NCBI RefSeq assembly: GCF_016859285.1
Contig: NC_053400.1
Coordinates: forward strand, 15,308,546 to 15,372,545
Origin: Xiphias gladius
Lineage: Eukaryota; Chordata; Actinopteri; Istiophoriformes; Xiphiidae
Length of the DNA stretch: 64,000 nt
Reading direction: 5' to 3'
Positions 1 to 64,000 of this stretch are shown in pieces. Numbering within the stretch: position 1 is the first letter of the stretch; each line of letters begins with the position of its first letter. A model generated the notes under the pieces. It was given only the letters and a program-made list of their open reading frames with translations. It did no database searches and was not told the origin of the DNA. Both the position numbers and the translations under genes were made by a program.

Positions 1-2276
1 CAGGACATTTACTGCAACAGGTTATTAAGATAAAGTATATTTTCAGTGAGGGGAACTGGAGACTTTATAAGGCTGTCCGTTTTTTCACCAGGACCCTGTG
101 ACCTTCCCCACGACTAACTATATAAAGGAGATAAAGCAACATGGAAGACGAGGAAAAGCCATGGCCGGATCATGTGTCAAGGTGATTAAAAGGTCGGAGG
201 GAAGGAAAACACCTTAAACAGTTAGAGAGAAAAGCAGAGAGGCATGAAAAAATGATTGTTTCAAATTTTCTTTCTTCTAAACAGTGCAACATTTTTCTGC
301 AAGGAGCCAAACTGACGTGACAAATCTAGCTTTAAAGTGTGAAACACTGGCCCCTTTACAGAACGGAAGCTGTGTTCAGCTTAAATTCAGAACATTTACA
401 ATAGATTCCAATAGAGAACAGTTGTCACAGCAGAAAAACCATCTACAAAACATCTATAGAGACTGCTCAAACCACTTATTCACCATTTATTGCTATGCTC
501 AATATCTTCGCCAGTTATATTTTGCTAAAATCTGGCTAAATACATAGCTGTAATCTCAGTCCCTTCATATGGGAGTGTGTGTTGGTTTGCACACATTAGA
601 GCGCCTAAGATATTTTTTTTTACATAAAAACTGCTCTTTTCCATTGAAACCATCATGAATCCAAGCTGACCACAGACTGTTCCCTGTGAAAGACAAAACA
701 CTTTGGTAAACTTTTCATACTCAAAAGTCGGATTTTAGGTGGAGTATCACTTTAAGATCCAGTGTGCTGTGCTTAGACACCAAGTGCATAACTTTAAAAC
801 CAAAGAGAGAGAGATAAAATCCATTTTTGTGGGAAAAAGGCAGATATGTTGAATAAACACAGAAACCTTGTCGGGGGGGGGGGGGCAGAAAGGAGGCGAA
901 TATGAGGCTGAGAGAGGACGAAAGAATCAGAGAGTGAAGAAATGTTGGGTGATGTAAGAGCAGCAGTATGTCCGTTGATCAGACAGCTGCTTGTTTCCAT
1001 TTCTCTCTTATCTCTGACCGCACCCTGTGCGTGTGTTTTCCTACTGCACAGGCTGATGTCTTGATATGCCTGTATGTGTGTGTGTGTTTGAACAGGTGTG
1101 TTTGTGAATGATCAGCTGTGTGTGTGTTTCAGGTCGTGGGATGTCCTGCCCCGATGAACCCTGATGTCATCGAGTTTGTCATGTTTATATTATTTGTAAA
1201 AACAGACTTTGTTTGTGTTCAAATATGCACAGAAGTGTAATTGCATGAATGGTGTTTGTGTCTGCATGTGGGCTGATGCGCACGTGTGTGTATTACCATA
1301 AAACCGCAAACTAAATGTTGTCTGTTGCACGGCAATCCGTCCAATCTGCCTCTCCCTATCCCAAAGTTGAGCTTTGCTTGCTGATTACTAGCAATTACCG
1401 ATGCTATAATTGTCTCAAGTGTTTGTGACTTGGCTCCTCTTTTGATTGGTTGTTGCAACCATGAAACTCATATATAAAAATTTGTTTCTTATTTTGTGAA
1501 TTTGATGCATCAGTTTCTCCAATGCACGATGCTTTATTCTTCGAATGTTCTTGAGTATCTTGTCTTCTTCAGGCTGGTGTCTGAGGCTTTTTCCGGTTTC
1601 CTTGTATACAGTATATTGATCTCTCATGTGATCAATATATAACCATAGATGCTACAAATCCAAAACATTCTAATCATCCAAGATAGTTGAAAACATTGGT
1701 TGAATAAAGCCTGGTGTACTGGAAAACAGTTGTGTGATGTGTTTTTATTTTGGTGAATTTGATACCTGACAATGGTCCATGACTCAACCATTGTATTTCG
1801 AATAAACTCTGCGCTGACAGTGTGCACAATTCAGCTTTTTCTTTTGTGCATTACCATAAAAAGTTAAAAGTCCAAAATAGATGTTATACCTGATGCATGC
1901 CAGAATAATCACTAGGCATTTTCTGTGGACTGTCTCCTACAGTGAGATCTGAAAAGAGGTAAAAGCTACATGCATTAATGTAGTGAAATGTGTTGAAAGA
2001 CGGAATACAAGAAGAGGAGAAGAGAGACTGAGACACGACAAAGTATTTAGAAAAGAAGGAAATAGAAAGGAAAGAGGATAGGAAGTGGAGCAAAGAGGTG
2101 GGAGGAAGTGACAGCGAGTGGAAGAAAAAAACGGCAAGAGGGGCACAAGAGAGGTGAGAGGGAAAAGAGAAAAAGAAAAGAGGATGTGGGGAGTTTTCCT
2201 GTTTTTCTGCAACTATCAGTTTATCCAACATGCTCAGCCTGATGCTGATGAATTACAGATGAAGATAACACAAACA

Positions 2277-2280
<4 letters not shown>

Positions 2281-2372
<92 letters not shown>

Positions 2373-2390
2373 CACACACACACACACACA
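2281..2390. repeat. (CA)n microsatellite
   Basis: About 110 bp of CA with two GG interruptions. It creates long false reading frames on both strands. Confidence 0.98.
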
Positions 2391-3070
2391 GGCACAATGT
2401 AAATATGAAGATGTCACAGTCAGCTGCTCTGTTGCTGGCAGGAAGTACCAGCATGTCAGTTCCAGACACATCCTCTGTGTGTGTTTGTGTGTGTTGTATT
2501 TGTGCTTTGGTGTGTTAGTTCCCCTGTGCCAGATACAGGGTTGAAGGGTAATGTTGATTACAGGAAGGTCTCGAGATGTGTGTGTGTGTGTGTGTGTGCT
2601 CTTGTTTGTCTATCTTAGTGAAAAACAGTTTTAGTTGTACTTCTTCAAACCTCAAGTTAAAAGTTGGTTTTAGTCGTGTAGTTATGATAGTCTGGGTAAC
2701 GGAAATTCCTTATGAGAGTGAGGGTCCTGGAAAGCATAGAAGTACATATGTGTGTGTTTTTGTGTTAAATGGATTTGATGTTTATATGAGAGAATATCAT
2801 AATGAGGATGGAAGCAAATATAAATCATTAAATATTTCCTGCTCCTTGCAACATCCATTTCAGGGAAAACCTAAAATTGGGATAAGGCCATCGAGCCTCT
2901 GGTTTCGGATTATTAGAATAGTTTATTACAACAACTACTATCGCTGCTACTGCAAATGACAACAACAACAGTGACAGGAATGCAGATTAGAGGTGTCGAC
3001 TCTGAAAAAGACCTATAGTAAACTATTTTTACCCTCAGCCTGTATTTAAACAGACCTTTTACGACCACTG

Positions 3071-3072
<2 letters not shown>

Positions 3073-3110
<38 letters not shown>
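3073..3110. repeat. (GT)n microsatellite
   Basis: 38 bp of uninterrupted GT. Confidence 0.97.
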
Positions 3111-3114
<4 letters not shown>

Positions 3115-6100
3115 CTGTGTCTGTGTCTGCAATGTGAGGGCAACGGGGCCAATGCTGGTTTAGGAGTGAGAGCAGGAGATCGAAAAAGAATGTGCGAGTC
3201 TTGATGAATGCTTACAGTGTCTAACTACAACCCGCTATTGTGGTCTAGCTTTCTATATAAGACCTGTTGGCTAGACGACAAACACACACGCACTGTTCTA
3301 TATGTAAAATTGCAGGTCTAGTTGGACTCCTGTGGTTCTCTTCCACAGCCATCAGTCAAGTTTAAGAGTCTGGAGAGCGAAGCAACTCCCCCAACACACA
3401 GCTGGACAAGGCCACCATTGAGCTCCGTAGTAGTGGCCTTTCAGAAACATTTTTTTTTTACAGCTTCCTATAGTGGCCTTAGTATTTGAGTAATACACCA
3501 ACATGTCTTCCACGATAACCATTTAGAAATGCAAATATTATAGGTAATAAATATTTTGGGTACTTCAGCCAAGCATTGCTGCTGCGGCTGGTGAAGATGC
3601 TCCTGTGGTTTTGGGATAGTGATCCAACAAAAAACAGAGCAGAGTAGTTCTACTCGTATACATTTTAAATCCAAGGACAAAACCGTCACAGTCGTGACTC
3701 ACTAGTGTGCAAACTCTGCACACACAACTGAAGCCACTAATCTACACTACCAGAACAAAAACATCCTGTCTGTTGAAGACAGAGAGAAAATGTGTGTAAT
3801 CTGGGGTGTGTGTGTCTGCGATGACATTTTTAGATTCCAAGGACAGTGTGTGTTTCCCCTCTTGCTTTCTATTGTTCCTGCAGCAACAGTGATCCTCGGG
3901 GAGCAGAGCAACCACCAGGACTGTAGAGCAGCAGCCAATGGCAGGGCAGGACAGAGAGGCCCCTGAGGCTGATGGGAACTATGGTCTGTCCCCTTTTGCT
4001 TCGCTGTTTCCACGGAGATTTAAAATATAACTAACCCAGTGTGTCGACCTGAGAAGAAGGTGATTGTACTGACTAGTTTGTCCTGCCTGGTTAAAGGTGT
4101 GTGTGAGTCAGTGAGATCAACAGCTGTACGCTCTGGTTGGGATGAAACTTCCCCCTGACTTTTTGCCCTTTGTGGCACAAGGTTACATCTTTCTGCTTTA
4201 TGGGATCATGATACACTGTATCAAAGCAACAGTGTAACTGCTCCAAATGTCTTTGCTGCCATCTGCAGGAATGTCTGTGTACACATGCTGTCCTGCATCA
4301 ACAGAGTTTGTCTAAACAGCTCCGTAGGCAGCAAAGCGCCACTATGAGTTTCAAATCTGCGGCTTTGAGTGAAATGATGAACTCCTGGATAAAAACCTTG
4401 GACTTTTCATTCATTTCTATAATCAAAATAAGTGGCAATTGCTTCAAACCTGTGATTAGCAATATTTTGATTTTGATGTTAAAAAAAAAAATCAACATTT
4501 AAGCTTCTTTGGGCAAAAAATTAAATAAAATAAAAGCATCTGCATGCATGTACAGCGTGACCTTGATTGACACCTCGCTTGCTCTCCCGTTAGCTTGTCA
4601 CACCTACTAGGGCAGGAAAAAATGTATCTAATTGCATGGACTAATGCGGTCTGGTGAGCTCTCACATTTCCCAGCATAGCTCTACCCACCTTCAACCTAA
4701 GCAGGGGTCTTCTATCAGGCTGAATGAGAGAAAGCACCTGTAGTTTTCGACCTGCTCTCACCCTCACACACGTACCAACATGTACAAATGGAAAACCTAA
4801 ACCCTGACCAATTTTCAAATTAGCTATACTTCCTGTCTCCTTGTTAAAATTCATATGTTAAACTGAGGTTAACTGTCTCACGTTTTTTGAGTCCTTTTAT
4901 TTCTCCATGCCTTAAATCAATGCTCATAGTGACACTGAGTGTAGACAATATGTGATGTGTTGTTTGTAAAATAATTGTCCTTTCCATTTCATATTGTCGT
5001 TTTAAGTGCAAAGTTGACATGTTTGCCTGATAATGACACGAAAGAAGAGCTCATCATAGAAAGAGTTTATCCTCAGGGGAAAACGAGGATATAAGGGATA
5101 CTTGGAGCGGTTCAGTATTTGTGGAGATGTCTTGTGTTTGACAGATGAACATCACCATGCTTAGTCACTGCTACAAGGGTTCAGAAATCTCAATCCAAAC
5201 TTTGCTTTGAACTGCTATATATTGAGGCTTTGAAAAGCGAGATGACATTAAAAGTAATTAGCAGCATTCTAGACGTCAATAACATGATGTGACAACTTTG
5301 TCATGTCACCTCACAATGAAGGCAACAACTGGGAAATATATTTGTTGCTTTGTGTTGTGTAGACAAGCCTCCATTTCACTCATCTTACGTGGCCTTTAAA
5401 CTATTGTATCATGCATTTTAAGAAGCAAATTATGCCTGAAAAATGTTTTGGTCACCTCAACTTGTTTAGCAGAAATCACATCTATGAGCACAATTTCACA
5501 ACAAAAAGACTTCTCTGAAACCTGTATGAATAAAAAGCTGAAATGGCACTGGCTGCTTTAAAAGAAACACACAGGGATACAGTTGTCTGATTATTTAAAA
5601 AAATGTATTTGTATGTACTTACATACTGGTGTCAAAAGAGTATGCACCAAAAATGTCACATTGACTCACAATTACAAAGAAAAAGCATTTTCTTTTTCTT
5701 CAATTACAAGTATTGAAAAAACTATGTACAGAAAAAAGGGCATGGTGACGAGATAGTACACTAGAAACAAACTGACAGTCACACAAAAGGGTTTTAAATG
5801 AGGCTTCTGGAAATAAAGAAAAAAATTCTTCTAAACAGTTAAACTGTCTTCGTGCTCTGAATTTCAAATTTTGTTTCCACTCAAAAAAATAACCTTGTGC
5901 ATCCTGTCCACAGTCCAGCGTCAGGGCATTTTCAGAGTGTGCTCACAAAAAGTTAAAAAAAAAAACAAAACCCAACTGTCAAATGAATGAATTATCAAAA
6001 ATGGAAAAAAATATGAAATTTTGAGTGGAAATACTTTTTAAATAAAACATGTTCAAGAGATAATCTTAAAATGGTGTTAAGGTGGAAACATTGGGACAGG

Positions 6101-7131
6101 CAGGGAGAGTAAATGGGTGGAGGAAGGTGTAGTCCTGGAGATGAGCGGTTTGTGGAGGGCCACTCCAGGGCTTCAATCAACACCTCTCTCTGGAAGGACA
6201 CACAGAGACACATAAGGCTTGCCTCCGTTTCCCTGCTATCATCTCTTACAGATGAAAAGTACACTCGTTCTCAAAACCCTGGCATCTTTTTGCCATCTGG
6301 AAATTTACAGATTTTGATCAAGACAAGACACAAAGCAGGAATCAAAAGAAAGGCAGGATAATGGTGATGCATTGAGTGTCATGTGACCAGTAAGACTGGG
6401 TAAAAGAGGAATTAAAAAAAAAAAAAAAAACCTCACGTTTCAATAGATGCTAATGGGAAATATATATATATATAAATGGCAAAGTAGAGCAACTGGACTA
6501 GTACCCCAAAATCCTTCAGTTCCTCTCTGTCAAACAGCGACTCACACAAACTGCCCCTGAACACTCAGGGTGAGATATCAACATCAGAGAGGAGCCTGAA
6601 ACAGGGCACCAACACATTCAGTGCAACACTAGACTAGCATTTGCAGTCTCACAGCATCATTAAGCTTCAATTTGGGCTACAAAGGACAGGAATATCCTCT
6701 CATTCAATCAGGTTTCCCTAATGTTACCTTTGCGCAATGCCAAGTTAGAAAGTTACAAATACACGGAAGGTGATGTTCTATTCAGCATGCCAGTGAGTGG
6801 CGAGCTTGCCTCTTCTGAATCTAAGAGGGTAACGCGTGTCCAGCTTCTTTCTGACGAGAGAGAGAGAGAAAAAAAAAAGAAAAAAAAAAAAAAAAAAAAG
6901 AACCAACTAGAGGGGGCATTAAAGTGAGAATCCACCTAAAACAGAGGACAAAAACTATACTGATGATCTTAGTTCAGCTGATCTTTGAGCATACGTATAG
7001 CATTTGTAATTTCTGTCTTAGGGCTTATTGATCCTTGTGAGGTAAGGATTTAATTTTGAACAGAATGTGTCTCTGGTGTATCTGGGGTAGTCTGGGACCA
7101 GCTGCTCCCCCTGGACAGTTTCTCGTTTCCT

Positions 7132-10100
7132 TTAGTCACTTTTAGCCTTTTTGCTGTCGTTGCCGTTCTCCTCCAGCTCAGTCCCTTCTGCCTCCTCGGG
7201 GTGCTTCCTCTTCTTTGTGTCATCTGACTGAGTGGGGGACGGGTGTGGCCGGAAGGTGATGATGATGCAGGTCATGTTGTCACATCCTGTCCCGTCTCCA
7301 GATGTGTCGGGGGCCAAACAGTGGTCCACCAGCTGTCAGGATGACACATGGGATTCGAAATTAAAAATGCAAACCACAGACACTGTCTGGGTGTCGAATA
7401 AGGCTAAGAGCTACATAGTACAATCACTACACATTAGTTCAAAATTAAATCTAAGTGACTGGGAGAGAAATTTTTCGTAAAAAAAACAAAACAAAAACTT
7501 TCAAATGACTTTTCAAATTTCAGCCACAAAAAAAAAATCATGCCTCTATCAGAAAAGGAAAAAAAAAAAAAAAAGCACACAAACACACATTTGAGGTAGG
7601 TATTAAACATTTACAAACTACTAATAGAGCATAATGGTGTTTTATGTCGATTATAGTAAAAACTAAATTTAAAAAAGTTTAAGATACAAATTTTTCTAGA
7701 CTGAGGAAAACTGCAGAAAGCAAAATCCATTTGATTTCATGTCTGACGTCTTATTTTGATTCTTGATTTGATTTATGATTTATGTAAGTGTCAAGTGAGT
7801 AACGGGAACTCACCTCTTCAACTATAGATGAGAGTGGCCTGGCTGTGCCACTCTGGTCTGGTTTGATCCTCTCACTGATGAAGTCCACCACCTCTTGACT
7901 GCTTAACACATTCCTGCGCACACATGGAGAAAGGGCTTGTCAACAAGGTGACAAACAATGACAAATCAAATGGAACAACAACCTCAAGCATATGAAGTTT
8001 CTATTGTCAGTTACCAAAACAGTATAATTGTGCTCAATCATTTCCTAACACCAAGACCTATCAGCCTTACATAAGTGTTCATACAGTTTTAAAACACAAA
8101 TGTTTTTGATTAAATGCAAGAAAATCTATCAAGCAACATAAGCAATGTGTCACATGGACAGTGAAGAGACTGGATAAGATCTCTCCTAGTTTTATTAAAG
8201 CCAGACTCAGACAACAAGTTCTAGCCCTCTACAGAATTGGGGCACTTGGATGGTGATCGTGTAAAAGCAGCCTGATTTTATTTCACATGAGAAAATGGCC
8301 ATTAAATTGTACCTGTCTGAAGGTACAAAATTCTTTGTTTAGACTGAATTCCTAACAGTTAGGTTTGTAGACTAATTTATCAGCCGTTTGCAGGTTGTTA
8401 ACAAGTGTGACGAAGAATTTATGATTCCTTGATTGAATAAAAAGGTACTGGGACACACTTGTCACCACCACCGTTACTCACCAGATGCCGTCACAGGCAA
8501 TTACCATGAAGTCGTGGTCCTCGTTAAGTGTCAGAACTTTGACGTCCGGCATTGCAGAAATCATCTGCTCCTCTGGGGGCAGAGCCTTGTTCCTCTTATA
8601 GAAGTGGTCACCTGAGAGTCAGAGTACAGATTAGCATATGACAAAAGAATCTTGATGTGCTTACAGGTGTGGTCATCTCAGAAAATACGCAGAAACTCAG
8701 CCATAACTCATACCAATCGCTCTGGAGAGGTTCAGTCCCCCGTTGACCCGCCCATCCATGGTCACTTTCCCTCCAGCATTCTTGATGCGAGCTAGTTCCA
8801 CCTCGTCCTCAGGCTTATGGTCATACGACATGTCGACAGCTTTGCCTAAGGCAACGCAAGAAGGGAGCGCTTACATTTCATACAAGATTAATGCAAAGCC
8901 TCCCATTAAAAGATCTGCCACTACGCATTTCAGCGGCAGCTACCGTTAGGTCCGCAAGTATTTCGAAAGTGACACAATTTTCATAATTTTGCCTCTGTCA
9001 TCACATTTGGATTTGAAATGAAGCCATCAAGATGTAATCCAAAGCATACCATATCATCTAACTAACATGGTGGAGGCATTGTTATGGCATGAGCATGTAT
9101 GGCTGCCAATGGAACTGGGTCACTGGTGTTTATTGATGAGGTGACTGCTGATAGAAGTAGGGCTAAACTATCTGCTCAGATTGAGCCAAATGCTGCAAAA
9201 CTGATGGGATGGTGCTTCACAGTACAGATAGATAATGACCCAAAACATACTGCGAAAGCAACCCAAGAGCTTCTCAAGGCAAAGAACTGAAATATTCTTT
9301 AATGGCCAAGTCAGTCACCTGACCTCAGCCCAACTGAGTATGCTTTTCACTGAACCTGAAGACAAAACTGAGGGCAGAAAGACCCACAAACAAGCAGCAA
9401 CTGAAAGCAGCTGCAGTAAAAGCCTGGCAAAGTATCTCAAGGGAGGAAACTCAGCATTTGGTGTCCATGGGTTTCAGACTTAATGCAGTCATTGACTGCA
9501 AAGGATTTTCATCCAAGTATTAATAATAATCTTTATATTTTATAATTATATTGGTTTGTCCAATTACTTTTGAGCCTCTGAAAATTAAGGACTATGTATA
9601 AAAATGGCTGCAATTCCTAAACCGTTAATGTGATTTTTTTGTTAAACCCCTTGAATTAAAGCTGAAAGTCTACACTCCAATCACATTTGGATGGCTTTGT
9701 TTCAAGTCAATTGTGGTGGTGCACAGAGGAAAATTTACAAAAACTGTGTAATTGTCCAAATACTTATGGACCTAACTGTATGTTACTGGGTCTTAACTGA
9801 CACCAAGCTGAAGTTCCTGAAGTTTAATTCATGTACATTTTATATTGACACGCGTGTATCAAATAGGTAAACTGGCAACAAATGGTTCTGACTTACCACG
9901 TTCAGACACCACACAGCGAGAGTCTCCAGCATTGGCCACAATCAGCTGCTTCCCTCGGATGAGAGCCACGACAGCTGTGGTGCCGCTATCTGAGCCAGGC
10001 TGTGAATACGTGACACACTTAGAATCCTAACTAAAATAAATAAAAGCTTTCAGGCATTTTTCAGCGAAGAAAAAAAAAATTATGGTAATTTACACAGTCA

Positions 10101-13100
10101 TTACAATTCATTAAATTTGACTTCTGCAGCTGGGTGCTGGTCCAACTTACTGCAGGCAGTTAGTTTGTTTCATAGCTTGAAATTATAGCTGTGTTCTTTA
10201 AATGGCTAAAAAACAAACAACTATTGCTCACTTGGCCAATACTGAAAAGTGTCAAGAAAAAAATTCAGGCCATTCATTGGGAAAGAGGTACATACAATGC
10301 ATCCAACCTGACTATTGTACAAAAGTAGTCTTACTACTTGTTAAATTATGTATGACAGGACTGTTCAAAAAGTGGTACAAGTCATCAGTGGAAAGAGGTC
10401 CTAATATTTCTCGTATCGGGGGATATTCACTACAAGAACAAATTGACAGCCTTGAAAATAGAAAGTGTGATTTATCAGTGCAGTAACTGCAGAAAAAAAT
10501 CCACTGTTATTCCCACTCAAGTTGACATGGTCTTTTTCGATTATTATAACAATCATTTCATCAACAATCAAAATTTTTTTTTTTTAACTCCACTCTTAAG
10601 ACACTTACACTACAATGCAGCTTTTAATTCAACATCTAAAAGGTTATCAAGTCAAAGCAATCTATGACCCTGAAATTAGACACGATACCTCGACTGTACT
10701 GCATGTAGTTAGTAGCACAGTTATACTGTTGATTTGTCCTATGCAAAGTCCTCTTGTACACACCTCCTCTTTGCCATCCATTCCAGGTAGACACATTTCC
10801 TCCTCTTCTTCATCCTCAGAGTCTTCCTCTCCCTCCTCTGTATCCTCTTCTTCTTCCATCTCACTGCTGTCACCTTCTTCCTCTTCGCTGCCATCCTAAT
10901 TTAAAAAGTTATTAAGTTATTACAATGCTTTTCAAAGTGAGTGAGCTTTCACAACCAAACAGAAATTCATTCTGGTCTCCTTCTCTCACCTCTTCATCAC
11001 TGCCATCCTCCTCTTCTCCCTCCTCAGACTCCTCGCTGTCATCAAAGAACCTGGATTTTGAATCTCCTGCAGCCTTGGAGGACAAAGAGGAGCAGGAGGG
11101 ACCTGCATCTCCTTCTGCCTTACCGGCCTTTTCTTCACCATTGGAGCTTCCTGACTCTCCACAGTCAGCTGCTGTCAAGGAAAAAGAAGGGCAACACAAG
11201 GTTTTGGACAAGAGGAATAGGAAGCGAAAAAAGGTGTAGAAGAGCGTAAAAGAGAGGATGTTTAATAAGTGTTTAGATTTTTACTTTCATGTACTTTTAG
11301 TGAAGCCACTTCTACGCAGTTTAAGATCCCCTTTTTTAAATGCTCGTCAGGAGGCAGACCATTTTTTCTATTTTCAAGTACTCATTTAAATATTTTAACT
11401 AAATTAACACAATAAGTTTTTCATCTCATGTCATCTTTTTGCAGAGAAAAATGTTCTTGTTAAAGACTCCCGAGTCCCAGCTCTGTACCTGCACCACTGC
11501 CTTCACCTCCTCCTGTTCTCCGACAAGCTCGCAGCTTAGACCCACATGCTGCTCCTTCACCTTCCTTCATCTTCCCGTTACTCTCCTCCTCCACCTCTCC
11601 GTTCAGCCCATCTTTCTTCTGTCCTTCCCCACCTTCCCCTTTGTCTCCCGAGGCCTCGGGGTGCGGGCAAGACGCCTTCTTAGCAGCCGCACTAAGAACA
11701 ACAAAGAGGAAATCAAAAAGGGTCAACCACACGAGTCTTAAAATTTTAAACGCTCTTTTACACTTCTATCAAGAACACACTGGACTAAATAGAGGTATTT
11801 GGTGTATTGCATATGAAAGATTTTCACTGAAATCAAACATACAGATTACATACATACTTGTCCAAACATCATCTGTCCAAATTTTGAGAAAAAAAAAAAA
11901 AAAAAAAATTAAAAAAGATGTTCCAAGATGTTGTCATAACATCTTTAATGTGACATGATTCCTGTTGCAACAGGTTGTGGCAGCAGGATGTTATACAATA
12001 AGGAGGGATCAATTTTATGTTTAGAACAATTGGACTATGTAGAAAAATGTGCAGACTGGCATTGAAAAATATGTCATGACTTCACTGGCTGGACTTGCAT
12101 GAGGTCGCCACTGGTGATGGACTGCTCTAATTAAAGTAACATTTCCAGGAAGTTCAAGTGCCATTTATTGTCTGTTTAAGTCTTAAAGTACTCTGCCACA
12201 AAGTATCCATCCCTGTAAGAAAATATTATATAAAAGTTTGTTGGACTACCTGATGGCAGCAGCATGTTTGATAGCATTGCGGTTCTGGCCGTAGCGTACC
12301 AGCAGCTCCTCTATGGTCATTGTGGCCTCCTCATGGAGTAAAGCTGCCTCCTCTGTGTCCACTGAAAGCAGAGCAGAAACCTGGACTAAGTCGGAAGTTA
12401 TCACTCTGATTTGACACTGCTGTTTTTAATCCACCAGTGGCGTACACAAACACACTTCAGCATGACAGTTCTTTTTGGAATTCACATCGTTTTTTGTGTT
12501 TTATTCACCACCCTTGTTTGCATCATAATTACCTTTTTCCTATATTATGTATTATGTTATGTATAATATGTTATGCTGGATTCCTGATTATGTTCCTCAC
12601 AACTGACCTCCACACCAACCCATAATACATAAATGTTATTAAGGGTGTACTCACAATCATCCTCCTCTGCCACCTTTTCAGCTGGTGGCTCCTCAGTGGG
12701 CCGTCCAGAGATCTGGACCAGCTCTTTGATGACGTCCTCTGTGGTCATTCTGCTGTCGATGGCCAAGAAGGCATCCTCCAATGCCTGGAAACAACAGGCA
12801 CAAAATGTGTTGTCAGTAAAAGTCAAGCAGCACAGTGAAATATTGGGTTTAAGATTAATGAGATTCATTTTGGAGGTCTGTTCAGAAAAAATTTTGAATG
12901 TGTTAGGACTGTTGAACAAAGGAAAAGAGCTGACCACCCTCTAGTGATTCTAATCCCACCTGAACTGTAACTATGGCAGAGTCAAGCAGCACACATCTGT
13001 TCGTGAAGATCTTTGCTGTGTCAAACTTGTTTAAGATGAGTAGGGTAGGCTGTGGTCTCTACACTGTCTCACCTTTTGTAGTTTGCCATCTTTGTAGGTC

Positions 13101-14442
13101 TTCTGTTCCTTGATGATGTCAGGAAGGTACTTTGAACAGTACAGAGCAACCTCTTCACCTAAATGGGAACAGCGGGTTATATAAATTCTAAGGATAGGTG
13201 TATGTACACTTAGTTATCAGAGAGGTGTGTGTATCTAAAAAAAAAAACAACAACAATAAAGGGGGGAAGCCTTGGAAACATTTAACAAAAATGTGTGTTG
13301 TGCTCCAAAAATCAAACAATCAATCAATTCACGGCTCACAAATCAATCAGTTTCTGTCTCTTACTAGTCTTTGTGATAACAAACATCAGTTGTTTTTGGA
13401 AAAGGGTGTGAGCCGTGAATTGTACAATATATGCTACAAAATACTTTAAATAGAAGACAGTATGTGTGTGTTACCTCCATGTCCGTCATACACAGCAAAC
13501 ATGGCCGTCTCCTCGTCAAACTCAGGGATACAATTGTGAGCATCCTGTGACAAAACAATGCAAATTAAAATACAGACAGCATTTACAAACTGGTAAAATT
13601 CATCTTCTAGTAAGTAAAAAGCAACCTGTACATTTAGGAAAAGCGAGTGAGGGGGGATAAGATGGAAAACAGGCCCCTGCATATTATCTTCAATCAATCA
13701 TGTAATATAATCAAGCAACAAGTGGCAGTGTCAAGTTTCTGTTCTCTAACTGCTGATGAGCATTGTTTTGTTATCACTGCACGTGTTCATACATGTCTTT
13801 TGACTGAATTACTCACATGCATGTACTTAGTAACCAATTTTACCTATTGTTATGCTGCATCCAACTGCTAACAGATGATTAAACAATGTGCCCAATTCTC
13901 TCATCAGAAGCAACTTAACAAAATGAAACAAAGACACCAGGTATTCAAATGTTGTCAACTGCGGTGAGTACTTTCTTCACAAGTTAGGAGACAAGAGTCA
14001 CACAGCAGACATCAATAACGTGCTCTTGAATGCTGTGAGAGTGATGACAATGTAACTCAGCATGCTAAAAACCCCCTGGGAATGAATTGTGGATTTCAGC
14101 CATCACTGCAACTTATGCTGAGGGAGAAGCTGGTTTAGGAGTGTGACGGACTTTCAGTGTACTCTGGAGAAACTCCAACCAGCTGCATTCAAACAAACCT
14201 ATACAGAGAAAAGCCTCACATCCCTTTCATCCCGCCATTTACAACTCAAGATACATTTTCTCCTCGCTGCGTTCAGGACACAGGGTGGCAACATGGTTGT
14301 CTTTGATTCGGTCCCTCATTTGCCGCCTCACCTCCATGGAGACACGCCAGCCTTGCATGGCAGAGAAGCCGTAGCTCATGTTGCTGTTGCCGCCATCGGA
14401 AGAGGTCTTGGTCGTGTTAGGCTGCGACAGATAAGCCCCCAT
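7132..14442 (-). CDS. ppm1g: Protein phosphatase 1G (PP2C family, Mg/Mn-dependent), complete, 13 coding exons
   Basis: Joined exons (minus, 5' to 3'): 14442-14332, 13544-13475, 13158-13073, 12784-12655, 12361-12250, 11691-11489, 11171-10990, 10895-10764, 9999-9897, 8845-8714, 8611-8482, 7913-7814, 7332-7132. They total 1,692 nt, or 563 aa plus stop (human is about 546). The protein opens [13 protein letters not shown] and runs into [24 protein letters not shown]2C metal-site motifs are present: DGHGG (D57), NAGDSR (D368), CDGIW (D461) and GCDNMT (D515). Residues 170-342 form a long acidic insert (exons 6-8) that splits the phosphatase domain, the hallmark of PPM1G. The C-terminus is lysine-rich (KKAKSD), resembling a nuclear signal. 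Known role of the family: nuclear Ser/Thr phosphatase acting in pre-mRNA splicing and histone handling. The start is fixed by the conserved N-terminus. Identification is very secure. I did not fix the 3'UTR end. Confidence 0.96.
8941..9780 (+). mobile_element. Decayed Tc1/mariner-like element inside a ppm1g intron
   Basis: The left end begins TACCGTTAGGTCC and the right end finishes GGACCTAACTGTA. Beyond this, about 100 bp of each end match as inverted repeats (for example GTATTTCGAAAGTGACACAATTTTCATAA against the reverse complement of the right end), and both ends abut TA as Tc1 elements do. At 840 bp it is shorter than a full 1.5-2-kb element; the 5' half of the transposase is deleted. It lies in the intron between 9999-9897 and 8845-8714, only 95 bp from the latter exon. 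Confidence 0.88.
9054..9525 (+). pseudogene. Tc1-like transposase, C-terminal half, broken
   Basis: The frame starting near 9,099 reads [19 protein letters not shown], then a deletion where an internal stretch should be, then [11 protein letters not shown] and [18 protein letters not shown]. The DNDPKHTAK block is the second catalytic-aspartate region of Tc1 DDE transposases. Stops and frameshifts follow (WPSQSPDL is still readable just after the first stop). The DNA-binding N-terminal half is missing, so this copy cannot be active. Confidence 0.85.
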
Positions 14443-14468
14443 GGTGATCGGTTTCTATGGCTTTACAC
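14332..14468 (-). other. ppm1g: ppm1g first coding exon with 5'UTR acceptor
   Basis: Reading the minus strand, a pyrimidine tract and CAG lie just before 14468, 26 bases upstream of the ATG at 14442. The first coding exon therefore probably begins inside the 5'UTR, and an upstream non-coding exon is needed. The donor after codon 37 (GAG/GTGAGG) is at 14331. Confidence 0.55.
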
Positions 14469-14587
14469 CTGGAGAGAGTACGACATGATGGAAACACAAC
14501 ATTTCAGCTTCACACGAATAGACGCACGTACGACCCAGAGAATGTGTAGTACTTCGCCTACATTAGCCAGCCTGGCTAGTTACGGTT

Positions 14588-14613
14588 GCTAGCTAGGTAG
14601 CTAGCTAGCTAGC
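14588..14613. repeat. (GCTA)n tract in ppm1g 5' intron
   Basis: Tandem GCTA units (with one GGTA) form overlapping GCTAGC palindromes. The tract lies between the two proposed 5'UTR splice sites of ppm1g, so it would be intronic. Confidence 0.8.
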
Positions 14614-14761
14614 GTTAGCGACACCACAATAAAAAGTGGACGCATCGGCAGCTAGCTAACATCAGCAAGCTAACAGCAGCAAACCCGGCTAAACTTCCAG
14701 CCGTTACCTCTGCCCCCGCCAGGCAAGCAGCTGCGCAGCTGTACAAACATCAAACACTCAC

Positions 14762-14930
14762 CGCCGACGGTTGATTTGCTTGTTGGGGTAGAGCAGGATG
14801 AGCTTGTAAACCGGTCTCGAAGAGAGAGATTCACATAGGAAAGACTACACGTGTGGAAGCAGGAGCCGTTATCAACACAGACTGACCGAAGAGAAGCAGC
14901 AGCCAAGCAGGAAGTGAGCGCATCCGCGCA
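14762..14930 (-). promoter_or_regulatory. Likely ppm1g non-coding first exon and CpG-rich promoter
   Basis: A good donor (GCG/GTGAGTG on the minus strand) ends a putative non-coding exon at 14762 and pairs in order with the acceptor at 14468. Upstream, 14,900-14,990 is rich in CpG (GCGCATCCGCGCATG, a GGGGGCGTG box), as expected for a housekeeping promoter. No TATA box is evident. The exact transcription start is inferred and could be off by tens of bases. Confidence 0.5.
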
Positions 14931-15099
14931 TGTCCCTTTCGCCCCAACGAGGGGGCGTGTCCTTTGGACGTATGGCTTACGTCATAATGTAAAGCGTTTT
15001 TCAATGAGCGAAGTAACGTTTTAAAAACAACGAACAGACACTAATATAACAGGTAGAACAAACCCCAGCAGAAACAAATGGTAGTGCAAGACGTACTCA

Positions 15100-15320
15100 G
15101 GTATTTTATATAGCAATTCAAGTTAAACTGCGTTGCTTAAGTAGAAGTACAAAAGTATTAGTAAATCTACTTCAAGTATTGAATAAAAATACTCCTTATG
15201 AAAAATCACTCATTTTGTATTAATATATAAGGCCTGCAGCTAATAATTATTTTCACTGTCGATTATTGATTTGACATTAACAAAATGAAAATCATCTATT
15301 ACATTTCTGGTGGCCAGACG
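15100..15320. repeat. Two abutting repeat fragments upstream of mis12
   Basis: 15,100-15,220 (CTTAAGTAGAAGTACAAAAGTATTAG...) resembles the AAGTAAAAGTAC class related to the element at 58,955. 15,228-15,320 (CTGCAGCTAATAATTATTTTCACTGTCGATTATTG) is the left end of the GGGCTGCAAC element. Confidence 0.55.
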
Positions 15321-16225
15321 TTTGGATGACATGACAAGTACAGTATAAAAAAAGGTTTTCTTGAGTTACAAAATGTACATTCAGTACACTCCAAATTAAA
15401 CTCATCAACCAAAATCTCATCACAGTGTGCATGTGTATGTATCAGTGTCTCCCAAACTTTGGACCTTCAAGCAGTTCAAGTTCAAGCAAAGAGTGATTTT
15501 TACATTTCCAGACTGTAAAAGAGTCACTTAACACCAGGCTGAAAATCAGTTTTACACTGCTCTCTCTGGTTGAGAGTATTTAGTCTGCTGATACCTCTGA
15601 ACACATCAGCAATGAAATCGCATGTAACATATACTGCAAATATTTGGTCTTTCTACTGCTAATAATTTTCTTCAGAAGAACAAGAATGACATCTGTGTTG
15701 ACTGCAGTTGACTGTGTCACCCAGAGAGTTATTACTGTATTATTCTGTTACGCTTATTTTGGTCTCCATTGAATGATATTACAAGACTTGAAAGTAATAA
15801 TATAGCCTCTGGCTCTAAGATATGTTTTGAAAATGTACTATTTCGGTTCCACAATTTTGGAAAAAAAAGCAAAGTAATAATATTGGCCACATATTATATC
15901 TACTAAACGGATCCAGCAAATTCAAAACTCTTATATTCTATTACTAATTATGGAATCACACAAAATTGACACAATGGCTGTTAAAATCATTGATATGTGC
16001 TCTCTTTATGATGTTTGGATGTCAAGAGCCCCACGCCAACTTGCCTCTGTTATTGTTCATGACTTATTTGCAAAATAAAGTTTGGGGGAAAAAAACATGT
16101 TTCAGATTGAGAAATTAACATAAACTAGGACCTACATTGTATTATTCTAAGTTCTTGAGATAAATGTTATTAGTAACACTTTACTTTAAGTCCTCCTATT
16201 TAGCATTTACAAGCTTTATAGAAAC

Positions 16226-16490
16226 TAGGGCTGTAACCAACAATTATTTTTGGTATCAGTTAATTGGATGTTTATTTTGTCAATTAATTGATGAACTGTT
16301 TGGTCTATAAAACATCAGAAAACAGTGATAAAAAAGGCCATATCCTAGAACCCGAGGTGACATCAGGAAATATCTTGATTTGACCAAAATGAAAATATTC
16401 AGTTTACAGCAGCATATCCTCACACTGAAGAAGCTAGAACCAGAGAATTTTTGCACTTTTGCTTGAAAAAAAAAAAGAATCAAATGGATT
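16226..16490 (+). repeat. AGGGCTGTAAC dispersed element, copy A
   Basis: Begins AGGGCTGTAACCAACAATTATTTT and carries the internal blocks TTGGTCTATAAAACATCAGAAAACAGTGA, AAAATATTCAGTTTAC and GAACCAGAGAATTTTTG. This is a widespread teleost non-autonomous repeat. It lies between ppm1g and mis12. Confidence 0.75.
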
Positions 16491-16901
16491 TTATGTTATT
16501 ACTACTGTGTTATACTATATTGTCACATCTGTTTACGGCAGCCCCCACTTATGGGTGTCCATAGGAGGAGCTATAGCTGTTGACAAATCCATTCTAGTGT
16601 GTTATAAACCATTTATTTTAATATTAACATATTGATCGTAAACTATAAACAGGGGGACTTATATTGTCGGCATGTTAAATAGCTTAATTTTGTTTCGTTG
16701 AGCTGTTTTAGAAGACCTAATCTAATAGAGCGGATGTGATAGTTTTGTGCTCTTGGTGATTTTTACCCTTTTTTTTAATTATCCATTTGATCCGGCTCCC
16801 TCCCGCTTGGCGGCAGTAATGCACCATCTCGTTACTTAACAAACGTTCTAAAAACATCAGAGGAGGGAGGAGGGGAGAAGAATAAACGTCGGTGATTCAA
16901 C

Positions 16902-19532
16902 ATGGCGCGGGAAACCCGGGAAGACAGGGAGATGGATGTTGGCGGAGAGGTCGATGCAGAGGCGGACGGTCTCGCTCCATCCACTTTAAAATTGTACGAA
17001 GCACAGTTTTTCGGCTTCACCCCGCAGACCTGTATGTTACGGATCTACAGCGCCTTCCAGGACTGCCTGTATGACATTTTACCCGTGGTGGAGAAGGTGT
17101 GTGTGAGGCAGCTGAGTAGAGGCGAGTCCGACGGGTCCGAAGAGCTGCTCCGGGCCCGGGCCCGGGAGTGCAGCCGGAAACTGCAGCATTTCCTCGAAGA
17201 GCGGTTCAAGCAGCTGTCGGAGCGGATGGAGGCGCTGCTGGTCAACCGCTGCTTCTCCGTGCCGCCAAATGTCCTGCTGCCCGACGACAAGTCACACAGC
17301 AACTACCCCCAAGACGTACAGGTGGGTGGAGGAAATGGAGAAGGGGGGAGGAGGGTTTAGGTCAGACAAGCTACTGTTTAATTAGTGTATTTACAAAAAA
17401 ATGCACTGTGCAGTCTGTAAATATCTGGACAATATCTGTTGTGGGCATCTGACTTCAGTCTGAAGCACTAACCGAGACTACGGAGCCGGGTTCCTGCTTT
17501 AAGACGGTTTGTCCTGGGGTTTTCACATCCATGCGGGCTGAACTGTAGGTTGTCCTTTTCACACATAAAGTTAGTCCCCCTCAAATTGTGAACACTGCAG
17601 AGGGAAAATGGCAGGGCTGCATATCCTACACTGTTCACCGATGAGGATATAAACACTCAAATGAAAGCTTTATATCTGTAGTGTGTGATACCTCATATTC
17701 CTGCCTGACTATATTGTGCCGTACATCAAGGCGGCGACTAACGATATTTTCATTAACGATTGATCTGCCGCTTATTTTCTCAATTAATTGATTAATTGTT
17801 TTGTCCCAAAAATGTCAGACAATGGTGAAAAATGTCTGTTGTAATTTTCGCCAGCCAAGGTGATGTCTTCAGATGTTTTTCTTTTTCTGTGCTACCAATT
17901 GTCCAAAACCCGAAAATATTCATTTCACTATCATGTGCAGCAAAGAGAGGTGTCAAATCTTCACATTTGAGAGCCTGTAAACCAGCAAATATTTGGCATC
18001 GAAATAGTTGCAGATCGATTTTTCCGTCAGTCGATTAATCGACTAAACATTGCAGCTTTACTAAACATATCTGTATATGATGTACCTGACTGTATATATG
18101 TGTATCAGAGCCCAACTGATAAATCGGCATGACATATTGACTTAAGCCTTTACAGATATACCAGTATCAGCATATACTGTATGCCAGCTGAAGAAACGTC
18201 TGTACAGCAATGCGAAAGATATGTTTGAGGTCCTTCCCAGACCATGACGAAGTTTCATATATTGTCCACCGGAGACACTGACAGATTTAATATCCTACTG
18301 TAAAAGGTTCCTCTCAGTACATGTCTTGGTCACAATTCTTAAAAAAGCAAATGTAAGACTTCCTTATAAAAAAATTTGTTTATGTTTATGTGTCTATGTA
18401 AAAACATTATGAACACAAAAAAGACAGACCGAAAAATCATTGTCAGATTTTTAAAATTCAGAAATCTAGTGCCGGTTAGGCTGTCCTGGTAACTCTGATG
18501 TAATCTGACATTATCGGCCGATTTTAGCTCATCACAGATACACTGGGATCAGCATATGTGTTGCCCGATAAGTAAAAGAAATCAAAAAACAGATATACCA
18601 AGGATATGTTTGAGGTAATTTAGAAACTCATTTAATGTTTGACAAAAGAAATCTTAACTCAGTGTCTATTTACTAGCTTTTTCCCAACAACTGCATCTCA
18701 CAGTCTTTGTCAGTAGATTGTGTTTGCTCAGTTTTTATTGTAATCACATGACCAACATATAGAAATTCAGTCGCACGATAACAGGTTTTGTGTGTCTCCA
18801 TTTCCTGATGAAGACTCGGAGATGTGGATGAAAGTAACTTTCCGCTCCTCACTCAAGGCTCAATATAGCCCTCACAACGTTCTACTTCATTTTATGTGTA
18901 GCAAAATAATCTCAAAGGTCCACTTACTAATGGACATTGGCTGATTTTATATTGCATATTTTTTTTTCTAAACTCTCAGATTGGAGTCTGTGTCAAAAAT
19001 CCAAATCCCATCCAATCATGCTCTACTGAGGAAATTGAATGGTCTATTAATAAAATAGCGCTTTTTTTATGAATTAGGCATTTATGTTTGTCGCTCCAGT
19101 TTTTGAAGGTTCTGTTTCTATTGATTGGATTGTGTGTCATTTTGCAGTGCAGCCATTATCAGATATGATTTATTTCTACAGATTTCTCATTATATCTGAA
19201 AAAAAAAGAGGTCTGAAGTAATCTATCTGTCTATGATTTGACTGTGGTCCTCCTCCATCCAGGAAGTGCTGAGGCTGGAATCGTCCCTGACAGACCTCCG
19301 GAGAGCCTATGAAGCAGAAGTTTGTGCCAGACAGGCCCTGCTAGCTGAGTTGGAGGAGCAGAAGGCGGTGCAGAAGCAGCTGGAAGGGATCCTGACGTGG
19401 GTCAGAGAGCTGCAGGCGGCCTGGGTGAAGGAAGGTAACGGCAACTTCCATGAAAGTTTCCAACTGGTGATGGAATCAGTAAGGAAACTGCAGGAGGCCG
19501 TCAGAGAAGTCTACACCAAAGCGCCTCACTGA
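16902..19532 (+). CDS. mis12: MIS12 kinetochore complex component, complete, 2 coding exons
   Basis: Exon 1 is 16902-17321 (140 codons) and exon 2 is 19263-19532 (89 codons plus stop). The junction is CAG/GTGGGT ... CCAG/GAA, in phase 0. The 229-aa protein carries the Mis12 signature YEAQFFGFTPQTCMLRIY at about residues 33-50, the block NVLLPDDKS near the end of exon 1, and AELEEQKAVQKQLEG in the C-terminal coiled coil. Human MIS12 is 205 aa; the excess is mostly an acidic N-terminal extension (residues 2-30). Known role: core subunit of the MIS12 complex, which links centromeric chromatin to the NDC80 microtubule-binding complex. The ATG at 16902 is the first in frame; Met-11 (16932) is an alternative that would give a more usual length. 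The 1.9-kb intron contains repeats but no other gene. Confidence 0.94.
17728..18058 (+). repeat. Same dispersed element, copy B (mis12 intron)
   Basis: GGCGACTAACGATATTTTCATTAACGATTGATC ... AAAAATGTCAGACAATGGTGAAAAATGTC ... GTCGATTAATCGACTAAACATTGCAGC. Nearly full length, inside the mis12 intron. Confidence 0.78.
18107..18600. repeat. ATCGGC-type dispersed repeat in mis12 intron
   Basis: Begins GAGCCCAACTGATAAATCGGC and contains TTATCGGCCGATTTTAGCTC and AGTATCAGCATATACTG / GGGATCAGCATATGTG. The multiple TATCGGC motifs match a fish repeat whose ends read ACCGATATATCGGC. Confidence 0.55.
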
Positions 19533-20845
19533 ACTGATGTTGTGGAAATTCTGCAATATAGTGAATTTGCAAAGAGTTGGTGTCTCCAAGAGTAAGTATT
19601 GTAAATCTCCTACATATGGATATCGGTCCGACTGTCTACACAGAGACTTGGTATACTCATCGTCTGTACAAAGAGGAGGACGCTTTGGCACAGTTAAGCA
19701 AAGGCATTTATAGTTCAGCCTCGCACACCTATAACATACTGGTCTAATTCGTTTTTTGAAGAATTACACAAGCACACACTCTTCCCATGGTCCATCCATG
19801 TCCAGCCTTGCTCAACACTGATAACAAATTATGAATTTCTATGCAGATAACATGAGTTTCTGTGCAGGGAGGAAAACTCACATACCAGCTGCATAAAGCT
19901 AATCTCTCCCACTCGCAGTATCCGCAAACATACATACATACATAAAAGTCATGCTGTTTGTCATGAAGATGTCCACTTCCTGTGAAAAAAGACTAAAACA
20001 CGTTGGTAAAATGTGCTTTTGTGGCTTTATGAATATCTATCATAATTTAATCCCAATTAAGTTTAGATACCTAAAGACAAAACTGGAGCATCAGCTAACA
20101 TTAGTCAGGTTTACAGTTAGATGCATTTCTCTGTCAGTTTAACTTCTAATTCTTTATACTGAGGCACTTTTTGTCATTAACATCCTCTTACCCTCATCTT
20201 TACTGCCCTACACTGTGTGGACCCAATAATGTCAACTCTCTACATTATACAGTAATGCTGTTCAACACCACAAAGTGCAGATAAAAAAAACTAAACTCCA
20301 TTTTCTTAAAAGCTGTTATTTTCTTAACTTTAATTGTAACTCATTACACTGGACTGCATTAGGTTGTTGATGTGTTCATGATATTGTGTCAAGAGCAACA
20401 GTTTTAAGATACAGTGATTCACAGCAGAGGGCGCTCCTCGCCCAGTCCAATCCCGCCACACTTATAGTTGTGGTCTGTTGAAAAGACAGACACTTCATGA
20501 CCAATATCTGAATAAGCTGAAACATTAGTAACATCTTATATAAAAAATATATAAAGTATATTATATATAAATTTTAAAGTGGGAGACATTGGTTGAACAA
20601 GTGCATTTACAATTCTGAAGAAATTGGCCTCCAAAGCTGGTATAAGTTGTTTAATTGTTTTTAATTATTTCAACAGTTATTTTGAATTATCATAATAAAA
20701 TGAACTAGTTCACTGCACACACTGGACCATCCACTGTGCAAGATCAATGTGGTGTTTTATGTAAAATAAGGAATATTACTAAAACATCATCCGTTTATGC
20801 ACCATAATTAGGCATAGAAATTGACAACTAACAGTACTGTATAGT

Positions 20846-21193
20846 TGCAACAATGAGTCAATCAACTGATTAGTCAAGTCCAACTATTTTGATAATAAAA
20901 TGATCTTTTCTGTCAATTTTTAAGCAAAAAGACAAACATTTGCTGGTTCGTTCTTCTAAAATGTGAGTACTCGATGCTTTTCTTTGTCATACACGATAGT
21001 AAACTGAATATCTTCGGGTTTTGCCCAGTCGGTTGGACAAAAAAAAAAGTTATTTGAAGACGTCATCTTAGACTGTGGGAAGTTATTACTGGCATTTTAT
21101 ACTATTTTCTGACATTGAAAACTAGTAATTGTTAATTGAAAAAGTAAATGACAGGTGAATCAGTATTGAAAATAATCCTTAGTTGCAGTCCTG
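20846..21193 (-). repeat. Same dispersed element, copy C
   Basis: Reverse orientation: TAGTTGCAACAATGAGTCAATCAACTGATTAGTC at the left and CTTAGTTGCAGTCCT at the right, with the internal GTAAACTGAATATCTT block. Confidence 0.75.
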
Positions 21194-22110
21194 CTGGACA
21201 CCCTTAATATATACATCAGCAGATAACAGATATTGAAAATTCAGTATTTTAAATTCCTTTTTCAATTGAATACTGCAATTATTATTTTCTGTTCATAATG
21301 TATGAAATGTGCCATGTAAGAACTGACCATTTGTAACCAGTAGAGGGCAGCAATTGCGTATCATAGTCATCAAGTAATGTAACAGTAGGATTCATAAATA
21401 TGTTTTTAACTTCGGTGACACTTATTTTTGTTTTCACCTGTTATATATGTTCACAGTGCATCTGTGCTTCTGGATTTTCACAGCTGCATGGATCCGACCA
21501 CTGGGGGCACTACTGTTTTTTTAAAAATAAAAATGTATTCTTTCTTGTGCAGTATGGTGCATTGCAAAACTTCATCCCAGTGTACAAATACTGCAGGGCA
21601 AATGCAGCACAATCACAGTATGGAGTAATTGTTGCCGAGCAACGTCTTAATAATTTGTTAGTCAAACTTTTTCAGTCACTAATAATTGTCTCTGTTTCTT
21701 CTTACTCACGAGGCTCAGATCTAGGGTAAGGCCGGTCAAAAATATTTAAAGGAGGGAAATTTATTTTAATAGCATGGAATCGAAGGACATTGTGCTGTAA
21801 CTGCCTCTGAAACGTGGGGCAATTGAAAAGAGAACTGCAATCATTATTATATATAATCAAAAGTAAAAACTACAAATATGATAGTCTGTGGTTATGGAAT
21901 CTTGATGTAAGTAAAAAATTATCCATAACTTGCAGCACTCATAAGTGTAATTTCTAGTGTTTATCTTGTGTAGCTGGAGCCACAGGCTGTGATTAGTGTT
22001 GCTGATGTCAGATTTACAGCCACAGCAGCAACAATTGGAACTGAGAGAAAGTACATAAACATCAACAACAGGTCCAGTGTAAACACTCAACATTTGTTTT
22101 CGCATTCCTG

Positions 22111-22114
<4 letters not shown>

Positions 22115-22188
<74 letters not shown>
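22115..22188. repeat. (GT)n microsatellite
   Basis: 74 bp of uninterrupted GT. Confidence 0.98.
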
Positions 22189-22190
<2 letters not shown>

Positions 22191-23565
22191 AGATGGAGAG
22201 GTGTGAGAACTAGTCATTGTTTTTGTATTTGTGTGTTTTAATTTGGTAATTAGACCAGTATCTCTTCAGCAGAGAAAATAAATGATTGTACAGGCCATGG
22301 CTGCATTTTGCTTGGAGTGATCTCTTTGTAATAAAAATGACAAAAGACATTAAGACACCATTTGCTTAAACATCGTGTCAGGTCCATGTCCGATTCAGTT
22401 TCAAAGAGAGTCTGTTTAGTTTACTGCTGCTAGAAATGAGCTAAAAGAATAAAAACAATGTTTTCATTCTTGTAGGAACAATTACACAAAGATATATTTC
22501 TTACTTTTCTTTTGGCTTGGCAATATATAAAAATCTAATCCCAAAGCACTGGACTGTGGTTTCTGTGACAGAGTTGTTTTTAAATAGAAGGCTTCAAGAT
22601 GGTGAGAGCTGAATATATCATGCTTTATGTTATGACATTGTCGTGTGAGTCTGCATTTACAACCGTATAGCCACAAATTGTGAACAGACCTTTAAAAAAT
22701 TATGAGAACAATAAATGAATAAAAGCAAACGTCATGTGATTTATAATAACCACTGTATAATACGCTACAATGAAGACTATGGTATAAGTATAAGTAGTTG
22801 ACTTTATCCTTGATACAGAAGTAGATTGGGGAAAATATGTCTCCCATTGACATGTATTCAGTTGGATCATTTTGTCCTCAAACTTGGCCTCTTTAATGTT
22901 GGATTTGACCAGTGTGAGACATCTTTAGACTCCTTTTTAAATTGATGTCATGAGGACAAAAAGGAAGAGATGTGTCCATATTTTTCTCTGTTGACAACCA
23001 GCACCTCAGAGTAGCAACATTTTCTCTGGCGATTATAACCTGGGATCTTGGATTATGTATTGCGGAGTCACCGTTATACCGTGAATCCTACTCTCCAGCC
23101 TTCATCATGGATATTTGGCAGCTTGACTTAAAAATCTCTTAGCATGTTGTCATTTTCAACTCCGATCCTCCTCCTATGTTTGTATAGTAACAAGGTGTGT
23201 GTCACTGTGAACACAGCTGTCCTGAAAGTACAATACATTTTAAAATTTGTCCCCTGTGTGGTAGGTCTAAATCCTATAAAAGATGTCAGACACTACGAGG
23301 ATTCAACTGGCTGCTGCTGGCTGCACAAACTGTGAGCGTATGTCTGGAGAGAGAAAATAAAGTAATGTGAGGGAAGGAGAAGTGTCTAATCTGCAAGAGG
23401 GAGAGAGCCAAACAAGTGTCAGTGAGTGTGTTTAAAGAGTGAAAGTGTTTGTATTTGAGGGGAGAGGAGACAAAATAGAAACAGAAGGTCATGGTAGAAA
23501 GTGTCTTCATTTTCCAGCAGAGTCTCAAGCTTTCACACTGCTGTCCTAAACAGCTTTGGCACTGA

Positions 23566-23665
23566 GGCTATGTCCACACTGTGCTGGTGATGTGAAAACG
23601 CTATTTATACGTGAAAACAGCATGTATCCACATTAGCGTTTTCCACGGTAAAACGCCACAACAAA
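23566..23665. repeat. Fragment of AGGCTATGTCCAC element
   Basis: TGAGGCTATGTCCACACTG followed by repeated GTGAAAACGC / GAAAACAG motifs; same terminal sequence as the miniature element at 32,616. Confidence 0.5.
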
Positions 23666-23908
23666 AGGAAAAGGTTTAAATCTCGTCTTCCTCCCGTTTC
23701 GATCGGCAAACAACAAAACTGTGCATCACAGCCAACATCTGGTGAGCTGGTTAATCCCCTGTCCTTTCCTCTCGCTGCCTTTGCATCGAACCTGGGAGTT
23801 GTTCTCATTCACACATTCTTCCGGTTCTCTTATTTGAGCGGGCATTAAAGAACAATTATACGATGATTTGATAGCAGCTCAAAAATGCTACCTGTTAACC
23901 ATGCAGTG

Positions 23909-24302
23909 TAGAGCTGAAACAGTTCATCAATCAATTTATTGATCAGCAGAAAATTAATCTGCAACTATTCTGATAAGCAATTAATCACTTAGGTCTGTTA
24001 TTAAATGAAAATGAAAAAACAAAAAACATAATGCTGACTGGTTCCAAGTTCTGAAATGGGGGGATTTTCTGCTTTTCTCTGTTTTATACTTTTTTTTATT
24101 TAAAATTTATTTATCTTTATATATCTTTATTTATATTTTCAGGCTGTTGGTTGAACAAAACAAGCAATCTTCAGACATCGCCTTACACTCTTCAAACCTT
24201 TTTTTTTTTTAACTTTTCTGACATTTTATAAACTTAATGATTAATTAACTGATCCGAAGAATAATCAATAATTGTGACAATTGTTGCTGGTTGCAGCCCT
24301 AA
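23909..24302 (-). repeat. Same dispersed element, copy D
   Basis: GAGCTGAAACAGTTCATCAATC at the left and GTTGCTGGTTGCAGCCCTAA at the right; interior degraded. Confidence 0.7.
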
Positions 24303-26529
24303 AACAGTGACTCCTGTGCTGCTGCAATGACACGTTGATCAAATCATTACTTTATGAGTACATAAAGTACAAAATAAACTTAAATCCAGGTTCATGAGAG
24401 CAGCTGTGCTGTGTAATCAGCTCTATATACGTTTAAAATGAGTGATGACAGCAGAGAAAGTTAGAGGCAGCAGAGAGTTGTCTTCTTTACTGAAACACAG
24501 CCCCAATCAGGCATTAGGCCTCAGTGAGCTTCAAACAAACTACTTCTGAAAAAACCATTTTAACTCAAGGTCCACTTATTTCCAGAGCTTTTAAGAACAT
24601 TTTATGGCGCTTCTCGGTGGATGAAGTTTGCTCAGTTGCCTGCATGTGATCTAAGTATGGGTTCAACTTGAAATGAACCAGGTTGGTCAGAACTCTGTTC
24701 TGCTCAGTTTGTTTGACACATAATTAGGTCTTTACATGATCATTTTCCAGTAGGTTTTTTTCTGGTCTCACTAAAATATGACTTTTCATTTCCAAAAAGC
24801 TCAGTTTTGGTGTAAGAAAGTGTTGACTCCAGCTTCATGTAGACTGTGAATGTGGAGCCAAACGAGAGAAAAAGAGTCTTATTTTCAGATTTAGGCAGCA
24901 TAGTGTTGATATAACTACTATGTGTGTTTGTGCACGTGTTGATGTTTATGTTTTGTGAAACTGAATATTTGTGTATGGATTTATTAAAATGTAAACGTGT
25001 GTGTGAATGACTGGATCTGCATGTGTCAGTGAAAGTGTGTGAATAAGGTGTCTGTATGGACTGTAATAGTGTGTATGTATGAGTGTACTCAGTGTGTAGT
25101 TGTGTGAGCTCATGTGTGTACCTGTTGGAATTTGTGACCAATTCTGTATAGTGTGTGTGCGTGTGAATCTATATGTGTGTGTGTGTGTGTGTGTGAGTGA
25201 AGACAGCATATGGACAGTGCCCTCCCTTCCTGTAGGGAGGGGAACAATGTGGCTCTCTGTGAACCACAGCTTGACCTCTGACCTCTTAGGATCACTCACA
25301 CACACACATACACACAAAGAGAGAGATACACACATATAAACCCAGATACCTAGACGCACATACGCAGATATACATCCACTCTCAGCCAGCCAGCTGTCCG
25401 CACTGATGTGACTGTCCCACACAGAGAGGAGAGAGGAGGTGAGAGTGACCGTCAGGCAGACAGACAGGATTGTTTTCTCAGGCTGGAATTCACTCTGACT
25501 TTTTTAAACCAACGTGTCACCCAGCAGGGAAACCAACACACAGCTGCAGACACTCTTTTCCCATTTCAATCATTTCTTCCAACTGTAGATCCCTGTGACC
25601 TCGTGAATTAGGAAGCAAGAACATGTCCTCACCTTAAACGGCTGTGAGTGGTTTTGGCCTACAGTGACGCAAACAATATATAACCGACACCAGAAGTCTT
25701 AGTGATATCCTCACGTTTTTAATTTGTTCTGGTGTTAATCCTCATTAGGTCTCCATCCGAATGCAGTGCACATTTTAAACAAGCTCCTGAAGGTGTGACA
25801 ACGTTATGTAATCAAAAGGACATCTTGTAACTTTGTAATTCGAGGTAAATAATGGCATGTCCATGTTGCTTCATAACCCAAAATGTTGTCCACGCTCCTT
25901 TCATGATGCTGTGTGATGTGATTGTGTGTTGCTGTTCTGGTGTTTTTTTTTTCTGTAGAGATCCTGCATATACCTTGGCAGAAATAAGACAAGAAGAAGC
26001 AGTAGTAAAGACCTCAAAGCGAACTAAAATCATATTTCTGCTCAAGTTATCAATATCTCAACTTTTTGACCTCAGCTGAATGTAAGTTCACAAAATTCTT
26101 TTCTCATCGTTTTCTATGTGCTGGAGAAGTTTTCCCAATCCAACCTGACAGTCACAGAAAGCACGCACTATCTCTTCAATTGGGCAGGATGACACGTCAG
26201 CCTAACAGCTTTCTGCTGTTTTGGTGGCATTTTTGGTTATTTAGAGATCAAACATGAAAAAAAGTAACTCTGCCAGCAAGACAAAATTTTCCAAAAACAG
26301 GTCAAATGCCTGTGATCACATGACCGTCAAACCTCAGCATTTTTGTACATTCCCTTTTTCCTCGCCACAATGAATCAGCAGACATTGTTTTCATGTTCAT
26401 CCACTTTGAAGAAAAATCTGTTTTTGGTGGTTGAAAACACCAGCTTAATGAGAACATAAAAACAACATAAAAGAGGTCAGTTTTTAACATGTCAGATTTA
26501 GCCACATTAGTGTGGATTTGGCCTTTCTT

Positions 26530-26564
26530 GGATTGGCTGAGTGCATTTTGCACTCAGCCAATCC
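26530..26564. repeat. Perfect 16-bp hairpin, 3-nt loop
   Basis: GGATTGGCTGAGTGCA, loop TTT, then TGCACTCAGCCAATCC, an exact reverse complement. No gene nearby; no T-run follows that would suggest a terminator-like use. Confidence 0.95.
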
Positions 26565-27283
26565 TTGCTCAACAGCTCTTGAGTGGTAGATGTTGAGTGA
26601 AGATCATTTTCAAATCTGAACCTGAAACCTTTTGGTTACAGTCAAGCTAGTCACCATCAGCCAGCTTTTACATACAGCAGCTCTCACTTTGTCCCACTAT
26701 TTGTTATTGCACCACTACCCTGCAGGTAAATAAATTATGGTTATACTGGACACACTGTACGTCAATGTAATATTAATGAACTTCATTTTATTTGTACTAA
26801 ATATTTGAAATCGTACCTGAAGTTTTTAATTCCAAAGTTTAAAAATGTAGGCAAACTGTCTCAGCCTTAAAACACAGGAAAAACACGTTTAGCTGTAATA
26901 CAGTTTAAAAAACATTGTCAGTTCTAACAAAACTTACTTTACAGACAGTACCAGATGAAGAAAATGTGTTAATATGAATTTGTCCAGTAAAACATGAAAC
27001 ATGACAGCCCTCACTGACCCCCAGATGTTCTGAATCCAGTGCACCTCCTTCCTCCTAGTTCAACTGTTTGATCCTCTAGATGCCTTTTTGGTGAATTACG
27101 GCTAAACGCGGAGGACAAAAAGAAAAGGAGGGCAGGACGAACAGAGCAGAGAAGGACAAGAGGATGAGGAGAGAGATGAGGTGAGAGGAGAAGGGAAAAG
27201 AAAAAAAGAGGTGAAGAGGAGCATAGCAGCAGCTGGCAGGTGTCAGGAGTCACAAAGGACCATCTGTCCATCCAGTGCTATCT

Positions 27284-27284
<1 letters not shown>

Positions 27285-27329
<45 letters not shown>
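27285..27329. repeat. (CA)n microsatellite
   Basis: 45 bp of uninterrupted CA. Confidence 0.97.
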
Positions 27330-27335
<6 letters not shown>

Positions 27336-27619
27336 TACATTAAACTTTCTTCCTCACAGGGACATGCCTCGACACAGCCGCTTACCCTCTTTTCCCCTGA
27401 TTGGTCTTTTTTCTTAGTTTTCATCTTAGTGTCACATTCAGGTTTATTTTCCACAGTTTATTTCTCTCTACTGACTGTTTGGCTGACTGCGTTAGTGTTA
27501 GCTGGCTGTTTACAGTAAAATACATGCTTTTAGTTCCAGTCTTGTATAATTTTTTGGTTTAACTCCACAGGTCTCCACCTCATGGGAGTCAGACAAATCC
27601 AGAGAAGCCGTGATGTGTG

Positions 27620-27880
27620 TGTGTGTGTACGTACATGTCTTTCTATGGTTGTGTGGACAAATTTCTGTTTGAAACCATCGTTGTGAGGACATTTTGGCCG
27701 GTCCTCTCAATATAAAAGGGCCGTTTGATGGTTACAACTTGGTTTTAAGGTTCAGGTTAGAATCAGGTTTAGGTTAGGGTCACGGTAAGGGTTGGGGTTG
27801 GGCATTTAGTTGTGATGGTCAAGGTTAGGGCAAGGGGCTATGGAATGCATTAAGTCAACGAGTGTCTTCACAACTAATGT
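27620..27880. repeat. Dispersed repeat, GGACATTTTGGCCGGTCCTC type
   Basis: GTGAGGACATTTTGGCCGGTCCTC followed by AGGTTAGGGT-rich sequence. A relative lies at 39,440-39,690. Confidence 0.6.
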
Positions 27881-29144
27881 AAGACGTGTGTGTGTGTGTG
27901 TGTGTGTGTTTTGGGGGAGCTCCTATGTGTCATACAGTCTCACAGTTTCACACAACAGGAAACCATGTCCGTTTCCTGAAGAACTCTTTTATTCTTCATT
28001 CTTACTTTCCTTATCCTCACACTTTCTCACCATTTTACTGTACTTACTTTATCTTTTAATTTGCACTTGTTTCTCCTTCAGTGTCTTTCGAAGTTCCGTT
28101 TTCTTCTAGCCAGAAACAACGCAAAAACAGCTCTTGACTATGGACCTTACTTGTGCAGTATCATGCCATAAAATAAGCAGCACGCTACAAGTGAAACGAA
28201 ATGATGTTTGGTCAAAGCCCCCATTATAAAGTCCCTGTCAGCTCTTTGTCATTTCGGAATTGTCTCAGTGCTACATATAGCAAGGGACAAAAAGTTCATA
28301 ATGAACGACTGTCCTATGCGACAAACACATGAGTTACAAGAGAGAACTGCTGGAAACCAACACACACTAATGACTAAGAGTCAAAAGAAAACAAATCACA
28401 CACAAAGGGAGCTATAAGTCAAACAAGTCATGAGACACAGTCATTAAGTGCATGTACAAATGTGTTGTGTGTGTGTATGTGTGTGTGTATGTGTGTATGT
28501 GTGTGTGGGTTAGAGAAACTCCTGAGGAATGCTCTAAGTGCAGTATTGTAGTAGTAGCTCTAAACGGGAAATGGATTCCCAGAGACAGGAAGTAACTTCG
28601 TGGAGAGAGGAAGTGTTTGCCAGCATCCGCCCTCTGTCTGCTGGATGGGGAAGGAAGGAGAAAGGAGGGGGTTGGGGGGCGTAGGGAGAGGGAGAATGAA
28701 TTAGAGAGCTGTATTAGGAAGAAGAGTGAGAGCAACAGAGTGTGTTGGGGGTGTGAGGGAGATCCAGATGACTTCTGACCTTTCCTAAAAAACACAAAAA
28801 CAAGAAGATCTTATTTGTCTTTTTTTTTTTTTTTTTTTTGGGAAAGACCAGTCTGACCGGTGCATCATCCACTTATGGCTGAATTATATTCCAAAATAGC
28901 ACTGTCCTGGGGCAGTTGAGGTGGATTAGCTTTAGTGTACCTGATATACACCAAACCTGAGAGCCCCTTTGACATAATGCATAATATAAACATCACACAT
29001 TTGGAGTGTGGTCAAGCAAGAGACCAAATAGGAAACATGGTGATTGTCATATTCCATATATGGCCAAAAGTCAGTGCAAGTGACCTGGGCAATCTATTTC
29101 TAAAGGAAATAAAAGAAATTGCCAAGAAAAAACTGCATCACCTG

Positions 29145-30391
29145 TTAAAGGTATAGTAACTAATTCTAAATTAATACACTCTTTTCAAATACAGTGAAAT
29201 ACAGCAAATATCTCCTCATGGTCTGCTAGCTGTCTGTTCTGTGTGTGCGCTGAAAAAAAAGCTGATGTTCCTACACAGTCCTGGCTCTGTAAATGGGAAA
29301 CAAACAAAGCGTCTCCGAACGAGCCACACAACACTATTCCAGCCAAGCAGCAACAGGGGGCGTTCATGCTCGTGCACAGGACAAGGGAAAGAAGAAGAGA
29401 AGAGGGGAGATGGGGGAAAGGGGCAGTGGGAGTGAGAGGCGCTGAATCTGGCACAGGCTAACAGATAGTGCCAATTTAAGGATTACCGGGGGAAGGAGAA
29501 GGAGCAGTCATGCAACTCTTTGCCCTTGCCATGATCAGGCAAGGGCGAAGAGCTGCACTAACATCGGCAAGGCTTTCCAACCGAGAGTTGGAAGGCTTGA
29601 AGACAGATGCAGAGGTTGCTCTGTTTCTGCTCTACAGGTGGGTAACATTAGTTTTGCTGTGTTTCGTGGAGCCAATAGGTCAGTATTGTTTTGTCCTCTT
29701 TGCTAATGTTTGTGATAGCTAATCCCAACTGCGTAGTCAGCAAGCAGGTACCTGTGTCACATTCGTGTGTCCGGTAACATTAAATTACTTGCCCACGGGC
29801 ATTCGGCTTACTCTCTAGTTTGCCAAGATATGGTATTGCTGTGATATTAGCTATTGCAGCAGGAGAGTTGTGAGTATCACTGTCTGCATGTTAGCTTTAC
29901 AGCAGCAACTGTAGCCAAAGTTTGCTGTCTCGTAGTTTGCTGTATTTCATGGTATTTGTCAGTAAATTTGCAAAGGGTTTTATATCCACAAAGTCCTTAA
30001 AACAGAAGTTTTCATAATTTGAAATGCTATGCCAGGTAACGTTACCTTCTTTGTTTTCTTAGCTACAACGATCACTAGTTTCGTAAAAACAATCTAAAAA
30101 ACTAGCTCTCGCTCGATTTCATTACGTTGTATTTTGGATGCTGTGTTTGTGTGCATGTCGTTTGTTTGATGACGTTTTATATTATAAGGTTAGTTTTGCT
30201 TCAGCTATGAGAAAGAGTATCCACTTCCATGCCGTATAAGATGCTCTGGATTCTGCTATTGTATCATTGCCTTGGCCATGATTTTAGAGGGTGGGGCCTC
30301 TGAAGGAGCGCCGAAGGAAGGGGTGGATTTGTTTTGCTGTAGAGTTCAAACACCAACAGTCGTCCTCCAGAATCGCTTACTCCACCTTTAA
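29145..30391. mobile_element. Putative non-autonomous DNA element with TTAAAGGT termini
   Basis: Left TTAAAGGTATAGTAA and right TTACTCCACCTTTAA are inverted repeats. The interior, including CAACAGGGGGCGTTCATGCT and ATTTTAGAGGGTGGGGCCTC, is familiar teleost repeat sequence. No target-site duplication is clear because the right flank is poly(A). Contains a decayed coding motif at about 29,560-29,640 and two hairpins. Confidence 0.6.
29509..29555. repeat. 20-bp-stem inverted repeat
   Basis: TGCAACTCTTTGCCCTTGCC and GGCAAGGGCGAAGAGCTGCA flank ATGATCA; arms pair with two mismatches. A second short hairpin (TTCCAAC ... GTTGGAA) follows about 17 bp later. Confidence 0.8.
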
Positions 30392-30969
30392 AAAAAAAAA
30401 AAAAACTCAGATACTAAAAGGTGGTCATCATTATTATTGCCACTGTGGGAAGTAGTCAATACTCTGAAAATGAACTGTATACCTAAATGGAATTTTTTGC
30501 TCTCTCATAAGGTCTTTAAACATTTTGTAACACTTTTCTGTGACGTGGAAAAACGCCCAGGGTTGTTCTTAGAGAAGATTCAGATCTCAATTGTCAAAGG
30601 GGTCATGTGTTAACAGGTGAAATCTGATTCTAAACTATTAGTCAAAAAATGCCACGCCATAGGGACACCACTTGCATCAAGTTTAAATCCAGGTTTAATC
30701 CCAGTTAGGAGAAATACGTATGTTAACAGTGATCACTGATATATTAGACAATTGCATTCCAATTTCTTCCTACTTTGTGGTAACAGTGTGAGGAAGTCCC
30801 TCTACAGTCCTGTCTCATAGAATTTACTTCTATATACGACTAAACTGCAACAGTAACAACAGTACATTTTGTAGGAAAGATAATCGCTGGCAGGACTGTG
30901 TTCAGATGCAACATATATTTTGAATGAATGAAGCGCTTCATTTATTAAAAGCAGCGGAGTTGCCAGGAG

Positions 30970-31230
30970 ATGGTTGGGCTGGATGTTGGGTGTACAAAGT
31001 GTATGACTGTCACACCAGAGACCAGAGATCACATCCACAGTCCCATATGTGGTTTAGGCAGCAATAGCACTTTGGTTAAGGTTATGGAAAGATCGGGTTT
31101 TTGGTTAAGTGTAACTAAACATGTTGTGTCTGAAGTCACTGTGAAATTTTTCTGTATTAAACCAGACCACGATCTTTCCCTAACCTTAACCAAGACATGT
31201 GAGTGCCTAAACATATCCATAAACTAGAAA
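30970..31230. repeat. Dispersed repeat with long inverted arms
   Basis: TTTGGTTAAGGTTATGGAAAGATCG (about 31,071) pairs with CGATCTTTCCCTAACCTTAACCAAG (about 31,170) across a roughly 75-bp loop. The TTGGTTAAGGTTAGGGAAAGATC motif is common in fish genomes. Confidence 0.7.
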
Positions 31231-31249
31231 TTACCAGCTCATGGTTCTA

Positions 31250-31720
31250 TGCCTCCGCCAACCAGTCAAGTTAAACTTTACATCCATGTTTGTCCAGACT
31301 CTATACAATATATGCAGTGAAGACTTTGAAAGAATGTAATAAAAGGTATTAAGTGTATTTTATCATAATTAGCATATGAATTCTTCAGTTATGGCCAAAA
31401 ATGTGTTTGTGAGGTCACAGTGACCTTGACCTCTGACCACCAAAATCAAATTAGTTCATCCTTGAGTCCAAGTGAAAGGTTGTGCCAGTTGTAATGTAAT
31501 TCCCTCCAGGCGTTCCTGAGATACCACAATTACAAGAATGGGATGGACATGAGGTCACAGTGACATTGACCTTAGACCTTTGACCTCCAAAATGTAATCA
31601 GTTCATCCTTGAGTCCAAGTGAATGGTTGTGCCAAATTTGAAGAAATTCCCTCGAGGCGTTCCTGAGATATGTTCACGGACAACCCGAAAATGGCTGTCG
31701 CCAGCATGGAAGCATAAACA
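31250..31720. repeat. Teleost dispersed repeat with two about 160-bp internal copies
   Basis: GAGGTCACAGTGAC...TTGACC...CCAAAAT...AGTTCATCCTTGAGTCCAAGTGAA occurs twice (from about 31,411 and 31,550), ending in GGACAACCCGAAAA and GGCTGTCGCC. I recognise the motif as a widespread fish repeat. Confidence 0.75.
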
Positions 31721-31735
31721 GTTTAATAATGCTAT

Positions 31736-32036
31736 AGTCACTACAAGTTGACCTGACCTCAAACCCATCCAACACCTTTAGGATGAACTGGCCGACTGTG
31801 AGCCAGGCAATATTCCCCCAACATCAGTGATCAATCTCACAAATGCTCTTGTGGCTGAATGGTAGAAAATCCCTGCAGCAAGGTTTAGAAATCTTCCGGA
31901 AAGACTGAAACCAGAAGAATAGAAGCTGTAATGGCAGCAGATTAGTGCCCATGGTTTTGCAATCACATATGGGTGTAATGTTCAAGTGTCCAGATACTTT
32001 GTCTGGGTGTCTACATAGTTTTGGCAGTGTAGTGTA
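31736..32036 (+). mobile_element. 3' fragment of a second Tc1-like element
   Basis: Reads GCTGAATGGTAGAAAATCCCTGCAGC, encoding AEW then, after a stop, KIPAARFRNLPERLKPEE, which resembles a Tc1 transposase C-terminus. It is followed by CCAGATACTTTGTCTGGGTGTCTACATAGTTTTGGCAGTGTAG, a degraded terminal repeat. The 5' part is absent. Confidence 0.65.
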
Positions 32037-32209
32037 CTCACATCACTAGAGAGCAGATAAAAAGTTGTATGTGTCCAGTTCACTTGGTGCTCTCACAGTC
32101 CATTGTCAAATCTGTCTTGAGAGAGTAGTTTTTAATGTCCAGTGATCCTCACACTCTTAAAAAAATCCCAAGAGAGATTTATTGAGGTGGAAGGTCCGGT
32201 GTGTAGCTC

Positions 32210-32212
<3 letters not shown>

Positions 32213-32269
<57 letters not shown>
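32213..32269. repeat. (GT)n microsatellite
   Basis: 57 bp of GT ending in GCGCGC. Confidence 0.97.
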
Positions 32270-32274
<5 letters not shown>

Positions 32275-32615
32275 CTATATGTATGCCTGTCTTGGTAAGT
32301 AGCTGAGGAACTTGAGTTTGCAGAGTTCAGAGTAGGAGCAACAGACCAAACACACACACACATGCAAACACACATGTGCTGGATGTATATTTTGGTACCT
32401 CGTATCCAAGTTGCATGGACAGAGAATGATTTTCCACAGCTGTTCTTCAGTATCGTTGGCTTCGGTGGTACAAAAATGAAACAAATATTTAGGTTTGAAA
32501 CTAAAGCTCAGCCAAAGCACAGGGACAGACAGGAAACTGCCTGCTGTAGGGAGTTTACACTCTTCCTCACTGTCGTGTTTGGGGAGAAGATGGGGTTTCA
32601 GCAGTAGTATCTCAG

Positions 32616-32700
32616 CTTAGGCTACATCCACAATAAGGTGGATAAGGCCAAATTGGAGTGTTTTCAAATTTAGCCTTTTTAGCGTGGACATAGCCTTAGC
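32616..32700. mobile_element. Miniature inverted-repeat element (about 85 bp)
   Basis: TTAGGCTACATCCACA and GCGTGGACATAGCCTTAGCC are inverted ends of the AGGCTATGTCCAC type. A related single end lies at 23,570-23,665. Confidence 0.65.
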
Positions 32701-35700
32701 CTATTTTCTCGTTGCTTAATTGAACTGATCTTTCTGCACTTAGTTGTACAAGCAGAGAGATGAGGAAAGATACATCCTGTGGCGTTCATAAAATCATCTC
32801 ATCACAGACTAAGAAAAAATAAATACAACTGCAGATCATAGCTTCTGTTGCTTGTCATCCCTGTTGTATTTTCATTAAAAATCCCCTCCAGTTTAAATGT
32901 TTTAATAAATATATAAGCTTTTAATAATATCATGTGTCTGATATGGTTTTCCTCAAACACAAATTCAGTTACCTAAAATTCTTACCACATTTAACCAAAT
33001 GTTACTCCAAAAAATCCTTGATACTTTCCTGTAAGAGAGAAACTATTATAGAACATTATTCCCTACATGGTTGTTTATTCATTGTGTCTTAGGCATGAGA
33101 CAAAGGTAGAATAAAAGACATCTTCTTTGGCCTCTACACTGAGGAGGGATTACTGTATTACATGATAAAAAAAAACACATGAATGACATCACCACAGTCA
33201 TGTTATACAGTGCTAACTAGTTGTGTTCACTTATGACGTTTGATGCAAATCTCCTTTCATTGTAAAGTGCTGCAAACAGTTGCTTGATATAAATTTAGGT
33301 CACCACTTTCGTTGCTCAGTAACGTGAAGATAGAGGGAGGGGAATGTTGCTTAATCAATCAGCAGGTTAACTATTTACTTAACCAATACTAAACAACTGT
33401 AAAACAGGTGAACATGTCAAACCATTTATTCAGCCGCCAATAATAATTAACTTATGAGGCTACTAATTTCAAGATTGCACATCAAAACAAACATTCAATT
33501 CCAGGTTTCCTGTGGGCCCTCCCCATGTTGGGGTCCTGGGTAGTCAGTTCCGCTGTTCTCCTCACTACTAGCCGCTAGTTGATATAGGATATAAAATGCT
33601 AATTTAATTGCAGTGTGACAGATTTTGTTTGAATCTTTTGCTAGGTAACCATGATTCCAAACAACACCAAACTCTGATGGAGAATCATTGTGTGAACATG
33701 GGACTGGGCCAAACTATTGTATGCTGCACGCAGAAAAAATACACATGCTTGTAAATGGGGAAAGTAAGCTTTTTTTTTTATCAAGTGGAGCAGTCTGTAC
33801 AAGCCAAGACTTGTACAGGACAATGATTAAAATGTCAAAAGACCCTAAATATTTTCTTTGAGACAGTTGACATTGAAATTTTCCAGTGTGTCTTTCCCTG
33901 GTCTGATTAACTCCCTGATTTCCAGTTACAGGTCACTCTACTACCTACAACTCCAAAACTGATTTACACTCTGCATAAGCTATTAGTAAAGTGTATTAGC
34001 CTTGTGCTAATACACAGCTTGCCATCAACATATCCCAACATGCTATGATCATATCCATGATAGAGTTGACTGTGATCAGAGTTTACATGCTCCAGCCAAT
34101 AAGCAGAAAAGTATAACATCACATCATCGTATTTGCGTGTGAGGAAACACATCCTAGGAGGGTCTATTTGGTCTTTTTTAAGTTGTATGGCTGCTGGTGT
34201 GTTTGTTCATTGTTGGTCCAGCCTCCTCTCTCCCATCTGCTGCTACTCATTAGCATGGAAACAGGACCAGGAGTGTTTTCACACATACACACACTGGCCA
34301 TTAATCAACAAGTCAGACCAGGGTCCATTCCCACACATACAAGCCACACAGATGAAAACAAAGGCCATACACACAGACACAGACACAGAGCCTAATCACA
34401 GAAACATCCCAGAGCACACTTTACTAGATCTCGGGCCACACCTGTCGTCTTAGCGGATCAGACCTGGTGACCCAAATTTTTGTCCATCAAATCTGGCAAC
34501 CTAGTGATGCCTCAATTGCTTTTTACTTTAAGTGATGACTGTTCCCTCGTGGCACCGTCAGTGAACACAAGGAGGTTTGTTCCCATCAGCTGTTCTCTTT
34601 TTTTGTCTTCATGGGATGAATTGGCAAGTATTATTGTGTGAATTTGCTGTCTAATTTGTCTAGCCATCATGAATGGGCATATTGAAGAGAAGAGTATATT
34701 CCCATGAACTGACAACCTTGTATAAATGTGAATGGTGTGTAAAGGGCAACCAGCAAACCATGTCGCAGACGGTGAAGACAATGCCAAATTGCCTTCATTT
34801 TGGGAAGTACAAATTTATTCCGAGCCTGAATTTAATTTAAAAAAAACAAACAGAATGTCGATTTAGTGCATTACAGAAAGATATAAAAACAAGAATAGTA
34901 AAATATATGAGGAGGGCATAAAGGCAGTGAGCACATTAATAAAAGAAACTGATAAGAAAAAAAGAAGAGCAACAAAAAGCTAAGCACAAAAATAATAATC
35001 TTTAAAATGGGTAAAATAAATTACTATTCAAACTGTAGAGTGATTTATGAAATAATTTTAAATTGTCTCCATCTAAAGTAACCTCTGAGGTGTACTATGA
35101 GGTCTGAATAATATAACTTTACAATCATTGATAAGCTGTGGAAATTGGATAACATTTTGTGGCAGTTTAAATAACTCCCATGGCATTATGCACGATCTTA
35201 TGGTGAGTGGCTGATGCAGGCCCAAGCAGAGATGCAGCAATCATATTGTGGATTTAATCTGATTCATTGTTGGTTTTTTTTACTGCATGTGATCACAGTT
35301 TCTCACTTTCTAAGTCTTCACCACTGTATGATATCAAACAAAGCTTGATTCCACCTAAAGAAGACTGCGCCATTGTCAAAGCAGTTTTCTCACAAAGACC
35401 GTTGTGGAAGCGTTACAGGGAAGAAATTATAAAGCTTATGTTCATACTGTGCTTCAGACATGTAGTTCCATACAGCATTTGAAAAAGTTCAACGAAACAT
35501 GAAGCTTCTGTACCTCTACAGTGCTGCAGGACCCATCTTTACAAACTCATGTTTTGTGCCCAAGTGGTGTTCTAACACACAGAACTTAATGTTAAAAATA
35601 CCAGTTTTTAAAGATACCAAAGTAGGTAAGTCTAAAACTGCATGGCTATAATGATACACACAATTTTTACATATTTCCATTTTATGACGCAGCCATGCAC

Positions 35701-35838
35701 ACAAACAAACAACATGAGTTTGGATATTGTAACATTATACGGTTCTCACTGAAATGTTGAAATAAGCAGATACAGCATACATGTAGATAGGTAACAAAAT
35801 AAAACAGTAAAAAAAAACAAAAACAACATAAAGTGTCT

Positions 35839-35996
35839 TAGTTAGGTGTTGGGCCACCATAGGTCTCCAGAACAGTTTTGATGCTTTTTGGCATAGATTC
35901 TTCAACTTTGTGTCTTCAAGTCTACTGGTTTTAAAGACACGTCAATGGAGGGATGAACCCCATTCTTCAGAGCACTGTCTAACACACTGGTCCGGT
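35839..35996. repeat. Fragment of a fish DNA-transposon-like repeat
   Basis: GTGTTGGGCCACCATAGGTCTCCAGAACAGTTTTGATGC ... GGCATAGATTCTTC ... GGAGGGATGAACCCCATTCTTC ... GCACTGTCTAACACACTGGTCC is recognisable as a piece of a common teleost repeat. Confidence 0.55.
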
Positions 35997-37594
35997 AGGC
36001 CATCTTTTTCATACTCATACTCATAATTACATACCTTTCAGTGTCTCTTTGTGCCTTTGATGGAAGCATCTACTTTTCTTATCTTTCTACACTTATTTAT
36101 CTCCACTCATTTATTTCAGGCTTTTCCTTTAAAGTAATTTGTCACCCATCTATACTATGTTTGTAATATATGATATGTTAACTTGAGGAGACATTTAATA
36201 GGGAAATCAAAAGTTTTGAGGGTTCAGAAGAAATCGGAGGAGAGCATTAGGAGCATTGTGGTTCAGATACTTGGTTTTTGAAGTCTGATCCCAACAGTGT
36301 CAGCAACTATCCCACACCACTGCAACAGAGAGACTCAACCACAGTAGAGAAGTGCAAAGGTCTGACAAAGCTGCTGAGCTCTGGACTTTAACCTAGTGAA
36401 CAAATCAGCAACATCATTCTGTCAAAAGCAGGTAAAGCCGTTGTCTCTTCTCACCTGTTGCTAAAGAGCTGAATACAAATCAAACTCATTAGAGAGAGGT
36501 AGAAAGAGAGAGAGACATCTGCTGTCTCTGTATAACCCTCTCTCTCTCTCTCTCTCTCTCCCCTCCTGTGCATCCTCTGTGGCAACATCTGCTTCCTCCA
36601 CTGCTCTTTCCCATCGTGCAGTGGGCGTGTCCTTTGTGTTGCCCCCCAGTTTCATTGTTCTAGCCAATCATTGTCCTCGCCAAGCTGTTCCCACGATGCA
36701 CCAGTAATGACCAGAAGGCGCTGATGGGAGCTGGTGTCTCTGAAGGAATGACTCTCTTTACAACTGCTTTAACCCCCAGGGAGAAATGACAATAAACAAA
36801 ATAAAAACAAAAACAATGCTCTCAAAGAGAAATGAGAAATGTGGTTTGTTTAAAAACCCCTCAAAACTATGATTTAAATAAAAAATATATGCACATTAAC
36901 GATAGAAAAGGAAAAACAAATTTAGTAGAGTCATGTTTTGCAGATATTAACAGAGTCGGAAGAGAGAGACCATCGGGGAAAGAGGAAGAAAGAGGGGGAG
37001 AAAGAATAAATGAGAGAGAGATGGAGCTCTGGGAAAAGATCAGAGCCTGGTCCCTGGGGAGCTGCAACAGATGAAGTAGCTGAATAAGCTGTCTGTCATT
37101 GTTGACTCGGGCTGCTGTGGTCACTTCGTTTGTTCAAACTCAACAATGGAGGATGGCTGAGAGAGAAATCTCTGTTTTCCCACAAGATTTAGCCCAAAAA
37201 ATCCCTAGTCAGTGATGCTCTCTCTGTGTATGGGGATTTGTCCTGGTGACAAATTGAAATGCTAATAAAGGAGAGAGTGGAGAGGGTGTAAAGTCAGTGA
37301 GTCACTGTTATGATGCTGTTTCTTTTGTTGTGACCGCAACTACAAATGAGCAAAAAGATGAAAACACGAAGAGAAGAAAAGGCTTGAAATGTATATACTC
37401 TGTGATCACAAAAATTGAGGCACTAATAGAAAAGGCTTTTGTGTTGCTATTTTACATATTGAATGGTCAAGTGACATTTAAATTTGAATTTTAAACTTGA
37501 GTAAATAAAGCAAATACAACACACCAGTGAGTCAGAGACAGTAGAACAAATCTAGATGTTTTCTGACCCTGGTCATTTGGTCCATAAAGTAAAG

Positions 37595-39172
37595 TTAAAG
37601 CGAGACTATGTAACTTTTAAATGTACAAAAGATAAATTCTTTCTCCTGAAAAACAAATGTTAGATTTCCAAGCAATATAAATGTATGCACAAACTCACTG
37701 TTACTTTCATTTGGCCCACTAAAGCCTTCTTTTTGGCTGGACCGCAACAGCGGCGCCAGCCCTTTAAACGCAAATGTTCGTGACTGACTGAGTGCGTGAG
37801 TGAGTGATAAAGTTACATCATTGGCCGTGGCTCTTTAAAATTAATTGGCGCCAACGGTTTCTATTGCGTCATCAGGGAGGCATTTACGTGCAGGGCTGCC
37901 AACTTAGTTCCTTTGTTGCTAGATTGACAGACCTCTCAGACCCCTTTAGCAACTTTTCTTCACAAAAGCACCTGGTGAAAAATCTAGCGACTTTTTGGAC
38001 AAATCGTAGCTACTTTGCGTAGAAGAGAGGCGCCAGTATTGCCCTGTGAGCGCGAGGTCCGGCTTTCTCTACGTAGGCACACCTCTCTATGTGTCTCATT
38101 CAATTGACCGCACAGCAGCTGCAACAGACATGAATAAGCTTCTAACTTTGTCTCTGAGTGATCATTTTACAAGTAAATGTAGCCGAAGTCACAGTACAGC
38201 CGTTGTCTTTAACTTCTGTGTATGATGATTTTTTCACACAACATCACAGTTATAAAATCGTGATTTTAACAGTGCAGAGCAGTAGCTTGGAAATGGCTGG
38301 GAAGTGACTGGTTGAGTCAGACCAGATGTGCTGGCTGAGAGATACTGTCATATGTGTCCCCAAGAAACAAGGTGTAAACAGGTTCTGACGTCAAAACAAA
38401 GATGCCAGTGACACACTCCATAGCAGTGTGTTGTCATAGGGAGTTACTTCATAGTTTGCCACCATAAAACATAAAAAGAACAGAAAGGAAGGCGAAAACA
38501 ACAAACATGTCAGACGAAATGGAAGAGCCACCGCCAAACGGTGCGCTGAGTGTTAAAAATAAGAAGAAAAGAGTACGATCGGCAGAGGGTCAACAGGCTG
38601 AAAAAGAAAGTGACAAACAGCGGCACAAGACATGAAATGACCATTGGTCCAACAATAACATGATGAAAAGAAGCAAAGCAAAAGCTGGGTTTTCGAAAAG
38701 ACTCAGAGATGGCATCTGCCTTACTCAACCGGTAATGTAACATTACTATGCATTGGTTACTCTGTTGAAGTGGCAGTTTGGTGTGGGAATTGCATTTTTC
38801 TGTCATTGCTGTTTACCAGACATCAATGACAATTTGTAACTTAGCATGTTATCGGCTAAGCTACATAATAGCAGCCACTAGACTGTATTTTCCACTGTGT
38901 GTGTGAAGATAATGTGGATCGTAATGATAGTGGAACATATTCCCATGTTGGGCAACTCACTGACTGCTGTGGCCGTGGCTTCAGTTGTCACCCCTGCTGA
39001 GGAAAGACCCATCCCTGTTGCTAGTCACTCAGTCAGTGTTAAGCTAGCTCCTAGCAACTTTTAGCACACAACTGCTTTCGGTTCAGACGCATCAGCGTCC
39101 TTTAATTACCACTTTTGGAAGCAGACGCCGCTGTTGCGATTGCTCAGCTAAAGTTATAGAGTTTCGCTTTAA
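37595..39172. mobile_element. Non-autonomous hAT-like element, 1.58 kb, recognisable ends
   Basis: Left end TTAAAGCGAGACTATGTAAC; right end GTTATAGAGTTTCGCTTTAA, its inverted repeat with few mismatches. Subterminal copies of CGCAACAGCGGCG are also inverted (near 37,745 and 39,135). Both sides carry AAGTAAAG, an 8-bp target-site duplication typical of hAT elements. The interior encodes no transposase. It holds a decayed short coding stretch near 38,508-38,730. Confidence 0.82.
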
Positions 39173-39221
39173 AGTAAAGAAAAATATCCTCGCAAAAGTT
39201 ACTTAAATATCTTTGGAATAG

Positions 39222-39375
39222 ATTTTTTTTTTTTAAAGTGGCTGGATGTCCATAAAACACCGTGACAAAAAAATGGGTGGGGAACAACTTGCAGAAAAGT
39301 TCCCTGGCAGGGATCGAACCAGGGACATTGTGGTCCATGATTGGCACGTTAACCTGTAGGCCACGAGGGTGCCCC
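39222..39375 (-). mobile_element. tRNA-derived SINE with A-rich tail
   Basis: Minus strand: GGGGCACCCTCGTGGCCTACAGG holds an A-box-like stretch; TGGTTCGATCCC is a canonical B box. The tRNA-like head runs into CTGCAAGTTGTTCCCCACCC, similar to a tail seen on fish SINEs, and ends in a poly(A) run. The head has lost much of the tRNA fold, so it is a retroposon, not a tRNA gene. Confidence 0.8.
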
Positions 39376-39439
39376 AGTTTGTCCAGTTTCAACTGGTTTA
39401 AGCAAAGTACTGTTGTGTGTATGGTTATGTGTGTATGTG

Positions 39440-39690
39440 TTTTTGTTTACTCTTTGGGACCTTTTCCAGTGTAAACACCAACCTTGTCAGGACCAGTAGT
39501 CCTCATGGGGACCAAAGCCCGGTCCTAATGAGGCAAAATGTATTTTCTGAAGTCCTGGTTAAGGTTAGGGTTAGGCATGAATTGGTTATGGTTAAGTTTA
39601 GGGTTGGGGTTTGGTTCAGGCTGTCCACAATGAATGGAAGTCATTGCAATGTCCTAACAAGAATAGCTGTGCAAATCTGTGTGTGTGCGA
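39440..39690. repeat. Dispersed repeat with GGTTAGGGTTAGG, second copy
   Basis: CAGGACCAGTAGTCCTCATGGGGACCAAAGCCCGGTCCTAATGAGG, then GGTTAAGGTTAGGGTTAGGCATG and AATGGAAGTCATTGCAATGTCCT. Same family as 27,620. Confidence 0.65.
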
Positions 39691-39779
39691 GACAGGTGAC
39701 CAGAGTGTGGACAAAAGAAGGTTCAGTGGCCAAGTGGGAGCTCTTTTCTTCCCTTCTTGTTGTCCTCTTCCCAGCAGTC

Positions 39780-39816
39780 TCTCTGTCTCTCACTCTCTTT
39801 CTCTCTGTCTCTCTCA

Positions 39817-39867
<51 letters not shown>

Positions 39868-39890
39868 ACACAGAGACAGAGACAGACACT
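39780..39890. repeat. (TC)n-(CA)n compound microsatellite
   Basis: CT-rich run passing into about 46 bp of CA, then GACA units. Confidence 0.95.
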
Positions 39891-41301
39891 GACATGCATG
39901 CTTACACACATGAACACTATGACACACATATACATTCAAACAAATCTGTGAGAGGGGAGGAGAGGAGCGTATGAATGGACAGATTAATCAGATTATAGAA
40001 GAGACACACTTAAACAGCCTGTTCTCTGGATTAGATATGGTCCTGCCTACTCCCTGTCAGAATAAAAAATGTGTGTGAGGAGAGAGAAATGGGGGGAGTA
40101 AGAGACAATATATTTTCATTATATATATATCCAACATGCATACTTCCACTTTGTGTATTTCGGGAATTTGCTTACTTTTTATATTGTTTTTCTATTGTCA
40201 TTGTTGTTGTCAGTGTTACGCTATAATGGGAACCATAAATCCTGTATTATATGTGAATATCGTATGATGGTACAACGTAAAAAGTGAACAAGATGGAAAC
40301 AAAATGTTCAGTGCTACAGTTCCATGTGAAAGACAATGGAAAACAAACCCATGTGGATATGTGACTGATCTCACATACATTCCCCTATATACTTTACCAT
40401 GAAGAAGTTTCGATTTCCCCCTCAGAAGTTCAAAGAGTACTGTTCTTTATGTGCAGCAGGGCAGCATATGGCAGCCACTGACCAGGGCTTTGTCTGACTA
40501 TTGACACCAGAGAGATGCAGAGAGGGAGGATGCGAGTGTGTGTGACTGTTCGGGGGCCGGAGGACAGCCTAACAGCAACAAAGGACCAGCTTTAAGCCTG
40601 TCTCCTGTGATTTTCCAACTCAGCGAAAAGCTATTGTGGCCTTGAAAAAAAGTTAAATTAAAAAGCTTAGCATGGTATGTGCTAACAACTGCCTGCCGCT
40701 TGTGTAATACAAACAAATAGCCTACTTTTTGAGCAGTCACAGTTGCAGTTTTTGGAAGGGCAACTGTCCCTCGGTCGACAACCACTCTGCAGGTCACTGC
40801 TACAATCTGTTGCTCTGTAAAGTCAGTTGAAATACGGAGGATACTTCACTTACACATACTGTGTATCAATATATGAATGAATAAATGAACTTAACGAGAC
40901 TTTTTCTTATTTCCCCTCATCATTTGACTCTAACTTCAGTCCGAAAGGCCATGACCCGTGTATTCATGTGCATGTTTGTGTGTGTGTGAGAGTGAGTGTG
41001 TGCTCATGTGCTCCATTTTGACACTTAATACAGTTTTTCCTCTGTAATTGTATTAAATTTCTGTTCATCTGTCATCCCATTTCACTGTCTTGTGTGTGTG
41101 TGTGGGTTTTTATGAGACTGCGAACCAGATGAGCTTCTTTGATGACTACTTCTACACTCCCAGTGGTCGCTAAATGACCCACACACACACAGAAACACAC
41201 ACAGTCATACACGTATACTAGTCAAGCAGGGGCAACTGGGACTAAATCCAGACTGGTGGTTTCTCTCTCCAGCTATAAATACCCCTCTGCTTAAAACAAG
41301 A

Positions 41302-41302
<1 letters not shown>

Positions 41303-41352
<50 letters not shown>

Positions 41353-41469
41353 CAGTGATACTCATGTAGAGAGGCTTATAGAAAAAAAACACAAACACAT
41401 CCAGACACAGACTAATATAAATACACACATATGCAGCCATGCACATATGGACACACACTCTCTTCCTAC

Positions 41470-41530
<61 letters not shown>
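41303..41530. repeat. Two (CA)n runs with a (TC)n run between
   Basis: CA from 41,303 to 41,348, then TC (41,473-41,500) passing into CA to 41,530. Confidence 0.95.
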
Positions 41531-41532
<2 letters not shown>

Positions 41533-42059
41533 ACACACACCCACTCACACACAAATACTCACACACAAAGAGATGGCTCTGGCCTCAGAGAAGGCTAGCG
41601 AAGCGGCCTATGATTATGGGGTGTGTCTTTGTCTCATTTAGTGGTTCCACAAGGAGACAGTCTTCTGCTGCGTCAGACAAACTTACTCACACACACACAT
41701 ATGCAAATACCAACACACTATCACTTAGCGACAACAAAGCCATCGCCATGAATGTGTTAGATTGCCCTTTGGAGGATCTGGACTTGTAAAAATAGCTGTA
41801 TATTAGACCATTTCTTTGCAAATGTTTTGCTTCGCCATCTTCTGAGATGATGCAAACTTCACTCCGTCATTCCCTAAATATAGCTAAAGCATTGGCTGTG
41901 CACACTAGTTATGAACTCTTATTACTATAAGATGAAGGCGCTGCCAGTATCACAACACAGCAGGAAGTTGTGCCAGTTTATTTTTCATAATCAGCCTATT
42001 CTTTCCAGCGTGTGTGTGATATAAAAAAAAAATAAATAAAATCACTCAACACCATTTGC

Positions 42060-43793
42060 TCTATATTTCATTCCTCTTTATTTTGGAAAAATATTGCGCT
42101 GTTTTCCAGTAATAAACATGACAGGCTCTGTACATACGACTTTTCTCTTAAATACAACACAGTCACAGTGGTCTCAAGTGCCTAACACATACATGCATAC
42201 ATACATACTTACATACATACATTATCTGCCAAATAAAAACAATCCAACTTAAATTATGACAGGTTTAACAAAAAACATCCCAACAAAATGGAACACAAAT
42301 AATTACATCATTAAATTAAAAGAATACATCTTTCTTTAGATAAGAAATAAAATAAAAACAAATGATCCTAACCAATGGCAGGCAGGGTGATGATGTCCTT
42401 CGACTGGCTAATAGTGGAAGACTGGGAGTGAAGGGAGCGGGAGTGGGCAGTGCATACATCTGACACCACATAAAGACATCACCTCTTCTGTACACACACA
42501 CTCATACACAAACACCTCCATAGTGCAATGAGGTCTTGGCAGTTAAGACTAGTCCATTATAGCTCGGCTCACTTGGAAACACGACAGCATCAGACAATTT
42601 TTTTTACCAAGACAAATGTATTAGTTTTGAGTTGCTGAAAGATTAATTCTCCCGATTCAAGGGAATTTATTGTAATTGAATAAGCAGCAAATTAAATTGA
42701 TACGGAACAACAGAAACACAGATTAAGTCATATTAAACTTCATTTTTGTTTTGTCTGATTTGTTTGACTTTCTTTCCCATTGTTTGTCCTCTAATGCTGA
42801 CGTTGTTTCCTGAGTTGCCCTGCCCAAAACATTGCCCTGTGTATCACAACCTTTAGTGGTCAGAGGCCAGTATGGCCCAACAGGATCCACGTTGGATCGA
42901 TCTGCAGTCACTACTGGAATCTTCAGTTCTCTATTTTCTGCTGAGAACCAGCTCAGCCAACACCGTCTCTGTCAGTGCTGCAGAGTTAAAGATGTATAGC
43001 TGGTGTAGAAGTCCCACTGTTTTCATTTTTTTATTTCTGTCAGGAAAACTCTTGATTGAGATTTTTTGAATGATTTCTTAGCAGCTGCAGTTCTAACGCA
43101 CTTCTGACATTGCTACAACTCCACACTCTACTCTGCAGCACTGCACAGAACATGAACTGTCCAATATCCATGACAGCTTTTACACTGCATTGTAAAACCA
43201 CAGCATATAACAGTACTACAACAGTACTTCAAAAGTTCTCAGTACTCCAAAGGTACTACACTGTTCATTCAATCAGTACTCTACGGTACTACAATATCAT
43301 CGGTCAACGTCAAAGTCAATACTCCACTGTTCATCAGGAGAGAAGAGTTCATCCTGGTATGAGCAGTAAATCATCCAGAACTGCAACGGGCATCAATTGA
43401 GCTCTTCATCAGTTCTCCAGTAGTTGTCATTTGACTGCATGAGTACTTGTTCAGCACTGTTTCTGTACAAAATTTGTACAATCCCTAGCACTGTCTTTTG
43501 GCACTTCATCCATAGCACTGAGTCAGCATTAGACCTACATCCATCGAGGGTCAAAAATGTTCACTATTCACCCGTAGTACTACAGAAGTACTAAGTCCTC
43601 GCTAAGTCGGTACTGACTCTGTACTGGCTCAGCAGCACCTTGGCTCAAAGTCCTCCGGTAAATCCCAGGGAACAGCAGCAAACAGCAGGAGTACAACCTC
43701 CTGGAGACGAGCTGAGCTCTACTGCTCAGGGCTGGTGTGTGTGGACCACCATCAACCAGAGGAAACTGATCCGATCAGTCGTCAGCACTGGTA
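42060..43793 (-). other. Probable 3'UTR of the Delta gene
   Basis: Downstream of the stop no further coding is evident until an AATAAA on the minus strand (42077-42082), about 1.7 kb away. The segment contains a (CATA)n tract near 42,187-42,222 and a dense cluster of GTACT motifs at 43,205-43,630. The end point is inferred from the poly(A) signal alone. Confidence 0.5.
42077..42082 (-). terminator. Candidate poly(A) signal of the Delta gene
   Basis: AATAAA on the minus strand (TTTATT on the plus strand), about 1.7 kb after the stop codon. Cleavage would fall near 42,060. Other signals could be used. Confidence 0.45.
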
Positions 43794-46700
43794 TCATACC
43801 TGTAATACGGAAAGAAAAACATGAGTTTAGTGTGTTTTTACAGACAGTGTCAGTGCCGAGGGAGTTACATTTATTTTATGTTTTTGTCAGGTAGATAAAT
43901 CTTTTTTTGTGAACTCACCTCTGTGGCGATGATACATTCATCTTTCTGGTCCGATATGACGTAAACGGACTGGTATTTGGTGTCGGTGGTACACTGGTAC
44001 CTGCTGTCACTGGGACATTGGTATTCAACATCACTGGTTGACTGGTATTTGATGTCACTGGTTGACTGGTATTTAAGATCACTTGTGGCGTGATAGTTGA
44101 GATTGCTGGATGACTGATACTTTGCTTCGCTGCAGCTTGGCGACTCTTCCACATGTTTCTTTTCTGATGCATCACTGTGGGACAAAGAATGATAAACATA
44201 TTCAGAAATGCCATCCTTCAAACGACAAATGCTAAAGCCTCTAGATGTAGATATTTCCATTGCATTTAGGATGATATGTGTAAATTTTAATACTTGCATT
44301 TTTAACAAGCTTAGTTTAAGGCATTTGTGATATAAATTTTCCAAGCAGTGTACCTATGTAAGTGTACATTTTGACAGCTGTGTACCTGTTTTGTCTCTTC
44401 CTGTATGTTTCCTCTGAGTCAAACTCATCCAGCATTTCACATTTGACCTCTGGCTCATCGTGCTCCTCTTCTTTACACAGCAACATCTCCTCAGGCCGAA
44501 GCTCGTGGACCAGGTTGTACTCCACACTGGGATAGCGAGTCTTAAAGCCGTTCTTCTCTGATCCGTTGAGCCCGCTGATTCCACTAAGACCACCCAGTGA
44601 CCCAGCGAGATCTGAATGGTAATCTGCCTTCTTGTTGGTGTTTTTGATTGACGTTGTCATCATCGCGCCGAGTTCCTTGTCACTGCGGAGACAATTGTTG
44701 GTGGTCGTCAGGTTGTTCATGGTCTCCTGGCTGTCACTGTGGACACTGTCACTCTGGTGACTTTGCCGCTCTTGTAATTTGACCCGGATGTAGACCACCA
44801 GCACTGAGCAGCCGATCAGGATCACAAGAACGAGGAAGATACCGGCACACACGGCTGTCCATGGGAATCCGCTATCGTCACCCTCGTCATCTTCAACATT
44901 TCCACTCTCTGAGGAAGAATATCGACGATCCGGCCCATCCACCACCGGCTGACGCCTGGGAACCTCTGGTAAGAGGAACTGGCAGTTGTGACCGCCATAG
45001 CCAGGCACACAGGCGCACACGTAACGGCCGCCACGCTCGTGGCAGGTGGCTCCATTGTGGCAGGGGTTGTGATAGCAGCGGGAGATGGGGGAGCTGCAGT
45101 TTTTGCCGGTATAGCCTGCAGGGGAAGCAAAGTTTAAGAGTCTAGAACAAAACTAATATTAAACCACATAAAAAACGAACACCGTAAACATAATCTCACA
45201 AGAGAGAACTGTGTAGAGCTGTCATACCTGGAGGGCAGTTACAGGTGTAGCCATTCAATCCCTCCTGACACGTCCCTCCATTCTGACATGGGAAGGACAG
45301 ACAGTATCCAGAAATACTGCTGCTGTCCTCACAGTTAGGACCAGAAAATCCCTCAGGACACTGACAGAGGTAGGAGTTCACCAGATCCACACATTCTGCA
45401 TCTTCAGAGGGGAGAGGGATTGAGGGAGAGAGTGAGGGTTAGTCCCCAGATACCTTACTTGGTTCAGGTTTAATTGTAGATGAAGGTAAATGTAAAAACA
45501 CAGAGGACAACGTACCATTTAAACAGGGATTGGAGGAGCAGTGGTCAATTTTCTTCTCGCAGTTGAAGCCAGCGTATCCCACTGGGCACTGACAGAAGTA
45601 GCCACCTTCAGGGTTATCGACACAGCGTCCGCCATTGAAGCAAGGCCCATCTGCACAGGTGTTGGCGTTCAACTCACAGTTGTTGCCGTAGAAACCAGGT
45701 GGGCAGGTGCATTTGTAGCCATTGTCATTATCCTATATTGGAAAGAATTTAAACAGTGGTTACACAGAAGCTTGTTGCCATTGCACTGTGTTTTTTTAAT
45801 CAACACATCACTTCTCTCTCACTCTTCCTCTCACTTGTTACTCACAGTGCAGCTGCCTCCGTTACGACAGGGGTTTCCAGAACATTCGTTGACCTGAACC
45901 TCGCAGCTGGCACCTGTGTATCCAGGTAGACAGGAGCAAGTGTAGCTGCCCTGGCCAGTGTTGGTACAGGTGGCTCCATTAAGGCAGGGCTTATGGTGCG
46001 TGCAGTAGTTCAGATCTGGAAACATCAACAATAAACAAGCATTTATAAACAACATAGTTTTAATATAAAACTACGAGGGCAAACTGAGTCCCAGGGGGTC
46101 CCCACGAAGTAGTAAATCTCTCAGTAAACTCACCCTGGTTGCAGAAGAGCCCGCCCCATCCCTCCTGGCAGTTACATTGCCACGGCTGTTGGCAGGTGCC
46201 ATGGAGGCAGCCCGGGTAACGGATACAGTCATCACAGTAACGCCCACTGAAGCCCACACGACACCTGGGAACACAACATTCATTAAATACTGTTGATAAC
46301 AAAAACAAGGAAAACAATGATCAGGAAAAAAAGGTTTTGCTGAATAAAAATATGACATTGATCTATTTATGATCCATCCCAGATATTAAAAAAAGAATTT
46401 CCGTGGTTTCTGGACTTACTTGCACTCTCCTGGTTTATCACAGAAACCATGTTTTTCATCACAGCCAGGAAGACAGATTGCTGCAGAGAGGAAACAAATG
46501 GTGACAGGTGAATTATGGGAAATCCATTGTTGGAAACATGTGTTTGCCCTCCATCAGTATCCCATTCACACAGGGCGTTTTCAAACTGTTGCCTGCCTGT
46601 CTGGTGGGTGCCCTGGCCTTCTTATCTGTTTGTCTGCTTTTCAGCCTGCCTGGTTGCATTCTTGTCTGTCCAGTTTTGTTTACCTGCCCACCTGTCTGTC

Positions 46701-49700
46701 TGTCGGTCTGTCTGTCTACAGTCTCTTTCATTCCCTCCTTCTAGTTTTACCCTGTCACAGAGGCTTAATAAACAATGTTTAGTGGTTCAAATCACTCTGG
46801 ACCAGACTTAGCTGCCAAAGTGGAAAAGGATATAATCATCTTTAATACTGCAAAAGTTGATAAATTAAGTTGATGATAAAGCCCCTCAGCTTTATCATCC
46901 AACATGAGGCTAAGACATCTTTGGTCACCAACGGAGGGAACCAGCCAACAAGCCCTCTCCTTTAACATGGTTGTTCCCCAACACAAAAGCGTCCCACACA
47001 AAGCCTCCTTTCTACCCTTGACTGTGGGTCAGAAGTCCCTTTTCTCACCCTTGGCCCCTCTCCTCTGCCCCCCCCCGATCCTCCTCTTCTCCCTTCCTCT
47101 TCCATCCACCTATCCCCTCTCTTCTCCTTGTCTCTTCTTGCTCTCCTTTCCCTCCTCCGCTCCTCCCGTCTCTCCTCACTACCCTCCTCCTCCCCCAGGG
47201 CCAGCTGGTCTGTGTGGAGCTAACCACCAGACAGCTGCTCCATTGTCTCCTCTCACCGAGCAGCTGCCCCCTCCACAACAATACACAACCCTGCTTGGCC
47301 AATCACCAGCCCGAACCGCAACAATACAGGACCCCCACTTGGCCAATCGGGGAGGAGGTTTGGGGCGAGGAGGCCCCAGTGGTCTAATGGAAGGCACGCG
47401 GCGTGTGAATTACTGAGGAGCCAGTGCGGCTCATTAGAATGGAGGCCTCTGGTGCTATGGGATAACTAACTGACGCCTGTTGCACACGGGCCCCGCATCA
47501 GGAGGTGGAAAAAGTCCCTAAACAATAATGATAGACAAGTGACTGTTGGGGAAATTAACTCTGAAAATTAGTTTTAGAAACTTTTAGAAATTCAGAACAC
47601 TCAAACTATTTGTATGATCAATGTTAATTTAAGCCTCTTTACAGTTTTTAGAGTAAAATAATGAAATAATGCTTTTTTTAAGCTCGTGGTCATTCCACTT
47701 TAAGCCAAAACTAATGTAAAGCATGCATTATTACTCCTCATGTATTGAGGCAGAAATTTTGGGGTCAGACGCTCTATGTAAACATAGGCACCTACTATCA
47801 ATGACTGTGCTGCTCTTTCTATCCCACAAGCTGGGATAGAACTAGTCCAATCCTACTGAGGTAAAGTATTGTTGTCTCTTTTTCTATTATCCCCTGTTTA
47901 TGGCCTTTCCACTGGTTCAATGTTCAAGCACCTGAAAGCTAGTGTTAGTTTAAAAATCAAACCCACTTACGTTCAGTGCAGTACTGTCCCTTCCAGCCAG
48001 AGTTGCAGATGATCTCTCCACGCTCACCACAGGTAAAGTGCCCGAAGGCATCGTCTCGTGGCCGACAGAAGACAGAGCAGCCGTCGCCATAGTAGTGCTC
48101 ATCACACAGGAAGCGATAAGAGTAACGCAGCTCCGTCCTGCTGGCTGTCTGCATGTCCTTGGACCATTCTTCTCCCACAGTGAGGTGACGCTGAGTGGTG
48201 ATCCTGCTGATCAGATGCTCTGGGTTGTCTGCACAAGTGAATGATGCAGCTTGTTATTGTTCATGTGTTATTACTGTTGGTATTATGATTGAATGCTAAA
48301 CAGCATGATATTCTGCTGAACAGTCACCAGTTTGGTGCGCGGGTTTTTTTTGAGAGGCACCCTGTCATTGCCATAAATTATCAGTTATATTCCCTTTGTT
48401 TGCAACAAATTTCAGATCTTTGAACATTTTTCTAATTGACACTTCTTTGCTTGCTCTTCTATAAAAAGACAGCCACATGCATTATTATTTTTGACCATGA
48501 GGCTGCCACACTGCCAAAAATAAAGGGTTTTTATGGTTCTAAGACAGTAAAGTGGTGGATGCTGCTGACTGAATTAAAACAATGTTTTAGTTGTGGACTG
48601 CGCACTCTCATTTTTCCAAAAAAAAATGGAACGGTTACACAATAAAACTTTGGTGTCCACCACAAATGCATAAACACACTCCCATGCTGCTAGTTAGTCA
48701 TCATTACTGCAGTGATAAGAGCAGGACATAAAGATAACAGCGCAGGGCCAAATCACAACTGGGACGTGCAAAAACTATGTGCGGTGTTTTACCCGTGTGA
48801 TGTTAAAGAAACCTGGTAGCATAAAAAATAAAGACTGTCTTGGAATTAAGGTACTTATCATCATGCACCTCAAGTTGATCTCCATGAGAAAATCAGAAAA
48901 TTTGCCATTATATACACAAAACTAAGTTTTATGCCAGGAAGTGCCAGGAAGTGACTGTAGTTTTTATCAGTTGAAAATATGATGTACATTTTAAGTTTAA
49001 TATGAAGGAATATTAGCCCTTTTTCTACATTGGGGAAACGAAACATGATCGGGAGTCAACACAACAAAGTGTAGAGATAATTTAACATGTCATCTATTTT
49101 TAAAGGAGATCTATGTGTAGAAAATAGATGAATATAAGTAGCGCCTAATTAACTGTCAGCAAAACACCTTAAAAGATGAAGAAAAAAAAATATATATATA
49201 TATCAGACTTAGTGTATCCTACTTAGCACTAATGACTGAGCACTAAGTGAAAAAGGTGCTACTGAAAGAAAACAAGGCCACTATTAGCCTTCTGGCCTGT
49301 CTTTGAGTTACACTGCTGCCTTCTCTGGCTGCCACCCACCTGTTGTCAGGTCGTCCAGGGAGTCAGTGTGCAGAGCTTCAATGATCAGTGAAAACGTCCC
49401 CTGAGGAGAGACAGAGAGAGTCAACAGCTGCTCGGCCTGGAGGCCTCACTCCCTCCCCAGAGCAGCAGAGGGCCATTAGGAGGCCTACCAATAAACTTCA
49501 CGGCCTAATTCCCGTGTTGATTAGGGGCCTAATAAGGGCTACTACCTGCTCCCTTTTCACACCCCTGCTACTATCACACTCTGACACCGCCGTAAAACCA
49601 AACGAGACGGAATTTCACGCTGCGCTGCCAATGATGTGCCAACTGAGAGGATGTTAGATTTCCCACCACGCCTGGTCGGAGGAGAGAAGCGTTTGGTGAA

Positions 49701-49713
49701 AACACTCCCCCCT

Positions 49714-49771
<58 letters not shown>

Positions 49772-50768
49772 CTCCCCTCCCCGTTTTATCCCACCAAAGA
49801 GCACAGAAATACTACAATAGCCCCTCTCACACACTGCTGACAAAGACCCTCACAAGTGTTGAGTTTGGGAGCATCTGTTGCGTTTTGCACTCTTCAAAGC
49901 TAATATGTCCCACTGGAATAAGATCATAATAACTTCACAGTCTTCCCATGGTTTTCGTCACTCGCTCAAAATGTGACATAAATCATAATTAAGACCGCGT
50001 GACAGAAATATCGCACTAAAAACTATAAATGAAATGCATATAGAGTTAATAAACTACAGGAATCGTACAGGTAAAGTTGATCATCTTTGAGGGCAAAATG
50101 CCAAAAGGTACAAAATTTCAATTTACAAATGATTCAGTTGTGATTTATTGTTGGGGAGATGACATTAATACAGTATGATAAATAATATCCCTCATGAGAT
50201 GTCTATAAACACTCACCGGCCATGTGAAACCGAAGGGAAAGCGGACTGGGTTGGTGAAGCTGTCCGCATTGGTCTCCGGCACCTGGAAGGAGTTGGAGCC
50301 GAGGACGGGAGTCACAGCCCCGCCATAGGTGCAGGGAGGCTCGGGGGAGACGTTGGCCTGGTAATGCTTCAGACAGATCCGAAAGAAAGTCTTGCATTCA
50401 CACTGCTGGTGGCCCTGTGGATGAGCGGAGCCTCCGGGGCAGCAGTTGGCGTTCCCCGTGATCCCTTTCTTGTTGAGAAACTCCTGCAGCTTCAGCTCAA
50501 ATACTCCGGAGCAGAAAACCTAGAGAGGCAACACAAAGACACAGTCAGTCCGGTGTGTTTGAGACAGGTGACTTCGGGCTGTTTTTTTTGGAAATGTGAG
50601 CATTATTCTTACGCAGAAAATATTGAAAACGTGTTTTCAAATCTGTGCCGACAAACACAGCGTGCGTTTTACACGCTACCCTGTAATGTTATCATTTATC
50701 TTCATTGGACCTACCTGGCAGGTGAGTAGGGAGAGAGTGACAACCAGGAGCAGAGACAGGCGTCCCAT
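43794..50768 (-). CDS. dla/dld: Delta-family Notch ligand (DLL1 type), complete, 12 coding exons
   Basis: Joined exons (minus): 50768-50715, 50519-50217, 49400-49340, 48228-47971, 46480-46420, 46264-46134, 46015-45846, 45732-45516, 45401-45228, 45115-44386, 44174-43919, 43799-43794. They total 2,421 nt, or 806 aa plus stop. Order: signal peptide ([15 protein letters not shown]), MNNL domain ([11 protein letters not shown]), DSL domain (about 178-226, with [11 protein letters not shown]), eight EGF-like repeats to about residue 522, one membrane helix (about 560-586, [20 protein letters not shown]), and an intracellular tail ending in the PDZ ligand IIATEV. The last exon codes only for Val and the stop (GTA TGA), a split also needed to complete ATEV. 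Role of the family: membrane ligand that activates Notch on neighbouring cells in neurogenesis and somite formation. The DLL1/DeltaA/DeltaD group is clear, but I cannot decide between teleost deltaA and deltaD. The donor after exon 10 (GTACAC) is weak but required by phase. Confidence 0.95.
43964..44131 (-). repeat. 24-bp coding repeat, seven units, in the Delta intracellular tail
   Basis: Residues 735-790 consist of seven consecutive 8-residue units: [56 protein letters not shown]. The last unit matches the conserved DTKYQSV of vertebrate DLL1, directly before the PDZ-binding end. At DNA level adjacent units 3 and 4 are nearly identical over 24 bp, showing recent tandem duplication. Confidence 0.93.
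47195..47470. promoter_or_regulatory. Candidate enhancer in Delta intron 4
   Basis: Within 150 bp there are three CAGCTG E-boxes (47202, 47232, 47261) and two TTGGCCAATC CCAAT boxes (47299, 47343), followed by CACGCGGCGTGTG, which resembles Hes/Her sites. The segment is complex sequence beside low-complexity pyrimidine DNA (47,040-47,190). Function is inferred only from motif density. Confidence 0.35.
49715..49769. repeat. (CA)n microsatellite in Delta intron 2
   Basis: 55 bp of CA between Delta exons 2 and 3. Confidence 0.97.
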
Positions 50769-51260
50769 TGTGTTGACAGCCCTTCAACAAGCAGTGAAAG
50801 CTCCACGGGTCCGAGTGGCAGGGCTCAAACAATCATGGAGAAAGTTTTAAAAGCTTTCCGTTGAGTCACAGTCAAGGTGAACTCTTGACGCGCAGCAGGG
50901 AAGATGAAGTGAAACTTTCCCTTTGGTGCGTCAGTCTTCTGCCCGTCTACTTTCCCATACGAGGCACGAGTTTTTGACAGAAAGGGGGGAGGGGAGGGGG
51001 GGGAGTTTTACAGTGTAAAGTAATCCTCAACAGAAGGATCCCCTTGGAGATGCGTGAATGAAATCCCCGATGGAAATATAAGAGTTAATTCCAATCAATC
51101 GGTGCAGGAGAAAGAGGCAGCTCTCGGTGGCCTTGTTTACTTTTCCAGTTGATTGATAATGATATGCTGATCCTAAACACAGAGAACACGTCTCCGTCTC
51201 TCTCTGCCTCCCTCGGTATAACAGCGTGTTTGTCTGATGGGTCTCCTGCCCTGCACAGGG

Positions 51261-51268
51261 TTTTATAC
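51261..51268 (-). promoter_or_regulatory. TATA box of the Delta gene
   Basis: The minus strand reads CCGGTATAAAACCC, a near-consensus TATA box, 493 bp upstream of the ATG at 50768. Transcription would start near 51,235, giving an unspliced 5'UTR of about 470 nt. Confidence 0.7.
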
Positions 51269-51294
51269 CGGGCCAGCAGGCGAAGGGTAATAAG

Positions 51295-51302
51295 ATGCAA
51301 AT
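51295..51302. promoter_or_regulatory. Octamer (ATGCAAAT) next to the Delta TATA box
   Basis: A perfect POU-factor octamer lies 27 bp upstream of the TATA box. POU (Brn) factors are known to act with proneural bHLH proteins on mouse Dll1, so a regulatory role is plausible but not shown here. Confidence 0.5.
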
Positions 51303-52450
51303 GAGCCTCTGCTCCTCTTCTTCCCCTCCCTCCGCCACCACCACAAGTCCGCCCCGGGGCCATCACAAAGAAAGGGAGGGAGGGAGGGAGGGGGGGTGCA
51401 CACAACTTTTCTAAATCCGCCCCCACTCCTCTCTTTCTCTCAAAGGGACAGTCCAAATGGCTACTGAGCTGTTAAATGTGCAACAACCCCTTGCTTCCCC
51501 TGATGCCTCCCTCCTCCACAGCACAACACACAGGGCCCATTTACATTCCGACAAATTCTTTAACCTCTGCACGAAATCCTCCGCATCTCAGCATCAAGGG
51601 ATTTATACAGGCAGCAGCCCGTCCGAGATGTGGCTTTCTCATATCTGGGGTTATGCTAAAGCTTATGCTTGGCCCGTTCCCTGCATGGCCAGCAGTCCGG
51701 CCAGCCGTCCCAACCGCGTTACAGCGACCATCTGCTCCGCCGCATTCCTATGGTGTTACCCCTGCCGTGGTTTTCACATGTTCACACCCCCCAAAACAAA
51801 GTCGATCTGTCCTTATTACACTGTCTTTATTTCTTGGCTCTATGTCCTACACCCTACCTCTCCACGTGCGCACGCATCATATATGTTTTCCTGATGTAGC
51901 TCACACTATGTGTGACTGTTTTTTTTTTTTTTTGGTATACCTTGATCTGCTGATTTAATGGCATAAAAAAAATACCAGGCTTGACATCTGATCGGTGCCG
52001 TTTCCTCTCACTAGAAGCATCCCAATATAACTTAATAACATCACTTTAATGCCAAGAATTTGGTTTTCTATGTCGACGGCAATCACTTCCCAAATTCCCA
52101 CTGACTCTGCTGTAAGTTATATTTTGAACCACTTTAAGCAGACGGATAAACCAAGTGCGCAGAGATGCTCGACAAATACGCACTCACTGGCCGCAGGCCA
52201 ACACACCTACACGCTGTTCGCCGCATGCCTGTGCATTTCCCTTACTTGCTTTTTGGTACAGGCAGTAAAAAAGACTTGGTGGTGTGTCACTCGCGTGGCT
52301 GTCATTAAGAGACTTTGTGAGGAGAAGGAGGGGAGGGGGGTGTGAGGAGGAGGGGAGGCATAGAGGGAGTAAAGTTTTTTTTTTTCTTTGTGCTTTCAGC
52401 TGTATGGTAATTGGGCCGGCAGCACCTGCTCTCCCACAATAATACATCAC

Positions 52451-52464
52451 CAGAGAGAGAGAGA

Positions 52465-52517
<53 letters not shown>
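52451..52517. repeat. (GA)n with GATA interruption
   Basis: GA repeats interrupted by four GATA units, 1.2 kb upstream of the Delta TATA box. Confidence 0.97.
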
Positions 52518-52518
<1 letters not shown>

Positions 52519-54664
52519 ATGACCAGTCGCATAAACAATAATCTTATGTCTGACGGTGAAATATCACATTTGCTGCATACAATCACGAGGGACAAAACAT
52601 TACACACTACAACTACAGCTACCGTAGACACAAGTCCTTGAAGGTATACTGTGCATAGTATGGGAACATAACACTGACTCCACACATGGACCCACCGTCT
52701 AATTTACATATCTGTGTGTATCCACAGGAAAATCTGGGGAAGAATTCGCACTTGTTGGCATGATGATGTTACTGTGGAGCTTATCTCCGGCTGTGAAGCA
52801 ACTGACTGTCCACTTTTCATTCAATTTAATAAGATGCCATGAGCAAAACCCCCCATTAGCGCTCTGCTATTTTATGATTCTGCTATGGAGTCATTAATGC
52901 CATCTCTCTTTCTATCTATCTGTTCACAAAGAGGAAATGAAAGGCTGCAAAGGGAGCTGCTGATTGGACAGAACTGTCAGCTGATTGGGTTTTGCTTTCA
53001 GGCTTGTCAATCTACTCAACCCCTGGCAACACACCACCACAACAAAGATCCAGAAAGGGCCTCCTTCTCTGACTGATTTCTTTATCAATGTTTTCGAGCA
53101 GGTAGTGAAGCCCTCCGAAGAACAAGAGCGGCCATACTTCAGAGTACTACACCATTCCCAGTGTTTACAGGTATCAGCGCAAACACATGAGCATTCATTA
53201 ACAGCTCCAATCAAAGCCGCTCCCTCTGCACAGCATCTGTTTTGATCTGCTGATGTCCCCAAGACACAAGGCCTTCATTCGCCACTCCACGACTAACTCC
53301 ATCTTCTCCACATGTGGGCAGCTATCAGTCGCTCTCGTCAATGCATACAGTGCTGGTGCATTGCTGTACGTGACAGCTGTTGGTGTCCTATCATTGCATA
53401 AGTGTGATGGCCCTGACTGGCTGCTCCCCCTGGGTCAGCGTATAAATAAGAAGCCTATGTCTAATGTGGTTGTGTGTCCATGATATGCTCTTTACACCGC
53501 TTGAGGCTGATTGAAGGGCCTTTAACCTTAAGCTTTAATACTATTATCCTTGCCTGCCACAGTCTTTCCAGATACCCGTATGTGTGTTTAGCTATAGGAC
53601 GCTGCTCGGAGCTGCTCATTTCATTTAACCAGTTGATTTCAGCCCCCTTCTCAATAGCCTACAATGCTCCTATGTGGCGTGGCGTAAAATCCCTCTCTTG
53701 AAGCCTTTTATTTACACTCATCCCGACTTTCAGAGGTCCCCGGTGCTCTTTCTCTCCCTCCCTGTATTAGGCCAATATACTATCAGTCATTCAACACCAT
53801 GACGTGGCACACATTTTCCGATTACGCCAGCAAACCGTGACTGAAAGGCATGGTGAGATGGAAAGTGACCCCCCCCCCCCGTTCATCAGCATCAAGACGA
53901 CATTTCCCCCCAAAAACCTGATTTATGCCAGGAGATTTTTTAATTGTGTTTTAAGGAAACTGCAGGAACTCCTCCCCTCTGATCGTGGTGTATGCGCGTG
54001 TGTGTGTGCGCGCGCACGTGTGTGTGTGCGTCTGTGAGTTAGTGTGTGTGTGTGTGGTTAAAAAATTGTTTAACTGGAGGTCGATTGTTTAACTGAAGTG
54101 CTTTCCTATTGTCTATGAGTGTATGCGTAACTGCGTGTGCGCGCGTGTGTAGGTCCGCGCGCTTGTGTGTGTGTGTGTGTGTGTGTGTGACCAGGAGCTC
54201 TGTGACACGCAGGGGGACAACAAAGGAAGGGGTCTCGCGCCCCGCCGCCCATTCATCCCTTTCTCTCGCGGAGTAATTCCCATTGATTCTTATTGAACGG
54301 CGAGGCGCGAGCCCCTCGGGGGAGAGCCGTGTGATTTGTGAAGGGTCGCGAGGACAAGACACGCCCCTCCTCGAGCCCCGGCCATCTGCTCACCAAACAC
54401 CACAACACCAACCAACTACCAAATGGCTTCCCTCACCTCTATCTCTCTATAAAGTCTCTACATTTCTCCTTTCATATCCCCTTCTTTATCTTCCTAACAC
54501 TGCAAACCTCTTCCCCCCATCCCTCTGTCATCCCTCCATCTCTTACTACTTCAGGACTCTCTCCAGCCTCTGATTTACAGGCCAAATGCCTCTGTAGGTG
54601 AAGCTACTAGTGGGCCAAATCACAGTGGAGGTATGCAGTGGGTATGAGGTGGCCATATGGCCTG

Positions 54665-54673
54665 TGTGTATGC

Positions 54674-54709
<36 letters not shown>
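54665..54709. repeat. (GT)n microsatellite
   Basis: GT run with TGCG interruption. Confidence 0.93.
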
Positions 54710-54712
<3 letters not shown>

Positions 54713-55083
54713 CCAAGAAATGGATGGATGACCGTCGTGGGAACCTCCACATCATCACCATCACACCAAACACACACTGTTGCACGTAGGATGGCAGCCT
54801 TTGGTGTGGTCAGTTATAGAAAGTTCACAGGCATTCTGGGCCATTCAGTTCGGACAGAACAAATGTAACTCCTACTATGCTGGGTTCCAGCATGCACGGC
54901 AAGAACACTGGTTTTAATTAAAGCCAGCGCTGACTGAGATATTTAATTTGTTCCCGGGGTGAAAGGGTTTAAGAACAACTGAACAGACTAATATTCAGTT
55001 AGACAAATGTTTTAAATCCCTGTGCTGCTGTTATTTTATTAGTCTTCTCATTCATTATGCATTTGTTCCATTACACTGTGGTG

Positions 55084-55204
<121 letters not shown>

Positions 55205-55732
55205 GAATATGATAACAGGAGAATCGTGTAGGCCAGTGGCTTGATGGATAAGAACTCTCCCAGCAACAACAACACTGTGATGTCAGAAACACGAGACTCT
55301 CGTGTCCCCTCCCCTTCTGAGCCACAAAGACCTGAGGCTGCCTACCTACCATCCCAGTCAGGAATGTAGCAACTTACAACATCTGTTAGCCTCAATGTGT
55401 GACACAAACATCAATTACACCTGCAGTACATACAGTATATGACATTTTTGACAGCCCAATTTGAATTGCTGGCTCTGTTTGGGCTGTCCTTTAACTTTTT
55501 ATGAAAGGTAGTAAATCTATTTAGTGGGAAATTACGTATGTAGTTTGTAATAAGATGGGGTGTTTTGAGCTTCATTATCTTTAATATTGTTAGTATTTGT
55601 CTTATATTACATTTCACCTTCAATAGCCTCAATGTTACATAAAAACATTTTGACCATTTTGTCATCACATGTTCTGTATGTTTGACCTCTGCATGTTCCA
55701 CTGCTTTATTCAAGGTTTTGTTTACCTTTAGT

Positions 55733-56056
55733 AAAGCTGAATTAATTAGTCAATTAATCAATGAGTTGATTGACAGAAGTATTCTGATAATTAATTAATA
55801 ATTTAAGTCATTCTTCAAGCTAAATTGCCAAACATTACTTAGTTCTAGCATCTCTGTCTTTGTCATTTGTCCTATTAAGGGGAATATTTTTGCATTTCGG
55901 ATTGTTGGTTGGACTACAAAAGCTACTTGAAGACATCACCTTGTGTTTTAAGACATTATTTTCACTATTTTCAGACATCTTAAAGACTAAACAATTCATC
56001 AAGAAAATAATCAGATTATTTGATAATGAAAATAATTGTTAGTTGCAGCCCTAATA
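55733..56056 (-). repeat. Same dispersed element, copy E
   Basis: AATTAGTCAATTAATCAATGAGTTGATTGAC at the left; GATAATGAAAATAATTGTTAGTTGCAGCCCTAA at the right. Lies between the Delta gene and fam120b. Confidence 0.78.
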
Positions 56057-57436
56057 TTAAGTGAAATGTTAAAATTCAGATTTTTAGTTGGATGGCTGCA
56101 CAATTACTTCTAATGGAAAATTTCTAGAAATGTTGTACATCATCTCACATAATTCCTCACCATGTTATCATGAAATATTTGGTGTTTTTGATTAAGATGT
56201 AAATTACATTCTGTGGGTTTGAGCAGCACTTGGCCAGAAAACATGAGTTTAATAGATTTACTTTTGATGATGAATCAGATTTGTGATGATGATGACCCAG
56301 CTATTAAATTCCCACATGACATTGGTATTTAAGTTTTGCACAACCATGACATCTAATGTTTGAGTTGGACTTAAAACAAGCAAGTAAGCAAGCAAACAAA
56401 CAAAAACCCCTGCATTTTGAACAAACCACACATTCCCTGCTCCCTGCCCTGTGGCCCCCTGGGGGTCCTTGGCCTTTAGTTTGAGAACCAGTGGCCTCCA
56501 GCAGCAGGATTAGCCAGACCAGCTGCGCAGAGAGACCCTGGGCCCTGGACGCTGACACCAGTCCTGACCCCAGGGTGGCTACTATCAGGGACACTGAGGA
56601 GATCTGGGCAGCACTTGGTGTGTATATGTGTGTGTGTGTTGTTCATTCAGTTGGACAACTGTGGAGCCAGTACAGATTTGGGCAACGGTGCTCTTTGTAT
56701 GTGTGTGTGCGTTCTTGTATGGTCAATTCTTTCCGGGGGTTAACTGCTGATCCAGTACAAATGGGAGGTGTTGGGGGGTAGGGCCGAGGGCAGTCGTGTG
56801 CTCCTGGAACATCTGCCTCTGTTTCTCCTGAGTCAAGCTTTGGTCAGGAGCGGGGAGGAGAGGGAAGCGGGGGGGGGGGGGCGACGGACTCAAAGAGGAG
56901 GAGATCGAAGAGGAGAAGGACAAGTCAGTGTAGGAGAAGGAGGAAGTTGAAAAGATCCAACGTGAATAGGCAACAGACCCAAACACTGACTGTTGCAAAT
57001 GGGATGCAGGATTATGTAAGTCCCTTTCTCACGACTGGTTATTGTGTTCACATATAGAGGATATATGTAGGTGCATTAATGTACTGTAAACTGTAAATGC
57101 ATAGGTGTGCACATCCAGGTTTATGTGCATTGCGTCCATGCTTTTCATGTGTGACAAGTACACGTAGAGACTATCTCTGTTGTCAGGATCCAGAAACTCT
57201 CAGCTCGATCCATCAAGTCCAGTTTGAACCGAGTATGAGCTTGATGAAGTACATCCTTGTTTTTAACCATTCAAATGAAATTAAAACAAAATTGCAATTC
57301 AGTGTAAACTGGCAGATTAAATATAACAACATATTATAACCCAGTTAATACAATAAAAGGTCATACATAGTGCTCATGTAAATGTTCTCTTTGTCCACAC
57401 GCAACAAGATTTTTTTTTCTTTCTGTCTTCAATCTA

Positions 57437-57802
57437 GATCTGCAATGATTAGACAAATTATTAATTAGGCCATTAATAATATGCAACAATTCTGATAATC
57501 GGTCAATTGCTTTAAAATAAAGTTTTGAAGCAAAAGTGGCAAAATCAATTGGTTACAGCTTCTGAAATGTGAATAATTTCTGTTTTTTTTGTTCACTCTT
57601 CTATGATAGTAAAACGTGGGTTCTGGACTGTTGGTTAATCCAAACAATACGAAGACACCGCATTGGACTCTGGGAAGTTGTGGCAGCCATTTTTGTCAAT
57701 TTGCTGACATTTTACAGGCTGTATGATTAATAATAATAATAAAAAAAAATCCATGTTAACTGATAATGAAAGTAACTGTTAGTTAGTTGCAGCCTTAGTT
57801 CA
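57437..57802 (-). repeat. Same dispersed element, copy F
   Basis: TCTGCAATGATTAGACAAATTATTAATTAGG at the left; AACTGTTAGTTAGTTGCAGCC at the right, with the block GGTTACAGCTTCTGAAATGTGAATA. Confidence 0.75.
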
Positions 57803-58954
57803 ATCCCTCTGTATGAAGGTTATGAGCAAGCTATCCCAGATCCTCAGTACCCCTCTTTGTCCAACCATCTCACTCCTGGGTGACCTCTTTGCACTTCATA
57901 TCAGACTCAATCATTTTCAGAAGCATTTACAGTGGATAAGATTATACTGCCCAGCTAAATTATCCATCAAGCACTGACTAATTCTGGTGGCATATCACGC
58001 CACTCTAAAAAAACAAAAAATAAATAAATAAAAAATAAAAAAAAGCTCAAAGCGACCGTACAGGAAAACTTCAAACCTTTCAAAGATAGCAAGCTACTGG
58101 TTCTTTAGTACCTTACGAGCTGATTCACTGTCATAATCTGGAACCTTTAATTTGAAACATGACTGTATAACACCTAGCAATCTCTGCTCAGTATAACACA
58201 GTGTTCATGTGTATCTGTGTATTTTATGTTAAATTGGGTCAGCAATGTAGATCTAAACCTGAGAAATTTACCTCCTGCTCCACAGTTCATCAGTTCTGAA
58301 CATAAATCTGTAGCTTTAAGACAAGTGGGTGAAGAGAAGAATGGGTAGAGCAGCTGTTGATTCAACATCTGCACAGGTCCCTGGCCTCGTTTCCCAATAA
58401 CATCCTCAGGATAAGATGACTTAAAATAGAGCTAAAGCCATTGGTACTTTTGGGAAAGGGACCTGAAATTTGTGGGCTGAGTTCTGAGTCTATGTGGTCT
58501 TCATGGGTCCAGTGGTCATAACTTTTCAGTGCAATCATGGGGGGCAGATTTACAACAAAGCCCCTCCCTTCTTGAAGATCAGTTGACCGGGAGGGGTGGA
58601 TTGTCCTCCAAGTCCACAGAGCATCTGGCTGAGGAACGACAGATGCTGACAGCTGGACTGACAGCCAGCATATGTCCCCTTTCTTTATTCCTGCTCTGCT
58701 CAGACAATGGAACTGATGGGACGGGGGTGCTTTGTGTTAAGAAGGTAGACCTAATAGCTTGTGACTCCAGAGAAGAGCCCCCATTCTCCAGGAGAGGCTG
58801 GAGAGCAATTAGCCTGTCCCTGATCCTAGCCTGGAGAGTTATTATGGGGGGACTGCGCCCACAAAAACCTCAATTGTCCATTCTCATTCATGCCACATTA
58901 GGATGTTTATTTTTTTTAATAACATTAGTATAAGGCTATATTTGTATTAATCGC

Positions 58955-59732
58955 CAGTGGGGGAAAGGATCTGAAGTACTCTACTTAAGACCAGTTTACT
59001 TTACTTTAGTATTTTCATTTTATGCTACTTTAAACTTCTACTCTATTTCATTTCAGAGGGAAATTTTGTAGTTTTTACTGCACTGTGTTGACAGCTATAA
59101 TTACTAGTTACTTTTCAAATTGAAGATTGTACATTAAAAAAAAAAAAAAGAAATGATAGAATTATAAGATATAACATAAAACTCCTTGCAAAAAATTTGC
59201 GTCTGCTTGGGGCCCTTGTCACGTTTTAGATGTCTGTAAGTTGTTAGTAGCCCCACCCAAGAGAGATTTCCCCTTTAAACTTGTTACACAGGTTCATTTA
59301 AGTAACAGTTTGAGGCCCAAAGAAGTACAATTATCCAATATTTCATAAAAAGGCAAACATATGAGATGTCTACAAATTTGTAAGGCAGAACTTTTGATTT
59401 TTTCCCATGACTCCCCCAGATTTATCTTGTGAATCACTGAACTAAACTACCTGTATATTAAGTAGTTAAAACTAGCTCTTCCTGGATCAGATAAAACAGC
59501 ATGCTACTTATGCGTGGACGCATTAATATTAATAATCTAACCATGTGATTTATAATAATTCATCAGTCACAGACGCAAAGTGCTTTTGCATTTTATAATT
59601 TAAGTACATTCTGCTGGTAATACTTACGTACGTTTACTTTAGTGAGCTTCTGAGTACAGGACGGAGTATTTCTACACAGCTGTATAGGTAGTTTTATTTA
59701 AGTGAAGGTTTTGAGTACTTCTTCTAACACTG
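58955..59732. mobile_element. hAT-like non-autonomous element with target-site duplication
   Basis: Starts CAGTGGGGGAAAGGATCTGAAGTACT and ends GAGTACTTCTTCTAACACTG, so the termini are inverted (AGTACT...CACTG). Flanks are TTAATCGC (58947-58954) and TTAATCAC (59733-59740), an 8-bp target-site duplication with one mismatch. The interior (GTACTTTA... CATTTTATGCTACTTTA) is a very common teleost repeat. It lies about 530 bp upstream of the fam120b ATG. Confidence 0.8.
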
Positions 59733-59739
59733 TTAATCA

Positions 59740-60060
59740 CAGATGCCTCACTCCATGCGCCGCGCACTTGTGTTTTGTTTTGTAACGTGATGACGCCACG
59801 CGTAGATCATAGGAAGTAATTTGCATTTATATCAAGTCAACACAATACGTTAAATGCTGCCCATATATATCAAAAATTTTAAGTAAGTTTTTGCTATTTA
59901 AAGCGATACGAGGTGGTAAAAGTATTTGCATACATAACGTTGGGTAAAACGAGTTGGTTTGTAAGGACAGGAAACGTGGCTGCCTCGGAATCGATAAGTT
60001 TATCGGCCGGAAGCTAAGCTAACTGTTAGCATTCAGCTCCATTCTCGCTGATGACGGAAC
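59740..60060 (+). promoter_or_regulatory. Likely fam120b promoter/5'UTR
   Basis: CpG-rich sequence (TGCGCCGCGCAC, GACGCCACGCG, ATCGGCCGG) with two TGATGACG motifs lies 200-500 bp upstream of the fam120b ATG. Sequence on either side is AT-rich and CpG-poor. Start site not determined. Confidence 0.45.
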
Positions 60061-60260
60061 TGATAACCCTGGCGAAATGTAGCATTGTGTTTGTCCTGAG
60101 CAGTGTGAGGTCGAAACAGGCTCACCCATTAAATACTTACTATATAAGACGTTACAGATACATGAAATTGAAGTGGCAGTCAATTAAACTGGCATAATTT
60201 ATCATCTTCCCTGAAAAGATTCCAGTGAAACCTCTGTCCTTCTGTTTCTTCTCTGAAGGG

Positions 60261-63200
60261 ATGGGTGTGAAAGGTCTTCAGTACTTTATAGACTGCTGCT
60301 GTCCAGAAGTCTGTGTGACTGTGAACTTGAGAGAGATGGCCACACAACATGCTGCCAGAAGCACAACCACAGCTAACAGCGCAGGTAGAGCGACAGTGGA
60401 TGTTTAAGACGCCTCTGGGGTCCACGTTCTTTTTTGGTTCATTTTCTGCGCATACATTTTTGTCTTTAACACCTTTTACAGTGTTCTTACCTCACATGCA
60501 TGGTGTCCTTTTTTTTTTCTGCACGAACTCAGATACAAGTCGTAGTTCTCATTTTGTCAATTTAACAAAGCTTGACTCTGACAGGACTCCCAAAATACAA
60601 GGAAGACAACACAGGTGCTAAACAAGATTTACAAAACCTAAGTGATGATCACTTAAATATTGTTATAGAACAGTTCAAGGTTGTACAAAATATGGTTTCA
60701 CTACTTATACAAACAGCAGAAAAAAGAACGCATGTGCTGTTTCTAAAAAATGTTCTGCTCCATAGTACTGTATTTGTCCACAGTGCCTGTTTCAGGTCAT
60801 GTCATAATAATACTAATACTACTAATAATAATAGTAATAACAGTGTTAGCAACCATACATCCACTTAAATTATATCTAAGAGTACTGTTACTCTTAAACA
60901 AAAATGTATTGGCAATAGATAATAATAACTGTACAACTGGCATACCTGTTTAAATCAACTGTAACTGTGAATTCAAAGTCTGAAATGACTTAAAATTTCA
61001 ATTTTTGCTCAAAACATTTTTATTTTTTGATGTAATGTAATAACAGGGATAAAGGCCAAGGCTAACAGTCCCAACGAGCATGACCGGTAGCACTGACAGA
61101 AAAAAAAGTTTTGATGATCTAATGGTTGGTAGCTTTGTAAACCAAAAGACTAAAAACCAGGAAACTGGACATTTTGGACTTTTTGGGATGAGTGCTGACG
61201 TGCAGGCCTGCTCTGTGTTGTAGGTCCCACACTCGTTGTGGATGGTATGGCCTGTCTGCGCCACTGGTACTCATGTAGGGACTGGGTGTGTGGGGGGCAG
61301 TGGAGGGAGTACATGGACATCCTGAAGAGCTGGGTGGAGAAATTTACCTCCGCAGGAATCAGACTCGTCTTCTTCTTTGATGGTGTGGTGGAAGAGCAGA
61401 AGAGACAAGCATGGGTGAGCAAAGAAACCCTGTAAACCTGAGGTGTTTGAATATTTTCTTTTAGAAAATATATTGAAATTGCTGTAATTCAACACATCTT
61501 AAAATTGCACTTGCTGAAAGACTCTCAATCCACTCCTTTCTTTAGTTACAGAATTCATTGACAGATTATTTAAAACACATAAGCACGATGTGTTTAACGT
61601 CTCTCATATTGAAATCTTAACTTGCAGAGGCTGGAGTTTACCCAACTGATCTTGTAAGTTTACGCAGTCTCAACCCCCTGTATACAAACATCCTTTTCTG
61701 TCTACAGGTGAAGAGGAGACGCAGAGTGAACGGGGAAATTTCTAAAATATTTCGTCACATAAAGGCACATGGAGAGCAGCCTGGTAGAGAGCTCTTTTGT
61801 CTGCCTTCTGGTCTTGCAACATACACGTGCTTTGCTCTGAGGTTAGCATTTATAAAAACGATTACGATTCTGTAGTCCTCTGGTGGATAATATACCGTAC
61901 AAGCCGTGATGATAAAGTTAATAATGTATTTAAAAGACCGTACTTCATTAGATGAGGTTTGACCTGATGATGTCTCTTGTTCCTGCATGTTTATGGCAGA
62001 ATCAGTGTCTTAGTTGTTGTATTTTGATATTATTTTCTTAATATAGGTTTTATTATTATTTACAGGTCATTGGGTCAGGAAGTGTTTTGCTCAGTGCAGG
62101 AGGCTGACTATGAGATTGCCAACTACGCCCGTCAGCATGGCAGCATGGGCATTCTGGGACAGGACTCAGACTTCATCATATACGACAGGTTTGTTAAAAT
62201 GATCTTGTTGTTATACTTAGTAAATCTCAGCTGTTAGCATAATCAAAGAGTATCCCTTTTTTGGCATTAGAACTGAGGATCTCTGGCACAGAAAACCTGC
62301 TGCACTTAACAAGCTAAAACTTAACTGAACGTGACCAGTTAAATACTTAAAGTGGTTGGAAATTGTTGGGTTTTAAAAATACTTTAAAACTGCTGCAGAA
62401 CGCCTTGTACTGCAAATGTGTCACAGCTAAAATGCTGAATTTGATAACGGGTTCATAGACTATAGAACCTTATGTTATTGATAAGTCGTGGAAAATGTGG
62501 ATAAACTGTCTGATCTGAACAGGTGGTTTTGTTTTTTAAAGTGCCCCCTACTTGTCGGTGGCAAAGCTGCGGATAAACAGCCTCACCACCGTCCTGTACG
62601 ACCGACAGAGCTTCTGCCGAGCCACTGGATTGGCTGTTAACCAGCTACCGCTGCTGGCCTGTCTCCTAGGTAACGATGTGGTGTCAGAGGAGCAGATGCA
62701 CCACATAAGGAACAAGGCCATGGAAACATACAGGTCTCTGGGGTTTTACTTTGGTGTTGGCTCTATGTTGAAATTTCCTCTAATTCATGAATATTGAATA
62801 TTCGTTCTTATCCTTTTCCAAATAAATACCACCTTTGTTGCTGGCTATGTTTAGTTATAAGAACATCAACACTGAGTGCACCCATTCATAATATTTAAAA
62901 AATGTTCCATGAAATTATTTTTCAAGCCAGACTTTCTTCAAACAAGGATTTTCTTTGTAGTCTGACAGCTTGTGATAGTCATAGTTAGAAAACGTTAACT
63001 AGTCTCTGATCTGTTTAACCAGAACTCTGAGATCAGTAGTATATTCAGTTTTCATAGCCTAGGACAAGATCAATGTGGAGCTGTTCATCACAATTGGTGA
63101 CTCTTTTCTGAAGAGGAAAAAAAACGTGATCTTGTTTAGGCATTTGACAGTGAGCAGCTTTAGTTAAAGTTCAGCTGAGGACATTACATGACAATTTTTT

Positions 63201-63764
63201 TTTTTTTTCCCAGGAAAAACAATCCTGCACCACACTCTGGTGCTCCTCGGGGACAGATTTTCCTAGCTGTATCCCAGCTTGTGAGCTCTTTGTGGGGCAG
63301 ACAGGAGGAAGAGACTGGACATATCCTTCAGTCTCTGAATCTATCAGCTCCTCACAGGGAGCTACTGAAGAGGGGGATCTGCTCCTACTTACTCCCTGGA
63401 CAGGAAGCTCTTCAGCAAGGTGACATCTCTGCACGTCCCTCCGCCTCTGCCTTTGAGAAATATGTTAGTCCAGAAATATTAAAGGTATGTTATGTTTCAC
63501 ATACATGTACAGTATGTGTCCTGTAGAAGCCTCTTAAATTCTGAGAGTACCAACTGCCAGATTGGCTAAATTGTGGTTTTCCCCAGGCGTGCAGAGAAAA
63601 GCATGTAGCAGCAGAGGGTTTTATGGTTTACGGTGTTGTGTGTGAGGGAGTCATTGAATGTAGCAACACCTTGGAGGACGAAGAAGATGCTGAACTGCTG
63701 CCTCAGGCCATCGTCTACAAACCCTGCAGACAGCACATCTATGGACTGCTGCTCGGGCATGATG
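60261..63764 (+). CDS. fam120b: FAM120B (constitutive coactivator of PPAR-gamma), 5' part, 7 exons, runs off the window
   Basis: Exons: 60261-60384, 61224-61414, 61708-61841, 62066-62188, 62542-62733, 63214-63484, 63587-63764; 1,213 nt, about 404 residues, ending in phase 1 at a GT donor, so the gene continues past the window. The start MGVKGLQYF matches the conserved family N-terminus. Further landmarks: GPTLVVDGMACLRHWY, CGGQWREYMDIL, FFFDGVVEEQKR, EADYEIANY, GILGQDSDFIIYD, LPLLACLLGNDV, SYLLPGQEA and IECSNTLEDEEDAELL. The N-terminal half is an XPG/FEN1-like fold. Known role in mammals: nuclear coactivator of PPAR-gamma in adipogenesis. It is divergent from the Delta gene, as DLL1/FAM120B are in human. 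The alternative in-frame ATG at 60225 lacks family similarity and was not chosen. Confidence 0.94.
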
Positions 63765-64000
63765 GTAGGACAGTAAACGTACTGTAGGGATCCCGCGGAC
63801 ATACACAAAGACAGACATACACACGTTTAAAGTCTTAAAAACACACACACAGATATAAATGCACTCCGACAACACCGTGCACAGTCAGAAAACTACATAT
63901 CCAAGCACGCAAACACATTTCGCTACACACAAACCTGCAGAGGAGAGGCCATATTTTACCAACCATGCAGACTGTGCATGGACATACAGTACACACACCT

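Follow-up and report, generated by a model that had tools for sequence, protein, structure and literature searches.

Why should one Delta ligand in a fish genome carry seven copies of a short motif shortly before its PDZ-binding end, and what has kept them there? The question arises from a stretch of 64,000 nucleotides of Xiphias gladius (contig NC_053400.1, positions 15,308,546 to 15,372,545; hereafter the window), in which a preliminary description had placed seven 8-residue units at residues 735-790 of a Delta protein. A splice-consistent model of the whole gene gives exactly these numbers, in a predicted DLL1-type Delta of 806 residues. The parts of the model needed here are as follows:

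43794..50768, minus strand: DLL1-type Delta gene, splice-consistent model, predicted 12 coding exons and 806 residues
43919..44174, minus strand: exon 11, 256 bases, holding 15 residues, the seven units and 15 further residues; acceptor tcccacag, donor GAG/gtgagt
43800..43918, minus strand: last intron, 119 bases, separating ATE from the Val codon
43794..43799, minus strand: exon 12, the Val codon and the stop, completing ATEV; tattacag/GTATGA

All 11 introns of the model are GT-AG, with splicing predicted, and the reading ends in the C-terminal PDZ ligand as ATE/V. The predicted protein has a signal peptide, an MNNL and a DSL domain, 8 EGF repeats, one transmembrane segment, and a tail of about 220 residues; the signal peptide, the transmembrane segment and the EGF count were judged by eye from the translation. 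Pfam matched MNNL (PF07657, 3.2e-37) and DSL (PF01414, 6.2e-19). The best PDB match is Delta-like protein 1 (4xbm, 950 bits, residues 22-539); DLL4 (5mvx) reaches 395 bits over 22-332, a shorter chain than 4xbm, so the two scores are not like for like. By these matches the gene appears closer to DLL1 than to DLL4 or Jagged. TBP-family matches lie some 70 kb from the gene (C1:15280510-15281778, C1 being the contig of the window), in keeping with human 6q27, where TBP adjoins DLL1. We call the gene DLL1-type, without choosing between the names deltaA and deltaD; the ATEV-ending class is, as we assume, that of vertebrate DLL1 and zebrafish deltaA/deltaD. Compared with DLL1-type Delta ligands, it has the same MNNL, DSL, EGF and single transmembrane arrangement, and the same D-x-x-Y-x-x-V followed by ATEV, but seven units instead of one in its predicted 806 residues. 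Two possible acceptors of exon 9 lie 6 bases apart (45395-45401) and give 806 or 804 residues; the alternative would shift the array to residues 733-788. Rfam, at gathering thresholds, gave no match in the whole window.

The array occupies bases 44131..43964 of the minus strand (168 bases), and its units read, by translation:

44108..44131, minus strand: unit 1, SEAKYQSS
44084..44107, minus strand: unit 2, SNLNYHAT
44060..44083, minus strand: unit 3, SDLKYQST
44036..44059, minus strand: unit 4, SDIKYQST, identical to unit 3 at 21/24 bases
44012..44035, minus strand: unit 5, SDVEYQCP
43988..44011, minus strand: unit 6, SDSRYQCT
43964..43987, minus strand: unit 7, TDTKYQSV, presumed ancestral; its position is common to four paralogs, and it is the sole YxxV unit

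The periodicity is far above chance—across periods 4-20 the best self-match score of the 87-residue tail is 26, while the highest value in 5000 shufflings of these residues was 15—and TRF found the 24-base period independently. Within the units, Tyr is present in 7/7 while position 3 holds six residue types; position 1 is Ser, always encoded by AGY, in units 1-6 and Thr in unit 7; position 8 is Ser, Thr or Pro in units 1-6 and Val in unit 7 and in the four paralogs, which leaves unit 7 as the only one whose Val completes YxxV. In six units YQ is followed by S or C, one more than the five first reported, the exception being unit 2 (YHA); the pair reported as nearly identical in DNA consists of units 3 and 4. 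In the genome, as represented by one assembly, the array locus was found once. Two neighbouring segments were considered as further units and rejected. SDQKDECI, after the array, lies 3 residues off register, and C15 (SEEKDECI) and C10 (AEEKNECI) have counterparts at the same place in genes that lack an array, so that its likeness to a unit is a coincidence. SDASEKK, at the start of exon 11, falls outside the array, since the C15 paralog carries the identical SDASEKK and only one unit.

How many copies the motif has elsewhere can be read from the other Delta genes of the same genome. We searched the window's own assembly (690.8 Mb) with the tail and with the DSL exon as queries. The tail matched the array locus itself and one place on C15, whose exon holds one unit. 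For the DSL exon, 15 candidates were scored, giving at least 11 places: the window gene; at least five that are Delta-like (C15, C10, C17, C7 at 28.08 Mb and C4 at 16.12 Mb, with 81 to 55% identity); and at least five weaker ones (36-42% identity), which may be Jagged-like. From 10 to 20 kb was then fetched on the 3' side of each of the five Delta-like paralogs, where tails were sought. Four of them have one unit at the same place—DTKYKSV in C15, DSMYQSV in C10 and again in C4, DSRYHPV in C7—and in each a recognisable version of the same C-terminal end comes after it. Across the five aligned terminal units (the window gene and these four), Asp, Tyr and Val are invariant. The C17 gene showed no tail of this kind in about 20 kb on its 3' side. 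This gene (C17:24715800-24725750) has a short tail, and in the frame that was read the sequence past the membrane segment terminates with no ATEV; it is possibly of the deltaB class.

The C15 gene, the other of the two DLL1-type Deltas in this genome, with matches to 11/12 exons of the window gene (exon 12 is too short to query), encodes the same residue at 514/684 aligned codons and shares SDASEKK...DTKYKSV...DECIIATE/V, but it has one unit only. The C10 and C4 genes and the ATEV gene on C7 also have one unit, and a donor after ATE as in the window gene; they differ in lacking an array and in having more diverged upstream tails. By their tails, C10 and C4 would belong to a DLL4-like class. 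Since four paralogs carry a single unit, the array is an expansion in the window gene relative to them, with six units gained as judged from these sequences; it may also have been present before the C1 and C15 genes split and then been lost from C15. Beyond this genome, relatives of the tail were sought in a viral contig collection (2 pattern matches) and in a genome contig collection (62 pattern matches), and none was confirmed, as is expected for a vertebrate gene; the tail had no match in the PDB.

The expansion would have arisen by tandem in-frame duplication within one exon, turning a conserved Tyr motif before the PDZ-binding end into that motif plus six extra 8-residue copies. The codons bear on this in two ways. 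Ser is encoded by AGY at position 1 in 6/6 cases and by TCN at position 7 in 4/4 (p 5.6e-4 one-way, 1.8e-3 in either direction), a split by position that points to copying rather than convergence; the test was chosen post hoc, after the codons had been seen, and covers 10/12 of the array's Ser codons, the Ser at position 8 and that at position 3 being left aside. Between copies, codons agree no more often than under random recoding (490/2000 redraws reach the observed value), so DNA likeness alone is no proof of duplication. The earlier idea of outward tandem duplication of the last unit is upheld insofar as the last unit is the conserved one, as the four paralogs indicate (and DTKYQSV is, we assume, conserved in vertebrate DLL1 at large); repeated copying out of unit 7 fits less well. 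A history in which a changed inner copy was amplified fits better, because Ser stands at position 1 throughout units 1-6 and Val is missing from their position 8, while unit 7 and the paralogs keep that Val. The simplest history would thus be that the terminal motif was duplicated once, the inner copy changed, and this inner copy was then amplified.

What could such an array do? Our preferred explanation, to which we give a probability of about 0.5, is that the tandem-duplicated Tyr motif forms a multivalent cluster, kept by selection, close to the PDZ ligand in a disordered tail. The copies would act together as a cluster of short linear motifs, each with a Tyr, and with Ser/Thr and some Lys besides. 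Kinases, phospho-readers, or the endocytic and ubiquitin machinery would then have a number of equivalent targets adjoining the MAGI/Dlg ligand, and the surface residence, clustering or turnover of this Delta would be tuned. The array holds 7/13 of the Tyr, 18/47 of the Ser/Thr and 4/17 of the Lys of the tail. Two motif patterns are of interest here, TxYxx[VI] of the ITSM/ITIM type and Yxx[LIMFV] of tyrosine sorting signals. Unit 7 fits both, whereas units 1-6 fit neither and end in YQ[SC][STP] or YHAT; only one of the seven units thus matches either pattern, and the extra units repeat the core of the terminal signal without its complete form. Since only unit 7 keeps YxxV and TxYxxV, the extra copies are more likely to add phosphorylation or low-affinity sites than AP-2-type signals. 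Both kinds of motif are named for human Notch-ligand tails in the legend of Figure 9 of PMC1965462.

Whether selection has acted on the array at all is the first point on which other readings part from this one. A neutral or nearly neutral tandem array, functionless and turning over by slippage or unequal exchange, would be in keeping with the frequency of tandem in-frame duplications in disordered tails, which are common, and with units 3 and 4, whose dS is about 0.43 on 8 codons; these two units are the only ones that look younger. The remaining divergence tells otherwise. Over all 21 unit pairs the mean identity is 14.8/24 bases (about 62%, averaged by hand from the pair table), which is low for an active minisatellite, and even the best pair stops at 21/24, so the copies are not the near-identical ones of an active VNTR. 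Identity among units at codon positions 1, 2 and 3 is 0.71, 0.75 and 0.39. Codon models on four assumed trees give omega of 0.19-0.20 with 2dlnL of 13.4-14.3 against neutrality, and 80 neutral simulations, run on a single tree, never exceed 5.1 and so fall short of 14.3 in every case. The result also holds without the Tyr codon alone or without codon 1, and omega is 0.16 without unit 7; it is weak for units 3-6 alone (2dlnL only 4.5). Adjacent units have a dS of roughly 2 (column bootstrap 5-95% 0.96-4.11, on eight codons per copy), unit 7 against the others 2.3, and all pairs taken as a composite 3.0; the C1 and C15 genes, compared over 684 codons, have a dS of 1.92, similar to that of adjacent units. 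With dS saturated and few codons per copy, it can be said that the array is old, but not how old. The array is old and under purifying selection, strict neutrality is disfavoured, and a neutral or nearly neutral array without function is in our view unlikely. Active growth of the repeat is rejected for most units, from their divergence and from omega. The suggestion that the array may still vary in length accordingly fares poorly, since the majority of the copies have diverged strongly, their synonymous sites are close to saturated, and there is clear purifying selection; of the contrary case named in the preliminary description, an array both old and static, the first half is supported by this internal evidence.

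If selection is granted, the main rival is that what is selected is a spacer, in which the array lengthens a hydrophilic disordered tail and carries the PDZ ligand further from the membrane, its residues mattering little beyond composition; we regard this as a real possibility, though a clearly weaker one than the multivalent cluster. Removing the Tyr and Gln codons leaves omega almost as it was (0.20), so the constraint is spread over the unit rather than confined to Tyr. In composition the array abounds in Ser, Tyr, Gln, Thr, Asp and Lys. Yet a pure spacer needs no 8-residue register, and here the register and all seven Tyr have been kept while position 3 takes six residue types. Heterogeneity among sites under a single omega (P 0.019) also argues against the spacer, though for Tyr by itself the departure is mild (P 0.074). 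Far less probable, to the point that we would be surprised by it, is a role at the DNA level, with the repeats serving as splicing elements or as in-frame alternative acceptors that trim the array. The last two bases of exon 10 are an AG belonging to a Ser codon, and AGY opens each of units 1-6 (44009-44129), so splicing to any of these units would preserve the frame. Moreover, two of the gene's 11 true acceptors, if withheld from the matrix, reach -1.0 and -1.4 and do not outscore the strongest AGs of the array (-0.7 and -0.9); an 11-site matrix is therefore too weak a guide against skipping of the array. Against this, the in-frame AGs of the array all score at or below the 82nd percentile among the window's 4129 minus-strand AGs, the true exon 11 acceptor scores 5.1 when left out, and third codon positions diverge freely.

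Published work on Delta tails bears on the multivalent cluster from both sides. Mass spectrometry detected MAGI1 and MAGI3 together with the Dll1 tail, and the cleaved tail is described as regulating neural development and binding Erk1/2, MAGI1 and MAGI3 (PMC8513606). In PMC6202052 the DLL1 and DLL4 tails are interchangeable and functionally equivalent in mouse embryos; the same paper cites work in which the tail affected signal strength or dynamics in culture, and a title in its references has DLL1 Ser/Thr phosphorylation important in vitro and dispensable in vivo. Tail equivalence and dispensable phosphorylation count against the motif-cluster reading. The authors of PMC4482573 saw no support for the DLL1 tail acting in reverse signalling.

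The PDZ ligand beside the array is itself predicted to be assembled across an intron. In the window gene, as in the four one-unit paralogs, ATE is followed by a GT donor, with a short last exon of Val and stop predicted downstream. In the paralogs this exon was located by pattern match at +131 (C10), +507 (C4), +105 (C15) and +1577 (C7) bases; a hand estimate gives about 0.4 chance occurrences of this pattern per 4000 bases, the length scanned, which makes the two distant last exons, those of C4 and C7, less certain. If the last intron of the window gene were retained, the frame would run past ATEV into a longer tail without a terminal PDZ ligand. A Platynereis Delta variant keeps its last intron and lacks ATEV, and alternative splicing before ATEV is stated to occur in vertebrates as well (PMC5356439 for both); a separate PDZ exon and retention of the intron before it are thus known in kind.

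In the open-licence literature searched we found no report of tandem repeats in a teleost Dll1 tail, or of short peptides of the array tail. The role of the Delta tail beyond its lysines and PDZ ligand is unsettled, and sister genes in one genome with seven and one copies, the seven kept by selection, offer a direct way to probe the motif. A broader proposal, which we hold tentatively and consider less likely than not, is that after the fish genome duplication one DLL1 copy converted the lone Tyr motif next to its PDZ ligand into a multivalent module under selection, and a valency of seven against one would then give the two ligands different internalisation, clustering or signal dynamics. Should many fish orthologs keep the array, this would amount to a functional difference between two fish DLL1 ligands, of which we found no description in the literature searched; should the valency reading be true, the pair would serve as a naturally occurring dose experiment on the information carried by the DLL1 tail.

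Other features of the window may be recorded briefly. Minus-strand open stretches at 10915-12940 resemble PPM1G, as we presume, with no Pfam match for the two pieces tried. On the plus strand at 16896-19529 lies a Mis12 kinetochore gene, with two open stretches matched by Pfam Mis12. The window also contains a 27-copy AGAC array and many long CA/GT microsatellites, at 55084-55190 and several other places.
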